Positions 1 to 64,000 are shown, numbered from the stretch's first letter. The stretch: DNA of 64,000 nucleotides from Palaeococcus ferrophilus DSM 13482 (GCF_000966265.1 NZ_LANF01000012.1:1-64000), one strand, 5' to 3'. The notes: a model not told the origin generated them from the sequence alone. A program made the numbers and translations.

Positions 1-38
1 GCTACGGCGAGTGGCTGAAGGAGAACGGGGAGCTTTGA
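1..38 (+). CDS. C-terminal end of an unidentified protein (partial)
   Basis: One frame reads Y-G-E-W-L-K-E-N-G-E-L and stops at TGA 36-38. It is followed by a T-rich stretch (41-57) of the kind that ends transcription in Thermococcales. Only eleven residues are present, so no function can be given; it could also be a chance reading. Confidence 0.4.
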   Translation, partial: YGEWLKENGEL

Positions 39-40
39 AC

Positions 41-57
41 CCTTTTTCTTCTCTTTT
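41..57 (+). terminator. T-rich transcription terminator
   Basis: A pyrimidine run with repeated T4-T5 tracts directly follows the stop codon of the upstream gene. Archaeal RNA polymerase ends at such oligo-T tracts without a hairpin. The position supports the reading, but it is not proof. Confidence 0.4.
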
Positions 58-101
58 GGAGTTGCACGTTTTAATGACCATGGGGGAAAGTAGTGAGAGC
101 C

Positions 102-569
102 TCAGAGGCTCTCGAGAACGACGTGGGTTATGGTCTCCTTGACACCGTCGAGGGACGCTATCTCCTCGAGTATCTCGTCGAGCTTTGTCTTGTCGGCCTC
201 CACTATGAGGTCTATGTCGCCCGTGACACGGTAGATGCGCTTGAGCTTGAGCTTCTTTATGGCATCGTAAACGTTCTTCCTCTTGGTGGGCTCAATTCTA
301 ACGAATATGAAGACGTCACCCTTCTTCTCACCTAGGAGCTCCAGGGCCTTGTCCGTGAGGTCTATAAAACCCCTGCCGGTCCTTATGTAACCCAGCTCCT
401 TGAGCACCTTCAGGTGATTGCTAAGGGCCTGGCGGGTTATTTTAAGCTCGCCGGCGAGCTCGTCCTGGGTCTTCTCAACGGTATGGACCTCTATGGTCTT
501 CCCATCGCGGTAGAGCTTCTTCAGGAGCTCTATCTGTCTTGAAGTTAGGGCCTGCTCAACCTTTGGCAT
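102..569 (-). CDS. Lrp/AsnC-like HTH transcriptional regulator
   Basis: A 155-residue DNA-binding regulator. Residues about 8-65 form a winged helix-turn-helix (T-Q-D-E-L-A-G-E-L-K-I-T-R-Q-A-L-S-N-H-L-K-V-L). Residues about 85-155 have the alternating beta-alpha pattern of the Lrp ligand-binding (RAM) domain, which usually makes dimers or octamers and binds an effector. The ATG at 569 is chosen because GGAGGTG lies six bases before it; a GTG at 578 overlaps that site. The gene is divergent from the RNA kinase at 719, and the AT-rich gap between them is a likely place for self-regulation. The regulated genes and the ligand cannot be told from sequence. Confidence 0.85.
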   Translation of the reverse strand: MPKVEQALTSRQIELLKKLYRDGKTIEVHTVEKTQDELAGELKITRQALSNHLKVLKELGYIRTGRGFIDLTDKALELLGEKKGDVFIFVRIEPTKRKNVYDAIKKLKLKRIYRVTGDIDLIVEADKTKLDEILEEIASLDGVKETITHVVLESL

Positions 570-688
570 TATCAACACCTCCGGGGATTATTGGGAGACT
601 CAATTAATAAAGTTTTTGGAATACGTAAACGAATTAATTTGCAAACAAATGACAAGGCCCGTGGGGCATCGGTTGTTGATGGGTTACC

Positions 689-696
689 TTTATATG
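689..696 (+). promoter_or_regulatory. TATA box for the Clp1/Grc3 gene (leaderless)
   Basis: TTTATATG is centred about 27 bases before the ATG at 719. That is the archaeal TATA-to-start distance, so the message should begin at or next to the start codon. No ribosome-binding site is visible, in keeping with leaderless translation. Confidence 0.6.
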
Positions 697-718
697 TCTT
701 TCGTTTCGAGTTTTCAAC

Positions 719-1750
719 ATGAACAAAGCAAAGTATCCCCCTGACGTAACCTCCGACAGGAGGGAGCTTTTGAGGCTTTTGGAGGAGGAGAGGCCGGAAG
801 TAGTTGCGGTTCTCGGGGATGTTGACACAGGAAAGAGCACCCTCGTGACGCTCATGGCCAATCAGGTCAACGGCGTCGCGGTGGTTGACAGCGATATCGG
901 ACAGAAGGGCGTACTCCCCCCCGCAACGGTGAGCCTCGCCGTGCCCGAGGGCCCCTTCGAGTCCCTCTCGGAGCTCAAGCCGCTGAAGAGCTACTTCGTC
1001 GGGAGCATCACACCCCGTGAGTTCTTCGCGGAGACCATCGTGGGTGTAAGGCGGCTGGTTGACGAGGCGAGGCGCATGGGGCTAACGGCGATAGTTGACA
1101 CCACGGGCTACATCAGGGGCCCGGGGAGGGAGCTCAAGCGCCTCAAGCTCGAGGCCATTGAACCGGACGTCATAGTGGCCCTCCAGAGGGGGAGCGAGCT
1201 CGAACCCATAGTAAGGCCCTTTGAGGGAAGGAGCACCGTGGTGAGGCTCAGCGTGAGTGAGAACGCGAGGGAGCACACGCGGGAGGAGAGGAGGCGCATA
1301 AGGGCCGAGAAATGGGTGGCGTACTTCATGGAGGGAACGATTCACCGCCTCAGCGTTGACGACTTCGTAGTCTCCGGGACGGCCCTCTTCCACGGGAGGG
1401 AGCTCTCCGAGGAGGAGAGGGAAGTCTTCAAAACGCTCTTTGGCTGGCTCGTTTTCCATGGGGAGAAGGGGGACGGCTACACGATTGTGAAGGCGGGGCC
1501 GGGAAGGGCGCCGGAGGGAGTGAAGGCGATAGACGTGGAGAACCTGAGCAACCTTCTGGTGGGCCTCATTGACGGGGAGGGCTTCTGCAGGGCGGTGGGG
1601 ATTCTGAAGCTCGTGAACTTCAAAGAGCGGTGGATGGAGGTTCTAACGCCCCTGAAAAGCCTGGACGATGTCGTGGAAGTACGCTTTGGGAGGATAAGGG
1701 TAAGGGAGGATGGGGAGGAGCTCGGCCTCCTCAGGAGGGAGGCGCTATGA
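719..1750 (+). CDS. Clp1/Grc3-family polynucleotide 5'-kinase
   Basis: A 343-residue protein expected to phosphorylate 5'-OH ends of RNA (and DNA) using a nucleoside triphosphate. The Walker A loop G-D-V-D-T-G-K-S-T is at about residues 33-41. D-S-D-I-G-Q-K-G (about 58-65) and D-T-T-G-Y (about 126-130) are the other conserved elements of the Clp1/Grc3 kinases. A family member from Pyrococcus horikoshii has been shown to be an RNA 5'-kinase, so the call rests on homology plus motifs. The C-terminal third is a beta-rich domain typical of the archaeal members. The gene is transcribed alone and its end overlaps the end of polC by a few bases, tail to tail. Confidence 0.85.
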   Translation: MNKAKYPPDVTSDRRELLRLLEEERPEVVAVLGDVDTGKSTLVTLMANQVNGVAVVDSDIGQKGVLPPATVSLAVPEGPFESLSELKPLKSYFVGSITPREFFAETIVGVRRLVDEARRMGLTAIVDTTGYIRGPGRELKRLKLEAIEPDVIVALQRGSELEPIVRPFEGRSTVVRLSVSENAREHTREERRRIRAEKWVAYFMEGTIHRLSVDDFVVSGTALFHGRELSEEEREVFKTLFGWLVFHGEKGDGYTIVKAGPGRAPEGVKAIDVENLSNLLVGLIDGEGFCRAVGILKLVNFKERWMEVLTPLKSLDDVVEVRFGRIRVREDGEELGLLRREAL

Positions 1751-4700
1751 CTTCTTCCCGAAGAACTCGTCCAGCCCGATGACCTTCTTCTTTTTGGGCG
1801 CCTTGGCGGGCTTGGATTCGCCGTTCTTCGGCGCTTCCCCGTTTGGCTTCTTGAAATCTTTCGATGGGTCCCACGACTTCCCGTTGCTCTTCTTCGGCTT
1901 TTCCTTCAGCGTGCCCCTCCTCCTCGCTATCATGGTCGAGCACACGTCCTTTGGGGTGGCCACCATGAGGGTCGTCTGAACCCTGGGGAAGACGTTGGTG
2001 AAGAGAGTGTCTATGTCCTTCTCCGTTATGCATATCCTCTGGCGCGTGTAGTCTAGGACGTCAAACTCCGTAACGAGCATTTTGGCTGTGGACAGGTACT
2101 TTTCTATGGCCCCCTTGCTGACGGTTAGAACTATCTTCCCCCCGCACTTCGGGCACTTCCCGCTCATCGGCGGCCTTCTGTATTTGGTGTTGCACTTGAC
2201 ACAGCGGAACTCCTGCCTCGTGAAGCTCCTCAGGTTGCCCCTGAGGTCGGGGATGAGGTGGGAGTTTATGATGGTCTCGGCCACGTGGTGCTCGTCAACG
2301 GCCCTTATGCGCTTCGCGAGGTCGAGCTGTCTCCTAACCTTGTCCTCCATGTCGCCTAACTGCTTGTAGAGGCTCATCTTGGGGCCCAGGGCTATGTCGT
2401 CGCTGTCGTGGGTGAACTTTATGCCCTCGTACATCTCGGGTTTTCCTAAGCGGTCCTCGACGCGCTCGATGACCTTCACTTCCTTCGGGGATTTGAGCTC
2501 GTAGGTGGCCCTGTAGAACTCGAGGGGATAGTACCTCACCACGTCCATGTTGTGGACCTCGCTGTCCACCTCCCTAGGATCGAGCCTCGTGGTGACGACA
2601 AGCGGAGCGTCCATCTTTCCGCCACGCTTTTCTGGCAGGTAGTACTTGCTGAAGTTGAGGAGGGCATCTAGGAGGAGCATTACTGCATCCTCGTCGCCGT
2701 CGCATTGGTGTGTTACAATATTCTCGTTAATAATCACATTATGATAATTTTTGGCATTTAATGAGAACACAAAGTCATCCTTTGAAGCGATGTATTTAAC
2801 GCGCTTTACAGGAGAAGTTACTACAGTGTCACCCTCGACGACTGCCATTTGTTCCCCTTCCCTGACCTCAAAGGCCCTCTTCTCAACGAACTCGCCGTCC
2901 TCATAGACGAGCACCGGGTGGTCAACCGTCGTTTCAAAGCCCCTGCCGAGCTCGAGCTCGAACCTTATCAAATGATCCGTTGATGGTGCCTTTATGACAT
3001 CCTCTATGTCAGTAAGGACGACCTTTCCACTCTCAGGGTCAAATGAATAGACCTTAACGTCCACCTTCGGCTTCTTCCTCACGTAGACCATGTTTTCATA
3101 CTGCTCTTCTTCAAAGAGGTCGTAGAGTTCCCTGAGGGTTATCCTCCTCGGCATACCGTCTATCTGCACAAGTATCCTCGTGTCGCCGGGGAAGCAGTTC
3201 CTCCTCTTGGCTGCATGATAGTAGGGGTGCGCGTAGCCCACCAGAGCGTCCACGAAGCCTATGATTCTACCCATTATACCCGCAGAGGTGTGGGGGGCCA
3301 GACCTATCACGAGGTGACCCACAAGGTCCTCCATCTTCTCGGCGTTGTAGAACCTTGGCAGACCGTAGAACCTCTCGAGGAGGTCGTCTATGAAGTTGGC
3401 CACCTTGAGGAGGTACTCACCGGCGGTTTTGGGGAGGATAACGTCCTGCACCTTGAGCTCGAGTATCTGGTCCTCGCTCTCGAGGGGCTTCCCCTCGAAG
3501 TCGTGGGTGTAGCCGAGCTCGCGGAGCTTCTCCACGCTCGTCCCGATCTCCCTAGGTCTGAAGTGCGTCACCGGAGCGTCGGTTGCGTCGAAACGGATGG
3601 TTCCGTCTTTGAAGACGTAGACGTCGTTTTTGGCCCTAAGGAGGCCCTTCTCAAGCGGTTCTGCAAGCTTGAAGGCGGAGCTCATACCCAGGACGCCCTT
3701 GAGCCTGTCGAGCGTGTAAACCTTCACGTTGTCCATAGCAGGCCTGAGGTAATCGCCTATTTTGAACGTGGTCTTTGCGTAGGGCTTCATCTCGACCTTG
3801 CACTTGGGACAGACCCTCTCCTCCGTCGAGGTGTGACCGCAGGAGGGGCAGGTGTAGAGGTGCTCCGTCCTTGAGCCGCACTTCGGGCACCTGGGGAAGA
3901 TGTCAACGTGGCCGCAGCTGGGGCACTTGAAGCGCGCTATCTCCACGGTGGTGCTCTTCCCCTCCTGGAAGGCCTTGTAGATGTCGCGGGAGCTTCCTCC
4001 AGCGAGCCCTATCGGGAAAAGCACGTGAACCGGGGGCTTCATCTTCCTCTCCTTGGCCTTCTCAGGCCTTCCCATCCTCGCCCCAATCCAGCTCATCCCC
4101 CTGTCGCGGAGCTTTACGTCGCTCACGGCGTTTATGATGTCGATGGGCGTGTGGAAGGGCTTTGGCTCAAGCCTCCTCTCGAGGTTGAGGAGGGGGGTGA
4201 GCAGGGCGGCGCTCCAGGGGTACTCCACCACTATCTCCCCGTTCTCAACCCTGTGTGGAAGACCGAGGAGCTCGAGGGAGCGTTTTATGGAGAAGTTCCT
4301 GGTGGTGAGCCTCTTCGCGAACTTCACCCCCCTGAAGGAGTCCCACTCTATCGAAGCATCCACCAGGCCCTCCTGGAGTGCCAAAAGCTCCTCAACGCCC
4401 AGGGTGTTCCAGTAGAGCGTGTAGTATGGATGGAGCGGGATTCTAAGCACGCGGGAGAAGTGTATGGCCTCCTCCACCCTCGGCCTCACGCGCAGCGGGT
4501 CGTAGAGGAGCCTCCCGAGGAAGTCGGGCTCAACGTCAAGGTACTCGGCCGCCTCCTCCACATCCTCACCATCGTTCTCCTCGAACGGCTTAAGCTCGAC
4601 CTCGTAAACGTCCTTCACGGCCTTAACGAACTCCTGAATCCACCACTCTTCGGCGTAGTTGGCAGGCAGGAGCGTCTGGTTGTTCTCCACGAAGTCGCCG

Positions 4701-6025
4701 AAGTTTACGAGCGCATCTCCAACGTAGAGTATCTCCTCTATGCTATCCCTGACCCTCAGCGCGGTTTCATAGTCCTCAACGCGGACCACGGAGCCGTCCC
4801 TGAGCTTCACTATTGGCCCCTCTATCGTCGTGGCGGGAGTGGTTATGCACCCTTTACCCGGTCTCTCCGTCTTCATCTGCGTCCCAACGGCTATGAACTC
4901 GTCGAGGAGGAGCATCGTTGCCGGATGGACGCTCCACGTGGCGAAGCCGCTCGTCCTCGAGCGACCGTAGCGCAGCCTGAAGCCGCCGTTGGTGGAGGGC
5001 TCGGCGAAGAGGGGCCTTCCCCCTATGATCTCCTTCGTGTACTTCTTGTTGGGGGCTATCTTCTTCCTGAACTCCTCGTAGAGGCGGTAGTAGAAGCCCA
5101 TCTCCACCTCTGCGGTGGTTTCCTCCTCCGCGGACTCTTCCACGACCTCCTGCTTCTCCTTGCCCTTGCCGCTCTCCTTGCTCTCCACGAACTCCCTCAG
5201 CCACTCCCAGCCCTCAACCTCGAGCTTGTCTATGTACTTGAGAAGCTTCTTGGCCTTCTGGAGGACACCCTCCGCCAGAACGAGTATGGCCCCACCGCGG
5301 AGCTGGTTCGTCTCAACCCTAGGGAGGTTCCTGTAACCGCTCACCTCGACCTGGTCCGTTGCCTCACCCGTTATCTCGACGGGTATGCTCTTTATGGCGA
5401 GCCTAACCTCGTCGGCGCTCGGATGATACTGGAGGCGCGAGACGGCCCTGTGGTAGAGGTCAACCTCCTCAACGTAGCGCTCTATCTCCTCGGGTGTGGG
5501 TTTGTACCTGTCGAGGCCAAGCTTCTTCCTCACGTAGTCACCAACGAGAACGCTGAGGGCCTGGGCGGTTCCTCCAGAACTCCTTATTGGGCCCGCGTAG
5601 TAGAGCGCCAGGTACCTGCTCCCATCGAAGTTCTGGCGCACCTTGACGAAGGCTATTCCCTCGAGGGGGGCCGAAACGATTCCCTCCGTGAGGACGGCAA
5701 GCGAGGTTCTAACGGCCTGCTCCGCCAGCGTCTCCTCGTCACCCAGCTCCCCGAAGCGCCCCTCTATGATTTCGTCCACTATCTTGAGGGCGGCCAGCTC
5801 CTTACCGTGCTCCTTGACGAGGGCCCTTATCCTCTCGGCCACCCCCTTGGGCCCGACGAGGCTCTCGACACGGCCGGCCATGTCCGTTGCCTGAGGAACC
5901 TCTATCTCGGGAACCGGGTCCTTACCCTGGGCCCTCGCCTTTTCCGCTATTTCGTAGGCCCTGTCAATCTCGCGCTGGAGTGACTCGAAGTAGGCCTTCA
6001 TTTCATCGGAATAGAGTTCAGTCAT
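1745..6025 (-). CDS. polC: DNA polymerase II (PolD) large subunit DP2, with intein
   Basis: The catalytic subunit of the heterodimeric archaeal replicative polymerase PolD. The precursor is 1426 residues. Removal of the 164-residue intein (residues 944-1107) leaves 1262, matching the usual DP2 length near 1260. Right after the splice point is C-D-G-D-E-D, holding the two Asp known to be essential for synthesis in Pyrococcus DP2. Zn-binding CxxC clusters occur mid-protein (C-P-S-C-G and C-P-K-C-G) and near the end (C-V-K-C ... C-P-K-C). The last residues contain I-G-L-D-E-F-F, a PCNA-interacting-type motif. The ATG at 6025 is preceded by GGTGG; an in-frame upstream ATG at 6079 would add 18 residues foreign to the family. 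In this window DP2 is separated from DP1 by an unrelated gene. Confidence 0.97.
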   Translation of the reverse strand: MTELYSDEMKAYFESLQREIDRAYEIAEKARAQGKDPVPEIEVPQATDMAGRVESLVGPKGVAERIRALVKEHGKELAALKIVDEIIEGRFGELGDEETLAEQAVRTSLAVLTEGIVSAPLEGIAFVKVRQNFDGSRYLALYYAGPIRSSGGTAQALSVLVGDYVRKKLGLDRYKPTPEEIERYVEEVDLYHRAVSRLQYHPSADEVRLAIKSIPVEITGEATDQVEVSGYRNLPRVETNQLRGGAILVLAEGVLQKAKKLLKYIDKLEVEGWEWLREFVESKESGKGKEKQEVVEESAEEETTAEVEMGFYYRLYEEFRKKIAPNKKYTKEIIGGRPLFAEPSTNGGFRLRYGRSRTSGFATWSVHPATMLLLDEFIAVGTQMKTERPGKGCITTPATTIEGPIVKLRDGSVVRVEDYETALRVRDSIEEILYVGDALVNFGDFVENNQTLLPANYAEEWWIQEFVKAVKDVYEVELKPFEENDGEDVEEAAEYLDVEPDFLGRLLYDPLRVRPRVEEAIHFSRVLRIPLHPYYTLYWNTLGVEELLALQEGLVDASIEWDSFRGVKFAKRLTTRNFSIKRSLELLGLPHRVENGEIVVEYPWSAALLTPLLNLERRLEPKPFHTPIDIINAVSDVKLRDRGMSWIGARMGRPEKAKERKMKPPVHVLFPIGLAGGSSRDIYKAFQEGKSTTVEIARFKCPSCGHVDIFPRCPKCGSRTEHLYTCPSCGHTSTEERVCPKCKVEMKPYAKTTFKIGDYLRPAMDNVKVYTLDRLKGVLGMSSAFKLAEPLEKGLLRAKNDVYVFKDGTIRFDATDAPVTHFRPREIGTSVEKLRELGYTHDFEGKPLESEDQILELKVQDVILPKTAGEYLLKVANFIDDLLERFYGLPRFYNAEKMEDLVGHLVIGLAPHTSAGIMGRIIGFVDALVGYAHPYYHAAKRRNCFPGDTRILVQIDGMPRRITLRELYDLFEEEQYENMVYVRKKPKVDVKVYSFDPESGKVVLTDIEDVIKAPSTDHLIRFELELGRGFETTVDHPVLVYEDGEFVEKRAFEVREGEQMAVVEGDTVVTSPVKRVKYIASKDDFVFSLNAKNYHNVIINENIVTHQCDGDEDAVMLLLDALLNFSKYYLPEKRGGKMDAPLVVTTRLDPREVDSEVHNMDVVRYYPLEFYRATYELKSPKEVKVIERVEDRLGKPEMYEGIKFTHDSDDIALGPKMSLYKQLGDMEDKVRRQLDLAKRIRAVDEHHVAETIINSHLIPDLRGNLRSFTRQEFRCVKCNTKYRRPPMSGKCPKCGGKIVLTVSKGAIEKYLSTAKMLVTEFDVLDYTRQRICITEKDIDTLFTNVFPRVQTTLMVATPKDVCSTMIARRRGTLKEKPKKSNGKSWDPSKDFKKPNGEAPKNGESKPAKAPKKKKVIGLDEFFGKKS
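2705..3196 (-). other. Mini-intein in DP2 with C-terminal Gln
   Basis: The insert starts with Cys1 (C-F-P-G-D-T-R-I) and ends V-T-H-Q, followed by extein Cys+1, so it is 164 residues. Block B (T-T-V-D-H-P-V) is present. There is no room for a LAGLIDADG homing-endonuclease domain, so this is a mini-intein. The last residue is Gln rather than the usual Asn. The same feature is known for the Pyrococcus abyssi PolII intein at this site, which still splices through Gln cyclisation. The intein interrupts the catalytic motif N|C-D-G-D-E-D, so polymerase activity must depend on splicing. Confidence 0.93.
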
Positions 6026-6132
6026 GGACAACCACCCCTGTTCCAAGAAGAGAAGCGAAAGTATATCGAGTAAAATCAAGTAACAAAAGGTAAAAATTTA
6101 GAATTGAAGTCCATTTATAGGTCGATATTAAA

Positions 6133-6158
6133 GGATACCGCCTAGTCTGGCGGTATCC
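6133..6158 (-). terminator. Perfect 10-bp stem-loop between the inserted gene and polC
   Basis: GGATACCGCC and GGCGGTATCC form a perfect 10-bp stem with a six-base loop. It lies between the stop of the 6210-7289 gene and the start of polC. It could be an end signal or processing site for the inserted gene, or part of a new polC promoter region. The pairing is seen; the role is inferred. Confidence 0.45.
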
Positions 6159-6209
6159 CCATTTACATACTGGCAATACTGCTATATAAAGATTTCGCAT
6201 CATCTCAAC

Positions 6210-7289
6210 TCAACCTCCATATTTGGAAATAAGCTCTGATATTTTCACATGAGTTATCGGGAAGCCCAAAGACGTGAGATATTCTCCGATTCCATGTCCA
6301 TACGGCCCCACAGAGACTACAATACCACCATTTCTGCGGAGGTCATCGATGTCCCCACCTGTCCCCTTCTGAAGTGAGAGGAACTTGATAGACCCGCCGA
6401 CTTCAGAGGCATGTCTTAAGACGTACTCGAATGCAGGAGATTTTTCAATCAAACGTTGTTCCTCATCCTTTCGGAGCAATCCTTCCTTAATAATGTAAAG
6501 TATGGGGCGCGAATACCAGTATTGTGGAAGAACACGATTTTCAGCCGAGAGAGGCACTATTTTGGACAGACTCCTACTCCCAACATGGTACACCTTCAAC
6601 AGGTCAGGATGAAACCCCAAAGAGGGTAAATTCCTGAGAAGAAACCGTACGTCAAGCCTCCATTTTGAGAGTAAAATGCTCTCCTTGATGTACCTGAGAA
6701 TGAGATCAGCAGTGGAGACTAGAGGATCAACTTTGTCCCCGTTGGGGATTACTCTAAGTTCACTGGCTCGTTTTGAAAGTTCATCCCATGCCACCGTTTG
6801 AGGGGAAGAATTAAAGTTGTCAATATGAACCTTAGGCATTGTGTGATTGAGCCTGGATACAACCACCCACGCAGGAACGTACGCAAAGTAAGACTTCAAA
6901 ACATTTTTCAGGAAGGTCATAACGCCCTTATGGTGACCATTTGGCATATAAATTTGCTTAACGCCAAAGGAGGCAAAAACAAAGTTTATAATAACATCAT
7001 TGGGAATAACAACGTCGTCAACAAATTCCTTCATGAAAAGCAGATATTCAGTAGGATCTCCGTCCCCCCTGATAAGATAGCCTCTCAAGTCTGAAGATGA
7101 AAACACCCATCTAGGCGTTTGTATTCCCATACTATCTTTAAACTGCTCAAAAAATTCTCTGTATGACTGAAGGTATTCACTAAAATCTGAATCCCTGACA
7201 CTGACTGCAACCCCTATCCGTGCAATAAAAGTCCCATGCTGTCCAGCGAATTTGATATCTCCCTCATCGGAGCCAATGATCAAACCCAT
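6210..7289 (-). CDS. Unknown protein inserted in the PolD operon; DUF3800/RNase H-like candidate
   Basis: A 359-residue protein with no confident family. The start resembles the first strand of DUF3800-type proteins, which are predicted RNase H-fold nucleases: I-I-G-S-D-E-G-D (D8, E9, D11). Further acidic positions in a similar order are V-H-I-D-N-F (D157), N-G-D-K-V-D (D185, D188) and V-S-T-A-D-L-I (D195). This is a weak resemblance, not a match I can verify. ATG 7289 is two bases after the polB stop, with GAGGGG before it, so it is translationally placed in the operon. The DNA is clearly more AT-rich than polB and polC and uses AT-ending codons, which suggests transfer. Known Thermococcales carry polB and polC side by side, so this gene is probably an insertion. 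Confidence 0.75.
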   Translation of the reverse strand: MGLIIGSDEGDIKFAGQHGTFIARIGVAVSVRDSDFSEYLQSYREFFEQFKDSMGIQTPRWVFSSSDLRGYLIRGDGDPTEYLLFMKEFVDDVVIPNDVIINFVFASFGVKQIYMPNGHHKGVMTFLKNVLKSYFAYVPAWVVVSRLNHTMPKVHIDNFNSSPQTVAWDELSKRASELRVIPNGDKVDPLVSTADLILRYIKESILLSKWRLDVRFLLRNLPSLGFHPDLLKVYHVGSRSLSKIVPLSAENRVLPQYWYSRPILYIIKEGLLRKDEEQRLIEKSPAFEYVLRHASEVGGSIKFLSLQKGTGGDIDDLRRNGGIVVSVGPYGHGIGEYLTSLGFPITHVKISELISKYGG

Positions 7290-7291
7290 GC

Positions 7292-9226
7292 TCACATCCC
7301 CTCGCACCACTTGCTGAAATCAACAACCGTCTTCAACCTGGCGGTGCCCACGTCAACTATCGGAACCTTCGCGGGGGTGGGCACTATGTTCACCATCTTC
7401 TGGAACTCCGTCTGGGCCTGCCACGTGGCGCTGTTGAGGAGGAACACCCCTCTGTAGACCTGGTAATCGAGAACGTGGACGTGCCCCATCTGCACGAAGT
7501 CCGGAACCTCCTCTATAACGAGCAAGTCCTCGGGGTCGGGTGCAACGGGCACCTTTCCTCCGAAGGTGGGGGCGAGATGGCGCAGCTTCAGGAGTTCCAC
7601 CATGGGCCTCGCAGGCTCGTGGTGGCTGGTGTTGGGCACGTTTCCGACAATGTCCTCTATGCCCCTCCCGTGCGCTATTAGGAACTTCCTTCCATGGAGG
7701 TCGAGGACGGCGGGGTTGCTTATTATCGTAGTGTTCTTGAGCTTTAAGAGGGGATAGGCGTACTCCTCGTAGAAGCCGGGCTGGGGTAGGGCGGTTCTGG
7801 CCGCGTCGTGGTTTCCAGGCCCTATGAACACCTGGATGTGCTCAGGGACGTTGGAGAGGAGGTTGGCTAGGGCCTCGTACTGGTCGAATATATCCGGTAT
7901 GAGGAGCTCGTTGTACTGGCCCGGGTAGATGCCAACGCCATCAACCACGTCGCCCGCTATTATGAGGTATTTGAGCCTGTCCAGGATTTCTTCCTCCTCT
8001 CTGCTCGCGGTGTAGCCGTTGAGCCACTTCATGAACTTCATGAAGGCCTTCTCGCAGAAGGTGTCGGACCCAACGTGGATGTCGCTTATCAGCGCTGCAT
8101 AGACGGGCTCCTCGAGGGGCGGCTTCTCCCTGCGGTAGAGCGGAACGTCGGGGAGGTAGATGTGCTCCGCGAAGAAGAGGCCCCTCTTGGAGTAGTAGCC
8201 CGAGAAGGCCACCACACTGTCTAGGAGAACCTCCCACACCTTGGAGTAGTCGGGGTTGTCGCGCTTGATGAACACCTTCACGGTTCCGGTGGCGTCTTCC
8301 AGCTCGAACATGAAACCCTTCCTGGTTTCCCTCTTGGAGTTCACGAGGCCTATTATCGTGACCGGGTCCTCGTAGCCCGCGGTGTAGCTGAGCCTCCCTA
8401 TGTCCACAACGCCCGTGAGCTCGTTTGTGTCGCGGAGAATCCGGCGCAGCTTCCTGAGTCTGCTCCTGAAGTGGAGCTCGTAGGAGCGGATTATTATCTC
8501 CCCCTCCTTTGAGGCGGCGTTCTTGACCTTCGGTGGTGTGAGCTTCACGTTCCTTACGTCGAACTCAACCCTCGCCTCGGAGGGCATCTCCGCGGCCCTG
8601 GGCCTGAAGCCCTCCCTGGGAGTCACCTTGAAGTCGGCGTAGACGGAATAACTCTTGGCCCCGATCTCTTCAGGGGGCTCCTCCTCGAGGGGGACGAGAA
8701 CACCGTAGTCGGAGTAAACCGCCTTGACCGCACCCTCATCCCCGTTGTAGTCCCCGTTGGACCCAGCCCATGTTCCATTGGAAACCAAGGTTTCATCCCC
8801 GTTGGTTAATGGTTCTTCCATTTGAACGTCCTCATTGGAAAATTCAGGACTTTCGGGGGCGCTTTCCACCGCCGGGGATTCCTCAACAGCCGTGACCTCA
8901 ATAGAAGAGTTCTCGACCCCTGCAGATTCCCCCATTAGGAGTTCTTTTTCCTGTGGAACCGCCCCCTCCGTGCCGGATTCCATCCCCTCCACGGAAGGCT
9001 CTTCGACAGATTCATGCTCTCCATTAGCTCCACTGGAAATCAAGCCCTTCCATTTGATGAACTCCTCCGCGGTCCCCTCATCAATGACGAACGTTCCCCT
9101 GGACTTGGCGAACTTCACGAGCTCGGCGAGGGTGAAGGAGCCGTTCTCGTAGTGGTGGGCCAGCGTGTAGTACGCGGGGGGCGTTATCAGGTAGTTGTTC
9201 TTTATTAAATCTTCAACGAGCTTCAT
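7292..9226 (-). CDS. polB: DNA polymerase II (PolD) small subunit DP1
   Basis: DP1 provides the Mre11-like 3'-5' exonuclease of PolD and binds DP2. This 644-residue protein has a short helical N-terminal domain (1-65) and an acidic low-complexity linker rich in E, S and N (about 65-190). An OB-fold follows (about 265-360), then a calcineurin-like phosphoesterase domain (about 375-600). The metal motifs are intact: S-D-I-H (381-384), G-D-V-V-D (425-429), G-N-H-D (471-474), A-H-G-R (518-521) and G-H-V-H (581-584). The start ATG overlaps the cdc6 stop by one base (TGATG), so the two are coupled. The linker is the only variable part. Confidence 0.97.
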   Translation of the reverse strand: MKLVEDLIKNNYLITPPAYYTLAHHYENGSFTLAELVKFAKSRGTFVIDEGTAEEFIKWKGLISSGANGEHESVEEPSVEGMESGTEGAVPQEKELLMGESAGVENSSIEVTAVEESPAVESAPESPEFSNEDVQMEEPLTNGDETLVSNGTWAGSNGDYNGDEGAVKAVYSDYGVLVPLEEEPPEEIGAKSYSVYADFKVTPREGFRPRAAEMPSEARVEFDVRNVKLTPPKVKNAASKEGEIIIRSYELHFRSRLRKLRRILRDTNELTGVVDIGRLSYTAGYEDPVTIIGLVNSKRETRKGFMFELEDATGTVKVFIKRDNPDYSKVWEVLLDSVVAFSGYYSKRGLFFAEHIYLPDVPLYRREKPPLEEPVYAALISDIHVGSDTFCEKAFMKFMKWLNGYTASREEEEILDRLKYLIIAGDVVDGVGIYPGQYNELLIPDIFDQYEALANLLSNVPEHIQVFIGPGNHDAARTALPQPGFYEEYAYPLLKLKNTTIISNPAVLDLHGRKFLIAHGRGIEDIVGNVPNTSHHEPARPMVELLKLRHLAPTFGGKVPVAPDPEDLLVIEEVPDFVQMGHVHVLDYQVYRGVFLLNSATWQAQTEFQKMVNIVPTPAKVPIVDVGTARLKTVVDFSKWCEGM

Positions 9227-10479
9227 CAGAACAGCCTCCTCTGCCTGTGGAAGTCCATCGCGAGGAGCGCCTGGAGGTGGTAATCCTTCCGGAACATGTT
9301 CTTGACCTTGAAGGGGGGTATGTTGAGCCTTATCTCTTTTGTCCTGCCGTAGCGGCCCTTGCTCACAACCTTGGCGTTTATCACTCCGAGCATGTCGAGC
9401 TCGTTTATGAGGTCGCTCACGCGCCTCTGGGTGAGGGGCTCGACGTCGAGGGCATCGCAGAGCTCCCTGTAAACCACGTAAACCTCACCGGTGTGAACCG
9501 GGAGGGCGTTGTCCTCCTCGAGGACAACCACCGCGTAGAGGACGAGCTTTGAATGGAGGGGGAGGGTCTTTATGACCTCCTCCATGGTGTCCTGCTCTAT
9601 CTTCTCCTGGGCCTTCCTGACGTGCCGCTCAAGGACCTTCTCACTCCCCTCGCGCTCCGCTATCTCACCGCTCACCCTGAGGAGGTCGAGGGCCTTTCTA
9701 GCGTCTCCGTGCTCCTTGGCGGCAAGGGCTGCACAGAGTGGAATCACCGCCGGATCAAGCACTCCCTCGTTGAAGGCCTCGCTCGCCCTCTGCTCGAGAA
9801 TATCCCTCAGCTGGGAGGCATCGTAGGGCGGGAAAACAACCTCCTCCTCGCTCAAACTCGACAGGACCCTGGCATCCAGGAACTCCTTGAAGCGGAGGTC
9901 GTTGGATATTCCTATTATACTCACCCTTGCCCTGTGGAGCTCCGTGTTTATCCTCGTGAGGTTGTAGAGTATGTCGTCGCCGTTCTTCTTGACGAGCTTG
10001 TCAATCTCGTCCAGAACGATGATTATGAAGCGCTCCTTGGCGTCCAAAACCTCCTTGAGTTTGGAGTACACCTCGTCAGTGGGCCATCCCACAAGGGGAA
10101 CCTCGAAGCCACTCTCGTAGCGGAAATGGTTCACTATGTTGGCCAGCACGCGGTACTGAGTATCAACCACCTCGCAGTTGAGGTATATGACCTCCACAGG
10201 GACGTTGTACTTCTCGGAGACGCGCTTGAGCTCATCCGTGACGAATTTTATGGTGACTGTTTTACCCGTTCCCGTTTTCCCGTAGACGAATATGTTGGAA
10301 GGGGTTTCTCCCTTGAGAACGGGGACGAGAATGTGGGCGAGGGTTTCAATCTGCTCCAGCCTGTGAGGTAGCTCCTTTGGAGTATAACTATGCCTTAAAA
10401 CCTCCTTATTTCTGAAAATACGCCGTGCATTAAGATACCGCTCAAATAGCGAATCAAGATAACGCTGTTCCGTAACCAT
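9226..10479 (-). CDS. cdc6: Orc1/Cdc6 origin initiator ATPase
   Basis: A 417-residue initiator of the Orc1/Cdc6 AAA+ family, which binds ORB repeats and loads the MCM helicase. Walker A G-K-T-G-T-G-K-T is at residues about 67-74, Walker B L-D-E-I-D at about 156-160, and sensor I falls within I-I-G-I-S-N-D. A C-terminal winged helix with Q-R-R-V-S-D-L-I provides ORB recognition. Two adjacent ATG codons (10482, 10479) follow GGAGGTG; the second has the better spacing. It heads the polB - polC cluster and lies beside the origin region at 11356-12043, the arrangement known in Pyrococcus and Thermococcus. Confidence 0.96.
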   Translation of the reverse strand: MVTEQRYLDSLFERYLNARRIFRNKEVLRHSYTPKELPHRLEQIETLAHILVPVLKGETPSNIFVYGKTGTGKTVTIKFVTDELKRVSEKYNVPVEVIYLNCEVVDTQYRVLANIVNHFRYESGFEVPLVGWPTDEVYSKLKEVLDAKERFIIIVLDEIDKLVKKNGDDILYNLTRINTELHRARVSIIGISNDLRFKEFLDARVLSSLSEEEVVFPPYDASQLRDILEQRASEAFNEGVLDPAVIPLCAALAAKEHGDARKALDLLRVSGEIAEREGSEKVLERHVRKAQEKIEQDTMEEVIKTLPLHSKLVLYAVVVLEEDNALPVHTGEVYVVYRELCDALDVEPLTQRRVSDLINELDMLGVINAKVVSKGRYGRTKEIRLNIPPFKVKNMFRKDYHLQALLAMDFHRQRRLF

Positions 10480-10749
10480 CATCACACCTCCACAGGAAAC
10501 ATTGCCCCAAATTTCACCGGCGGGCATTTTATCGCGCAAGATTTGTAACTAGCTAGCGACTATGTTAGTTAGCATTTTACATCTCGATATATTACAGACG
10601 TGTACATATCACACATCGCGGAGCTTCCACCCGAAACACAGGAAACAGTGGAAGCAATAGTAATGGTTGTGAAAAGTGTTTATAGCCTTTGTCATCACAA
10701 ATTTGTAAAAAGCCCCAGATGAAAGGGGGAGAATAGCCCCAAAGGTGAA

Positions 10750-11355
10750 TCAAAAGTAACCCCTGTTCTCGTCCTGCGAACCCTTCAAGGAGCGCTCTAT
10801 TTCCGATAGGAGCGCTTCTGCGTCTTCCTCTGAGAGGCCCACCTTCATCACGAGGAAGCTGATAATCTCGTCGTGGGTCGCCCCCTTGGAGAGCCTCTCT
10901 AAGATCATTGCCGCTATCCTCTCAAAGACGGCCTCCTGGAACTCCTCCGCTATGCCCAGGGCATCCACCATCTCGTTTAGACCCACAAGGAGGGCCGTCA
11001 AGGCGTCGTTAAACTCCCCCTTTCCAAGACTTTTCAGGTCGAGGTCAACGCGCAGGGTTACCTCCTCGTTCATGCCGCTCAGCGAGAACTTCATGAGGTT
11101 CACGCGCTCGTTGAGAAGGAGCAGAATGCGGTATATCTTGAGGCGCTCCTCAAGGGGGAGCGTCGCCGTCTCAATTCCCGTGGAGACAACAAGGCGCACG
11201 AAGTCCCCGGACAGGAGGACGTTTAGGATAACGGGCATTTTCGGGTGCTCGGCCACGTAGTGCCCCTCGTTAACTTGCTTTATCGTCCATGGCAGGTCCA
11301 CGATATCCTCGGCATCGTCCCGCCCGGCCCTAAGCCACTCGAGAACGTCTTCCAC
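10750..11355 (-). CDS. Origin-adjacent conserved protein, YbjN/CesT-like fold candidate
   Basis: About 201 residues, no catalytic motif. It begins V-E-D-V-L-E-W-L and then has beta strands and two long helices in the order seen in YbjN/type III chaperone-like folds (beta-sheet domain, then helix L-E-E-R-L-K-I-Y-R-I). A C-terminal helical tail (about 145-195) could bind a partner. The fold is guessed from the pattern. The GTG at 11355 is preferred because GGTGG lies five bases upstream; an ATG at 11439 would add 28 residues but has no clear ribosome site. The gene sits between cdc6 and oriC and points the same way as cdc6, so a role near replication is possible but unproven. Confidence 0.7.
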   Translation of the reverse strand: MEDVLEWLRAGRDDAEDIVDLPWTIKQVNEGHYVAEHPKMPVILNVLLSGDFVRLVVSTGIETATLPLEERLKIYRILLLLNERVNLMKFSLSGMNEEVTLRVDLDLKSLGKGEFNDALTALLVGLNEMVDALGIAEEFQEAVFERIAAMILERLSKGATHDEIISFLVMKVGLSEEDAEALLSEIERSLKGSQDENRGYF

Positions 11356-11611
11356 TCGAACCACCAAACGATATACTCCCCAGACCTTAAGGCCCTTTCG
11401 CCCGCGGTTCCACTCGAAACCCAGCCCTGGCGTGAACATTGGTGTTCATTGGGGGTTTACACATGAAATGATACAAGAGCAACCCGAGGCCCCTTCCTCT
11501 GGAAGTTTAATACACATAAATGTCCAGCAAAAAGAGAGCATTTGTGGGCATAAGTGTTCATCAAGTTAAACTGATTTAATTAACTTTTATGAAAAGTTAA
11601 ACAAGCACATA

Positions 11612-11644
11612 CCCCCCCAGAGTTTCATTTCCAGTGGAGAACGG
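11612..11644 (-). repeat. ORB element 1 (Orc1/Cdc6 binding site)
   Basis: Read on the minus strand, it is TCTCCACTGGAAATGAAACTC followed by a run of seven G (with CTG spacer). It shares the CCA(G/C)TGGAAATGAAACTC...GGGG pattern with ORB 2. It carries both the dyad and the G-string of archaeal ORBs. Confidence 0.8.
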
Positions 11645-11699
11645 CGCAACACCTGAACACACTCCATGTTTTGGTGTAAACACTCCCATTTTCTTTTCT

Positions 11700-11880
11700 C
11701 TTTCTAGTATTTATATGTTTCTATGAATAATGTTCAGAGAATAACGAAAATTAAGCGTAATGCTTCCAGTTTTTAATGGCAATGTCCAAATACATTAAAA
11801 GTAAAGCTGAACAAAAACATATTGAATAATAGAAAGTTCCTTATAAATCCGCATTGGTATTCATAAATGTTGATAGATCC
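11700..11880. other. AT-rich putative duplex-unwinding element of oriC
   Basis: A long stretch dominated by A and T, with TTTATATG, AATAATG, TTTTTAATGG and ACATATTG words and no open reading frame of note. It lies between two oppositely oriented ORBs, where origin melting is expected. Confidence 0.65.
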
Positions 11881-11896
11881 TCGGACCCTTCTCCAG

Positions 11897-11927
11897 CCGT
11901 TCCAGTGGAAATGAAACTCCCTGGGGT
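11897..11927 (+). repeat. ORB element 2 (Orc1/Cdc6 binding site)
   Basis: CCGTTCCAGTGGAAATGAAA continues with CTCCCTGGGGT. The dyad TTCCAGTGGAA and the trailing G-string are intact. It faces ORB 1 across the AT-rich core. Confidence 0.85.
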
Positions 11928-11997
11928 TGCTTAATGTAATGCAGTATCTGGAGATAATTCAACAATATTTCCATGGGAAAATATACTACACATTTTT

Positions 11998-12024
11998 GTT
12001 CCCTAAAGTTTCATGTGGAACCGC
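11998..12024 (-). repeat. Degenerate ORB element 3
   Basis: On the minus strand it reads GCGGTTCCACATGAAACTTT and ends AGGGAAC. It keeps GGTTCCA, GAAACT and GGG in the right order but has lost the centre of the dyad. It abuts the start of the potassium channel gene. Confidence 0.5.
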
Positions 12025-12043
12025 AACGCTTTAAGCCTCCGGT

Positions 12044-13069
12044 GTGCAACACCCACTTGTGATACCGCCCCTCACCCTGATAAAACGCATCGTGAGTGCC
12101 CGTCGCATTTTTCGTAGGAGCAGGTTAGTGCTCATTGGTGTCGCCGTTGTCTTTCTGGCCCTCGTGGTGGCCGCCCTCTTCTCCCACTTTGAGGGCGTGG
12201 ACTTCTACACCGCGATTTACTGGGCAGTTATTACGATGTCCACCATCGGGTACGGTGACATCACTCCTGCGACGCCAATGGGGAGGGCGGTTGCCATGTT
12301 CTCCGCGGTGGTGGGCATCTCGGCATTCACCGCCCTCGTTTCTCTAATCGCGGAGCACTTCATATCGGCATCTTTGAGGAGGATGATGGGAATGCACGGT
12401 GTTAAGTACGAGGACCACTACGTTATTATCGGGAGGGGCAACAGCGTGATCACCTGCCTTGAGGAACTTAAGTCCGCCATGGAGAAGGGTGAGGCAGAGG
12501 AGAGGCCGATCGTTGTCGTGGTTCCCACCGATGAGGAGAAAAGGCGCCTCGATGGCGTGGACGTGGAGGTTCTCGTTGGGGATCCCGGCGTGAAGGAGAC
12601 GTTGAAGCGGGCGAAGGTGGATAGGGCCCGTTACGCGGTGGTTGCCCTCGACAACGATTCGAAGGCAGTGTTCACCACACTCCTCATCAAGTCCCTCTCG
12701 CGGGCGAAGGTCTTCGTGGAAGTTATGCTCCCGGAGAACGCCGAGCTCCTCAGGCAGGCTGGAGCTGACAGGGTGATTCTGGGCCGCGCCATAGCGGGCA
12801 GGCTCCTTGCCAGCTCCGTCTTCGAGCCAGAGGTGGTGGACATCATAGAGGACATCACCACATCCTTTGGAAACTACGACGTCGCGCTGATTCCCGCGGG
12901 CGAGTTCGAGGGGGAGAGCTTTGGGAAGGCCTTCGAGGTGCTCTACTCCAAGGGGCTCTACCCCCTCGGTTACGTCGGCGAGAAAATCGTTCTGATGCCT
13001 CCAATGGATGATACAATCCCGCAGGGCTCTAAACTGGTGGTGATAAAGCGCGTGGGGAGAAAAATCTGA
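12044..13069 (+). CDS. Potassium channel with RCK (TrkA-N) domains
   Basis: A 341-residue MthK-type channel subunit. Two membrane helices (about 27-47 and 78-100) flank a pore loop with the K+ selectivity filter T-I-G-Y-G-D (67-72). The cytoplasmic RCK domain starts near residue 127 (H-Y-V-I-I-G-R-G-N-S-V) and is followed by a TrkA-C-like domain (about 260-338). Such channels are opened by ligands binding the RCK ring. The start is a GTG at 12044; another GTG at 12059 is possible. It is the first gene on the far side of oriC, single and promoter-proximal to ORB 3. Confidence 0.9.
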   Translation: MQHPLVIPPLTLIKRIVSARRIFRRSRLVLIGVAVVFLALVVAALFSHFEGVDFYTAIYWAVITMSTIGYGDITPATPMGRAVAMFSAVVGISAFTALVSLIAEHFISASLRRMMGMHGVKYEDHYVIIGRGNSVITCLEELKSAMEKGEAEERPIVVVVPTDEEKRRLDGVDVEVLVGDPGVKETLKRAKVDRARYAVVALDNDSKAVFTTLLIKSLSRAKVFVEVMLPENAELLRQAGADRVILGRAIAGRLLASSVFEPEVVDIIEDITTSFGNYDVALIPAGEFEGESFGKAFEVLYSKGLYPLGYVGEKIVLMPPMDDTIPQGSKLVVIKRVGRKI

Positions 13070-13118
13070 AATCCCAAGACGTACCTACGTGAGCTTTCTC
13101 AACATCGCGGAGGGAAAA

Positions 13119-13126
13119 GTATATAT
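13119..13126 (+). promoter_or_regulatory. TATA box of radA
   Basis: AGTATATATC is preceded by purine-rich GGGAAAA (BRE-like). It lies about 50 bases before the radA start, and GGGTGAT is just upstream of the ATG. The placement predicts a short leader. Confidence 0.55.
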
Positions 13127-13172
13127 CACCTTCCGGCTCAATAACTCTCCAGCTTACTCTTATGGGTGATAG

Positions 13173-14249
13173 ATGATGGCGAGAAAGAAGAAGGTTGAGG
13201 AAGTTGAGGAGCTCCGGGAGTTTGAGGAGGTTCCCGTCGAGGAAGAGGAGAACCTCGAGGAGCTTATAGTCGAGGAAGTGGTGAAATCCACGAAGAAAAA
13301 GAAGGAGAAAACGGTTGAGACCCTCGAGGATCTTCCGGGGGTGGGACCGGCCACAGCCGAAAAGCTCAGGGAGGCCGGTTACGACACCATAGAGGCCATA
13401 GCCGTTGCTTCCCCACTGGAACTCAAGGAGGTGGCCGGAATAAGCGAGGGCGCCGCCCTGAAGATCATCCAGGCCGCGAGAGAGGCCGCTAACATAGGCA
13501 CCTTCGTGAGGGCGGACGAGTACCTTGAGAAGAGGCTCACCATAGGGAGGATAACCACGGGCAGCAAGTCCCTCGATAAACTCCTCGGTGGGGGCATTGA
13601 GACGCAGGCAATAACCGAGGTCTTCGGCCAGTTCGGAAGCGGTAAGACCCAGCTCGCTCACCAGCTCTGCGTCAACGTCCAGCTCCCGCCGGAGGAGGGC
13701 GGCCTTGGAAGGGGGGCCATCTACATAGACACCGAGAACACCTTCAGGCCCGAGAGGATAGAGCAGATAGCCGAAGCGAGGGGGCTCGACGCCAAGGAGA
13801 TACTAAGGAACATCTACGTCTCCAGGGCCTTCAACTCCAATCATCAAATGCTCCTCGTCCAGAAGGCGGAGGAGCTCATAAAGGAGAACAAGATCGGCCT
13901 CCTTGTGGTTGATTCCCTCATGGCCCACTTCAGGGCGGAGTACATAGGAAGGGGAAGCCTCGCGGAGAGGCAGCAGAAGCTTGGAAAGCACCTCTCGGAC
14001 CTTCACCGCCTTGCAAACCTCTACGATATAGCGGTCTTCGTTACCAACCAGGTGCAGTCAAAGCCCGATGCCTTCTTCGGCGACCCGACCAAGCCGATAG
14101 GAGGTCACATCCTTGCCCACAGCTCCACCGTGAGGGTTTACCTGAGAAAGGGCAAGGCGGGGAAGAGGATAGCGAGGATGATAGACGCTCCCCACCTTCC
14201 GGAGGGCGAGGCTGCCTTCAGGATAACGGAGAAGGGCATAGAGGATTAG
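13173..14249 (+). CDS. radA: DNA repair and recombination protein RadA
   Basis: The archaeal Rad51/RecA recombinase, 358 residues, with no intein. A charged N-terminal tail (1-45) precedes helix-hairpin-helix DNA-binding repeats (about 50-105). The ATPase core follows, with Walker A G-Q-F-G-S-G-K-T at 152-159 and a Walker B segment L-L-V-V-D-S-L. Two ATG codons stand in tandem (13173, 13176); GGGTGAT precedes both. Its 3' end overlaps engB by four bases, tail to tail. NucS, reported as the operon partner of radA in other Thermococcales, is 25 kb away here. Confidence 0.97.
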
Positions 14250-14803
14250 GGCCCCTCCGTGCTCTCTATTATTCTCCTTCTGAGCTCCTCGAAGTTGGTT
14301 CCGAATTTTGCCGAGACGGGGATGAATGTATCCCGGTAATCTTCCCACGTGCCGCTAAGCCCGAACTTCTCGATCAGGCGGTTTATCGTGGCTCCAACGT
14401 TCCTCACCTTGTCGAGCTTGTTGACGGCCACTATAGTGGGAATCCCGAGCTCCCTGAGGAACTGGAAGAACTCAACGTCTATCGGAATCTCCCCCCTCTT
14501 TTCCCAGCGCTCTATTATCTCGATGGCGCTTTTCCCATCCACCACGAGGACGGCCAGCTCTATGTCCTTAGCGTTCTCCTCTATGAAGCGCACTATCTCC
14601 GTCTTTATGCGCTCCTGCTTCGCCTTTGGAACCCCGCTCATGAAGCCGAAGCCCGGCAGGTCCACCACCTTTCTCCCGCGCCAGTTTATCTCCACGGGCT
14701 TCCTAGTCACACCGGGCCTCTTCCCCCTCTTGACGTCTTTTCCCGTGAGGCGGAATATGAGAGTGCTCTTACCAACGTTGGAACGTCCCGCGAATATTAT
14801 CAT
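14246..14803 (-). CDS. engB: EngB-type GTP-binding protein
   Basis: A 185-residue TRAFAC-class GTPase. The G1 loop is G-R-S-N-V-G-K-S-T at the very start (about 6-14), G3 is D-L-P-G (49-52), G4 is N-K-L-D and G5 is S-A-K. This is the compact EngB/YihA layout, a family tied to large ribosomal subunit assembly in bacteria; the archaeal role is assumed. It is convergent with radA and divergent from the gene at 14914. Confidence 0.9.
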
Positions 14804-14913
14804 TCTCTCACCCTTATCAAACTCCCCAGCTCGGTTTATAATCCTTGGGCGTCGAAAGGTTTTTTACCCATGAATCCCTGTAGTTATTAAGGCTAAATCT
14901 GGTGGTGGGGGTA

Positions 14914-15573
14914 ATGGTTGAGGCTTCACAGGAAAACCTGCTCGTCAATAAGTTTCTCATCTCCCTCGTGGAGGGTTCGATACTCGGGTACGTCACGGGA
15001 ATAACCGTGGAAGTTCAGGGGGACCAGTTCTTCTTCATCCTGAAGGTCAAGGCCCTCGAAAACATAGGCAAGACCGGGGAGTTCCACCCGGGCATGTTCT
15101 CCACGGAGAAGAAGGTTAAAATCGCCCCGAGCGACATAGTGAGCGTCGGCAAGGACGCCATAATCGTCGGCGACGGAAAGGTGCCGCCCCTCAAGGAAAT
15201 AGAGCGCCTCGTCCAGGTGGCTGGAGAGTACTCGTCCCTCATAAAGGAGCTCGAGGAGAGGGATGCTGAGATTAGAAAGCTCAGGGAGGAGAACGTTTCC
15301 CTCTCGAAGCAGCTGGACGAGCTCAACCGCGAGCTGAGGCGCTACCAGGTTCTCAAGGAGGACTTCGAGCACCTCAAGGAGCAGCTGATAAAGCAGGAGG
15401 GCCAGCTTGAGATGGCCCGCGAGTACATAAGGCTCCTCGAGGGCCTCAGGCACGACATTGACGCCATAAAGGCGAGCGTGGAGAAGCTCGTTCAGGGCTA
15501 CATCGAGGACGCCGTCAGGGGCGTTGTGGACGAAGAGTTGAACGCCAGAGGGCTGAAGAAGACCCTCCTCTGA
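14914..15573 (+). CDS. Conserved protein: beta-barrel-like domain plus long coiled coil
   Basis: A 219-residue protein of unknown function. The first 90 residues are beta-rich (G-Y-V-T-G-I-T-V-E-V and I-A-P-S-D-I-V-S-V-G-K-D), similar in pattern to a PRC-barrel. From about 95 to 185 there is a heptad-rich coiled coil of E, K and L, and the tail (185-219) is a short helix pair. Residues resembling nucleotide-binding or metal sites are absent. ATG 14914 is chosen because GGTGGTGGGGG directly precedes it. It may be a scaffold or a chromosome- or division-linked adaptor; this is speculation. Confidence 0.75.
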   Translation: MVEASQENLLVNKFLISLVEGSILGYVTGITVEVQGDQFFFILKVKALENIGKTGEFHPGMFSTEKKVKIAPSDIVSVGKDAIIVGDGKVPPLKEIERLVQVAGEYSSLIKELEERDAEIRKLREENVSLSKQLDELNRELRRYQVLKEDFEHLKEQLIKQEGQLEMAREYIRLLEGLRHDIDAIKASVEKLVQGYIEDAVRGVVDEELNARGLKKTLL

Positions 15574-15583
15574 CGTTCCCTTT

Positions 15584-16717
15584 TTAATAGAACTTCCCAA
15601 AGTTGTGCTGGGGAATGGGGCACTGGACTATCTTTCTCGCCCACAGGCAGTCGGCGCAGCTCGGCTCGTTGCCCCAGCAGTCTATGTCGCTCGTCTTGAC
15701 GAAGTCGCATGCATCAACCAGCGGACAGTCGGTACATGACGGGTACATGTAGTTCTTCATGGTGAAGCGGAACCACGTGTACTTCTCGCTCGTCCATATC
15801 TCGGCTAAACTCTTCTCCCTCACGTTGCCGAAGGAGTAGGCGTTGACCCTCTTCTCCCTGCCGAAGATGTACTCCTTGTAGGTGTGGAGGAAGCGGTAAC
15901 ATGGGGCAACCTCCCCGTCCCAGCGCACAACGGCAACATTGTTCTCGTCGAAGTCGCAGGAACGCTCCGTCTTCAGCTCGAAGTAGGGGAGCTTTATGTA
16001 GAGCCCGTTGTGGGCAACCTTGTAGAGCTCGTCGAGGAGTGGGACCATGTCAACGTTCCCATCGTAGATTATGTCATCGGTCTGTTCCGGTGTGAGCGGA
16101 AGGAGGTTCGAGACGAGCATGGAGTCAACGCCGAGGTCGAGGAGAAACCTCGCCATGTCGGGGAGCTGGCGGTAGTTCTCTTTCGTAACAACGACCTCAA
16201 CCCCTATACTGGGCCTGTGCGTTCCGTACTCCTCGCGATACCTCACGAGCCTCTTTATCCTGTCGGCCGTGGCTGCAGCGGCCAGATGGCCGAGGGTTAT
16301 GGCGTTTTGAGCGGTTGGAACCGTGTCCATGGAGAAGTAGATAAGCTCAACGCCGAGTCTCGCGAACTCCCGCAGCATCTCATCCGTCATCAGGGTTCCG
16401 TTGCTGCTCATGCCGAGGGCGAAGCCGCGCCTCTTGACTTCTCTCACCATGTCCATGAAGCGCGGGTGAACGGTTGGTTCCCCAATGCCGCCGAAGTAGA
16501 CCATCTTGAGCTCCGGGAACTCCTCGGCATCGTCGAGTATTTTGAGGAAGAGTTCCCAGTCCATGTCGCCCTCTTCATCTTCCCAGTACTGCTTGAAGCA
16601 CATCTCGCACTTGAGGTTGCAGCGGCTGGTGGTCTCGATGTAGAGGTACTTCATGTCGAGCTTCGGCCTAACTATGACCTTCCCATCCCACAGGGAGAAA
16701 GTGTACTCCTTTTCCAC
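15584..16717 (-). CDS. Radical SAM protein, tungsten-cofactor oxidoreductase maturase type
   Basis: A 377-residue radical SAM enzyme. The cluster motif C-N-L-K-C-E-M-C is near residue 33, and a G-G-I-G-E-P motif follows. The C-terminal part is Cys-rich (C-T-D-C-P-L-V-D-A-C and C-W-G-N-E-P-S-C-A-D-C), like SPASM domains that hold extra Fe-S clusters. Family members are encoded beside AOR-type enzymes and are thought to help make or insert tungstopterin. The start is GTG at 16717, two bases after the MoaD-like stop, so it is the last gene of an AOR - MoaD - radical SAM operon. Confidence 0.88.
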   Translation of the reverse strand: MEKEYTFSLWDGKVIVRPKLDMKYLYIETTSRCNLKCEMCFKQYWEDEEGDMDWELFLKILDDAEEFPELKMVYFGGIGEPTVHPRFMDMVREVKRRGFALGMSSNGTLMTDEMLREFARLGVELIYFSMDTVPTAQNAITLGHLAAAATADRIKRLVRYREEYGTHRPSIGVEVVVTKENYRQLPDMARFLLDLGVDSMLVSNLLPLTPEQTDDIIYDGNVDMVPLLDELYKVAHNGLYIKLPYFELKTERSCDFDENNVAVVRWDGEVAPCYRFLHTYKEYIFGREKRVNAYSFGNVREKSLAEIWTSEKYTWFRFTMKNYMYPSCTDCPLVDACDFVKTSDIDCWGNEPSCADCLWARKIVQCPIPQHNFGKFY

Positions 16718-16718
16718 T

Positions 16719-16970
16719 TCAACCGCCCCCAGCCGGCGGGAAGATGCTAACGGTATCGTCTTCCTTCAAGGGTGTATCGAGGCCGTTGAGGTGTTCTATG
16801 TTCTTTCCGTTGACGAGTATCATGAATCCCTTCTCAAGCTCCCTCTTGAAGCCAGGGAACATCCTTTCGAGCTCGTCCAGCAGCTCACCCACGGTTTCGA
16901 TGCCCTCCACTTCGAGCCTCCTCCTGCCCGTGAGCTCTATCAGCGTCGCGAACAGCTTTACGGTTGTCAT
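16719..16970 (-). CDS. MoaD/ThiS-family sulfur carrier
   Basis: An 83-residue ubiquitin-like protein (V-K-L-F-A-T-L ... I-F-P-P-A-G-G-G). The C-terminal Gly-Gly end is the site of thiocarboxylate formation. MoaD supplies the dithiolene sulfur of molybdopterin/tungstopterin. Its place between AOR and the radical SAM maturase fits cofactor supply to AOR. ATG 16970 has GGTGG just upstream; an ATG at 17003 would add 11 residues unlike the family. Confidence 0.9.
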   Translation of the reverse strand: MTTVKLFATLIELTGRRRLEVEGIETVGELLDELERMFPGFKRELEKGFMILVNGKNIEHLNGLDTPLKEDDTVSIFPPAGGG

Positions 16971-17082
16971 TAAACCACCTTCCAGTTCATTGATTTTGTT
17001 CAAAGGAACTAAAAAATGTTGCTGGACAAAAGTGGGGAGTATACGTCTGTCTAAAATGTGAAGCCAAAAGAAAAAGGAAAGC

Positions 17083-18900
17083 TCACATGAGCTCTGCTAT
17101 GCCGAGCTCTTCTGCCTTCTCCTTTGGAACCTTTCCGTCCTCCGTCCAGCCGCGGAGGGAGTAGTAGCGCGGCAGCATCTCCTTGAGCCTTACAACGTGT
17201 CCCTTGTTCGGTCCCTCTGGCATCGGCTCCTCAAGGAAGCGCTTGGGCAGGTTGTCGTCCCTCTCCGGAACGAGGCCGGCTTTGAGGTTGAATATCCTCT
17301 CCGCGTTCCATATCCTCTCGCCGATCTTGAGGTAGTCCTCGGTTGAAAAGTCCCAGCCTAGGGCCGCGTTGAGCATGTCGCGGTAGTCGTCCGCTCCAAG
17401 GCCGAAGGTCGTGAAGAGGCATAGTCCAGCGGCGTCAATTACCGCACTCAGGTCCTGGAAGACTATGAGCATCTTCACCTTCTCGTCGCTTATGTCGTGC
17501 GGGTCCATCTTGTAGGGATAACCTAGAATCTCGGGGCTTATCATGTAGTTCTTGATGTGGCATCCACCGCGGTTGTTGGTGGCATATCCTAAACCGTGTC
17601 CTTCAGCTCCTCTCGGGTCGTAGGCCGGGAGTTCAAGCTTCTTGACGCTCATGGAGTACTCCGGGTGGCCGTAGCTCTCCGCAAGACGGTACCCTCCCTC
17701 GGCCAGCTTGTCACCAAAGTCCTTCCTGTAGGCTATCTTCTCGATGTAGTAGTGGAGAACCTCCGTGTTGCCCCACCTGAAGGGCGGAGCGTCTCCGAGC
17801 TCCTCATCGGTGAGGTGGCCCTTCTCGTAGAGCTCCATAGCTGTGGCGAGCGTTCCACCCGTTGAGATGGTATCGAGACCAAACTCGTCGCACTGGTGGT
17901 TGGCCTCTATTATGCTCGCGAGGTCGTTTATGCCGAGGTTCGCTCCAAGGGCCCACGTGCTTTCATATTCGGGCCCCTCCGTCACTCCAACGGTCGGGAG
18001 CTTGTTGACCCTACCACAGCCTATCGGGCACGCGTAGCACGGCTGGTTCCTTATGAGGTACTTCGCCGCCATCGCCTCGCCGCTCTGCTCGTAGGCGTGC
18101 TCGAAAACTCCCGTCTGGAAGTTCCTCGTAGGATAGAGGCCGTTCTCGTTGATGATGTTGACGAGGACGGCGGTACCGTACTTGGGAAGGCCGCCTCCAG
18201 CAACGGGGTCGTTCTTGAGCTTGTTTATCTTCTCCCTAACCGTGAGCATGAACTTCTGCTTGTCCGCTATGGGAACGCTCTTGCTTCCCTCAACCGCTAT
18301 GGCCTTGAGGTTCTTGCTCCCCATGACGGCACCGACTCCAGCCCTTCCGGCCGCGCGGTGGCCGTCGTTCATAACGGCCGCAAACTTAACGAGGTTCTCA
18401 CCCGCTGGACCGATTAGGGCGATCCTGAGCTTCTTGCTCCCTATTTCCTTCCTCAGCGCTTCCTCGGTCTCGCTAACGATCTTGCCCCAGAGGTGGGAGG
18501 CATCCCTGATCTCGACGTGCTCGTCCTTTATGTAGATGTAGACGGGCTTTTCGGCCTTTCCTTCCACGATTATGCCGTCCCAGCCCGCGAACTTGAGCTC
18601 TGCTCCAAAGTAGCCGCCCGAGTTTGCCATGGTTATGAAGCCCGTGGCGGGGCTCTTGGTCACGACGTTGTACCTACCGCCGGTTGGCGCGCTCGTTCCG
18701 CTGAGTGGGCCCGGGGTAATGATCAACTTGTTCTCCGGGCCCAGGGGGTCCACCTTCGGGTCCATCTCCTTGAGGAGGAAGTATATCGCCAGCCCCCTGC
18801 TTCCGAGCCACTTCTTGGCCAGCTCCTCATCGTACTCTTCAACCTTCACCTCTCCCGTGGAGAGGTTTACGCGTAGAAACTTTCCCCAGTTGCCATACAT
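17083..18900 (-). CDS. aor: Tungsten-containing aldehyde:ferredoxin oxidoreductase
   Basis: A 605-residue enzyme of the same length as the Pyrococcus furiosus AOR. It oxidises aldehydes from amino-acid fermentation to acids and reduces ferredoxin. N-terminal tungstopterin-binding segments include N-S-G-G-Y-F-G and G-P-A-G-E-N. The 4Fe-4S ligands are C-Y-A-C-P-I-G-C near residue 290 and G-L-C-L-F near 494. ATG 18900 (M-Y-G-N-W-G-K-F) is chosen from family alignment in memory; an ATG two codons earlier (18906) is equally readable. The MoaD-like and maturase genes follow it. Confidence 0.96.
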   Translation of the reverse strand: MYGNWGKFLRVNLSTGEVKVEEYDEELAKKWLGSRGLAIYFLLKEMDPKVDPLGPENKLIITPGPLSGTSAPTGGRYNVVTKSPATGFITMANSGGYFGAELKFAGWDGIIVEGKAEKPVYIYIKDEHVEIRDASHLWGKIVSETEEALRKEIGSKKLRIALIGPAGENLVKFAAVMNDGHRAAGRAGVGAVMGSKNLKAIAVEGSKSVPIADKQKFMLTVREKINKLKNDPVAGGGLPKYGTAVLVNIINENGLYPTRNFQTGVFEHAYEQSGEAMAAKYLIRNQPCYACPIGCGRVNKLPTVGVTEGPEYESTWALGANLGINDLASIIEANHQCDEFGLDTISTGGTLATAMELYEKGHLTDEELGDAPPFRWGNTEVLHYYIEKIAYRKDFGDKLAEGGYRLAESYGHPEYSMSVKKLELPAYDPRGAEGHGLGYATNNRGGCHIKNYMISPEILGYPYKMDPHDISDEKVKMLIVFQDLSAVIDAAGLCLFTTFGLGADDYRDMLNAALGWDFSTEDYLKIGERIWNAERIFNLKAGLVPERDDNLPKRFLEEPMPEGPNKGHVVRLKEMLPRYYSLRGWTEDGKVPKEKAEELGIAELM

Positions 18901-18934
18901 GGGCATCGCCGTTCAATGTGTTGGACATTTATCC

Positions 18935-18943
18935 CTATAAAAT
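18935..18943 (-). promoter_or_regulatory. TATA box of the aor operon
   Basis: On the minus strand AAATTTTATAGG lies 30-36 bases before the aor start codons. This gives a very short leader with no clear ribosome site. The rest of 18944-19192 holds no recognisable gene: it is AT-rich near aor and has a GC-richer, unassigned stretch at about 19060-19130. Confidence 0.5.
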
Positions 18944-19192
18944 TTGGCGAAAATAAAATACGTTACCGAGAATGAAAAGGTAAATACCCCCACTTACATT
19001 TCATTGGGTAAAGAAAAAATTGAAACAAATCTCATAAATTTCCAACCTTCCCTTGTCGTGAACTGCGAGGGTTCCAAGAATTGCCCAACCGGGACGGCCT
19101 TGGAGGGATGAGCATTATGGACGAATTCTCCAGGGGGCTAATCAAAATACTCTTCTCCCGTCAAGCTAAAGGGTGAGGGTGAAAAAGAAAAG

Positions 19193-19891
19193 TCACTCGA
19201 TCTCGTGCATCTGGGGAAGGGTCGGAATCTTTATCGGCGCTCCAAACGCCCTGTCGCCGGCATCCCCGAGGCCGGGTAGGATGTAGCCGTGGTCGTTGAG
19301 CTGCCTGTCTATCTTGGTTACTATAACGTTCAGCTCCGGGAACTCCCCCTTAAGGCGCTCTATCCCCTCGGGGGCAGCTAAAACGCCGAGGACGATAAGC
19401 CTCTTTGGCTTTCCGTACTTCGAGACCTCCCTGAGAACCTTTACGAGGGTTGAACCCGTGGCTATCATGGGGTCGGCCACTATCACGGTATCCTCCGGTT
19501 TTATCTGGGGTATCTTTATGTAGTTCATCTCTATCTCGAACTTGGGGGCCTTTCCGCGGGAGGCCGAGACTATACCAACCCTCGCGTGCTCGAAGACCTT
19601 TATTAACCCCTCCATGAGCGGAATCGCCGCGCGAAGGACGGTGATTATGACAACGTTCCTCCTGTCCTTCACGACGATGCCCTCCGTCGTTTCGAGGGGG
19701 GTCTCGACCTTGATCCTCTCCACGTCCATGAGCTTCGTGAGCTCGTAGCCCATGTACCTCCCGAGCTTCACGAGCCCCTTCCTGAAGGCTATGCTGTCCG
19801 TTTCCTTGTCCCTGAGCTCCGTGAGTATCTCCATGATAAACGGGGAGTCCTCAAATGAATAAACGTCCTTCCACCTTTTGTCCTCAATCAT
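19193..19891 (-). CDS. upp: Uracil phosphoribosyltransferase
   Basis: A 232-residue enzyme that makes UMP from uracil and PRPP. The PRPP-binding loop [11 protein letters not shown] is at about residues 138-148. The uracil-binding tail contains [19 protein letters not shown] 19891 lies six bases from the stop of the permease, with GAGGTGAG between them, so translation is coupled. The pairing with the permease makes a uracil uptake-and-capture operon. Confidence 0.95.
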
Positions 19892-19896
19892 CTTCC

Positions 19897-21180
19897 TCAC
19901 CTCAGCAGTCCCTCAAGTATTATGGCCGTGAGGGCCCCAACGGCCATTCCCGATTCAAGAACGCTCGCCACGACCCGCGGAAAGTGCGCGAGGAACTCCG
20001 CCGGCAGCTGGGGAGCACCGAGGCCCGCTATGAGTGCCGTGGCCAGTATCAGGGTGTTCCTGTCGTTGAGTTCCACCCTCTCCTTTATTAGCCTTAGGCC
20101 CGTCACGCTTATCATTCCGTAGAGCGCCACCGTTAACCCTCCAAGGACGGGCGCTGGAATGGATGCAAGTAACCCGGAGAACTTGGGAACGATGGAGAGG
20201 GCCACGAGTATAAGCCCCCCAGCCTGTACCGCGCGCCTGCTCGCCACTTTTGTGAGGGCCACGAGCCCTATGTTCTCCGAGTAGCTCGTCGTTCCGCACG
20301 CCCCGAGGAAGCCCGCTATGGAGCACGCCACTCCCTCGCTCATTATTCCCCGGTTTATGTTCTTCCCCGTTATTGGGGCCTCCGCGATGGCCGATATCGC
20401 GTGGTAATCCCCAACGCTCTCGATTATGCTCACCATGAAGGCAAATAAGAGAGTCACTATGGCCCCCACGTCGAAGAGCGGCTTCCCCCACGGGAGCGGC
20501 TTCGGGACGCTCAAAACGGGGAGCTGTTCCAGTAGGGACAGGTCAACCATCCCCATGGCGAGGGCACTTATGTAGCCTACTGTGGCTCCTATTATGACGG
20601 GCATTGCTTTGAGGGCTCCTCTTCCGTGGAGGGCCGTGTAAACCGTCGTGGCGAAGGTTATGAGCGCCACTACCGTCGCCTTGGGTATGCTGGCTCCGCC
20701 CGGGTCGGCGTAGAAGTTGAAGAAGTACTTGACAGCAACATCGGCGAGGCTGAAGCCGATTAAGGTTATCGTCACTCCCGTTACCAGGGGCGAAAACAGT
20801 TTTCTCACCTTTCCGATGATACCGAAGGCCCCGGTGAACGCCTCCACCAGTCCCCCCACTATGAGGGCCCCCTCCGCCGCCGCCATGCCCACGGAGGAGC
20901 CTATGCTTATGAGGCCCGGTATGAAGGCAAAGCTCGAACCCTGCACGATTGGGTATCGCGAGCCCACAGTCGTCTGGAGGAGTGTGGCGATACCCATGGC
21001 GAGCAGAACGGCCTGTATAAGGGCCGCGATTTCGCTTCTTGAAAGCCCTACCGCGCTTCCCACAACGAGGGGAACGGTGACCGTCGCTCCAAACATTGCT
21101 AGAACGTGCTGGAGGCCAAAGGCGATGGCCTTCTTGGGTTCAATCTTATCGTCAATTCCAACTTTCATTCCGTTTCCCAT
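19897..21180 (-). CDS. NCS2-family uracil permease
   Basis: A 427-residue membrane protein with about 12-14 hydrophobic segments. NCS2 motifs are visible: the early [10 protein letters not shown] and the later [14 protein letters not shown]. The neighbour upp points to uracil rather than xanthine as substrate. The TATA-like TTTTATAAAGG at about 21209-21219 lies some 30 bases upstream, so the message is nearly leaderless. ATG 21168 is an alternative start. Confidence 0.9.
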
Positions 21181-21279
21181 TAAAGCCCGCTCAGGCTGTG
21201 ACGGTGCACCTTTATAAAATTTTTGATGATCCGTCCGTCGTAATGTCAGTCCATTGGCAAAAAAGTGTTAAAAAATAAA

Positions 21280-22551
21280 TCATTCCCTCCTCTTTCCGGG
21301 CTTCTTTATGTTGATTATGCGCTTCTTGGTCTTCGAGATTCCCTCCTTCCTCTCTTCGACCTTTCCGCGCTTCATGGCCTCCACGTCCTCCCTGAATGCC
21401 CACTTGAGGAGCGGCGGCGTTATGAGGACGGAGACCGTTATGAAGATGAGGGTTGCCGCTATGAACTTCTGGGCGTCGCTCTGGGGGATTGCCCCTCCGT
21501 GTATAGCCACCATGAGGTCAACGAGGGCCACCTCGGTCCTAGGTATCGAACCTATTCCCATCTGGAGCGCTTTCTTCATGCTCCATCCCATTATGACTGC
21601 CCCGAACCCCCTTCCAACGACCTTCCCAACAACTGCCACCACCGTGAGGACGGCCGCGAGGGCCAGGGCATCAACGCTCCCGAAAACCCTTAGGTCGAGC
21701 ATGGCACCCGTGTAGACGAAGAAAACCGGAACCACCAGGCCGTAGGCTATGGCCTTAACGTCGTCAATTAACTTTTTCCCCTCCGGGAGCTTTGAGAGGA
21801 CGAGGCCGGCCATGAACGCTCCCTCAATGGCCGCGTCGAACCAGTGCTGGGCGAGGGCGGAGAAGAGGAACATCAGGGCCAGCACCATCCCGAGGACCCC
21901 TTTCTCGACGTGGAGCCATTCGGCAAAGCGGACGTACCTGTCTATGCTGTACCACGCCACGATTCCCGTTATCACGAAGAAGACCGCCATCTTGCTCACG
22001 AGACCCAGAACGCTCCCACTGCCCACGGCGAATATCACGAGGGCTATCCCAAGGAAATCGTCCATAACGCTCGCGCTGAGAGAGGCGGCCCCAACGTCGC
22101 TCCTTAGAACGCCGAGGTCCATCATCACGCGGACGGTTATTCCAATGCTCGTTGCCGTGAGAAGGATTCCACCCGCGAAAGCCTCCCTGTTGGGGTACCC
22201 CATGAGGCGGAGCCCGAACCAGCCGAGGATCAACGGAACGAAAACGCCCATGACCGTGGAAACGGTCGCCACGGCCCCGGTCCTCTTGAGCATCTCAACC
22301 TCCGTGTCGAGTCCCCCGAGGAACAGGAGAAAGATTATGCCCATTTTCGCCAAAAACTCGAAGGTCTCGTTGGAGTGGAGGGTCAGGTGCTCGGGGCTGA
22401 CGATGCCGAAGTACACTATGTTCCCGAGGAGCATTCCCATGAGTATCTCGCCGAGCACACCGGGGAGCTCAAAGCGCTCCATCAGGTGGTCTCCGAGCTT
22501 TCCCGCGATGAGCGCTACTCCGAGTGTGAAGAGGAGCCATGTTGCGTCCAT
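21280..22551 (-). CDS. Na+/H+ antiporter, CPA2 (NapA/Kef-like) family
   Basis: A 423-residue protein with about 12-13 membrane helices. The ion-binding Asp pair is in S-V-M-D-D-F-L-G-I (D168-D169 region). An acidic pair there is typical of electrogenic NapA/NhaA-type exchangers. The C-terminus is a basic tail (K-T-K-K-R-I-I-N-I-K-K). The start overlaps the 3' end of the CBS-domain gene by 37 bases, so the two are one operon and the CBS protein may sense nucleotides or ionic strength for it. Confidence 0.88.
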   Translation of the reverse strand: MDATWLLFTLGVALIAGKLGDHLMERFELPGVLGEILMGMLLGNIVYFGIVSPEHLTLHSNETFEFLAKMGIIFLLFLGGLDTEVEMLKRTGAVATVSTVMGVFVPLILGWFGLRLMGYPNREAFAGGILLTATSIGITVRVMMDLGVLRSDVGAASLSASVMDDFLGIALVIFAVGSGSVLGLVSKMAVFFVITGIVAWYSIDRYVRFAEWLHVEKGVLGMVLALMFLFSALAQHWFDAAIEGAFMAGLVLSKLPEGKKLIDDVKAIAYGLVVPVFFVYTGAMLDLRVFGSVDALALAAVLTVVAVVGKVVGRGFGAVIMGWSMKKALQMGIGSIPRTEVALVDLMVAIHGGAIPQSDAQKFIAATLIFITVSVLITPPLLKWAFREDVEAMKRGKVEERKEGISKTKKRIINIKKPGKRRE

Positions 22552-23039
22552 TGCACTCCCCCCAGTCTCATGAGTCTAATGAACTCGTCTATCAGAAGTC
22601 TGAGGCTGACCTCCCCCACGAGCCTCCCCTCGTCGTCAACGACCGCAAGTATCTGGCTCTTGTAGTTCTTCATCCTCTTGAGGGCCTCCAGCACGGTGGC
22701 ATCCTCGTCTATCGTCATGACGTTCCGCTCCATAACGTCGCTCGCCGTCTCCGCCCCGCTGAGTATGGACTTGAAGAGAGTGCTTATGTTCCCGAACCTC
22801 GCCTTGGTGTCCTCAGGCGGTAAGAGGATGTTCATAACGTCGAGGTACCTTATTACCCCGAGGAGCCTCATGCTCTTTCTGTCCTCGACAACCCACACGT
22901 GATGTCTCGTTCTGAGGAGCTTGAGAACGTCCACGATGGATGAATCGGCACTGACCACGGGCATACCCGAAATCGGTGGCATTATGCTGCCGACTTTTAC
23001 CGAATGAAACGTCTGGAGGGCCCTCTCCACATCCGACAT
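22515..23039 (-). CDS. CBS-pair domain protein
   Basis: 174 residues, two CBS modules (about 15-75 and 98-160) with the typical I-V-D-V-L-K-L-L and A-T-V-L-E-A-L-K-R-M helices. CBS pairs bind adenosine ligands and control a partner. There is no other domain. The partner is probably the overlapping downstream antiporter. ATG 23039 has GGTGATG just before it. Confidence 0.88.
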   Translation of the reverse strand: MSDVERALQTFHSVKVGSIMPPISGMPVVSADSSIVDVLKLLRTRHHVWVVEDRKSMRLLGVIRYLDVMNILLPPEDTKARFGNISTLFKSILSGAETASDVMERNVMTIDEDATVLEALKRMKNYKSQILAVVDDEGRLVGEVSLRLLIDEFIRLMRLGGVQWTQHGSSSHSE

Positions 23040-23131
23040 GCCATCACCTGGAGGGGGTTGAAAAATTGAATATTTAACGTTTTTTGAGCTTTAAATGGCA
23101 TTCATGAATCTTTATGTTCATCAAAAAAATA

Positions 23132-23146
23132 TGGCATGAGATGCCA
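23132..23146. promoter_or_regulatory. Palindrome TGGCAT-N3-ATGCCA, candidate operator
   Basis: A perfect 6-bp dyad with a three-base centre. A half site ATGGCAT recurs at about 23094-23100, next to the TATA-like TTTAAAG of the minus-strand CBS/antiporter operon. The stretch is non-coding. The site is seen; the regulator is unknown. Confidence 0.45.
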
Positions 23147-23187
23147 GAATTTAAAGTCCTTAAATGCCTCTTTTCAGCCAAAGAACG

Positions 23188-23907
23188 TCAATAAGCGTAG
23201 AGAACCCAGAGGCCCACACCGATCAGCGCGGCTCCCGCGAGCATTGAGAGTTCCCTGCTCCTCTGAACGAGCCTCTGTGAAACGCTCTTGCTCTCGCTTA
23301 TACCCCCCATCACGAAGAGGATGACGATTAGGGGGAGGACGAATATCAGGTTGTACAGGGCCAGGAGAAGGTACGTCAGGGAGCCGACCTTGGATATGAG
23401 TATGGCGTAGATAAGGTAACTCCCTGCCGAGCAGGGTAAGAGTGTGAAGGACACTATAACGCCGAGGGTGAATGCCCCGAGGACGGTGGCGTCCTTGCTG
23501 AATATTTTGCGCCTCACACTGCCCTTCCCTGCTATCCTTGAGCGCTCAAGGTAGCCCGTAACCATGGTGTAGGCTCCGAAGGCTATCGCAAGGGCGCCGG
23601 CCACCCATGCGGGTATGGACTTCGAGAAGACGACAAGCCCCACCCCAAGGGAGTAGTAGGAGAGGTATATCGCCACCACGAAGGCCAGCCCGACCCTGTA
23701 GATTTCCGTCTTGGAAACCTCCTTCACGGACAGGGCTATGAGGAGCATGGAGTATATCACGAAGGTGCAGGGGTTTATTGAATCGGAGAGCGATAGGCCC
23801 AGAAAAGGCATTATCCATTCCTTCAGTCCGAGGAGCGTCAGGGCGGTTATGCTTATGATGAAGGAAAGTGAAACTATGGCCAGCAGTGCCCACGCATCCC
23901 TCCTCAT
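23188..23907 (-). CDS. CcdA/DsbD-like membrane thiol transporter
   Basis: 239 residues with six or seven membrane helices. The redox cysteines sit in the CcdA positions: S-I-N-P-C-T-F in the first half and L-L-P-C-S-A-G in the second. CcdA proteins carry reducing equivalents across the membrane to outward-facing thioredoxin-like proteins. The adjacent gene encodes exactly such a protein (C-P-H-C). ATG 23907 follows GGTGGGTGG; an upstream GTG at 23919 is less likely. Confidence 0.85.
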   Translation of the reverse strand: MRRDAWALLAIVSLSFIISITALTLLGLKEWIMPFLGLSLSDSINPCTFVIYSMLLIALSVKEVSKTEIYRVGLAFVVAIYLSYYSLGVGLVVFSKSIPAWVAGALAIAFGAYTMVTGYLERSRIAGKGSVRRKIFSKDATVLGAFTLGVIVSFTLLPCSAGSYLIYAILISKVGSLTYLLLALYNLIFVLPLIVILFVMGGISESKSVSQRLVQRSRELSMLAGAALIGVGLWVLYAY

Positions 23908-23970
23908 TCCACCCACCACGGAAAATTGGAAATGGAAGTTTTAGGGCTTTCTAAAACCGGAAGTGGACAA

Positions 23971-24618
23971 CTAATGGTTGGCCCTCCTCATGAGGAGCGG
24001 AAGCAGCGCGAGGAGGCCTATGAAGGCCGGCCCGCAGGTTTTGTTTTCATTTGTTCCCGTTGTTGTGGGAAGTGCTGTACTCGTTGTTTCCGTCGTTTCT
24101 GTGTTGGATGTCGTTGTCGGGGAAGTGCCTGTCGTTCCCGTGGCACTCCTGTGCTCTATGAACAGCGTTTCGAGCTTCGCTATGGTCTGGGCACCTTCCG
24201 TCTCGTTGCGGGGTATGAGGTAAACCTTTCCCCCCGTCACGAGAAACATGCCGTTCCTCTCCTGCGCCTCTTTTATTATCTCGGGCGTTGCCGACACATT
24301 GAACTCCCCTTCTATGATAGCGTAGAGCTTTCCGTCGTAGGCTATGCCTATTGCCGGGACGCCACTTATCCCCGTAAGCCGGTATATCTCCCCGAACAGG
24401 GCTGAGTTCTCGTCGTTGTTGACGAGCTCGTAGTAGGTCAGGCTGTCCGCCCCGAAGGCCTTGGGTATCTCTTCCTTCATCTTTTTACAGTGGGGGCACG
24501 TGGCGGCTCCGTACATGTAGAAGTGCACCTTCTTGGGGTCTATCTCTCCCTGTGCCAGCGCGTGGGAGAGCGTTGAGAGCACTATCAGCAGGATCACGAG
24601 GCCGTACAATTTTCTCAT
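23971..24618 (-). CDS. Secreted thioredoxin-fold protein with CGP-CTERM anchor
   Basis: 215 residues. A signal peptide (about 1-22, ending S-H-A-L-A-Q-G) is followed by a thioredoxin-like domain with redox motif C-P-H-C-K-K-M near residue 40 and cis-Pro region S-G-V-P-A-I. A Thr-rich, probably glycosylated stalk follows (about 160-190). The end is C-G-P-A-F-I-G-L-L-A-L-L-P-L-L plus basic residues, the CGP-CTERM surface-anchoring signal of Thermococcaceae. ATG 24618 is preceded by GGTGATTCC. With the CcdA-like neighbour it probably forms an extracellular disulfide system. Confidence 0.9.
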   Translation of the reverse strand: MRKLYGLVILLIVLSTLSHALAQGEIDPKKVHFYMYGAATCPHCKKMKEEIPKAFGADSLTYYELVNNDENSALFGEIYRLTGISGVPAIGIAYDGKLYAIIEGEFNVSATPEIIKEAQERNGMFLVTGGKVYLIPRNETEGAQTIAKLETLFIEHRSATGTTGTSPTTTSNTETTETTSTALPTTTGTNENKTCGPAFIGLLALLPLLMRRANH

Positions 24619-24688
24619 GGAATCACCTATGTACCACTGTGTGCCATAGGATATAAACTTATCCCTTAATGATAAGAAAATAGAAAAG

Positions 24689-25048
24689 TCAGAGCTTCTC
24701 GAGCTGGCCCTCCGCAATGTCCCCAACGATTGGGAACTTGTAAAGCTCCCCTTGGTAGGCCTTGAGCATTCCAACTATCCAGACCACCAGCCCAAGCAGG
24801 TTGAGGAGCACCGCCAGCAGCCACCCCAAAAAGGGGATTATACCGAGGATTATCTGAAGCACTATGATTCCGAGGAATATTATGGTGGACTGCATGGCGT
24901 GGAAGCGCACGAATTTGCTCTCCTTCTCGAGCAAGAGCAATGCAATCCCCGTCACTGGGCCCAAGAGATACGCCAGTGCCCCCTCGATATTCTCCTCAAG
25001 ACCGAGGGAGGTTTTCTTAACCCCTCCGGTTTCGTCAATTTCCTCCAT
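24689..25048 (-). CDS. DUF4870-type small membrane protein
   Basis: 119 residues: an N-terminal charged segment followed by three hydrophobic helices, with A-Y-L-L-G-P-V-T-G and F-V-R-F-H-A-M-Q-S typical of the DUF4870 (Tic20-like) family. The function is unknown. ATG 25048 has GGAGGTTG upstream. The same-strand thioredoxin-like gene follows, but 70 bases lie between. Confidence 0.85.
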   Translation of the reverse strand: MEEIDETGGVKKTSLGLEENIEGALAYLLGPVTGIALLLLEKESKFVRFHAMQSTIIFLGIIVLQIILGIIPFLGWLLAVLLNLLGLVVWIVGMLKAYQGELYKFPIVGDIAEGQLEKL

Positions 25049-25169
25049 GGCAAAACAACCTCCCAAAGTTAATCAGAGAATATTTGAATTTATACTATAA
25101 GGACTTTTCCATTCAAACAATTTTCATTGGAAATATTGAAAATTGCGGACGTTGAAATTTATAAAAGAG

Positions 25170-27065
25170 TCACGCCTCCCTGAGGGGGAGGGCCCGCCTT
25201 ATGCGCTCTATGAGTTCCTCCTTCTTTTCCGAATCCTGGAGGGCTATCTCGAGCACCTGGTCTATGGTCTCAACGGGGAATATCTCTATCTTCTCGGCCT
25301 TGTCCTTGCTGAGGAAGACGTCCTTCTCGTTCGCCTTGGGGATTATTACCGTCTTTATGCCCGCCTCGATGGCAGCCTCTATCTTTGGTGTCGCCCCTCC
25401 TATTGGAAGCACCTCGCCGCGGACGCTTAAGGAACCGGTCATGGCCACATCCTGCCTTATCGGTATCTCTTCAAGGGCCGAGATGACGGCGGTTGCGACG
25501 CTTATGCTGGCTGAATCTCCTTCAACGCCCTCGTAGGTCTGGAGGAACTGGACGTGGATGTCGTACCTGCTTATGTCCTCACCCTTGTAGCGCTTGATTA
25601 TCGCCGAGACGTTCTGAACTGCTTCTTTTGCTATCTCCCCGAGCTTTCCGGTGACTATTATTTTGCCCTCCTCTTTGCTGGCGGCGGGTGCGACGACGGC
25701 CTCTATTGGCAAAACAATACCACTCTGCTCGCCTATGACCGCCAAACCGTTCACCCTTCCTACCTCGCCGCCCTCGCTCTTTATGACCTGGTACTCCTTC
25801 TTGTTCTCTATGTACCAGTCCGCGAGCTGCTTCTCGAGGGGCTTGGCCATCCTTAGGGCCTTAAGCACGTGCTCCCTCGTCACGTAGTTGTAGCCCTCGC
25901 GTATCGCCATGTCTCCAGCAGCCCTCACGACACCGCCGAGGTCGCGGAGGCGGAGCGTTAGGTGTCCCTTTCTTCCGGCTCTCTTCTGGGCCTCCCTCAC
26001 TATCTCCTCAACGGCCTCCTTCGTGAAGTGGGGTATCTTCCCATCACGCTTAACCTCTTGTGCCACGAACTGGACGAGCTTCTTCCTGTTCTCGAGGGTG
26101 TCCGGCATGGTGGTTCTCATGTAGACCTCGTAACCGTACCCCCTTATACGGGAGCGCAACGCGGGATGCATCTTCTCTATGGTGTCGAGGTTTCCGGCGG
26201 CCACCAAAATGAAGTCGCACGGTACAGGCTCCGTTCTCACCATCGCACCGCTTGAGAGCTCGCTTTGGCCCGTTATGGCGTGTCTCTTCTCCTGCATCGC
26301 GGTAAGGAGGCTCTGCTGCATCTTTATGCTGAGGGTCGCTATCTCGTCTATGAAGAGGACGCCCTTGTTGGCCCTGTGTATCATTCCGGGCTCAACGCGC
26401 TCGTGGGCCGGCGTCCCAAGTCCGCCGCTCTGGAACGGGTCGTGCCTCACATCGCCGAGTAAAGCGCCAGCGTGTGCACCCGTGGCGTCAACGAAGGGCG
26501 CCTTGTTCCTTCCGCAGTTGTCAATGAGGAGTTTTGGCACCATGGCCTGGCTCTTCAGGCGGAGGTTTGATATGGCCATGAGGGACACTATGAAGACGAA
26601 CATTCCGAAGAGGAGCGTTTCGGCGCTCGGACTCATTATGAGGGCCAGCACCACGACGAAGAGCACCGCAAGCAGGAGGTAGGACTTTATGTTTTCCTGC
26701 TCCTTGGCCTTCTGGCGGTAGCGCTCGACTATTTTCTTCCCCTGGCAGGCCGGAACGGTCTTGATCCTCGGCATGTTCTCGTCTTCGGGATTCGGAAAGA
26801 CCAGAACGTCCTCCAGCTCCTCCGTGGGGAGGAGTTCGGCCATGGCCTGACCGAGCATTGACTTGCCGGTTCCGGGCTCGCCTATGAGGAGGACGTGCCT
26901 CTTCTGCTTGGCGGCGGTTTTTATAACCTCCACGGCGTGATCCTGACCAATAACCTGGTCTATGAGCTTTTCGGGAATTTTAACCTCCTCGGTGGTTTCA
27001 AACTCCACCCCGAGCTCAAGGGGCTCCCCCGCTGTGAGCTCCCTTTCAACCTCTCTCTCATCCAT
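25170..27065 (-). CDS. lonB: Archaeal membrane Lon protease (LonB)
   Basis: A 631-residue ATP-dependent, membrane-bound protease. Walker A G-E-P-G-T-G-K-S is at 62-69. Two membrane helices lie inside the AAA+ module (about 129-166), the mark of LonB. Walker B is L-F-I-D-E-I at about 237-242. The proteolytic domain carries the Ser518 (E-G-D-S-A-S) and Lys561 (A-T-P-K-I-E) dyad. No intein is present, although some Pyrococcus lon genes have one. GGAAGGTGTG precedes the ATG, and a TATA-like TTTATAAAATG lies at about 27104-27113. Confidence 0.97.
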
Positions 27066-27552
27066 GGCTCACACCTTCCTCTCCCTGCTCTCCATTAAGA
27101 TGGACATTTTATAAAGGTTTGCCGGGATGGGTTGAACCGTTGCATTCTTCGGGAGAATCCAGAACGGTCAGGTTTCCCAGTAACGGCTGGATGTTGGGGT
27201 TATGTGGGCCTTTCTTATCCCATTCCACCCCCGCCTGGCATTTTACCTTGGAAAGAAGGGTTCTCCAGGGGATGCTCCCCCTATGAACCCATCTACCTGG
27301 TTCGTGGGGATGGTGGTTGAGGGTTTTGGGATAATGCGGTGGAATCTATGAATGCTCAATCAATACACTTTACATGGAGATGCTCTATGAGAACCCGGCC
27401 ACTGAAACCGACGTCATTCTTCTCTAAGCTCTCTGGAGGGGCATAAAGAGAATGATGAAAGTAAGAGGGATAGAAGTGGAAAAGAAAGACCAACATCTTG
27501 TCTTTCTTTTTCTACGGTAGAAAACTTTATAATGATGACCTTCTACTGCATA
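27066..27552. other. Gene-free stretch between lonB and the small gene pair
   Basis: It holds the lonB promoter (minus), then about 300 bases with no supported gene. At 27375-27428 there is a short reading, M-E-M-L-Y-E-N-P-A-T-E-T-D-V-I-L-L then stop, which looks like a gene remnant and not a functional gene. A hairpin (27480-27510) and the plus-strand TATA ACTTTATAATG (27522-27531) end the stretch. Confidence 0.5.
27480..27510 (+). terminator. Stem-loop followed by T-rich tract
   Basis: AAAAGAAAGAC pairs with GTCTTTCTTTT around a nine-base loop, and the descending arm is T-rich. It stands immediately upstream of the promoter of the small gene pair. It may end transcription from upstream or act as a control site for the pair. 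Confidence 0.45.
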
Positions 27553-27765
27553 ATGGTGGTGAAAGTGCTCAAAGTCCAAGTCAGGAAGCACATCAAGAGG
27601 CAAAAGAAGAGGGGTAAAGCCTATAACGTCGAGCAGAGGCTTATTTACATCCCTTCAAAAGTCGAGCTTCCGGAGAAGGTTTACCTCCTCACACCAGAGG
27701 AAGTTCAGGAGCTGGCCGAGCTGATTCCGGCAGAGAAGAGACCAAGTTGGCTGGTGGTGGAATGA
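27553..27765 (+). CDS. Small charged protein, first of a toxin-antitoxin-like pair
   Basis: A 70-residue protein of unknown family. The first third is strongly basic (V-R-K-H-I-K-R-Q-K-K-R-G-K) and the rest is acidic and helical (L-T-P-E-E-V-Q-E-L-A-E-L). ATG 27553 is favoured because TATA ACTTTATAATG lies about 27 bases before it (leaderless); ATG 27532 is also open. Its stop overlaps the next start (ATGA). Size, basic head, acidic tail and coupling to a larger gene are what one expects of an antitoxin, but no known antitoxin motif is present. Confidence 0.65.
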   Translation: MVVKVLKVQVRKHIKRQKKRGKAYNVEQRLIYIPSKVELPEKVYLLTPEEVQELAELIPAEKRPSWLVVE

Positions 27766-28247
27766 AGACTCTCGTGATTTCCGTGGATAGGAGCAGACAG
27801 AAAAGAACTATCTACGCCCTCGTAGAGATAGATTATAATAATCTAAGTGAACTCCGAAAACGTGGGGGCTGGCTTAAGCACATTGCAGAACTTAGAAAAC
27901 AGGAAAAAAGAAATTACGTTGCGAAATTTCCAAAAAGATTTGCGGACATTAAACCCCTTCTCAAGAGAGTTATTATAACCCCTTCCTTCAAAGAGATCAA
28001 GGATGAAATAATAAACATGGATAAAGAGATTAGAGTCCTCATAGTGGATGACACCGTTCTTAAAAAGCTCGAAGAGTATAAAAGCCGGAAAAACATCTTC
28101 AAAGAGAGTGTTGCCAAAAACAGGCGGGAATTCCATCACATTGTTTTGCTTACTGACAATCTAGCATACATTTCCCGCGAGATTTACGAGAAGAACCGTA
28201 ATCCGAACGCACTCAAAAAAGAACTGCGGAAAAGGGGAATACTGTGA
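27762..28247 (+). CDS. Unknown protein, second of the coupled pair (toxin-like position)
   Basis: 161 residues, AT-rich coding sequence. It starts M-K-T-L-V-I-S-V-D-R-S, a strand-loop pattern with an acidic residue. The middle contains I-R-V-L-I-V-D-D-T-V-L-K-K-L and the end is basic. The alternation of strands and helices and the two Asp regions (D9, and V-D-D near 91) suggest an alpha/beta enzyme such as a PIN- or RNase H-like fold, but I cannot assign it. ATG overlaps the upstream stop, with GGTGGTGG as ribosome site. It lies in a plastic zone beside a tRNA gene and IS relics. Confidence 0.65.
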   Translation: MKTLVISVDRSRQKRTIYALVEIDYNNLSELRKRGGWLKHIAELRKQEKRNYVAKFPKRFADIKPLLKRVIITPSFKEIKDEIINMDKEIRVLIVDDTVLKKLEEYKSRKNIFKESVAKNRREFHHIVLLTDNLAYISREIYEKNRNPNALKKELRKRGIL

Positions 28248-28310
28248 AGCCCTTCTCACGGTGCATCCCTGGCTTCATGAGGGTCTGCCAGGGCCACCAC
28301 TCAAAGGGCC

Positions 28311-28355
28311 AAGTATACAATTCTCGTATACTTCCCATTATACTGTGAAGTATAA
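28311..28355. promoter_or_regulatory. Two adjacent palindromes sharing AGTATA arms
   Basis: AAGTATAC-N7-GTATACTT (28311-28333) is followed after four bases by TTATACT-GTGA-AGTATAA (28338-28355). Both are perfect dyads with related arms. They lie 60 bases after the stop of the 27762 gene, in non-coding DNA. They could be operator sites or RNA hairpins. No gene with a clear promoter starts here, so the target is uncertain. Confidence 0.5.
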
Positions 28356-28385
28356 GGGATATATAAAGATTTCTTCGAAGATTTC

Positions 28386-28401
28386 GATACTGTCAGGATA
28401 A
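28386..28401 (+). repeat. IS terminal repeat GATACTGTCAGGATAA (copy 1)
   Basis: The same 16 bases occur at 29099-29114. Both point inward to IS6-type transposase fragments, as terminal inverted repeats do. Confidence 0.7.
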
Positions 28402-28447
28402 CTGGGGCATCACCTCCTGAAACCATTCGGTAATATTGCCCGGAAGA

Positions 28448-28720
28448 TTAGGTAATCCGGACGGCTAATACTTCCCGGCTCTCAACATCAATAGCCGCCC
28501 AGAAGTACCACTTCCTCCCGTTGATCTTCACCACAGTCTCATCAACTGCAATGAAATTCCGCTGTTTTTTGAGTGCTAAGAGTTTTGGTTGGTAAACTGC
28601 TTCTGCTGTTTTTTGAATTGTTTCCCAGACGGTTGTGTGGCTGATTCTGTGATTAGAAATTCCTAACAGGTATAAAACGTGGCATTCAAAGGTTTGTGGT
28701 TCTTTTGGAGTTCGCCAGTC
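28448..28720 (-). pseudogene. IS6-family transposase relic (central part)
   Basis: A minus-strand frame without a start reads through L-G-I-S-N-H-R-I-S-H-T-T-V-W-E-T-I-Q-K, then F-I-A-V-D-E-T-V-V-K-I and W-Y-F-W-A-A-I-D-V-E-S-R-E, and stops at TAA 28448-28450. These are the middle part and the first two catalytic Asp of an IS6-type DDE transposase. The N-terminus and the last 100 or so residues with the catalytic Glu are missing. An element end (28386-28401) lies 47 bases beyond the stop, so the relic has an internal deletion. Confidence 0.8.
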
Positions 28721-28740
28721 GTTGCAGGGATTCCTCCTAA

Positions 28741-28962
28741 AATTCGCGAGAGGAGCGAATTAACTTCCATCCAAGCTTGTTTTTAACTGAGTTCGCTTTT
28801 TAATCGACGCCCGAAGGGCGTCAGGGGAAGGAACTCTTTCCGCGCGGCTAATAAAGGAAATTCACTCCCGAACACAGCATAGTGGAGGAAATCCACTTGT
28901 TATTTTGGTATCTTTTAAGAAGAACCACGAACCTTGATCAAACTTCGCGCAGGCGAAGTTTG
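28741..28962. repeat. Cluster of three short perfect stem-loops
   Basis: AATTCGC/GCGAATT (28741-28761), GACGCCC/GGGCGTC (28806-28822) and CAAACTTCGC/GCGAAGTTTG (28939-28962) are perfect inverted repeats. The third follows the tRNA 3' end by ten bases on the minus strand and could stop its transcript. The others lie between the transposase relic and the tRNA in DNA with no gene. Confidence 0.5.
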
Positions 28963-28971
28963 TTAGACTTA

Positions 28972-29049
28972 TGGTGCCCCGGCCGGGATTTGAACCCGGG
29001 TCGCGGGATCGAGAGTCCCGCATGATTGACCGGGCTACACCACCGGGGC
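28972..29049 (-). tRNA. tRNA-Glu (anticodon CTC)
   Basis: A complete cloverleaf on the minus strand. The acceptor arm GCCCCGG pairs with CCGGGGC. The anticodon stem CGGGA/TCCCG encloses loop CTCTCGA with anticodon CTC. The T arm is CCGGG-TTCAAAT-CCCGG, the discriminator is A, and CCA is encoded (28972-28974). There is no intron. IS relics flank it, as often seen near tRNA genes. Confidence 0.93.
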
Positions 29050-29098
29050 TCGATATTAGGGGTGAGGGAGCCTTTAAAAATCTTTTGTTTTTGTCGAG

Positions 29099-29114
29099 GA
29101 TACTGTCAGGATAA
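29099..29114 (+). repeat. IS terminal repeat GATACTGTCAGGATAA (copy 2)
   Basis: Identical to 28386-28401. It precedes the N-terminal transposase fragment by about 60 bases, the normal place for a left end. Confidence 0.7.
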
Positions 29115-29171
29115 GCTGAGGGGTTATGTTTAAATCTAGTTGTGTCACCTCAGAAAAAGTGGTGGAGAAAT

Positions 29172-29318
29172 ATGAAGGCTGAAACCATTATTTACTGGCT
29201 GGTCTCAGCCTTAAACCCTTCTCGCAGGAATAGAATCCCAGTGGAGGAGAAAATTCAGGCGATAAGCCTGTACTCACAGGGTTTAAGTTACAGACAAGTC
29301 GCCAGAATCCTCGGAATC
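29172..29318 (+). pseudogene. IS6-family transposase relic (N-terminal part)
   Basis: It encodes M-K-A-E-T-I-I-Y-W-L-V-S-A-L and the helix-turn-helix Y-S-Q-G-L-S-Y-R-Q-V-A-R-I-L-G-I, then departs from the family right after L-G-I. The frame stays open to 29408 but the tail is unrelated and overlaps the ferritin-like gene. The minus-strand relic at 28448-28720 begins its family match at the same L-G-I-S point. Confidence 0.8.
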
Positions 29319-29379
29319 GTACAGAAGGGTCCCAGAAGGCTGGTGGTCAGTTACCCTCACAGTATCAACGGTCTGTTCG

Positions 29380-29955
29380 TCACTCCTTGGCTTTCAGATC
29401 TCTTATGAGTTCCTCTAATGCCTTATTGGCCTGAATCCTTGAATAGAACTCGTATTCCCTTTTTATGAATTGATAGTGATCCCTTTCGTCCTTTGCTAGT
29501 TCATACATGATTTTCTTATGCTCTGGCTCTTGTAATAGGTCCATGATCATTAGATAAATCCTCTCTGCAAGCTGTTCGGCTTCCATTGCTATCTTCAATA
29601 CATCCAAATAGTCCTGTACAGTCTTCAGGCGGTAATCCTTTTCTACAAACGTCTGGACCCAGCTCTTGATTTCAGGATTATGGGGGGTATCGTTTGGAAA
29701 CAGGCTTTTAAACAGTTTTCGAAGCTTTCTATCGTGCATAATCTCAATATCTAAAAACTTTTTGAATGTCTCCTTTGGATAACCCTCTGGGAGATGAGTA
29801 TAAAGAAATTGGTACATGTCGGAGGAATCTATCTCTCCAAGGAGGGCATAGGACAGAATATCTTTTAGGGGTCTACCTCTTAGCTCTTCCAGCGATTGTC
29901 TTACACTTTCTGAGATACTGGCTTTCTCCATGAATATTTCAAGTGCTTTGCTCAT
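29380..29955 (-). CDS. Ferritin-like / rubrerythrin-type helical protein
   Basis: 191 residues, almost all helical. The acidic/His pattern of a di-iron four-helix bundle is present: L-L-G-E-I-D-S-S-D, D-I-E-I-M-H-D-R-K, A-M-E-A-E-Q-L-A-E-R-I-Y and K-D-E-R-D-H-Y. There is no rubredoxin domain. It may store iron or reduce peroxide; the first iron ligands are less regular than in rubrerythrin. ATG 29955 follows GGGGGTGAGG; an ATG at 30021 lacks one. The sequence is AT-richer than valS next door. Confidence 0.75.
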   Translation of the reverse strand: MSKALEIFMEKASISESVRQSLEELRGRPLKDILSYALLGEIDSSDMYQFLYTHLPEGYPKETFKKFLDIEIMHDRKLRKLFKSLFPNDTPHNPEIKSWVQTFVEKDYRLKTVQDYLDVLKIAMEAEQLAERIYLMIMDLLQEPEHKKIMYELAKDERDHYQFIKREYEFYSRIQANKALEELIRDLKAKE

Positions 29956-30055
29956 GGCCTCACCCCCTTTAAGGAATATCATAAAGCAATATTTTAAAGT
30001 TTCTTTTGGGTAGTATCTCAAGGGTTATGTATAAATTATGAAATATGTAAAGGAA

Positions 30056-32722
30056 TTAGAAGAACAAAACGACGGCGTCTCCTATCACCGCCGTCTCGAC
30101 CTCTTCTCCCTCGCTGAAGACCGCCTTCCTGAGCACGATGTCCTCCTTGGCCAGCTCGACCCTCTGGCCCTCTACCTCGAACTCGACCTTTCCGCTCTCC
30201 TTGAGCGCCTTTGCAACCTCTTCCGCGTTCTCCTTGAGGTAAGCGGTTATCTTCGGCACGAGCTTTCCGTAGCGCGGTCCCACCGTCCTGAAGTTCGGCT
30301 TTATCTCGATGATCCTCTCCTCAAGCTCGGGCTCGCCCCTGATTATCTCAAGCTTCTCGATGTTCATGGTTCCCGCGATGTCTTTCTCGATGGCCTTGAG
30401 AGCCTCGTAGGAGTCGGTCGCGTAGATTGCCACGTGCTTGAGCTTGGCGTTGAGCGAGAGGCCGTGGCCGTTCTTGTAGCGCCTCATGGCACCGACTATT
30501 TCGCGGGCGAGCTCGCCGAGCCTCTCGGCCTCCCCGTCAATCTTGCCCTCGTTGTACTTCGGCCATTCGAGGAGGTGGACGCTCCTGGCACCGACGTGCC
30601 CCTTGAACATCTCCTGGTAGAGCTCCTCGGTGATGTGGGGAGCGAGCGGAGCAAGGAGGAGCATCACGTTGTAGAGCAGCTCGTAGAGGGCAGCCTTTGC
30701 CTTGAGCTTGCTCTCCTCGTCGTCGCCGTAGAGCCTGTATTTGACCATCTCGATGTAGTCATCCGCCACCTCGTGCCAGATGAAGGTCATGAGCTCCCTC
30801 GTGAGCAGGTTGAAGCGGTACCTCTCCATCTCCTCCGTGGAGAACTTTATAACGCGGTGGAGCCTGCTGAGTATCCAGCGGTCGAGGGGTTCGAGCTCCT
30901 CCGGAGCCCCCGCCGGGTCGAAGCCTTCCAGATGGCGCTCGGCAAAGCGGTAGATGTTCCAGACCTTCTGGAGGAAGCGGTAGTTGTAGTCAACGGTCTC
31001 CCACTTGAACGGGTGATCCTCTCCCGGAGGTGCCAGAGCGGTCCAGAGCCTTAGGGCATCGGCACCGTACTTCGGGATGACCTCGTCGGGAGCGACGACG
31101 TTGCCGTAGCTCTTGCTCATCTTCCTTCCGTCCGGGCCGGCGACCATACCGTTGATGAGGATGTCCTCCCAGGGCTTCTCCCCGGTGAGTACCCACGTCC
31201 TGAATATCGTGTAGAAGGCCCACGTCCTTATGATGTCCGTTCCCTGCGGCCTGAGGGCGGTGGGGAAGTTGTGCTTGAACCAGCGCTTGGCATTCTCATC
31301 GCCCTTGAGTGCATCGTGCCATTTGCTTATTATGAGGGCGGTGAGGCTCGAATCAACCCAGCAGTCGAGCACGTCCGTGACCGGCTCCGGGTCGCTTCCG
31401 TCGGAGCACTTCCTCGGCGGCTTGTCAAAGCGCGGGTCTACCGGAAGGTCCTCCTCGTCCGGGAGGATTATCTCGCTGTTCTTGCACACCCAGAACGGGA
31501 TAGGCGTTCCGAAAACGCGCTGCCTGCTTATGACCCAGTCCCAGTCCATGCTCTCGGCCCAGTCCTTCAACCTTAGGAACATGTCGCTCGGATACCAGTT
31601 TATCTTCTCGGCCACCTTGACTATCTCCTCGGTGAAGTCCTTCACCTTGATGAACCACTGCTTCTTTGGAAGGAGCTCGATGGGCGCCATACATGAGCTC
31701 CTCTCCGTGTGTCTCAGAACCCTGTGGTGCACCTTCTTCTTGTCGTAGAGGAGGCCCATCTTCTCGAGGTCTTCGGCGATCTTCTCCTTGGCCTCCTCGG
31801 CCTTGAGCCCCTCGTAGGGCCCGGCGTTCTCGTTCATGGTTCCGTCCTCGTTGATGGCTATGATAACGGGCAGGTTGTAGCGCTTCTGCCAGACTACGTC
31901 CTGCTCGTCACCGTAGGTACAGTTGTAGACCGCTCCAGTTCCGAACTCGGGGTCAACGTCCTCATCCGCTATAACAGGAACCTCGCGCTCGAATATCGGG
32001 AGCCTCACCTTCTTTCCAACTACGTCCTTGTAGCGCTCGTCCTTGGGGTGGACGAAAACTGCCACACAGGCCGGCATGAGCTCGGGCCTCGTGGTGGCTA
32101 TTGGGACATAACCAGAACCATCCGCCAGCGGGAGCTTGATGTAATAGAGGAAGCCGTCCTCCTCAACGTAGCCAACCTCTGCCTTCGCCAAACTCGTCCT
32201 GCACCTGGGGCACCAGTAAACCGGGTGCTCCGAGCGGTAGAGCATTCCCTTCCTGTAGAACTCGAGGAGCGATTTTTGAACGGCTGCCTTGTACCAGTCG
32301 TCCATCGTGTGGTATTCCAAATCCCAATCGGCTGAGTAGCCTATCCTTATGAACTGGTTTCTCATCGCTTCTATGGCCTGCCAGGTCCACTCTATACACT
32401 TTTTGAGGAAGAGCTCGGGCTGGTCCTTGCTTATTCCGAACTCCTTCTCGACCTTGAGCTCGGTCGGGAGGCCGTGGTTGTCGAAGCCCTGCGGGAAGAG
32501 CACGTTGTAGCCGGTCATCCTCTTGTAGCGCGCGATTATGTCAATCCACGTGTGGCTGAGAACGTGGCCGAGGTGGAGCGTTCCGCTCGTGAACGGAGGG
32601 GGCGTATCAATCGCGTAGCTCGGCCTCTTTTCGTCGAGCTCGTACTTGTATATCTTCTCATCGAGCCAGAACTTCTGCCACTTGGGCTCAATCTTCTCGG
32701 GTTCGTAGTTTTTAGGAAGCAT
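30056..32722 (-). CDS. valS: Valyl-tRNA synthetase
   Basis: An 888-residue class I synthetase charging tRNA-Val. The HIGH-type motif is P-P-F-T-S-G-T-L-H-L-G-H, near residue 45. The KMSKS loop is G-R-K-M-S-K-S-Y-G-N-V-V. An editing domain with conserved T-T-R-P-E-L lies between them (about 200-330), and an anticodon-binding helical domain begins near 600. Paired Cys (C-P-R-C) lie in the connective domain. ATG 32722 has AGGTGAT eight bases before it; the ATG at 32728 overlaps that site. Confidence 0.97.
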   Translation of the reverse strand: MLPKNYEPEKIEPKWQKFWLDEKIYKYELDEKRPSYAIDTPPPFTSGTLHLGHVLSHTWIDIIARYKRMTGYNVLFPQGFDNHGLPTELKVEKEFGISKDQPELFLKKCIEWTWQAIEAMRNQFIRIGYSADWDLEYHTMDDWYKAAVQKSLLEFYRKGMLYRSEHPVYWCPRCRTSLAKAEVGYVEEDGFLYYIKLPLADGSGYVPIATTRPELMPACVAVFVHPKDERYKDVVGKKVRLPIFEREVPVIADEDVDPEFGTGAVYNCTYGDEQDVVWQKRYNLPVIIAINEDGTMNENAGPYEGLKAEEAKEKIAEDLEKMGLLYDKKKVHHRVLRHTERSSCMAPIELLPKKQWFIKVKDFTEEIVKVAEKINWYPSDMFLRLKDWAESMDWDWVISRQRVFGTPIPFWVCKNSEIILPDEEDLPVDPRFDKPPRKCSDGSDPEPVTDVLDCWVDSSLTALIISKWHDALKGDENAKRWFKHNFPTALRPQGTDIIRTWAFYTIFRTWVLTGEKPWEDILINGMVAGPDGRKMSKSYGNVVAPDEVIPKYGADALRLWTALAPPGEDHPFKWETVDYNYRFLQKVWNIYRFAERHLEGFDPAGAPEELEPLDRWILSRLHRVIKFSTEEMERYRFNLLTRELMTFIWHEVADDYIEMVKYRLYGDDEESKLKAKAALYELLYNVMLLLAPLAPHITEELYQEMFKGHVGARSVHLLEWPKYNEGKIDGEAERLGELAREIVGAMRRYKNGHGLSLNAKLKHVAIYATDSYEALKAIEKDIAGTMNIEKLEIIRGEPELEERIIEIKPNFRTVGPRYGKLVPKITAYLKENAEEVAKALKESGKVEFEVEGQRVELAKEDIVLRKAVFSEGEEVETAVIGDAVVLFF

Positions 32723-33017
32723 GGGCATCACCTTTAGTCCCTTTTTTGGATGGCTCAAACTCAGAAGAGGGGTTTAAAACATTTCCCGGTGGCGCCTCGA
32801 CTAACCCAAAACGCTTGGTTCTCTGGCCTGGGTCATATGCACATCCATGGTTTTCGATGGACGATAGGCACCACCGAACCCCATAAGGAGCCACTGCTTT
32901 AAAAAGTTTTCGCGCGACCGTGGCACGGAAAGCCGGCTTGTCAAAAGGGAAATGTCAAAATGAAAACTGACCTCCCCCTGAAGGGCGAGGCCTTCGGAAG
33001 AAAAAGGTAAAGGGCTC

Positions 33018-34464
33018 TCAACCGGGCTCAAATGCTTCCTCGAATTCCCTCTCAATGGCCTTCGGCGCGGTCAGGAGGCTGGCCACTATCATAACGACCG
33101 CCGAAACTAGGGCGCCGCTGACGTATATGTACTCCCAGTAGCTGAAGCTCACGAGTCCCGCTATTCCCACAATCGCCGTTAGGGAACCGGCGAGCATGCC
33201 GAGCAGTGCCCCCTCCTTCGTCGCCCGCTTCCAGTAGATTCCGAGTATGAGGGGCACGAAGACGCCCGAAGTGTAGATGTCGTAGGAGTATATGAGGAGC
33301 TCGACTATGCCCTGTATAGTCAGCGCCGCCACGAGGGAGAGGAGCCCTATCACCACGGTTGTCACTATGGAGAGCCTCAGCAGCTTCCTGTCGTCGGCCT
33401 CCTTTGCGAAGCTCTGGTAGAAGTCCTTTACCACGTGCGATGTTGCAGCAGAGAGCAGTGAGTCCGCCGTGCTCATAACCGCCGCGAGGATTGCCGCCAC
33501 GAATATGGCCCCCACACCGCTTCCGAAGACAGTGATGACGAGCTTGGGAACGGCGGTCTTTGGTGAGTCTATTATTGCCTGGGGGTCGTTCGAGAGTGCG
33601 AGTGCGAGCATCCCCGCGAGTGCAGGCAGTATCGAGAGCGCCATGAGGAGCAGGCCGCTGTATATGGCCCCCTTCCTGGCGGTTCCTTCGTCCTTAGAGG
33701 CGAAGAGCCTCTGGTAGAAGTCCTGCCCTATGAGTGTGTACATCACCGTGGCAGCTAGGGTGAGGGCGAGGAGAGAGAATCCCAGTGAGGTGAAGTTAAA
33801 GTACTCGCCCGTCGCCTGGGGCAGGTTTGGAACGTTTGCCAGGCTTGCCCTGAGCCCTCCGAAGCCCCCCACCTTGTTCAGTCCGAGGATAACCGCGATG
33901 AGCACCCCAACGCTCCCGAGTATCACCTGGATGAAGTCCGTTAGCGCCACGGCCCACAGCCCCGAAAAGGCGGTGTAGGCGATGAATATCAGCGTGGCAA
34001 AGACCGCTCCCGCGGTTCCCGGAAGCCCTATTGCCTCGAAGACGGCCGAAGCTGCCCATACCTGCGCTCCAAGTATCCCAACGAGGGCCAGGAGCGATAG
34101 TGTCGCCGCAAGAAGCCTTATCGTCTTGCTCTTGTACCTCATCTCCAGAACGTCGGGGACGGTGTACAGAGCCAGGGCACGCATGGGCTTCGCGAGGGTT
34201 ACACCAAGGAGCAAAAGCCCCAGCCCGCAGGCAAAACCGTACCATATTCCACCTAACCCGTAGGTGGCTCCCCAGCTAGCTCCGCCGAGGATGAAAGCCA
34301 CCACCATAGTGAGTGGCTGCAAGAGTCGCTGTGGTCAGTGCCAGTCCAAGTCTCCTCCCGGCCACGAGAAAATCGGCCGAGGTCTTAATGTACTTCCTTG
34401 CGTACGCTGATATCCCTAGCATCGCTCCCATGTAAACCAGGAGTGTTGTCCAAACTACGTCCAT
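33018..34464 (-). pseudogene. Sodium:solute symporter (SSS family), frameshifted
   Basis: Two overlapping minus-strand frames make one SSS transporter. The first (ATG 34464, GAGGTG upstream) reads to A-A-T-H-Y-G-G-G-F. The second continues F-I-L-G-G-A-S-W-G-A-T-Y and runs to 33018 with about a dozen helices. One extra base in the A-run at 34294-34296 (T-run in coding sense) explains the break. SSS proteins couple Na+ entry to uptake of sugars, amino acids or similar solutes; this substrate is unknown. Apart from the frameshift the gene is undamaged, so it is either a recent mutation, a programmed slip or a sequencing error. Confidence 0.82.
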
Positions 34465-34614
34465 TTTGCGCACCTCTTCGAAAGTACAAAAGGGCCAAGC
34501 TTGAAAATCATTTAAACTTTGTGGCTGTAAAATTGTCAAAATGACAACAACCATTCGGAGCCGATAGAGGAAGCGTTATATAAACTGAGGGCTTAATCTA
34601 GGACAGGTGATTGC

Positions 34615-36642
34615 ATGAAAAGGGTGGTAACGGTATTAATGCTCCTCGCCCTGCTCTCGGGGCTGGGAAACGTACATGGGGCCGTGCTAATAAGCAACCC
34701 CAAGCCACCGATAGTTCTCCTCGGGACCCCGTATCCCCAATACCTCTCGGTGCTCCCCAACGAGACCTTCGATGCCTACTTCTACATCGTTGAGGATATA
34801 GACGTTGAGGAGATAAACTTCTACTACCGCGTCAACGAGGGCGAATGGATAAAGCGCTACTCCGATAGGGTTCCGATAAACGAGAATCCAGCTATGTACG
34901 ACTACTTCTTCAGCAGGTTCACAACGACGAACTTCACGCTAAGAACCGAATACAGGAAGGCGGAGATACCGCCCCAGCCGGCCGGCTCCAGGGTGGAGTT
35001 CAAGGTGGTGGTCAAGGACAAAGAGGGGCACGTGGTCGAAAGCGAGAGGGGCTTTTACATAGTCTCCAACCCGGAGGGGACGCGCGTACTCATAGTTGAC
35101 CCCACGATAGAGGCGAGGCTCTTTATCCAGAACTGGGAGAACATAGAGGCCATGGTGAACGGTACCAAGAAGGGCTACCCCTACAATCTGAGCGATTACG
35201 AGTCCAGACTCTCGGAGCTGGCGCCGTTGAGGGGTTACATAGACTTCCTTCCAGAGCACCACTGGGAGCTCCTCGGTGAGAGGTACAGAATAGGCATAAT
35301 ATCCCCCGATGAGCTCGAGGGCGCCCTTGAGGACTTCAACCCGAAGGTTGTCATACTGTCAAACCTCTGGCGGAACGAGTGGTCTCTCTCGGAGGGAGAG
35401 GTGGCGGAGCTCGTGGACTACCTCAGGAGCGTCAACGGTGGTTTAATAGTAACCCACGGCACACTCTACGATGGAACCGTCTACGCGGATGGCACGGTGG
35501 AGATGCTGGGTACCAGGAACATTGGCACCCTCAAAAACTTCAAGAAGAGTCTTGCAACGGCCCTCGGTCTCTACATGCTCCCGCTGGTTGAGAGCACCAA
35601 GGACGAGTCCTTAAAGGCTGGAAAGGCAGCTATAGCGGAGATACCTGCAGTGCAGCCCTTCATACCCTCCACAGGCAAGCTCATCTCCAAGGATTTGAGC
35701 CTCATCTCCGGGCCGGTTGAGTTCGCCAACGGCACCTACGGCGAGTTCGGCTGGCAGTACCTCCTCCCTGAGAGCAGCATAGGCTTCGCGAAGGAAAAGA
35801 TAAGGGCCAAGAAGAAGGACTTCAAACCCGTGCTGGAGAAGCTCATGAACGTTGAGGCGGCCAAGTTTGGAAAGGCCGCCTACGACAAGGCCCTCTACGC
35901 CCTCGACTTCCCGCTCGTTGACGCGGTAAGGAACGCTGAGTTCGCCGATGACAGCGTCTCCCTAACGGTGGGAACAGATACCGTAACCGTCAGCCCCGAC
36001 CCCTCCACCCTCGAAAAGCTCAGGCTTTTAAGCGCCATCAACGGAGACCTCGTCGAGATAAAAGCCCTCTCCAACGACTACCTGCTCTCCGTCATCACGA
36101 AGGACGAGAGGAGCAGGGGGGACGGCATAAGGAGCGCCTACATTTCCTTCTCAATAGAGAACGGCGGTGAGGACGAGTTCACAATTCTAAGCAGCCTCGT
36201 GGACTGGGCCTCCAAGTTCGAACCCGTTAGAACCTTCGCCCCTGGGATACAGGTCACGATACTCTCCAATGATATTGACTGGGCCGTTAGGGGGGAGGAG
36301 TTCGCCAGCAGGCTAGGTGAGATGGGCGTCATGGTGAACAGGGTGACCCCTGATCAGTTCGATGGTGCCAAGGATTCGAGGATAATAGTAATCCTCGGAG
36401 GACCCAAGGCCTACGACGGCGTTGGAGACTACGTGAAGGAGGCCCTGACCCCCGAGGAGCAGGAGGCCATAATAAAGGGCGAGAGGGGCATCTTCGTTAA
36501 GCGCGACGTCTGGGGCAAGAAGCAGATCGTGATAGTGCTCGCGGGTCAGGGGAGAACGGAAACGGGACAAAAAGTGGAGAGGTACGAGAACGCCATTGAC
36601 TCGGACTACCTCAGCTACCTGGCCGAGTTCCTGCTCGGCTGA
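34615..36642 (+). CDS. Large secreted protein of unknown function
   Basis: 675 residues. A signal peptide (about 1-23, ending N-V-H-G-A) leads to a beta-rich region (25-150: T-F-D-A-Y-F-Y-I-V-E and F-Y-Y-R-V-N-E). A glutamine-amidotransferase-like segment follows (about 150-300: V-V-I-L-S-N-L-W and G-G-L-I-V-T-H-G-T). The last 140 residues carry a second alpha/beta domain (I-I-V-I-L-G-G-P-K-A-Y-D). There is no C-terminal anchor. GGTGATTGC precedes the ATG, and a TATA-like TTATATAAAC is at about 34575. It may bind or process a surface polymer; I cannot name it. Confidence 0.85.
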   Translation: MKRVVTVLMLLALLSGLGNVHGAVLISNPKPPIVLLGTPYPQYLSVLPNETFDAYFYIVEDIDVEEINFYYRVNEGEWIKRYSDRVPINENPAMYDYFFSRFTTTNFTLRTEYRKAEIPPQPAGSRVEFKVVVKDKEGHVVESERGFYIVSNPEGTRVLIVDPTIEARLFIQNWENIEAMVNGTKKGYPYNLSDYESRLSELAPLRGYIDFLPEHHWELLGERYRIGIISPDELEGALEDFNPKVVILSNLWRNEWSLSEGEVAELVDYLRSVNGGLIVTHGTLYDGTVYADGTVEMLGTRNIGTLKNFKKSLATALGLYMLPLVESTKDESLKAGKAAIAEIPAVQPFIPSTGKLISKDLSLISGPVEFANGTYGEFGWQYLLPESSIGFAKEKIRAKKKDFKPVLEKLMNVEAAKFGKAAYDKALYALDFPLVDAVRNAEFADDSVSLTVGTDTVTVSPDPSTLEKLRLLSAINGDLVEIKALSNDYLLSVITKDERSRGDGIRSAYISFSIENGGEDEFTILSSLVDWASKFEPVRTFAPGIQVTILSNDIDWAVRGEEFASRLGEMGVMVNRVTPDQFDGAKDSRIIVILGGPKAYDGVGDYVKEALTPEEQEAIIKGERGIFVKRDVWGKKQIVIVLAGQGRTETGQKVERYENAIDSDYLSYLAEFLLG

Positions 36643-36648
36643 TCTTTT

Positions 36649-37371
<723 letters not shown>

Positions 37372-37433
37372 CTATTTGGGCGGGAAGACCCCTTCTGAAA
37401 GGGAGGGATGAAAGCCAGCAACCATTAAAAACT

Positions 37434-37458
37434 CCACCTATTAAAAAATAATAGGTGG
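37434..37458 (+). repeat. Perfect 10-bp hairpin at the left end of the TnpB element
   Basis: CCACCTATTA and TAATAGGTGG pair around AAAAA. The descending arm contains the AGGTGG ribosome site of tnpB, so folding would hide it. Subterminal hairpins are usual at the ends of IS200/IS605 elements. Confidence 0.6.
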
Positions 37459-37464
37459 TCGCCC

Positions 37465-38742
37465 ACGTATCTCACCCAAAAGAACCACCTTCGAGCGGAC
37501 AAGAAAACCTACAAACTCCTCAGGACGCTAACACACCTATCCAAAGACCTCTACAACATCACCCTCTACACGGTTAGACAACACTACGAGCTGAACGGGA
37601 CTTTTCTACCCTACACAAAAGCATACCACATAGTTAAGAACAGTGAACCTTACAAGCTCTTACCGAGCCAAGTCGCACAGCAAACGATGAAAATCGTGGA
37701 AAGGAACTTCCGCTCATTCTTCCACGTGCTCAACGAGAGAAAGAAGGGAAACTACAACAGACCCGTGAGACCACCGAAATACCTTCCGAAAAACGGCCAC
37801 TTCGTCCTAATCTTCCCATACCAGTCCTTCAGGGTAAAAGAAGACAGGATTATCCTCACCCTCGGAAAGAACTTCGCCGAGAAGTATGGCGTTAAACACC
37901 TTGAAATCCCGCTTCCAAAGAACGTTAAAGGCCACAGGATTAAGGAAATTCGCATTCTTCCGAGATACAACGCTCTCTGGTTCGAGGTCGAATACGTCTA
38001 TGAAGTCCAGCCTGAGGAGAGGGATTTAGACCGTTCAAAATACCTCGCCATTGATTTGGGTCTGGACAACTTCGCCACCTGTGTTTCCACCACTGGGACG
38101 GCCTTCATAATCGAAGGTCGGGGGTTGAAGAGCTTCAACCGGTGGTGGAACAAGGAGAAGGCGAAGCTCCAGATCCAGTATGACAGGCAGGGAATTAAGT
38201 TCGGGCGAAAGATGGCGTGGCTTCTCAAGAAGCGGAAGAACGTGGTGAACGATTTTATGAACAAGGCGGTAAGCTACATCGTGAACTACTGCCTTGAGAA
38301 CGGTATTGGGAACGTCGTCATCGGGGAGCTGAAGGGAATAAAGCAGAACGCCAATCTCGGAAAGAGGAACAACCAGAGCTTCCAGTTCGTTCCATACGGC
38401 CTCTTCAAGCGGAAGCTCAAGGCAAAGTGCGGGCGGTATGGTATTAACTACATCGAGGTTGATGAGGCCTACACGAGCAAGGTTGATGCCCTCGCCCTCG
38501 AACCGATTGAAAAGAGGGACAAGTATCTTGGAAAGAGGGTGAAGCGTGGCTTGTTCCAGTCTTCGACTGGTGTTTTGATAAACGCCGACGTGAATGGTGC
38601 TTTGAACATTTTGAGGAAGGTAGCCGGCGATTCTCCCGTTGGGGAGATAGCCGGTAGTGGCCTCGTGAACAGGCCTGTGAGGGTTAGGCTACCTTGGGGT
38701 GGTCTAACTCCTCACGAAGCCCCGTCCGTGAGGGCGGGGTAG
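37465..38742 (+). pseudogene. tnpB: IS200/IS605-type TnpB nuclease, start codon apparently lost
   Basis: The frame is open from 37429 to the stop at 38742 and matches TnpB throughout. RuvC residues are present: D in A-I-D-L-G-L-D-N, E in V-I-G-E-L-K-G and D in I-N-A-D-V-N-G-A. The zinc-finger cysteines of many TnpBs are absent in this subfamily. Homology begins at about T-Y-L-T-Q-K-N-H-L-R, six bases after AGGTGG, yet the codon there is ACG, not ATG. No ATG or GTG is in frame until ATG 37687, which would remove 74 residues. No TnpA gene is present. TnpB is an RNA-guided nuclease that uses a guide RNA from its own right end. Confidence 0.82.
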
Positions 38743-38760
38743 TTCACCTAGGGCGAATAG
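38640..38760 (+). ncRNA. Candidate omega/reRNA at the TnpB right end
   Basis: In this family the guide RNA overlaps the 3' end of tnpB and the element's right end. Here a strong stem-loop (38720-38739, CCCCGTCC/GGGCGGGG with one wobble) lies at the stop codon and is followed by TAGTTCAC, the usual kind of right-end sequence. The guide would be the chromosomal bases after about 38747. The boundaries are guesses. Confidence 0.5.
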
Positions 38761-38799
38761 CATAAAAGCTCCGGGTGTGAAATTATTGCGGTGGTGGAA

Positions 38800-39522
38800 A
38801 TGGAGAAACCGGTCGAGCTGGTTCTCCCCGACGTTGAGGCGCCGGTTCTCATAGAGGGCTACCCGGGAATAGGCCTCGTTGGGCACATAGCGGCCAACTT
38901 CATCGCCAGGGAGATGGGGATGGAGGTAATAGGGCACGTGGAGAGCTCCTTTCTGCCCCCCATGGCCCTGATATTCGAGGGAACTCCCAACCCTCCCCTG
39001 CGCTTCTACGGGAAGGACAACATCATAGTGGCCGTGGCGGACGTTTACGTGACACCAACGCTCGTGAACGAGATCGCCAGGGAGCTCGTGGCTTATTTGA
39101 AGGAACACGACGCGGAGAAGGTAATATCCCTCGGAGGCATGGGTATAGGTATGTTCAAGGAGCAGATGGACGTGTGGGGCGTTGGGAGCAGCGAAGAGGA
39201 AAAGGGCGAACTCGAGAGCGCGGGCATCAAGGTGCTCCAGTACGGCTCGATAATGGGGATAAGCGGGAAGCTCCTCCTCGAGGCAAAGAAGGCAGGTTTG
39301 AAGGGCTACGTCCTCCTCGGAGAGACCTTCGGGGACAGGCCCGACCCGCGGGCGGCCGCCAGCGTCATAGAGGCGCTCAAAAAGCTGACGCCGCTTGAGG
39401 TCTCCACGGAGCCCCTGCTCAGAGAGGCGGAGATGATAGAGGAGCAGCTCAGGAGAATGCACGCCCAGATGGAGGCCGCGAGAAAGAAGACGGAAAAGGA
39501 GTACGAGAGCGTTTACCTGTGA
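38800..39522 (+). CDS. PAC2-family proteasome-assembly chaperone homologue
   Basis: 240 residues. The PAC2 fold is clear: E-G-Y-P-G-I-G-L-V-G-H near the start, V-I-S-L-G-G-M-G-I-G-M in the middle, G-E-T-F-G-D-R-P-D-P-R-A-A later, and a charged C-terminal helix (about 205-240). Archaeal members (PbaA/PbaB) bind the proteasome or other complexes; which one this is I cannot tell. ATG 38800 follows GGTGGTGG. It stands directly next to the TnpB right end and is followed after 9 bases by the 39532 gene. Confidence 0.88.
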   Translation: MEKPVELVLPDVEAPVLIEGYPGIGLVGHIAANFIAREMGMEVIGHVESSFLPPMALIFEGTPNPPLRFYGKDNIIVAVADVYVTPTLVNEIARELVAYLKEHDAEKVISLGGMGIGMFKEQMDVWGVGSSEEEKGELESAGIKVLQYGSIMGISGKLLLEAKKAGLKGYVLLGETFGDRPDPRAAASVIEALKKLTPLEVSTEPLLREAEMIEEQLRRMHAQMEAARKKTEKEYESVYL

Positions 39523-39531
39523 GGTGGGAGC

Positions 39532-39912
39532 ATGGAAATGGTAGTTCTTGTGGGGATTTCAAGGCGCGCCCTTGACTCCCTCATCCACAGCCCCAGGAAA
39601 ACCCTCGAGTTGAGAAGCGCCCGCAACATCGAGGCGCTCTCCCACGTTAAGACAGGAGACAGGGTTTTTCTAACCTACGACACCTTCCACGATGTGACTA
39701 AGGGGACGGGGGGCATAATAGCTGAGGTTCTTCACGTGGAGAGCATGGAGCAGAGGCTGCCCTGGGAGGAGAGCGACGAGCGAGAGGTCATGGTCTGCAG
39801 GGTTCAGCTGAGGCTGAGGGGCCTTGGAAAAGTGGTCGAGCTCGAGAGGAAGGATGGAGTTATAAGGGCCCTCGTGAGGGAGATGCTGCCCCACGAAATG
39901 GCAATGGGTTAA
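39532..39912 (+). CDS. Conserved small protein, PUA/ASCH-like candidate
   Basis: 126 residues. The pattern V-L-V-G-I-S-R-R-A-L, then H-V-K-T-G-D-R-V-F-L-T-Y, then G-G-I-I-A-E-V-L-H-V-E is like the PUA/ASCH-type RNA-binding barrel, in which a strand, a helix and a G-D-x-V turn recur. This is a fold guess. It is nine bases after the PAC2 gene, so probably co-transcribed, and its end overlaps nucS tail to tail. Confidence 0.7.
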   Translation: MEMVVLVGISRRALDSLIHSPRKTLELRSARNIEALSHVKTGDRVFLTYDTFHDVTKGTGGIIAEVLHVESMEQRLPWEESDEREVMVCRVQLRLRGLGKVVELERKDGVIRALVREMLPHEMAMG

Positions 39913-40655
39913 AAGGAATCGAGCGTTTTTTGCTTCCCCTTTTTGCGCTCCCCCTTTGGGGGTTTGACCTTCCTGAACTCCAGCCCCTCCTTCTCGAGTA
40001 GCTTTTTAGCCCCCGAGGTGAGCGACGGGGCGACCAGAATTCCCCTCACGTTCTCATACTCCTCCCTCATGTCCTCAACGTAGCGCTTGAGCTGGCTAAC
40101 CGCGTGGAGATCCGCCCTCCGCCTCTTGAGCTCGAGGATGACTATGTTCCCATCCCTGTCCCTGCCGAATATGTCCACTATGCCGTGCTTTATCGGCTTC
40201 TCGCGGAAGAGGGGCTTGAAACCCTCCTCTATGACCTCGGGGTGGTCGAATATGTAGTCCCTCATCTCCGCCTCGCTGCCTATGAGGGTTAGCTCCTCGC
40301 TGTCCTCAGCCTGGAAGTAGGTGGCGAGGTAAACCTTCAGTAGCTCAACTTCGAGAGTCTCCCTCGGCTTCCTCCTCACGCTCACGAGCCTTAGTTTCTC
40401 CCTCTCAAAGAACACGGAACTGCCCGGTGGCTGCCAGTTTACGGGCTCCCTCTTGTTCCTCTGGTGGATGAGGAAAGAGCCGTCGGGCTTTATGAGGATG
40501 ACCCTGTCACCCTCCCCGAGCTCGCTTTTGGCCCTGCCGTCGTAGTAAACTCTGCAGCGGGCGAAGATGGTTATTATGGCCTCGCTCGAAAGCCCTTCGC
40601 TTATTATGCTCTCCAGTTCCTCCGCGCTTGGGTTCTCAAGTGCCCTGAGCTTCAT
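39909..40655 (-). CDS. nucS: Mismatch/ssDNA endonuclease NucS (EndoMS)
   Basis: A 248-residue nuclease. An N-terminal DNA-binding half (about 1-115) with the W-Q-P-P-G-S motif is followed by a RecB-like nuclease domain: G-I-V-D-I-F-G-R-D, then I-L-E-L-K-R-R-R-A and Q-L-K-R-Y. The last residues Q-K-T-L-D-S-F are a PCNA-interacting box. It cuts both strands at mismatches and is the archaeal alternative to MutS/L. ATG 40655 lies 25 bases after a TATA-like CTTATTAAG, so it is probably leaderless; a GTG at 40664 is also in frame. Confidence 0.93.
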
Positions 40656-40738
40656 GGGCTTCACTAAAGGCGGGGAACTTAATAAGCTTGTGGGCTAAGG
40701 TTTATATCGTCATCGAAACATTTTATGATGGTGATACT

Positions 40739-41932
40739 ATGAAGCGCGTCCACATTTTTGACTGGCATAGGGAGCACGCCAAGAAGGTTGAGGAGTTCGC
40801 CGGCTGGGAGATGCCCATCTGGTACTCGAGCATAAAGGAGGAGCACCTCGCCGTCAGGAACGGCGTCGGAATCTTCGACACATCTCACATGGGGGAGATA
40901 TTCTTCCGCGGTAAAGACGCCCTCGAGTTCCTCCAGTACATCACCACCAACGACATAAGCAAGCCGCCCGCCATAAGCGGAACCTACACCCTCGTCCTCA
41001 ACGAGAGGGGAGCGGTTAAGGACGAAACCCTCGTCTTCAACATGGGGGACGACGAGTACATGATGATATGTGACAGCGATGCCTTCGAGAAGCTCTACGC
41101 CTGGTTCACGACCATCAAGCGCGGAATAGAGAAGTTCGGCAAGCTCGACCTCGAGATAGAGAACAAGACCTACGACTACGTTATGTTCTCAATCCAGGGT
41201 CCGAAGGCGAGGGACCTCGCGAAGGAGCTCTTTGGAATTGACATCAACGACCTCTGGTGGTTTAAGGCCACGTGGGTCGAGCTCGACGGGATAAAGATGC
41301 TCCTCTCGAGGAGCGGCTACACCGGCGAGAACGGCTTTGAGGTCTACTTCGAGGATAAGAACCCCTACCACCCGGACGAGAGCAAGCGCGGGAAGCCGGA
41401 GAAGGCCCTCTACGTCTGGGAGAAGATACTTGAGGCCGGCGAGAAGTACGGCATAAAGCCGGCCGGACTTGGAGCGAGGGACACGCTCAGGCTTGAGGCC
41501 GGCTACACCCTCTACGGCAACGAGACCAAGGAGAAGCAGCTCCTCAGCACCGATATCGACGAGGTTACTCCCCTTCAGGCCAACCTCGACTTCGCCCTCT
41601 TCTGGGACAAGGAGTTCATAGGGAAGGAGGCCCTCCTCAAGCAGAAGGAGCGCGGACTGCCGAGCAAGATGGTGCACTTCAAGATGGTTGATAGGGGCAT
41701 CCCGAGGGAGGGCTACAGGGTCTACAAGGATGGAGAGCTTATAGGCGAGGTCACCAGCGGAACCAGCTCACCGCTCCTCGGCATAGGAATAGGAATAGCC
41801 TTCGTCAAGCCGGAATACGCGGTTCCCGGCGTCGAAATCGAGGTCGAGATAAGGGGCAAGCCCAAGAAGGCCCTTACGGTTGCCCCGCCCTTCTACGACC
41901 CGAAGAAGTACGGTGCCTTCAGGGAGGAATGA
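40739..41932 (+). CDS. gcvT: Glycine cleavage system T protein (aminomethyltransferase)
   Basis: A 397-residue folate-dependent enzyme that takes the aminomethyl group from H protein and forms methylene-tetrahydrofolate (or its archaeal analogue). Typical segments are F-D-T-S-H-M-G-E, the L-E-A-G-Y-x-L-Y-G-N signature and [13 protein letters not shown] 40739 follows GGTGAT; TATA TTTATATC lies at about 40701. The P and H genes are not in the window, so the system is not in one operon here. Confidence 0.95.
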
Positions 41933-41961
41933 TTTTAAACCCTCCCTCCCTTCTTCTTTCC

Positions 41962-42792
41962 ATGTCCCGAAAGCACGCCGTCCTCGCCGTTGCCCTCTGG
42001 TCAACGGTAGCATCTGCTTTCAAGCTCTCGCTTAGGTATCTCACTCCCCTCGGGCTCCTCTTCTACGCGTCCCTGACTTCGCTGCTCCTCTTTGGGATTC
42101 TTTACGCCCGCGAGTTCTCCCCCCGGAGGGAGAACCTCCGCTCGGCATACCTCGGCCTCATAAACCCCCTAACGTACTACGCCGTCCTCTTCTCGGCCTA
42201 CGATAGGCTGCCCGCTCAGGAGGCTCAAGCTTTAAACTACACCTGGCCCCTAATGCTCGTCCTCCTCTCCATCCCGCTCCTCGGGAAGAGGGCGCGTCCA
42301 AAAACTATCTTTGGCCTGTTTTTAGGGTTCCTTGGAGCGATAGTCGTGGCCACGAAGGGAGACCTCACCGGGCTGGGCTTCTCCGACCCCCTCGGCGTTG
42401 TCCTCGGTCTTGGAAGTGCGGTGATATGGGCCTCCTACTGGCTCCTGAACCTAAGGGATGATAGGCCCCTCGTTGAGAAGATGTTCTGGAACTTCCTCTT
42501 TGGCTTCGCCTACCTCTCGATGGTCCTCCTCCTCTCGGGCGGCTTTGTAGTTCCCCCGTTTGAAGGCCTGGTGGGGGCCGTTTACGTCGGCCTCTTCGAG
42601 ATGGGGGTTACCTTCATCCTCTGGTATAAAGCAGTTGAAAGCGATATGACCTTCGCCTCGGGCATAGCTTACCTCGTGCCCTTCATGAGCCTCCTCTTTA
42701 TCTCCCTGCTTGTGGGCGAGAGGATAGCGCCGGCGACCGTTCTGGGGCTGACGATGATTGTGGGGGGAATCCTCCTCGGCAGGGGTGCTTAG
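41962..42792 (+). CDS. EamA/DMT-family membrane transporter
   Basis: 276 residues with ten predicted membrane helices in two EamA repeats (about 8-135 and 145-275). These are exporters of metabolites, amino acids or related compounds; the substrate is unknown. ATG 41962 has no ribosome site, but TTTTAAAC lies 25 bases before it, which fits a leaderless message. ATG 41929, overlapping the gcvT stop, is the other possible start. Confidence 0.87.
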   Translation: MSRKHAVLAVALWSTVASAFKLSLRYLTPLGLLFYASLTSLLLFGILYAREFSPRRENLRSAYLGLINPLTYYAVLFSAYDRLPAQEAQALNYTWPLMLVLLSIPLLGKRARPKTIFGLFLGFLGAIVVATKGDLTGLGFSDPLGVVLGLGSAVIWASYWLLNLRDDRPLVEKMFWNFLFGFAYLSMVLLLSGGFVVPPFEGLVGAVYVGLFEMGVTFILWYKAVESDMTFASGIAYLVPFMSLLFISLLVGERIAPATVLGLTMIVGGILLGRGA

Positions 42793-43391
42793 ACCTTCCG
42801 CGCCACGATGAGCCGCACCACACCGCGGTAGTAGCTCTCCTCGTGCTCAACATTGAAGTACTCCCTCACCAGTCTGTGGGTCTCCCTGAGGGGGTCGTCG
42901 TCGAGGAGGGGCTTTAGAATGAGCTTCATGGGCCGGAGAAAGAGCCAGTCCACAAGACTCGAATCGCTCCTCGTGTGCTCGAGGAAGACCGCCCTGCCCC
43001 CCTGTTTAAGAACCCTCCTAATCTCCTCCATCGCCTTCCTCGGCTCGGGCACGGTGCAGAAGACGAATGATGAAACGACGGTGTCGAAGTAACCATCCGG
43101 GAACTCCAGTCCCTCGGCCTCCATGACTTGAAAGTGGGCCTTTAGACCGAGCTTCTTCGCCTTCCCCTCCGCTATCTTCAGGGCCTCAGGGACGGCATCA
43201 ACTGCGTGGAGCTCTACGCCCCTTGGGTAGTATTTGAGGGTCTTGCCTACTCCAACGCCTACCTCAAGAACCCTCGGCCCCTCAACGAAGGAAATGGCCC
43301 TCTCCCTCAGCGGACAGAAGAACCTGTCGAGCGGCCTCTCCAGGAGGTCGTAGTATCTGGCGAGCTTCGCGTACTTCTCCCTGAAGGACAT
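42789..43391 (-). CDS. Class I SAM-dependent methyltransferase
   Basis: A 200-residue methyltransferase of the UbiE-like type. Motif I is V-L-E-V-G-V-G-V-G-K-T (about 40-50), followed by V-D-A-V-P-E-A-L and F-V-F-C-T-V-P-E-P. The substrate is unknown. A TATA-like CTTTTAAAATCC is 25 bases upstream of the ATG and no ribosome site is present, so it is probably leaderless. It is divergent from the exoprotein operon. Confidence 0.87.
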   Translation of the reverse strand: MSFREKYAKLARYYDLLERPLDRFFCPLRERAISFVEGPRVLEVGVGVGKTLKYYPRGVELHAVDAVPEALKIAEGKAKKLGLKAHFQVMEAEGLEFPDGYFDTVVSSFVFCTVPEPRKAMEEIRRVLKQGGRAVFLEHTRSDSSLVDWLFLRPMKLILKPLLDDDPLRETHRLVREYFNVEHEESYYRGVVRLIVARKV

Positions 43392-43724
43392 GTAGTCTGG
43401 TGGTTACAGGATTTTAAAAGCCTTACCCAACGTTCCATGGCGAGAGCATGCCGTACCGGGCAATCGAGCACCTTATGGATATAAGCGAGTGGCTCTGGAA
43501 GAGAGGGCTTTAGGTCCGGTCCTCAAATTCAATGGGTTCACTAAAAAGATCATGCTATCCCCCTTCCTGTTTCTCACCGTGTTCTTATATGGTCTTGAAC
43601 TTGTATTACTATGTAACTGTGAACTAACAAGTTTATACTCATTAGCTGTAATTAGAACTTCCTCGTACAGTAAAACTTTTAAGGATTCGGTCGTCATTAC
43701 TAATGCAAATTCGGAGGTGTTACT
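43392..43724. other. Gap with a gene remnant and the exoprotein operon promoter
   Basis: It contains the methyltransferase promoter (minus) and a 21-codon reading at 43448-43513 (M-P-Y-R-A-I-E-H-L-M ... K-R-G-L, then TAG) that looks like a shortened gene. A markedly AT-rich stretch follows. The plus-strand TATA-like AACTTTTAAGG (about 43675-43685) and GGAGGTG (43714-43720) precede the first gene of the operon. Confidence 0.5.
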
Positions 43725-44090
43725 ATGAAGCGCGGGGTGATGCTCGGAGTACTCCTGGTTGGAAGCCTTCTTGTAGGCCTCGTAAACGCCGCAAGCAGTG
43801 TTTCGGCCCAAAGCTGTGTTACCACGTGGGACCACAACAGCGACGTAAGGGAGTGGAGTCAGGACGAGTGGGTGTGGGCCGGAATCCACGGACAAGTGCT
43901 CGTATGCGACGGAAAATTCCAGAGAATCCTCACCGACACGGTTTATGGAACAACCACAGCGAAGGGAATGAAGGACTGGTACGGACAAATTAGGATAACT
44001 TCAAAAATCGCATACGCCAGAGTGGGCTACACTCGATACAATGGAGAAACTGGAACTGCACTCGCGGATATTCCAAATTATTTCAGATGA
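43725..44090 (+). CDS. Small secreted two-cysteine protein
   Basis: 121 residues. The signal peptide (about 1-23, M-K-R-G-V-M-L-G-V-L-L-V-G-S and V-N-A-A) leaves a mature protein of about 98 residues rich in W, Y and T with only two Cys (about 31 and 62), which can form one disulfide. The order of charged and aromatic residues (H-G-Q-V-L-V-C-D-G-K then A-Y-A-R-V-G-Y-T-R-Y) recalls small secreted beta-sandwich bacteriocins of the lactococcin-972 type, but this is only an impression. GGAGGTG precedes the ATG. It is the first gene of a seven-gene run ending in an ABC transporter. Confidence 0.8.
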   Translation: MKRGVMLGVLLVGSLLVGLVNAASSVSAQSCVTTWDHNSDVREWSQDEWVWAGIHGQVLVCDGKFQRILTDTVYGTTTAKGMKDWYGQIRITSKIAYARVGYTRYNGETGTALADIPNYFR

Positions 44091-44105
44091 TTCGGGGGGG
44101 AATCC

Positions 44106-45122
44106 ATGCGAAAACTCTTCGCTTTAATTTTTATAGTCTTGTTGTCATTGTGGCACCTCCCCTTAGTAAACTCCTTCCCGTATTGGTTTCATGAGGGAGC
44201 TTATGTTAAATATGCCCTTCTCTCACCGCAGGGAGAGGATAACGAGAAGACCAATATTTTTGAGGTTTATCCGCCTTTGATGCCCCCAGATGCTAGGGAG
44301 AAGGTGTTGGCAATTGAAGAAGTCAGCGAAGATGAACCGGTGTCTATTTTTGTTAGAGGGCACGTGTTCCTGACGTTTAGGGTCGTGTCCATAAAGAATG
44401 ACTCTGCCAAAATTAACATCACGCTGGAGCTTAACGATGCATGGGCGTATAACAGACACAGAATAGGCGTGCTAAAGCTCAGTAGGGTTCTGTTGCTTAA
44501 CCGGAGCGACATGATGTATTATGGTGAAAACGGAGCCGCACTTGGAAGACCCATCTTCTTTATGAATCCTTTAAGTCCGCCCCATCGGGATGAACTTTGG
44601 ATGAACGTCTCGCCGCTGGTTAAGTTTGGGATATCCACAAAAAACCTTGTGGTAAAAAACGTATCTTATTCCTGGATGGTGGATAAAACGCTTCACACGT
44701 ACTACCGCGATTTTGTTTCGCCGTACATTTATATTGAGAGCAACAGAGCACCCTTTTTCTGGAAACTTCCCGACGGATACATCTCTGGAAGCCTCCATAT
44801 TGGTGCTGTTTACGACTTTGATACCGGGATAATGCTAACCTCTGTGTTTACCAAAGCCTCCCCTGAACTCCTCTCATTGGGTATTGTGCTTGGGAGCGAC
44901 TATGATTACCGGGCAGGCGAAAAACTATCAAAACTTATTGATGAGGAGAAAACCGACAGGGAATGGTGGCAACCGGGATTTAATCTCTACGACACAAACA
45001 TTAAGTTCCCGGAGACTTCGTCAACAGCAACTCCAAACACGGGAATGAAGTACTTCTTCGCGGTTTCCCTCGTCTGCTTGCTCCTCACCATCATTCTCAC
45101 CTGGAGGTGGAGAAGAGGATGA
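44106..45122 (+). CDS. Membrane-anchored exoprotein, paralogue A
   Basis: 338 residues, unknown family. A signal peptide (about 1-22) precedes a mature start F-P-Y-W-F-H-E-G-A-Y-V-K-Y-A. A mostly beta extracellular body follows, with N-glycosylation sequons (N-I-T, N-V-S). A C-terminal membrane helix (about 313-332) ends in W-R-W-R-R-G. It is closely similar along its whole length to the next protein (shared D-M-x-Y-Y, F-x-N-P, G-F-N-L-Y-D-T-N, K-F-P). The coding DNA is AT-richer than the flanking genes. A GGGGGG run precedes the ATG, and the stop overlaps the next start. Confidence 0.8.
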   Translation: MRKLFALIFIVLLSLWHLPLVNSFPYWFHEGAYVKYALLSPQGEDNEKTNIFEVYPPLMPPDAREKVLAIEEVSEDEPVSIFVRGHVFLTFRVVSIKNDSAKINITLELNDAWAYNRHRIGVLKLSRVLLLNRSDMMYYGENGAALGRPIFFMNPLSPPHRDELWMNVSPLVKFGISTKNLVVKNVSYSWMVDKTLHTYYRDFVSPYIYIESNRAPFFWKLPDGYISGSLHIGAVYDFDTGIMLTSVFTKASPELLSLGIVLGSDYDYRAGEKLSKLIDEEKTDREWWQPGFNLYDTNIKFPETSSTATPNTGMKYFFAVSLVCLLLTIILTWRWRRG

Positions 45123-46153
45123 GAAAAACCGCCATCATAGTCCTCGCGGTAATAACGCTCCCAATAATAATACCTCCCGCCTACTCCCACCCATACTGGT
45201 TCAAAGAAGGAGCCTACATCAAATACGCAATGAAAATGCCCGACAATCCTGAGAAAAACGAGGTAAACATCTTCATGATCTGGCCAAGACTCCTTCCAAA
45301 GGGCGCTTACGAGCAGATTAAAGATGTTTATGAGGGAAATGGGAGCCTCTTCAAAATTGACAACCGCAGCATGATATCGCTCTTCGTTACGGGAGATTCG
45401 TATTTGAGTTTTGAGGTTTTCAACGTTACCAACAAGAGTGCTCTTGTGAGGGTTACTCTGGAGTTGAACAACGTGAGTGTGAGACCGGGGGCAACACTCC
45501 CCTGCCTGGTTCTTTCGAAGGTTCTCCGCTTAAATCTGACCGACATGATATATTACGAGGAGGATGGCACACCAATCGGGCCCCCAACTTTCTTCATAAA
45601 CCCCGCCGACCCGCCGAAAAAAGGGGATTATCTTCTCACACCAACTTTTCTGAAGAAATACGACCTCAAAGGGGACGATATTGTTATAACGAACGCCTCC
45701 TTCACGTGGATGGAGGGCAAAATCCTCCACGCGCACTACGGGGATTTTATCCCCCCCTATTTGTTTGTCGAGAGCAAGGGTGCGTATGTTATTGACGATC
45801 TAACGAGAGGTGGGGGTCATACTATAATAACAGAGCTGGTTTACGAACCGGATACTGGTGTTCTAATAACAACAATTTTTGCGGATATGACGTCAGAACT
45901 GACAAGTTTGGGGGTTATAGGAGCGATTGCCCTTGATAGAGCTAACTCACGGAAACTGTACGAGCTTATTGATAAAGGTAAGGACGACAAGGAGTGGTAC
46001 GGACAGGGGTTCAACCTCTATGATACTAACGTTAAGTTCCCGGATTACGGAACCAAACACTCCCCCTCAACTCCCCTGAAGTACTTCTTTGCCCTGGCAC
46101 TGCTCATCCTCATTATAGCCTTTGTCTGGAATGAAAGGAGGTGGAGGCGGTGA
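45119..46153 (+). CDS. Membrane-anchored exoprotein, paralogue B
   Basis: 344 residues, tandem paralogue of the preceding protein. The mature part starts H-P-Y-W-F-K-E-G-A-Y-I-K-Y-A and ends in a membrane helix plus R-R-W-R-R. The L-x-N-L-T-D-M-I-Y-Y-E-E-D-G-T segment and the G-F-N-L-Y-D-T-N-V-K-F-P tail match its sister. ATG 45119 overlaps the upstream stop (ATGA), with GGAGGTGG before it; a GTG at 45107 is possible. No enzyme motif was seen. Two copies kept side by side suggest a hetero-oligomer or two substrates. Confidence 0.8.
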   Translation: MRKTAIIVLAVITLPIIIPPAYSHPYWFKEGAYIKYAMKMPDNPEKNEVNIFMIWPRLLPKGAYEQIKDVYEGNGSLFKIDNRSMISLFVTGDSYLSFEVFNVTNKSALVRVTLELNNVSVRPGATLPCLVLSKVLRLNLTDMIYYEEDGTPIGPPTFFINPADPPKKGDYLLTPTFLKKYDLKGDDIVITNASFTWMEGKILHAHYGDFIPPYLFVESKGAYVIDDLTRGGGHTIITELVYEPDTGVLITTIFADMTSELTSLGVIGAIALDRANSRKLYELIDKGKDDKEWYGQGFNLYDTNVKFPDYGTKHSPSTPLKYFFALALLILIIAFVWNERRWRR

Positions 46154-47736
46154 GATGGAACGCGCTCTTACTGGCGGTTTTGGTAGCGGGTCTGCTAATC
46201 CCTCCCGTTTACTCTACCGGGGAAAACGGTGAGATGGGCTACCTCTTCGTTGAGGCGCCGGATGGACTGATAGCTGAGATACCGGGGATGGGTTTCTACC
46301 CCACCCCGGTGGGCCTGGCGCTTCCCCCCGGGAACTACACCGTCAGGATAACCGGAAACGTCACGGTGGTTGCTCAGGTTTCCGTGGTGGCCGGAACTTC
46401 TACAATCGTTCGCGTAGATCCCGACACGATCGGAGACGCCGTCTCGGGCGAGGGGATAGTCTCCATAAGGGCCACCTTCAACGAGAGCGCCAACTACAGC
46501 CAGGAAAAGCTGCATCCTCCCTTTGACCCCTTCGCATTTCCCGGTGAATGTGGGGGCAACTCTGGGTATATCAACATCTCAAAACCCTACCCCATGGGAC
46601 TCATTGTAAGGGGAAAAGGAGAGGTGTACATAACCCTCAATGGAACTTTCATGCACATGGGAGACGATGGCGATGGAAACCCCTGTATGTTTTACGTGGA
46701 GGTATTTCCCGGTGGGGACAGTAGAATGGAGAGCATCAGGAACGTCACCTACGTCGTCCCGTTGGCGCGGCTGGAGATAGACTCAACCCCGGAAAACCTG
46801 ACGATGTACCTCAACGGGGGCCACAACCGCTACATCTTCTACACCCCCATGGGCTTTTACGTCCCCGCGATTCCCCACGACGTCTACAACGCAACCGCCG
46901 TTGGTTTCTACGGAACGATACGGATTCCGGTCATCCATAAGCTCGACACCCACACCGTGGGGATAGCCGACTACCACCATCTCGTTGAGAGCGTCGTGAA
47001 GGTTGTCCCCAACGAGACGTATCACATCCACGTGAACATGGAGAAGGTCAAGTCCGGACTAATGGTGGAGAGGAAGATAGTGAAAACTGTCCCGCTTGAA
47101 ATTGAGTCGGAGCCCTCAAACGCATCGGTTATAGTCACGGACGGTGTTCTGAGGGTCTTTACCACCACTCCGGCTACCCTCTTCCTCCCGCCTGGGAACT
47201 ACACCGTCATAGCCTCCAGGGGCAATCTCTCCGCCAGGGAGTCCATAGTTCTGAGGGAGGGTTCCAGTGTCCTCCTGAAACTCATCCCCGCCAACGCGAC
47301 TCTCAGCCTCTCAGTGCATCCGGAGAACGCGACAGTACTACTGAACGGGGAGGAAGTTAAGATTGGAACTCTCACCATAAGTCCTGGGCGCTACAATCTC
47401 ACGGTGAGGGCAGCCGGCTACATCACAAAGAGCCTGGATATAATCCTGGCCCCAAATGAATCCAAGAGGGTCGAAGTGAGCATGGAGAGAAAGCCAGCTG
47501 TGGAGAATTCGGAAATCATTATCTCGCCACCATCAAGCGGAGAGAACGACATCACACAGGAGGAGAACACACAGGACAAACAAAACAATGTTCCCGGGAA
47601 CACTCAGATTTTTCCAACGCTCCCAGACAGCAGTGCCCCCCATCCGCCAAGGAAGGATAACAGCTCCTTATGGGTCAAATTAAGTGCCCTAATGGCAGTC
47701 ATTGTAGTGGTTTACCTCATACTCAAAAAGATGTAA
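46150..47736 (+). CDS. PEGA-repeat membrane-anchored exoprotein
   Basis: 528 residues. A signal peptide (about 1-22) is followed by at least four PEGA-like beta modules. These can be seen in P-T-P-V-G-L-A-L-P-P-G-N-Y-T-V, Y-T-P-M-G-F-Y-V-P, T-T-P-A-T-L-F-L-P-P-G-N-Y-T-V and L-T-I-S-P-G-R-Y-N-L-T-V. A low-complexity stalk (about 445-500) leads to a C-terminal membrane helix. PEGA modules are usually found in surface-layer or wall-binding proteins. The start is GTG 46150 in a GTGA overlap with the preceding stop, with GGAGGTGGAGG as ribosome site. Confidence 0.85.
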   Translation: MRWNALLLAVLVAGLLIPPVYSTGENGEMGYLFVEAPDGLIAEIPGMGFYPTPVGLALPPGNYTVRITGNVTVVAQVSVVAGTSTIVRVDPDTIGDAVSGEGIVSIRATFNESANYSQEKLHPPFDPFAFPGECGGNSGYINISKPYPMGLIVRGKGEVYITLNGTFMHMGDDGDGNPCMFYVEVFPGGDSRMESIRNVTYVVPLARLEIDSTPENLTMYLNGGHNRYIFYTPMGFYVPAIPHDVYNATAVGFYGTIRIPVIHKLDTHTVGIADYHHLVESVVKVVPNETYHIHVNMEKVKSGLMVERKIVKTVPLEIESEPSNASVIVTDGVLRVFTTTPATLFLPPGNYTVIASRGNLSARESIVLREGSSVLLKLIPANATLSLSVHPENATVLLNGEEVKIGTLTISPGRYNLTVRAAGYITKSLDIILAPNESKRVEVSMERKPAVENSEIIISPPSSGENDITQEENTQDKQNNVPGNTQIFPTLPDSSAPHPPRKDNSSLWVKLSALMAVIVVVYLILKKM

Positions 47737-47772
47737 AGAGTCGAGCTCAAGATGCCCAAAGGGGTGAGAACC

Positions 47773-48543
47773 ATGAAAACTCAGATGAAATGGGAGCTTG
47801 AGGACCCCTACAACCTCATAGTCTTCATGTTTGGTTTCGTTATGCTGGGCATCACTTTCTTTTCCGGCCTGACCAGCAACGACGTTACATTCATGGTAAG
47901 CGGGCCGGATGAGATTATAGTTTCAGAGGCGGCCAAGACCCTGGGCCTCACGCTTCCGAGGCTTGGAACCGAAGAGTACACAATATTCGCCCTTACCGGG
48001 GCCCTGCTGGTTTCTTTGATGATGAGATACGACAGGGACACGAGAGTCGCCAAAAGCGTCTATAGCCTGCCGGTCAGGAACTATTCCGTGGTGCTCTCAA
48101 AGGCATTATCTGCCATGGTGCTGCTCTTCCTCGCCTCTCTCCTTCCCGCGTTCCTGGCGTTCATCTACATTCACGGGGACGTTTCAAGCCTAATCGGGAA
48201 GACACTCTTCGACGAGGGCTTCCTGGCGGGTTACCTAATCTACTGGGCGATGATGGTGCTCTACGTGGTCTCGGTGTCGGCCCTTGTGGCAATGCTCTCC
48301 CCCAATACGTTCGCCTCCCTCCTGGGAAGCATCACCATCCTCTACGCCCCCCTCGTGCTCAAACTGAGGAGCCTCCCACCGGCGGTGATCGACGACGCGT
48401 TCTTCAAGGCCTACACAACCCAGTTTTACCCCGCGGATAGGGTAGCGGCGTTCATTGACGGCTCCTTCTATATGGGGATCCTCCTTCCAGCGGTGATGCT
48501 GGGGGCGGCCCTTATACTGAGCGAATGGAGGGATGTCTCATGA
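47773..48543 (+). CDS. ABC-2 type transporter permease
   Basis: 256 residues with six membrane helices in the ABC-2 pattern; A-K-S-V-Y-S-L-P-V-R-N-Y-S-V-V-L-S-K-A between helices 2 and 3 is typical. It should pair with the ATPase two genes downstream. ATG 47773 has GGGGTGAG before it; the ATG at 47752 is weaker. Its stop overlaps the next ATG (ATGA). Confidence 0.87.
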   Translation: MKTQMKWELEDPYNLIVFMFGFVMLGITFFSGLTSNDVTFMVSGPDEIIVSEAAKTLGLTLPRLGTEEYTIFALTGALLVSLMMRYDRDTRVAKSVYSLPVRNYSVVLSKALSAMVLLFLASLLPAFLAFIYIHGDVSSLIGKTLFDEGFLAGYLIYWAMMVLYVVSVSALVAMLSPNTFASLLGSITILYAPLVLKLRSLPPAVIDDAFFKAYTTQFYPADRVAAFIDGSFYMGILLPAVMLGAALILSEWRDVS

Positions 48544-48977
48544 GGCTTCTAAAGGCGGTGCTGCTGTCGATGGTCATTTTGACGCTCCTTGTGTTCCCCG
48601 TAGAGAAGAACGCACTGAGTCAGCCGATTTCCGAGGTTGTGCTTGTGGGACAGGGCATCATGGTGCCATCGTCCGGAATCGCCATGTTAAGTTCCAACGC
48701 CGATGAGGGGACCCAATACACCGTCAGGGTCTTCGATCCGGAGGATAGAAGGGCAATCCTTGAAAGAAACGTGACCGGAAGTTTCAGGGACAGGGTTAAG
48801 CTGGCCCACTCAGGGCCGTACTACTTCTCGGTCCAGACAATGACCCCAGTAACGATGGCGGTGAGGGTTATCAACAGGTACCCCTCAGTGACCACACTCA
48901 ACATTAGGTACGGTATAGGTGGGATAAGCGCCCTCCTTCTGTCGGTTATCCTGCTGCTGGAGGGGAGGAGAAGATGA
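48540..48977 (+). CDS. Small membrane protein of the ABC operon
   Basis: 145 residues: an N-terminal hydrophobic helix, a beta-rich domain of about 90 residues (V-V-L-V-G-Q-G-I and Y-T-V-R-V-F-D-P-E-D) and a C-terminal membrane helix. No family is recognised. It is coupled on both sides by ATGA overlaps to the permease and the ATPase, so it is probably a third subunit of that transporter, exposing a domain outside. Confidence 0.75.
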   Translation: MRLLKAVLLSMVILTLLVFPVEKNALSQPISEVVLVGQGIMVPSSGIAMLSSNADEGTQYTVRVFDPEDRRAILERNVTGSFRDRVKLAHSGPYYFSVQTMTPVTMAVRVINRYPSVTTLNIRYGIGGISALLLSVILLLEGRRR

Positions 48978-49636
48978 TAACTGCGAAGAACCTCACAAAG
49001 CGGTTCGGAAAGCTCGTGGCCCTGGACTCGGTGAACCTGGAGATCGATAAGGGGGTAACGCTGATACTCGGCCCCAACGGCGGCGGCAAGAGCACCTTCC
49101 TGAACCTCTGCGCCGGATTATACCGGCCAAGTGGGGGAGAGATCAAAGTTCTGGGTGAGAACCCATGGAGCAATGCCCGTCTGAGAAAGAAAATAGGTGT
49201 GTCCTTTGACCCTCCCGCGCTTCCCCGACACAGGAGCGGAGAGGAATGGCTTAAATACCTGGCAGAATTCAAGGGACTGGACGAGAGTGAAGTTACTGAG
49301 GCCGCAAAACTCTTCTCCACTAACGGCTATCTGGATAGAAAGATAGGCGAGTACTCCGCAGGAATGCTGAAAAGGATCAGCCTGGCCCAGGCGTTTCTAG
49401 GCAGTCCCGAACTCGTCCTTCTCGATGAGCCCCTTGCAAACCTCGATCTCAAGGGGATTAAGGAGGTGGCCGGAATTCTGAAGGAACTAGCGGAGAAGGG
49501 CACCAATATGGTGGTAATCTCCCACATATGGCGCCCCCTAGTTGAATTCGCGGACAGGGTGGTTGTCATTGCTGCAGGGAGAGTGGTGCTGGAAGGGACC
49601 CCCGACGAGGTGATCCCCAATATCGAGGAGATTTAA
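48974..49636 (+). CDS. ABC transporter ATP-binding protein
   Basis: 220 residues. Walker A is G-P-N-G-G-G-K-S-T (33-41), the signature is the variant Y-S-A-G-M-L-K-R, and Walker B is L-V-L-L-D-E-P followed by a D-loop L-A-N-L-D. The switch His is in V-I-S-H-I-W-R. It is the last gene of the seven-gene run and powers the ABC-2 permease. Single-NBD exporters of this type often handle peptides, lipids or drugs. Confidence 0.93.
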   Translation: MITAKNLTKRFGKLVALDSVNLEIDKGVTLILGPNGGGKSTFLNLCAGLYRPSGGEIKVLGENPWSNARLRKKIGVSFDPPALPRHRSGEEWLKYLAEFKGLDESEVTEAAKLFSTNGYLDRKIGEYSAGMLKRISLAQAFLGSPELVLLDEPLANLDLKGIKEVAGILKELAEKGTNMVVISHIWRPLVEFADRVVVIAAGRVVLEGTPDEVIPNIEEI

Positions 49637-49932
49637 CCCTTCCTCCATTCCTCCATGAGGAGGGGTATCGTCCTCCGCACCCTCTCCCTCTCATCTTTAT
49701 CAACCACGAGAAAAACCTCCTGAACTGAGCCCCCGCTTTTTGCCACCAGCTTTAGTCCAGTTTGCGTTTCCCTCGTCACCTTTATCTCGAAGCCCCGGGA
49801 GTCGCTCGCGTAAATTCTCCCGGGGATAACCTTCTTAACGCCTGGAATTTCCGCTATCTTTTCCAGCGGCTTCTCGAGCCCCTTCAGGAAATGGTGCTCC
49901 CTTTTCACTCCACGCTTGAAGTGCCTGGGCAT
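49633..49932 (-). CDS. DUF2103-like conserved protein
   Basis: 99 residues. It begins M-P-R-H-F-K-R-G-V-K-R-E-H-H-F and has I-P-G-V-K-K-V-I-P-G-R-I, then V-A-K-S-G-G-S-V-Q-E-V-F-L-V; the His/Arg-rich start fits the DUF2103 metal-binding type. The function is unknown. ATG 49932 follows GGTGGT. Its end overlaps the ABC ATPase gene tail to tail. Confidence 0.7.
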   Translation of the reverse strand: MPRHFKRGVKREHHFLKGLEKPLEKIAEIPGVKKVIPGRIYASDSRGFEIKVTRETQTGLKLVAKSGGSVQEVFLVVDKDERERVRRTIPLLMEEWRKG

Positions 49933-50018
49933 GGAAGGTGCTACCACCCGAATTTTTTAAGGGTTTGGGAACCAGAAGAGAGGCTCAAAACGAAGAAGAT
50001 AAAAAATTGGGGGGAGGT

Positions 50019-51614
50019 TCACTCCTCAACCACGTAGATGGGCACCTTTCCGTGCGGTATGCCGTACTTCTTGCCGTACCACTCGCTGAGGAAGTACCAC
50101 TCGCCCACGAGGAGGACAAGGCCTATCGGGAGGAGTATCACCCAGCTGTGGATTCCTGCCGCGAAGAGGAGGTACAGCACCAGTCCCGCGGCCGAGGCGG
50201 TGAACGCGTAGGGCACCTGGGTGCTGACGTGGTCAATGTGGTCTGAACCACTGAACATCGAGCTCATAATTGTTGTATCGCTGATCGGGGAGCAGTGGTC
50301 GCCGAATATACCGCCGGCGAAGACCGCACCGATGCTCGCGAAGACCTCGGGCCCAACGTTGCCGGTGACACCGTAGGCGAGGGGTATGGCTATCGGCATC
50401 ATGATGGAGAAGGTTCCCCAGCTGGTTCCCGTTGTGAAGGAGATGAACATCGCGACGAGGAACACTATGAGGGGCACCATTCCACCGGTTATTCCCGCGC
50501 TCTTGGCGAGGTCAACGACGTATGGTGCTGTTCCGACGGCATCGGCGGCGCTCTTGATGCTCCACGCGAGGACGAGGATGGTGTTTGCTATGATCATCTG
50601 CTTCATTCCCTGGACGATGGCGTTTTCCGCTTCCTCAACCGTCATGTGCCTTGTTCCAACGACGAGGGCAAACGCCAGGACAACCATCGTGAATGAACCC
50701 CAGAGAAGGGCCGTCGCCGGGTCTGAGTTGGAGAGAACTCCCATGATTCCGTCCGTCGCGTAGGTCTCACCGCCGCCTCCCGTGTACCACATCCCGTAGA
50801 GGGTCACGAAGACGAGCGCCAGTATTGGCCATATGAAGAAGTGAACGTTGCCGCCCTCTTTGGGCATTCCGAGGTCTATCTCGGTGGTCATCATGGGCTT
50901 GGCACCGTCGCGGAGAACTTTACCTTCGGTCCTTGCGCGGTACTCGGCGTGGAGCATCGGGCCGTAGTGCCTGTGGGTGTAGGCCACGATGAAGACGAGG
51001 ATGATGGCGAATATCGAGTAGAACCTGTAGGGGACGCTTGAGAGCCAGGCGGTGTAAGCACCGTAGTCAACGTTCAGACCCTTGAACGCGTCACCGATGA
51101 GGCCTATCTCGTAACCTATCCAGGTTGAGACGAGGGCAAGACCCGCAACTGGAGCTGCCGTTGAGTCGTCTATATAAGCCAGCATCTCCCTCGAAACGCG
51201 AGTCCTGTCGGTTATGGGCCTCATGGTGTTACCGACGATGATGGTGTTGGTGTAGTCGTCGAAGAACACCAGAACTCCGAGGAGCCAGCCCATTAGCGAG
51301 GCCGCCCTGCTCGTCCTGACGCGCTTTGTGAGGGCCCGGCCTATGGCCATGGCTCCGCCGGACTTGTAGATTAAGCCAACGCCAGCGCCGATGAGGAAGT
51401 CGAAGAGCAGTATCCTCGCGTTCCAGTCGTCGGTGGCGTTGCCAACTATCCACTCGAGGCTCTGGGTTGTTCCCGAAATCGGGTTCCAGCCCGCTGCCAT
51501 TACGCCACCAATCCAGACACCTGCGAACAGCGCCAGTATAACCCTCTTAGTCCAGATAGCCAGTATAATGGCCACCAGCGGCGGCAACAGGGACAACACA
51601 CCAAAGTCAGACAT
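50019..51614 (-). CDS. NhaC-family Na+/H+ antiporter
   Basis: A 531-residue membrane protein with about 11-13 helices. Family landmarks include F-D-D-Y-T-N-T-I-I-V-G, S-T-W-I-G-Y-E-I-G and G-T-S-W-G-T-F-S-I-M-M-P. It exchanges Na+ for H+ or an organic partner such as malate/lactate in some members. ATG 51614 has GGGGGTGG before it; a start at 51647 would add residues unlike the family. It is transcribed alone. Confidence 0.9.
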   Translation of the reverse strand: MSDFGVLSLLPPLVAIILAIWTKRVILALFAGVWIGGVMAAGWNPISGTTQSLEWIVGNATDDWNARILLFDFLIGAGVGLIYKSGGAMAIGRALTKRVRTSRAASLMGWLLGVLVFFDDYTNTIIVGNTMRPITDRTRVSREMLAYIDDSTAAPVAGLALVSTWIGYEIGLIGDAFKGLNVDYGAYTAWLSSVPYRFYSIFAIILVFIVAYTHRHYGPMLHAEYRARTEGKVLRDGAKPMMTTEIDLGMPKEGGNVHFFIWPILALVFVTLYGMWYTGGGGETYATDGIMGVLSNSDPATALLWGSFTMVVLAFALVVGTRHMTVEEAENAIVQGMKQMIIANTILVLAWSIKSAADAVGTAPYVVDLAKSAGITGGMVPLIVFLVAMFISFTTGTSWGTFSIMMPIAIPLAYGVTGNVGPEVFASIGAVFAGGIFGDHCSPISDTTIMSSMFSGSDHIDHVSTQVPYAFTASAAGLVLYLLFAAGIHSWVILLPIGLVLLVGEWYFLSEWYGKKYGIPHGKVPIYVVEE

Positions 51615-51951
51615 ATATCCACCCCCGTTTTTAACGTACACATTCATTTCCGCAGCCGCAACTATTTAGGGGATTTTATAACTTTTTCGTGAGAATTTCT
51701 GTCATTTGTTGGTCTTATTGAGGATATTGCGACAGATTGCCATACATATCGAAGGTGTTTCTGGGGCATAATGGCGTGTCGTAGACGTTTATGGTATTTG
51801 CGGCACTTTCAAGTTCATTAATGTGCACTACTACGATAAAAACCTTTCCCATAAAAGGGCCGGCGGAACGGAGTTTACATCGAAGTAAAACCAAATGAAG
51901 GGCATACAACGGCGAGAAGTATTCGGAGAGATGGAAAGAGATTCATCCAAA
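51615..51951. other. Gene-free stretch upstream of the NhaC gene
   Basis: It holds the NhaC promoter (AT-rich 51655-51690; TTTATAACTTTTTC region) and about 200 further bases with no supported gene, repeat or RNA fold. The uracil-DNA glycosylase gene ends at its right edge. Confidence 0.4.
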
Positions 51952-52527
51952 CTACAGGAGCCCCCTGAGCTTCTGGAAATCCTTTCTCAGTTCCTCCTTC
52001 ATGACCGGTCTATAGAGCGCAACCGCGGGATGGTAGCTTGGCATTATGACGACCTTTCCGAAGAGGGTGTATGCCTCGAAGGTTTTCCCGTGGCTCTTGC
52101 TTATGGGCTCGACCTCAAAGCCGAACTTCTTGAGGATGTAGGCCATGGAGTGCCTCCCCAGGGGCACTATGACCTTCGGCCTGATTATGTCTATCTGCCT
52201 GTCGAGGTAGGGGGAGCAGACCTTAATCTCCTCCTCCGTGGGGTCCCGGTTGTTGGGGGGCCTGCACTTGACGATGTTGGTGATGTAGACCTCCTCTCTG
52301 CTGAGATCGATGCCCTCCAAAAGCTCGTCGAGAATCCTCCCGGCCCTTCCGACGAAGGGAAGTCCCTTCTGGTCCTCCCAGTAGCCCGGTGCTTCCCCAA
52401 CGAACATTACTTTGGCGTCGTAGCTTCCCGCCCCGGGAACGGCGTTCGTCCTCAGCTCGCCGAGGGGGCACTTTCTGCAGTCCCTTACCTTTTCCTCGAG
52501 CTTCTTCATCAGTTCCTCTTTTCCCAC
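51952..52527 (-). CDS. udg: Family 4 uracil-DNA glycosylase (Fe-S type)
   Basis: A 191-residue thermophile UDG that removes uracil from DNA. The four Fe-S cysteines are C17, C20, C88 and C104. Motif A is G-E-A-P-G-Y (44-49) and the C-terminal motif is Y-H-P-A. Such enzymes counter cytosine deamination at high temperature. GTG 52527 has AGGAG upstream; ATG 52509 is an alternative start. It follows the 52532 gene by four bases, so it is in the same operon. Confidence 0.94.
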   Translation of the reverse strand: MGKEELMKKLEEKVRDCRKCPLGELRTNAVPGAGSYDAKVMFVGEAPGYWEDQKGLPFVGRAGRILDELLEGIDLSREEVYITNIVKCRPPNNRDPTEEEIKVCSPYLDRQIDIIRPKVIVPLGRHSMAYILKKFGFEVEPISKSHGKTFEAYTLFGKVVIMPSYHPAVALYRPVMKEELRKDFQKLRGLL

Positions 52528-52531
52528 GTTC

Positions 52532-52906
52532 TCAGCTCCTAGATTTCTTTTTCATGGAAAGGAGGGTTTGCTGGGAGAGGTAGGCCTTCAGCAGTTCCGC
52601 CCACGCCGTGAAGTACCCCTTCTCGTACTCGTCCCTGAACTCCTGGGAGGCCAGCCTCTCGAAGTGCTCCTTTAGCTCGGAAGCCTTCTCCCTCTCGAAC
52701 TCGTTTATGAGCTTGAATATCAGGGAATCCCCCTCGTTGTCCTTCAGGGCGCTCAGAAACCCCTCGATGGCCCTGTCGTAACCTTTTCCCCACTCGTCTT
52801 CCCCGACCATCTTCTCCAGCTTGTCGAGGTGGGCCTTGGCCTTGCTGAAGTCCCTCCTGAGAAGGGAGCGCACGAACATTTCTATCCTCATCTCTCTAGC
52901 CGGCAT
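52532..52906 (-). CDS. Small all-helical conserved protein
   Basis: 124 residues, strongly charged and helical (F-V-R-S-L-L-R-R-D-F-S-K-A-K-A-H-L-D-K-L). It probably forms TPR-like or other helical hairpins. No motif points to a function. GGTGGT is next to the ATG at 52906; ATG 52891 is an alternative. It is the gene upstream of udg and probably co-transcribed. Confidence 0.75.
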   Translation of the reverse strand: MPAREMRIEMFVRSLLRRDFSKAKAHLDKLEKMVGEDEWGKGYDRAIEGFLSALKDNEGDSLIFKLINEFEREKASELKEHFERLASQEFRDEYEKGYFTAWAELLKAYLSQQTLLSMKKKSRS

Positions 52907-53060
52907 TCTACCACCACTCCATCTGATACCCCCGTGTTTTTAACACTTTTTGAGTGTACTCAGTTGGCCCATGGCGGGCATACCTATGCAGTTAAATCTG
53001 CATATTTACGCAAAAGTTTTTATACCCGAACTTGTAAGTCTTCACATGGAGGTGGGAGGT

Positions 53061-54815
53061 ATGGCCGAGATCGTCGGCGAGACTCCAAGCGGCGAACGGG
53101 AATTCGCTGAATCGAGCAAGAAAATCCGTGAAATCGTTGAACACCCAGAGATTGATGAGGAGGAATTTAGAAAGCTCATTGAGACTGCTCCTTTTGGCTT
53201 CCAAAAGGGGGTGCTCCCCTACAAGACGTACTCCATCTGTCCTGAGACGAGGAGAATTGTGAGAGCCCTCGTGTGGGAGAAGGACGGTAGTGTGTGGATA
53301 ACCAAGAAGTGCCCCGAGGGCATGATAACCGATGTGTATTACGAGGACGTTGAAATGTTCAAACGCTTCATGAAATGGAGCTACGACTTCAAGCTCGCCT
53401 CCTTCAACGTTGAGAACAGCGGGGTTAACTGTCCCCTGGATTGTGGCCTCTGTTCAAGGCACTACTCACACACGAGTCTCCTCAACATCGTTCTGACCAA
53501 CAGGTGTAACCTGAGCTGCTGGTATTGCTTCTTCTATGCCAAGGAGGGCCAGCCGATTTACGAGCCGACCCTCGAGCAGATACGCATGATGCTCCGCAAC
53601 GCCAAAAAGGAGCAGCCGGTTGGAGCAAACGCCGTCCAGCTAACCGGAGGGGAACCAACGCTCAGGGATGACCTCATCGAGATAATCAAGATAGCGAAGG
53701 AAGAGGGATACGACCACGTCCAGCTCAACACCGACGGAATAAAGCTTGCCTTTGAGCCCGAGCTCGTGAAGAAAATCCGCGAGGCCGGAGTCAACACCCT
53801 CTACATGAGCTACGACGGAATGACCCCCCAGACCAACTGGAAGAACCACTGGGAAGTCCCGCTAATCCTTGAGAACGTGAGGAAGGCAGGCGGCCCGGGA
53901 ATAGTCCTCGTCCCGACCACCATAAGGAACGTCAACGACCACGAGCTTGGCGCGATAATCAACTTTGGACTAAACCACCTCGACATCATAAGGGGAGTGA
54001 ACTTCCAGCCCCTCTCGATGGTGGGCAGGGTTCCCACGAAGGAGCGCCAGCGCTTCAGGATAACCATCCCCGGGGCGATAAAGAAGATCGAGGAGCAGAC
54101 CAACGGAGCCATTGCCAGGGACGACTGGTATCCGATACCCATAGCGGGCCACATAGCGCGCTTCTTTGAGGCCTTCACAGGAAGGAGGTACTACATGACG
54201 AGCCACTTCGGCTGTGGGGCGGCAACCTACGTCTTCCTCGATGGGAACAGGGTGATACCCATCTCAAGGTTCCTCGACGTTGAGGGATTCGTGGAGTACC
54301 TCGAGGAGAAGGCGGAGGAGATAGAGAAGTGGAAGAGCCTCGGTAAGCTTCGGAAGCTCAAACTCGGCGCTGAAATCTTTGTGAAGTTCAGGAGCTTCTA
54401 CGACGAGGAGTACGCCCCCGAGAACTTCGACGTGCTCGACCTCATAAAGAACGCCTTCATGCACGGCAACTACGAGGCCCTCGGCCAGTTCCACACCAAG
54501 ACGCTCTTCCTTGGTATGATGCACTTCCAGGACGAGTACAACTACGACGTCCAGAGGGTGGAGCGCTGCGTCATCCACTACGCGATGCCCGATGGAAGGA
54601 TAGTGCCCTTCTGCTCCTTCAACGTCATCCCCGAGCTCTACAGGGACAAGGTGCAGGCCCAGTTCAGTTACAGCTGGGAGGAGTGGAAGGCCCTTCACCC
54701 CGACTGGGACTACAGGAAGGACAAGTACATCAGAACCAAGGAGTTCGTGGAGAAAATGAAGAACAGCGAGCTATACCAGAAGACGTACATTGACATAAAG
54801 AACTACTTTGAGTGA
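53061..54815 (+). CDS. tes: Radical SAM tetraether-lipid synthase (Tes-like)
   Basis: 584 residues. The radical SAM motif C-N-L-S-C-W-Y-C is at 149-156. Further cysteines stand upstream (C60, C84, then C-P-L-D-C-G-L-C at 124-131), a pattern matching the Tes/MJ0619 type, which holds extra Fe-S clusters. Tes joins the biphytanyl chains of two archaeols to make membrane-spanning GDGT lipids. Other typical segments are L-T-G-G-E-P-T-L and S-H-F-G-C-G-A-A. ATG 53061 follows GGAGGTGGGAGG, and TTTTTATACC (TATA) lies at about 53016. Confidence 0.9.
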   Translation: MAEIVGETPSGEREFAESSKKIREIVEHPEIDEEEFRKLIETAPFGFQKGVLPYKTYSICPETRRIVRALVWEKDGSVWITKKCPEGMITDVYYEDVEMFKRFMKWSYDFKLASFNVENSGVNCPLDCGLCSRHYSHTSLLNIVLTNRCNLSCWYCFFYAKEGQPIYEPTLEQIRMMLRNAKKEQPVGANAVQLTGGEPTLRDDLIEIIKIAKEEGYDHVQLNTDGIKLAFEPELVKKIREAGVNTLYMSYDGMTPQTNWKNHWEVPLILENVRKAGGPGIVLVPTTIRNVNDHELGAIINFGLNHLDIIRGVNFQPLSMVGRVPTKERQRFRITIPGAIKKIEEQTNGAIARDDWYPIPIAGHIARFFEAFTGRRYYMTSHFGCGAATYVFLDGNRVIPISRFLDVEGFVEYLEEKAEEIEKWKSLGKLRKLKLGAEIFVKFRSFYDEEYAPENFDVLDLIKNAFMHGNYEALGQFHTKTLFLGMMHFQDEYNYDVQRVERCVIHYAMPDGRIVPFCSFNVIPELYRDKVQAQFSYSWEEWKALHPDWDYRKDKYIRTKEFVEKMKNSELYQKTYIDIKNYFE

Positions 54816-54825
54816 GGTGGTGGGG

Positions 54826-55122
54826 ATGGTAAAGCCCGACAAGAGGCTCACGAAGCTCGTGCTCAAACTCACCAGCGCTGACTGGGAGAATACGAGCGCA
54901 AAGCAGTACGAGATTGCGAAGGAGATAGGGGTGTGGAGGGTATTCCTCAACGGCTACTCAAAGAGGGGCGTCGTGGTCTTTGACGAGGAAGTCCTCCCCA
55001 GGGAGGAGCTCCTGAAGAGGCTTGAAGACCTCAAGCCGGAGATAGTGACAGAAGAGAGCCTGATGGTTCAGGAGTTGATCGTGGGAAGTATGGGCTCGAA
55101 CAATGTACTCGTTAACCATTAA
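54826..55122 (+). CDS. Small protein coupled to the Tes gene
   Basis: 98 residues of unknown family, alpha/beta (K-L-V-L-K-L-T-S-A-D-W-E-N-T ... W-R-V-F-L-N-G-Y). It begins ten bases after the tes stop, and GAGGTGGTGGGG lies just before the ATG. The tight spacing suggests a partner or regulator of the lipid enzyme. There is no cysteine cluster, so it is unlikely to be an electron carrier. Confidence 0.75.
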   Translation: MVKPDKRLTKLVLKLTSADWENTSAKQYEIAKEIGVWRVFLNGYSKRGVVVFDEEVLPREELLKRLEDLKPEIVTEESLMVQELIVGSMGSNNVLVNH

Positions 55123-55258
55123 CTACTTCTACTTTTATTTTAGTCATATGCCGTTCTCTTTTGCATTGTAATTACATACATAAGCTCCTACACAAAAAGA
55201 ATTTAACAATTGAATTCCTGAACTACTTTTAGAGTTTCCGTAAGTGGAGGTGACTCCG

Positions 55259-57568
55259 TTGCAGTTTCGGAAGAAGATAATCCTTACCCTAATAGTCGCA
55301 GTTATTGTAACACTTCTCATTGGCACCGCCACTGTTGGGTACTCAACGCTCAGAATGAGGGACAGCATTCACAAAACCCTTCAGGTTCAGCTCCAAGAGG
55401 TTCTGCCCAAGGAAATGGAGAAAAGCGTCCAGAAGCCGGTTACTGAAGAGGCAGGGACGATAGCCATAAGTGCGGCCGAGTTGGGGGCCAAGCTCTTCGA
55501 CGACTACTTTGACAAAATGCGCATGATGGGGGATGTGGCCGTTCAGGACGTCCAGGAGGTATACTCAAGGCACGATGAAAGCGACCCTCAGTTCAAGGCG
55601 TTTCTGCTCAAGCGCTTCGAGATGGTAAGGAATCTTGACCCAAATGTGGCTTATGTTTACTTCGGAAGCACCACCGGCGGGATGTATATGTGGCCAGACG
55701 AGCCCCTTCCTGAGGGCTATGATCCGCGCGTGAGGCCCTGGTACAAGGAAGCGGTTTCGAAGAACGGCCCGGTGTGGACGGAGCCTTATAAGGATGCGTC
55801 AACAGGTAAATGGATAGTTACTTTCTCGGAACCTGTTTACATTAACGGCAAGTTTGTTGGTGTCATCGGCGTTGACGTTTTCGTCTCCACTCTGATAGAT
55901 CAGGCCAAACAGATAAAGATAGGCCAGAGCGGATACATAGCGATTTCCAACAAGGACGGGACGATAATCGTCCATCCGGATGAGAGCCTCGTCCAGAAAC
56001 TCAACATTCACGACGATCCAAATCTGGCAGACCTTGCAGGAGAGCTCGATAAGAACAAAGATACCGGCTGGGTCAGGTACACTTTCAAAGGTATTGACAA
56101 GATAGCGGGCTACAAGAGGATGAAAACTACCGGGTGGATAGTTCTGGCAACAGTCCCCATAAACGAGCTCACTGACCCAATGATGAAAGCTATAGAGGCA
56201 TCCCTAAAAGAAAACACTGAAAAAGTGGCCAATGAGATAACCTCGGAAGTTAATTCAGGCATAAAAACGTCTTTCCTTGGCTCGATTCTCGCCGCGCTCT
56301 TCGGCCTGGTCGTCATGGGGATCGCCTACAGGAGCGTGAACAGCACACTAAAGCCCCTTGAACATCTCCGCGACGTGGCGCAGGCCTTGGCAGATGGAAA
56401 GTTGAGCGAGGTTAGAGAACGGCTTAAGAGGATACATTACCTAGAGGAGGACGAGATTGGGGCGCTCATAAAGGCCTTCGAAGCGGTAGGAAAGGATCTC
56501 GTTGGGACATTGGATACCATAGCGACCAAACTTGAGCGCTTGGCTGAGGGCGACCTGAGCAACGGTCTAAGCGTCGAGGCAAAGGGTGAACTCAAGGACG
56601 TTCTGGAGGATCTGAGAGACACGAGCCACAGACTCAAGGGGATTATCGGTGAGATCGTGGATATAACCAACGAGCTGGACAAGAGAACAAACGTGCTTGC
56701 TCAGATTGCAAGTGATGTTACTGAGGCTATCAACCAGGTGAATGAGGCTGTGCAGCAGGTGAGTATTGAGGCTCAGAGGCAGCAGGAGAATATTAATGAG
56801 ATTACAGAGGGTGTTAGGTTAGTGGCTGACGTGAGTGAGGAGAGCGTTAGGGCGATGGAGGAGTTTGAGGGGGCTGTTAACGAGGTTGTTCACATTGCGG
56901 AAGAGGGCAGGGAGAAGGGTGAGGTTTCGGCACAGCAGATTCAGAGTATTCAGGAGATGATGGGTGAGATTGAGCATGCCGTCAGCAGGGTTAATGAGAT
57001 GAGTAGGAGTATTGAGGAGATTACGAACGTTATTACAGGAATTGCCGAGCAGACGAACCTGCTTGCTCTCAACGCGGCTATTGAGGCTGCTAGAGCGGGT
57101 GAGGCTGGTAGGGGTTTTGCCGTCGTTGCCCAGGAGATCAGGAATCTGGCTGAGGAGAGTAAGAAGGCCGCGGACAACATTAAGGACATCATCGGGAAGA
57201 TGACTGATGAGATTAGGGGTGCTGTTAGCGCCACGCAGAGGGGGGTGAGTGTTGTTGGGGAGTCCTCAGAGACTCTCAGGGAAACCACGGAGTACCTTAC
57301 CAACATTGCCGAGCTGATCAGTGAGACTGGTTCCAGATTGGGTCACGTGAAGGAGCAGATTATTAGGACTCAGGAGGAGGTTGATAAGGCTCTCAAAGCA
57401 CTTGAGAATCTTGCCGCCTCTGCTGAAGAAACTACTGCTTCGGCCGAGGAGGTTAGTTCGGCAGTTGAGGAGCAGACGGCAGCTATCGAGGAGCTGAAGA
57501 GAGCAGCCGAAGAACTCAAAAACATCGTTGGGAAGTTAAGGGGTATTATCAGTAGGTTCAAACTGTAA
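55259..57568 (+). CDS. Methyl-accepting chemotaxis protein
   Basis: 769 residues. Membrane helix 1 is at about 8-28. A double-Cache-type sensor (about 35-335, with V-R-P-W-Y-K-E-A and W-T-E-P-Y) faces outside. Helix 2 is at about 345-365, followed by a HAMP region, a long coiled coil and the conserved hairpin [19 protein letters not shown]. It starts at TTG 55259 with GGAGGTG six bases upstream. No che genes are nearby. The stretch 56700-57420 uses more T-ending codons than the sensor part, as if exchanged with another receptor gene. Confidence 0.94.
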
Positions 57569-57578
57569 AAAAGAAAAC

Positions 57579-59034
57579 TCAGTGGAGCTCTATCCTTACC
57601 CTCCCTTCTACCCCTTTTTCCAGCTCGAAGCTCACTATCCCGCTGAAGGAACTTAAATCGAGGACGTTCTTGCCTGCCCTGAGCTTGTAGGACTCGCTGA
57701 AGGCGTTCCCCGCGGGGAGCGAGAGGTCGTACTCGTGGACGGTGAGCACGTCGTCCCGCGTCATGTAGAACACCGCCCTCGGCTCGCGGTAGCCTTCGAG
57801 GGGGATTCCCCCGAAGGTCCCCGCACCCATGGACTTCGCCATAGAGGGGAGCGCCAGCGGGAGGGAGAAGCTCACGGCGGGCGGCCTCTCCTGGATGACC
57901 CTCTCGTCGAGAATCACGATGTCCCTTGTCCCGGTGTCGAAGGGCGTCGCTTCGGTGGCTCCGGTGTTGGGGGCACTGTTCGTTGCCACCAGAAGTTTCC
58001 CGTCCATCTTCTCGATGCTCGTTACCCTGGCACCGAGGACCCCGACTATCTTGACCATCGGGGGGGCAATGTACACCAAAACGCTCGGTCCCACCACCGT
58101 GTTCGTGGTTCTCCATCCGAACTCGTCCTCCCTCCTGTAAACCGCGTCGTGGTGGGCGTTGAAGGCAGTTAGGATGCCACCGCCGACGTTTATCGCGTTC
58201 ACCCTGAAGGGCGCGTAGAAGGTGTAGAAGTCGAGGAGGCGGTAGAAGGTGAAGTCCTCACCCATCAGAGGGTTGCCCGCAAAGACGCCACCGCGCACGA
58301 AGGCGAAGGCCCTGTTGTAAGCTGAACCCATCGCCCCCAGCTCGGGCCTGATGTAGGGCCTTCCATCAACGCTATCGCCCGGTTTGAAGGCCTCCCACTT
58401 TCCGCTTATCAGATCAAGGGCCCTGAACTCCCTCAGTCCCTCTGTGAAGTTATTTCCTATCCCGAAGAAGGCCGTATCGTGAACCCTCGTCCCCTTGGAG
58501 GTGGGCTCGGTTATGAGGGGTTCGGCCTTCCCCGTCCTCCTGTCCAGGGAGTAGACGCCGAGGTTTTTTATGCCCATCTTCCCTCGCGAGCAGGAGCCTA
58601 TCGTTGTAGGGGTCGTAGAGTATCTCGCTCACCTCCCCGGCCCAGTCGGTCTCGTGATGTATTGAGTCCTTCCACACGAGCCTTACGCTTCCTTCCTCCG
58701 TGTCGTAGGCGTGCACGTGGGAGTATTTGTTGTTGAAAAGTATTCTCCTGTCTTGCCTGTAGATAGCGGGCGCGTGAACCCAGCCGCCGAAGTATATGAA
58801 CTCATCAACCGTTTCAACCGCGTTGTAGGTATCCCCACCGCTCGTGGGCCCTTCTCCGGGCAGGGTGAAATCGTAGGTCTTCTCTTCATTGCTCTTCACG
58901 TCGAGAAAATGTGCTTCCGCCTCGAAGGCGAGGGTGAAGTAGAGGACGCCGTTGTGATACCTCAGGCCGAAGATTCCGCCGCTGCCCCACTCGGGACCGT
59001 ACCTTCCGGGAAAGCGATAACTGCGGAGGAGCAT
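57579..59034 (-). pseudogene. DUF2139-like beta-propeller protein, frameshifted
   Basis: Two overlapping minus-strand frames give one protein of about 480 residues. The first (ATG 59034, M-L-L-R-S-Y-R-F-P-G-R-Y-G) reads to L-L-A-R-E-D-G; the second carries on I-K-N-L-G-V-Y-S-L-D-R-R to 57579. One extra base in C3 at 58573-58575 (or in the adjacent T6) breaks it. Repeated Y-D-T/G-G-W-blade patterns suggest a propeller of the archaeal DUF2139 family, function unknown. The rest of the gene shows no decay. Confidence 0.78.
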
Positions 59035-59114
59035 TCTATCACCACAGCCCATACGCTCTCGGCCCTTATTGGGTTTTCGGGAGGTTTTTATACTCCAAAC
59101 CCCTAAACCGAAAC

Positions 59115-59456
59115 ATGAACGCCTACAGGGGACTGGCCATAATCTTCGGCTTCTACGCGCTGGGCGAGCTCCTCTCCCGCTCTCTCCCCGTGCCGGGTAG
59201 TGTCATGGGGATGCTCCTCCTGCTCGCGGCCCTCCTTGCCGGAATAGTGGAGCTCGAATGGGTCGAGAACGAGGCGGAGCTCTTCGTTAGGAACATGAGT
59301 GTCATGTTCATCCCTCCTGGCGTTGGCATAGTGACCTACCTTGGCCTGCTCAGGAGCCAGGCCCTTTCAATCTTCACCTCCCTCGTGGTCAGCTTCCTCG
59401 TGACGCTCATACTTACCGCCAAGACCGTCGAGTTCCTGCGGAGGGGAGAAAAATGA
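59115..59456 (+). CDS. CidA/LrgA-family membrane protein
   Basis: 113 residues with four membrane helices; G-S-V-M-G-M-L-L-L-L and F-I-P-P-G-V-G-I are the family signatures. In bacteria these holin-like proteins act with LrgB in cell-death control and metabolite (for example pyruvate or glycolate) transport. The stop overlaps the LrgB start (ATGA). Confidence 0.9.
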   Translation: MNAYRGLAIIFGFYALGELLSRSLPVPGSVMGMLLLLAALLAGIVELEWVENEAELFVRNMSVMFIPPGVGIVTYLGLLRSQALSIFTSLVVSFLVTLILTAKTVEFLRRGEK

Positions 59457-60127
59457 ACCCCTACGGGATGGCCCTAACGCTGATACTGTTCTATGCCTTC
59501 TCAAGCCTTCACGCGAGAAGGAGGGCTTTCTACACGAACCCCGTCCTGCTTTCAATACTCTCCATCGCGGCGCTTTTGAAGCTCACGGGAATCGAGTACG
59601 GGCGCTACATGGAGAGTGCCGGCATTCTGAGCTTCCTTCTCGGACCGGCGGTGGTGAGTTTGGCGGTTCCCGTTTACAAGGGCAGGGAGACGATAAGGGC
59701 CTACGCGAGGGAGATAACTCTGGGCATAGTTGTCGGGGGGACCGTGGCAATGCTGAGCGCCTACTACACGGCGGGGCTCCTAGGGGGGAGCGAGGAAGTT
59801 CTCCTCAGCATAGCGCCCAAGAGCGTGACCACGGCGATAGCCATAGGCATCAGCGAGAAGGTGGGGGGAATTCCGGCCCTAACGGCGGTTCTCGTTATTT
59901 TAACTGGCCTCCTCGGCAACGCCCTGGGCCCCGAAATACTGAACGCCTCGAGGGTGAGGGACAGGATAGCCAGGGGGCTGGCGATGGGGGTTACGTCCCA
60001 CGGTCTGGGCACGGCGAGGATAATACTCGAGGACGAGCTTGCCGGAGCCGTGAGCGGGCTGGCCATGGCCCTAAACGGCGTCTTCACTTCCGTCGTTCTG
60101 CCCTACATCCTCGGGCTCCTCAAATAG
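59453..60127 (+). CDS. LrgB-family membrane protein
   Basis: 224 residues, about seven membrane helices, with the LrgB landmark P-K-S-V-T-T-A-I-A and G-V-T-S-H-G-L-G-T-A-R. It pairs with the CidA/LrgA-like gene that overlaps it. Its 3' end overlaps the tfx gene (other strand) by 57 bases. Confidence 0.92.
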   Translation: MNPYGMALTLILFYAFSSLHARRRAFYTNPVLLSILSIAALLKLTGIEYGRYMESAGILSFLLGPAVVSLAVPVYKGRETIRAYAREITLGIVVGGTVAMLSAYYTAGLLGGSEEVLLSIAPKSVTTAIAIGISEKVGGIPALTAVLVILTGLLGNALGPEILNASRVRDRIARGLAMGVTSHGLGTARIILEDELAGAVSGLAMALNGVFTSVVLPYILGLLK

Positions 60128-60538
60128 GTGTGCGCTGACGCGGAGCCTGTTCTTGCTGTCCAGGAAGAGCGTGAAGTCCCTCTTTACAATCCTGTCCTCG
60201 AGGGGAGCCTCCTTCACGAGAAACGCAATGACCTCCGCCGTGGTGTAGGGCACGTGGATACCCGCCCTATCGGCGGCATCGAAAAGCTTCTTTGGGACGT
60301 TGAGAACGTCCTCACCCCGCCTTACCTTAACGCTTATCCTTGAGTTTATCTGCTCCCAGAGGAGGAGGGTGTTCCGGGCCTTTTCGATTTTCTTCATGGC
60401 CCTGTGCTCGAGTATGCTGACGTTGGCCCTGCTCGTCCCCAAAAGTTCCGCTATCTCGCTCTGCTTGAGCCCCCTCGCCCTGAGCTTTAAAATCTTAATC
60501 TGCTGCTCCGTGAGGAACGTGTCCACTTTAAACACCAT
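60071..60538 (-). CDS. tfx: Tfx-family transcriptional regulator
   Basis: 155 residues. The N-terminal helix-turn-helix (about 8-60: T-E-Q-Q-I-K-I-L-K-L-R-A-R-G-L-K-Q-S-E-I-A-E-L-L-G) is followed by the conserved C-terminal domain with V-P-Y-T-T-A-E-V-I-A-F. Tfx from Methanothermobacter binds the molybdenum formylmethanofuran dehydrogenase operon; the target in Thermococcales is not known. There is no ribosome site before the ATG, so it is probably leaderless. Convergent overlap with lrgB makes antisense effects possible. Confidence 0.88.
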   Translation of the reverse strand: MVFKVDTFLTEQQIKILKLRARGLKQSEIAELLGTSRANVSILEHRAMKKIEKARNTLLLWEQINSRISVKVRRGEDVLNVPKKLFDAADRAGIHVPYTTAEVIAFLVKEAPLEDRIVKRDFTLFLDSKNRLRVSAHLFEEPEDVGQNDGSEDAV

Positions 60539-60687
60539 AATTTAACATGCTCTCAAAATTAAAAAGGTTTGCGTAATGCCGGTTCCGGGGCACCCAAAAG
60601 CTTTAAAACTTCTGACCCGTACCTTTGCCCATGTTAGGTGGTTGCTTTTGGCCTTGGTAAAGCCGACCTCTTCTTCCCTGTGTTAGT

Positions 60688-60714
60688 CTGGAGTTTCGTT
60701 TCCACTGGAACCGG
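60688..60714 (-). repeat. ORB-type Cdc6 site in the trpS leader
   Basis: On the minus strand it reads CCGGTTCCAGTGGAAACGAA followed by ACTCCAG. The dyad TTCCAGTGGAA and the GAAACGAAACTC tail match the oriC ORBs and the canonical archaeal ORB core. It ends at the GGAGGTG ribosome site of trpS. Confidence 0.65.
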
Positions 60715-60725
60715 AGGTGCTTTGA

Positions 60726-61880
60726 ATGGACGACTTTAAGGTCACCCCATGGGACGTTGAGGGTGTTGTGGACTACAACAAGCTTATAGTAGAGTTTGGA
60801 ACGAGTCCGCTGACGGACGAACTTATAGAGAAGACGGCAGAGCTCACGAAGAGCGAGCTACCGATATTCTTCAGGAGGAGGTTCTTCTTCTCCCACAGGG
60901 ACTACGACAAGGTTCTGGCCGATTACGAGAGTGGTAGGGGCTTCTTCCTTTACACAGGGAGAGGTCCGAGCGGCCCGATGCACATAGGCCACATAATTCC
61001 GTTCTTCGCGACCAAGTGGCTCCAGGAGAACTTTGACGTCAACCTCTACATCCAGATAACCGACGACGAGAAGTTCCTCTTCAAGGAGAAGCTGAGCTTC
61101 GACGACACCAAGAGATGGGCCTATGACAACATCCTCGACATCATAGCGGTTGGCTTCGATCCGGACAAGACCTTCATCTTCCAGAACAGCGAGTTCACCA
61201 AGATTTACGAGATGGCCATTCCGATAGCCAAGAAGATAAACTACTCGATGGCGAGGGCGGTGTTCGGATTCACGGACCAGAGCAAGATCGGAATGATCTT
61301 CTACCCGGCAATACAGGCGGCGCCGACGTTCTTCGAGAAGAAGCGCTGTCTGATTCCAGCGGCCATTGACCAGGACCCCTACTGGAGGCTCCAGAGGGAC
61401 TTCGCTGAAAGCCTCGGCTACTACAAGACCGCGGCCATACACAGCAAGTTCGTGCCCGGTTTGACCAGCATGGAGGGCAAGATGAGCGCGAGCAAGCCCG
61501 AAACGGCCGTCTACCTCACGGACGATCCCGAAGAGGCAGGCAAGAAGATATGGCGCTATGCCCTCACCGGCGGAAGGGCAACCGCGAAGGAGCAGCGCGA
61601 GAAAGGTGGAGAACCGGAGAAGTGCGTCGTCTTCAAGTGGTTCGAGATATTCTTTGAGGAAGATGACAAGAGGCTCATGGAGCGCTACCACGCCTGCAAG
61701 TCCGGCGAGCTCCTCTGCGGCCAGTGCAAGCGCGAGCTCATCGAGCGCGTTCAGAAGTTCCTCAAGGAGCACCAGGAGAGGAGGAAGGAGGCCGAAAAGA
61801 AGGTCGAGAAGTTCAAGTACACTGGAGAACTCGCGAGGGAGCAGTGGGATAAGGCTATTCCCGAGCCATTGAGAACTTAA
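60726..61880 (+). CDS. trpS: Tryptophanyl-tRNA synthetase
   Basis: A 384-residue class I synthetase. The HIGH-type motif is G-P-S-G-P-M-H-I-G-H (about 80-89) and the KMSKS-type loop is G-K-M-S-A-S-K-P (about 255-262). The archaeal/eukaryotic type is shown by the N-terminal extension F-K-V-T-P-W-D-V-E-G. Near the end, C-G-Q-C-K-R may bind zinc. GGAGGTG precedes the ATG. The leader of about 90-115 bases after CTTTAAAAC (60601) is unusually long and holds an ORB-like site. Confidence 0.95.
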   Translation: MDDFKVTPWDVEGVVDYNKLIVEFGTSPLTDELIEKTAELTKSELPIFFRRRFFFSHRDYDKVLADYESGRGFFLYTGRGPSGPMHIGHIIPFFATKWLQENFDVNLYIQITDDEKFLFKEKLSFDDTKRWAYDNILDIIAVGFDPDKTFIFQNSEFTKIYEMAIPIAKKINYSMARAVFGFTDQSKIGMIFYPAIQAAPTFFEKKRCLIPAAIDQDPYWRLQRDFAESLGYYKTAAIHSKFVPGLTSMEGKMSASKPETAVYLTDDPEEAGKKIWRYALTGGRATAKEQREKGGEPEKCVVFKWFEIFFEEDDKRLMERYHACKSGELLCGQCKRELIERVQKFLKEHQERRKEAEKKVEKFKYTGELAREQWDKAIPEPLRT

Positions 61881-61995
61881 AACTTGAAGTTACTCTAATT
61901 TATTCTCTTCTCAAATGTTCTTCATGTTTTCGAAACGTTTTTATTTTCTGACTTAGTAAAAGTTAGGATAGAGATACCCTTTGGAGGGGGTGAAG

Positions 61996-63741
61996 TTGAA
62001 GACAAAAGCGGCCGTTGCTCTTCTGGTTGCCCTTCTTGTTGTTGTCAGCGGGTGTATAGGTGGAGGAACGCAGGGAACAAGCACACCCTCGGCTACTTCG
62101 CACTCTCATGAACAATCCGGAACCCAGATTGAAGCACAACCCCAAACGAACCTGAAGACGGTGGATTTTTCGGAACTGGTCTCAAGGGCAATTCAACTTA
62201 CATTGAATTCAACGGCCGTCGAGAAAGGCAATCTAACGATAGAATACGATGGGAAGAGGATACACGGTCGCTATGACTTCGTCATCACCAATCTGTCGGA
62301 TGACATCTTGTATCTTTTTGTAATGGGACTTCCAGATGACCCAATGGCGTTAATCATGAACATGAGTGTCGAGGGTATCCCCATAAACTTCTCCCGCCTA
62401 AAAGGGTACAGGGCTGAGTTTGGAGAGATATACGGCGCCAAAATAAAGCCGAGTTACTTTATTGTATACGAGATCCCCGTGGATTCTTCCAAGACCTCAA
62501 TAAAAGGTACAATCACGTACTCGCTAAAGTATCCTCTATTTCTCGACGACCCCTTACAGTATCCAGGCCCTCCAATTATGGGATTTTCCATGAGCTCCAG
62601 GTCCGCATGGTGGTCAAGCCTCACGTATTCACTGCCCGAGGGATACAGCTTTGTAGTCCCAGGTTACGGCGTCCTTACAGGCTCCGGGAAGATATCCGGC
62701 GATAAGTCTATGTATCTCCTCTACTGCTCGTTCATCCGGAGGGATGAGATAGTCTCGGAGAATTTCAGCGTTAGCGGCGTCAACGTCACCGTTTACTTGG
62801 CCTCCAGCCAGTACGTACCGGAGGAATGGAACACGATAATAGACCTCATAAAGCAATCTGTGGGTTTGTACTACAACATCACGGGTATTAGGCCCGTTAA
62901 CAGCGTTAATATAGTGTTTAACCCCGACTTTATTCGCTCCTTTGAAGTACCAGAAACGGGCACTGTTCTCATTGGAGGAAGGGACAATATCAAAGTATTA
63001 TATGAAAGAAAACCGAATAGCTTGCCCCATGAGCTTGCCCACCTCTGGTTTGGGGGTTATGTTGGCGAGGCCCCATTTAACGAGGGGTTCGCCACGTACT
63101 TTGAAACCTTGGCCATTCAGCGGTTTACCCCCTGGGGTGAGTTGTACATCAAAAGACAGGAGGATAACATCGAAAAATACGGAACGGTCAGCATCAACGA
63201 GGCTTTCAAGCTGGCGGAAACAGGCCAGCATGAGTTCAACATGAGTGTTGGCGTAGTCATTTACCAAAAATTTAACTTCTTCCTGCGCTCACTTCAGTAC
63301 CTCCTCGGCGATAAGACGTTCTCAAAAGGAATCCATACTCTCCTCGAACGGTGCCATGGAAAGGAGTGCACCATCTTAGATGTCCAAAAAAGTTTTGAGA
63401 ACGCGAGTGGGCAACAACTTAACTGGTTCTTTGATGAGTGGATCAACAGAACCGAACTGCCATATTACAACGTTACTCAGCTGGAAATCTCGGAGAACGG
63501 CGACGGATATAAGTTAACCTTCACCATAAGCGACGCCAACAACTTCACAATGCCAGTTCCGGTCAGGATTTACCTGGAAAACGGCGAATATTTGGACGAG
63601 AGAGTCTGGGTGAACGGTACTGCCACAGTAAGCCTTGAACTGCCGGATAAGCCAGTTAGGATCGTCATTGACCCCGAAGAGGTCATGGCAAACGTGAACA
63701 GAGAATTCAGAGTGAACGGCGTGGTCGTAAAGGTGGACTGA
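61996..63741 (+). CDS. Lipoprotein M1-like metallopeptidase
   Basis: 581 residues. The signal peptide ends in a lipobox, V-V-S-G-C-I-G-G-G, followed by a T/S-rich linker, so the protein is lipid-anchored outside the cell. Zn motif H-E-L-A-H is at 345-349 and the third ligand is probably E363 in N-E-G-F-A-T-Y-F-E. That is 13 residues after the second His, against 18 in standard M1 aminopeptidases. The N-terminal domain is beta-rich, with several sequons. TTG 61996 is taken as start because GGAGGGGG precedes it by eight bases; GTG 61990 is possible. Confidence 0.85.
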   Translation: MKTKAAVALLVALLVVVSGCIGGGTQGTSTPSATSHSHEQSGTQIEAQPQTNLKTVDFSELVSRAIQLTLNSTAVEKGNLTIEYDGKRIHGRYDFVITNLSDDILYLFVMGLPDDPMALIMNMSVEGIPINFSRLKGYRAEFGEIYGAKIKPSYFIVYEIPVDSSKTSIKGTITYSLKYPLFLDDPLQYPGPPIMGFSMSSRSAWWSSLTYSLPEGYSFVVPGYGVLTGSGKISGDKSMYLLYCSFIRRDEIVSENFSVSGVNVTVYLASSQYVPEEWNTIIDLIKQSVGLYYNITGIRPVNSVNIVFNPDFIRSFEVPETGTVLIGGRDNIKVLYERKPNSLPHELAHLWFGGYVGEAPFNEGFATYFETLAIQRFTPWGELYIKRQEDNIEKYGTVSINEAFKLAETGQHEFNMSVGVVIYQKFNFFLRSLQYLLGDKTFSKGIHTLLERCHGKECTILDVQKSFENASGQQLNWFFDEWINRTELPYYNVTQLEISENGDGYKLTFTISDANNFTMPVPVRIYLENGEYLDERVWVNGTATVSLELPDKPVRIVIDPEEVMANVNREFRVNGVVVKVD

Positions 63742-64000
63742 CTTAAAACACTCCCCACTCCTCCTCGAACTCCTTCCCTCTCCTTTTCCAGCATTTATTA
63801 TGGCACGGGCTTCGTTTCCACTGGAACTTCTGTTCATGTGTTCATGTATCCATTCGGTCAATCCCCCAAACTGCTGAAAATTTTTTCACACTCGACTGTC
63901 CCTCCATGTGCTCCCATCCCCATGACAGTTCATCCCGGCACCTATCGGGGGTTGTAGGTTCGCTTTTTTCGCGGGAAAAGGCCTATTAGGTCCGAAAAGC
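63742..64000. other. Gene-free end of the window
   Basis: No open reading frame of note apart from shadows. The stretch contains an ORB-type site (63807-63832), TTCATGTGTTCATG (63833-63846) and a T-rich tract (63869-63878). These words echo the oriC region. Confidence 0.5.
63807..63832 (-). repeat. ORB-type Cdc6 site near the window end
   Basis: On the minus strand it reads AGTTCCAGTGGAAACGAAGC. This keeps the whole canonical core TTCCAGTGGAAACGAA of archaeal mini-ORBs. It is intergenic, some 52 kb from oriC. Confidence 0.7.

What the first reader, a model, noticed from the sequence alone, without database searches (positions are those of the whole stretch)
43725..49636. Seven-gene exoprotein - ABC transporter operon with no recognised system name
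A small secreted two-Cys protein, two tandem paralogous anchored exoproteins, a PEGA-repeat exoprotein, an ABC-2 permease, a small bitopic membrane protein and an ABC ATPase are joined by ATGA/GTGA overlaps or very short gaps. Six of seven products are secreted or in the membrane. Such coupling implies one machine. Options are export and immunity for a small secreted effector (the first gene, lactococcin-972-like in gross layout) or assembly of a surface structure. I know of no described archaeal system with this composition.
Basis: partly seen in the sequence, partly recalled or inferred. Interest (0 to 1): 0.8.

Follow-up and report, generated by a model that had tools for sequence, protein, structure and literature searches.

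The report
Swappable archaeal effector–immunity operon
A heat-loving archaeon carries an operon that probably makes a small secreted weapon protein plus the membrane proteins that protect its maker; the weapon's variable half and its matching guard protein are exchanged together between species, which points to an apparently undescribed microbe-against-microbe system in archaea.

Summary
The seven genes are real and form one operon. Its gene order recurs across Thermococcaceae, patchily, at fixed chromosomal sites that are empty in other genomes. The operon has two parts. A conserved chassis holds the N-half of gene 1, the PEGA exoprotein, the ABC-2 permease, the small bitopic protein and the ATPase. 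A hypervariable cassette holds the C-half of gene 1 and the exoprotein directly after it. Cassette members co-vary almost perfectly (Mantel r=0.92) but not with the chassis (r about 0.1). A paralogous locus family with a different small secreted protein shows the same (r=0.89, 17 modules). Gene 1 is often deleted or broken while the rest stays, mostly intact and under purifying selection. Extra tandem exoproteins mostly match the paired exoproteins of other loci. This is how secreted toxin–immunity pairs with orphan immunity genes evolve. No protein matches a named toxin, bacteriocin or immunity family. Lactococcin 972 resembles it only in layout. Relatives of the exoprotein beside ABC genes, several preceded by another small secreted protein, occur in a second archaeal phylum. 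Most likely it is a bacteriocin-like secreted effector with cognate anchored immunity exoproteins and a shared ABC self-protection transporter. Toxicity is inferred, not shown.

The parts
43670..43684 (+). TATA-like promoter element (GTAAAACTTTTAAGG) about 40 nt before gene 1
   Evidence: Conserved before gene 1 in all type-A loci aligned, and repeated before each tandem gene-1 copy; single match in the window, 0.01 expected
43713..43719 (+). Ribosome-binding site GGAGGTG of gene 1
   Evidence: Sequence; position conserved
43725..44090 (+). Gene 1: small secreted two-Cys protein, predicted effector
   Evidence: Family alignment with invariant C31 and C61; 26 of 115 genomes of the phylum; six-strand model, core pLDDT about 95
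43806..43961 (+). Conserved N-half of gene 1 (residues 28-79), evolves with the chassis
   Evidence: Mean identity 0.81; Mantel r 0.56-0.67 with genes 4-7, 0.14 with exo1
43962..44087 (+). Hypervariable C-half of gene 1 (residues 80-121), predicted specificity region
   Evidence: Mean identity 0.52; Mantel r 0.90-0.92 with the next exoprotein
44106..45122 (+). Gene 2: membrane-anchored exoprotein, predicted cognate immunity partner of gene 1
   Evidence: Covariation; 85% identical copy kept in G031 next to a gutted gene 1 whose C-terminal remnant matches the window's
45119..46153 (+). Gene 3: paralogous anchored exoprotein, predicted orphan immunity for a foreign gene-1 type
   Evidence: 73% identical to the paired exoprotein of locus L115, only 38% to gene 2
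46150..47736 (+). Gene 4: PEGA-repeat anchored exoprotein, chassis
   Evidence: PF08308 E 1.9e-13; co-evolves with gene 5, r 0.79
47773..48543 (+). Gene 5: ABC-2-like permease (listed ORF starts at 47752)
   Evidence: Weak PF12730 E 0.034; own family in 62 of 115 genomes
48540..48977 (+). Gene 6: small bitopic membrane protein of the ABC unit
   Evidence: Between permease and ATPase in related operons; r 0.86 with permease
48974..49636 (+). Gene 7: ABC ATPase
   Evidence: PF00005 E 3.9e-23; best NCBIfam TIGR03740 lantibiotic-protection ATPase, 135 bits, below its cut-off of 310
49633..49947 (-). Flanking 104-aa gene that marks the insertion site (not part of the system)
   Evidence: Adjacent to most type-A and the type-D operons; adjacent to the other flank in genomes without the operon

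Best explanation
A bacteriocin-like secreted effector system. Gene 1 is exported by a Sec-type signal and acts on related cells. Its conserved N-half is common to the family and its variable C-half sets specificity. Gene 2, anchored on the outer face of the membrane, binds or neutralises that specific effector. Gene 3 does the same for another species' effector. The ABC unit (genes 5-7), with the PEGA protein, is a shared self-protection transporter that works with whichever exoprotein is present, as LanFEG works with LanI. Shown: operon, conservation, cassette/chassis structure, covariation, gene-1 loss with retention of the rest, orphan-partner matching. Inferred: toxicity, that the exoprotein is the immunity factor, and that the ABC unit removes rather than exports.
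For: (1) Gene 1 C-half and the next exoprotein co-vary at r=0.90 over 13 modules and r=0.92 over nine loci (P at the permutation floor), 0.91 after removing permease distance. Neither follows the chassis, r -0.02 to 0.23. (2) An independent locus family with a different small secreted protein gives r=0.89 over 17 modules; loci with 95% identical permeases carry pairs only 30-35% (effector C-half) and 25-29% (exoprotein) identical. (3) Gene 1 is gutted, deleted or frameshifted in 5 of 15 type-A loci, three of them in single-contig genomes, and absent or a remnant in 6 of 10 type-C loci. Exoproteins and permeases of type-C loci without gene 1 keep dN/dS 0.14-0.27. (4) Exoproteins without their own gene 1 resemble paired exoproteins elsewhere: all 14 in type A at 67-90%, and 24 of 26 in type F at 50-99%. 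G031 keeps four different ones and no working gene 1. (5) Each tandem gene-1 copy has its own promoter. (6) Fixed-site presence/absence with empty sites.
Against: No killing assay. No toxin, bacteriocin or immunity family matches, and no significant structural match. Some exo-ABC loci have no gene 1 at all, including one in this genome (G000:C4, L137), so the exo-ABC unit can have another role. Physical linkage adds to the covariation, although adjacent exo1 and PEGA correlate at only 0.23 and the two halves of gene 1 at 0.17. Modules are not fully independent.
Confidence: 0.66

Rival explanations
1. Secreted pheromone and cognate surface receptor (kin recognition or quorum sensing): gene 1 is the ligand, the exoprotein the receptor, the ABC unit clears or imports the ligand.
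For: A hypervariable ligand-receptor pair inside a conserved operon is also how pherotypes such as Staphylococcus agr evolve (general knowledge); the covariation fits equally.
Against: The exoproteins end in a few basic residues after the TM segment, so they have no cytoplasmic signalling domain; no kinase or regulator is conserved in the operons. Stockpiles of up to five exoproteins and loss of gene 1 with the rest kept fit protection better.
Confidence: 0.15
2. Assembly or display of a variable surface structure or adhesin: gene 1 is a surface subunit held by the exoproteins, the PEGA protein and ABC unit help its placement.
For: Most products are exported or anchored; PEGA and beta-rich exoproteins; variable surface proteins often recombine (general knowledge).
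Against: Gene 1 is often lost while the rest stays under purifying selection; one exoprotein type pairs with one gene-1 type, and spare types accumulate.
Confidence: 0.12
3. A housekeeping exoprotein-ABC transporter (envelope lipid or substrate handling) to which gene 1 is a substrate-binding or regulatory accessory.
For: A paralogous exo-ABC locus without a small secreted gene stands in a shared context (L137, L144), and exo-ABC neighbours occur in a second phylum. An ancestral role of this kind is possible.
Against: Does not explain matched hypervariability of gene 1 C-half and one exoprotein against a conserved permease.
Confidence: 0.07

Closest known systems
Lactococcin 972-like bacteriocin loci (lactococcin 972, streptococcin B scbABC)
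   Same: Small Sec-exported protein first, followed by predicted immunity membrane protein and ABC genes; strains that lost the bacteriocin peptide yet keep the rest (scb, PMC11796350).
   Different: No sequence match; 2LGN not among the 50 listed Foldseek hits. Here there are anchored beta-rich exoproteins and a PEGA protein, and the C-half and exoprotein are exchanged as a cassette.
Polymorphic toxin systems (toxin C-terminus plus adjacent immunity gene, orphan immunity arrays)
   Same: Conserved N-part, variable C-part, matched neighbour gene, orphan partner genes, recombination between species.
   Different: The effector is a single small beta protein of 112-121 aa, not a large trafficking protein; no known nuclease or other toxin domain; partner is extracellular and tied to an ABC unit.
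LanI/LanFEG lantibiotic self-protection
   Same: Specific surface-anchored partner working with a general ABC-2 transporter; best NCBIfam match of gene 7 is the lantibiotic-protection ATPase model.
   Different: Score 135 bits against a cut-off of 310; the exoproteins have a C-terminal TM anchor and no detectable LanI homology.
VARTIG modules of Thermococcales (PMC8416519)
   Same: Thermococcales-specific islands, patchy, membrane and secreted proteins, C-terminal variability by exchange between species, matched neighbouring membrane proteins.
   Different: VARTIG is centred on a large Ig-domain protein and its paper mentions no ABC transporter. No large Ig protein heads these operons.

Membership tests
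Lactococcin 972 family bacteriocin | Sequence match of the small protein to the family | tested here: not met
   No Lactococcin_972 hit at E<=1 in Pfam for gene 1 or 30 family members, no NCBIfam hit, hhalign probability 0.1% against lactococcin 972
Lactococcin 972 family bacteriocin | Fold of 2LGN | tested here: inconclusive
   Foldseek of the gene 1 model against PDB: no hit at E<=0.001, 2LGN not among the 50 listed; model rests on five sequences
Lactococcin 972 family bacteriocin | Small Sec-exported precursor in front of membrane and ABC genes | tested here: met
   Hydrophobic signal-like segment residues 1-28; operon order
Polymorphic toxin/immunity system | Conserved N-part and variable C-part of the effector | tested here: met
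   Identity 0.81 against 0.52; type F signal 0.90, N-part 0.63, C-part 0.42
Polymorphic toxin/immunity system | Adjacent gene matched to the variable part | tested here: met
   Mantel r 0.90-0.92 and 0.89
Polymorphic toxin/immunity system | Orphan immunity genes | tested here: met
   Unpaired exoproteins match paired ones of other loci; that they confer immunity is inferred
Polymorphic toxin/immunity system | Recognisable toxin domain | tested here: not met
   No Pfam, NCBIfam, PHROGs or PADLOC match for gene 1
Polymorphic toxin/immunity system | Toxic activity neutralised by the partner | not testable with these tools
   Needs bench work
LanI/LanFEG immunity | ATPase above the TIGR03740 cut-off | tested here: not met
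   135 bits against 309.75
VARTIG | Large Ig-domain protein as first gene | tested here: not met
   First gene is 121 aa; no Ig or CARDB hit among the seven proteins
agr-like quorum sensing | Receptor with signalling domain plus response regulator | tested here: not met
   Exoproteins have only a short basic tail after the TM segment; no regulator family conserved in the operons

The most novel reading that the evidence does not exclude
An archaea-wide class of antagonism systems: a fast-changing small secreted effector, a cognate membrane-anchored exoprotein of one broad family, and a dedicated ABC unit, present in at least two archaeal phyla, with effectors of unrelated sequence in the same slot and novel folds.
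Probability: 0.4. Interest if true: 0.9.

Novelty: new variant of a known kind. Interest (0 to 1): 0.8.

Why it matters
Few archaeal antagonism systems have been tested, and I found no described system of this composition in Thermococcales. This locus gives concrete pairs (which effector, which guard, which orphan guard) that can be tested in a genetically tractable hyperthermophile. It predicts immunity groups across species. It also shows how archaea may swap specificity modules through conserved flanks, and it offers small, heat-stable proteins with no confident known fold.

Tried and rejected
Lactococcin 972 homology: tested four ways, no support. Fold search of gene 1: no significant hit; the most plausible (4k15, Listeria Lmo2686, prob 0.9, TM 0.38, E 0.08) is too weak to use. 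Exoprotein fold: mean pLDDT 69, best hit LmcA E 0.014, TM 0.23, not used. Viral and plasmid carriage: no relative in IMG/VR for gene 1 or in PLSDB for genes 1 and 3. The search for related loci in genome contigs gave nothing for gene 2 and four loci for gene 1. Homology of gene 1 with the type-F small protein: not supported (hhalign 58%, 29 columns). Searches with the exoprotein profile in two further archaeal phyla were empty; as the tool warns, these lack a positive control. The 2019 survey of archaeal antimicrobials and polymorphic toxins (Makarova et al., mBio) is not in the library, so overlap with it could not be checked.

Full report
What is there. The window lies in contig 12 of a 2.2-Mb genome of Thermococcaceae. 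The seven ORFs, their overlaps and their exported or membrane nature are as described, except that gene 5 most likely begins at 47773. Only PEGA (gene 4) and the ABC ATPase (gene 7) pass curated cut-offs for their named families. The permease has only weak ABC-2 matches, and genes 1, 2, 3 and 6 match no named family. A TATA-like box 40 nt before gene 1 is conserved in every related locus aligned, and each tandem copy of gene 1 carries its own copy of it.

Distribution. Searches of 94 Thermococcaceae genomes, and of 115 genomes of the phylum with profiles, find gene 1 in 26 and the permease in 62. All are Thermococcaceae except one weak permease hit. Sixty loci were compared. The genes keep a common order in several architectures: A (this one) 1-exo(s)-PEGA-permease-small-ATPase; B/C 1-exo-permease-small-ATPase-PEGA; D 1-exo-exo-permease-small-ATPase-PEGA; E 1-(exo-PEGA)n-permease-small-ATPase; F a different small secreted protein-exo(s)-permease-small-ATPase, without PEGA. 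One further group (own-genome locus L137, and L144) has no small secreted gene. Type A nearly always sits beside the same 104-aa gene. In G012, G041, G027 and G001 the two flanks of that site lie 6-32 bp apart with no operon, and G047 has only a PEGA remnant there. So the operon comes and goes at a fixed site.

Cassette and chassis. In nine type-A loci mean amino-acid identity is 0.81 for the N-half of gene 1, 0.52 for its C-half, 0.49 for the first exoprotein, 0.72 PEGA, 0.86 permease, 0.81 small, 0.85 ATPase. The Mantel correlation of C-half with first exoprotein is 0.92, and 0.91 after removing permease distance. The N-half follows genes 4-7 (0.56-0.67) but not the first exoprotein (0.14) or its own C-half (0.17). 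The adjacent exoprotein and PEGA correlate at only 0.23. Over 13 modules, including three in one genome, the C-half/exoprotein correlation is 0.90. Adjacency alone therefore does not explain it: a block made of the second half of gene 1 and the next gene has been exchanged as a unit. The type-F loci repeat the result with a small protein not detectably related to gene 1: r 0.89 for C-half against exoprotein and about 0 against the permease. Examples are L145/L192 and L143/L180, with 95% identical permeases but effector C-halves 30-35% and exoproteins 25-29% identical.

Loss and orphans. In type A, gene 1 is gutted in frame (G031), deleted (G016, G039), reduced to a C-terminal remnant (G042) or frameshifted in the signal (G028), while most downstream genes remain; exceptions are a broken permease in G016, a broken PEGA gene in G028 and no ATPase found in G042. 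Type C lacks gene 1 in five loci and has a remnant in one. In those five, exoprotein dN/dS is 0.14-0.27 and permease (four loci) 0.14-0.20. Unpaired exoproteins are not random: each of the 14 in type A matches a paired exoprotein of another genome at 67-90% identity, often reciprocally (L117 second against L119 first, 80%; L119 second against L117 middle, 75%). The window's gene 3 is 73% identical to the exoprotein paired with L115's gene 1. In type F, 24 of 26 unpaired exoproteins do the same at 50-99%; the two of L186 do not. Where a gene-1 remnant keeps its C-terminus, it matches the gene-1 type of the nearest exoprotein in two clear cases (G031 with the window, G039 with L124); the other two (G042, G028) are consistent only at the level of the larger clade.

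Mechanism. These patterns fit a secreted effector whose variable half is recognised by a specific anchored exoprotein, with spare exoproteins kept against other strains' effectors. The effector has a Sec-type signal, so the ABC unit is not needed for its export. The simplest role for that unit is general self-protection together with the exoprotein, as LanI and LanFEG act in lantibiotic producers (review PMC8538875). A parallel from the lactococcin 972 group is streptococcin B: Sec export, predicted immunity and transporter genes, and strains that lost the peptide but kept the rest (PMC11796350). Steps shown here: operon, conservation, exchange unit, covariation, loss pattern. Steps inferred: killing, neutralisation, direction of transport, role of PEGA.

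Structure. Gene 1 is modelled as two three-stranded halves with a plausible C31-C61 link (inferred from the strand layout); core pLDDT is about 95, but only one of five models reached high confidence. Nothing in PDB or the viral library matches it significantly.

Beyond Thermococcales. A profile of the exoproteins finds relatives in 35 of 398 genomes of another archaeal phylum, which the tool leaves unnamed. All twelve loci examined have an ABC ATPase gene within a few kilobases, and at least three show exo, permease and ATPase in one run (L201, L202, L207). In seven of eleven readable loci an ORF of 128-164 aa with an N-terminal hydrophobic segment, rich in aromatic residues and glycine, lies directly before the exoprotein. 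These small proteins are not related by sequence to gene 1. No random-gene control was run for this last count, so it is a lead.

Limits. Modules are not fully independent. Permutation P values sit at their floor. Lesions in draft genomes may include sequencing errors, although three of the five gene-1 lesions are in single-contig genomes. No activity has been shown.

Noticed in passing
L137 (G000:C4:102000-113000): The same genome holds a second exoprotein-permease-ATPase locus without a small secreted gene, next to a ferritin-like gene; L144 (G013) has the same context. It may be a housekeeping paralogue.
   Followed up: partly
L199-L209 (second archaeal phylum): Exoprotein relatives stand near ABC genes, and in seven of eleven loci directly after a small secreted ORF of unrelated sequence rich in aromatic residues and glycine.
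   Followed up: partly
L168 (G010:C4) and L169 (G006:C1): Isolated gene-1 relics with two in-frame TAG stops and no other operon genes nearby.
   Followed up: no
L100 (G042:C4:36001-56000): Longest array: one gene 1 followed by five exoproteins and four PEGA proteins, so in type E the PEGA gene duplicates together with the exoprotein.
   Followed up: no
L114, 6700-9400 (G080): Between two gene-1 modules lie a decayed exoprotein and several unrelated ORFs on the other strand, as if other cargo had been inserted between modules.
   Followed up: no
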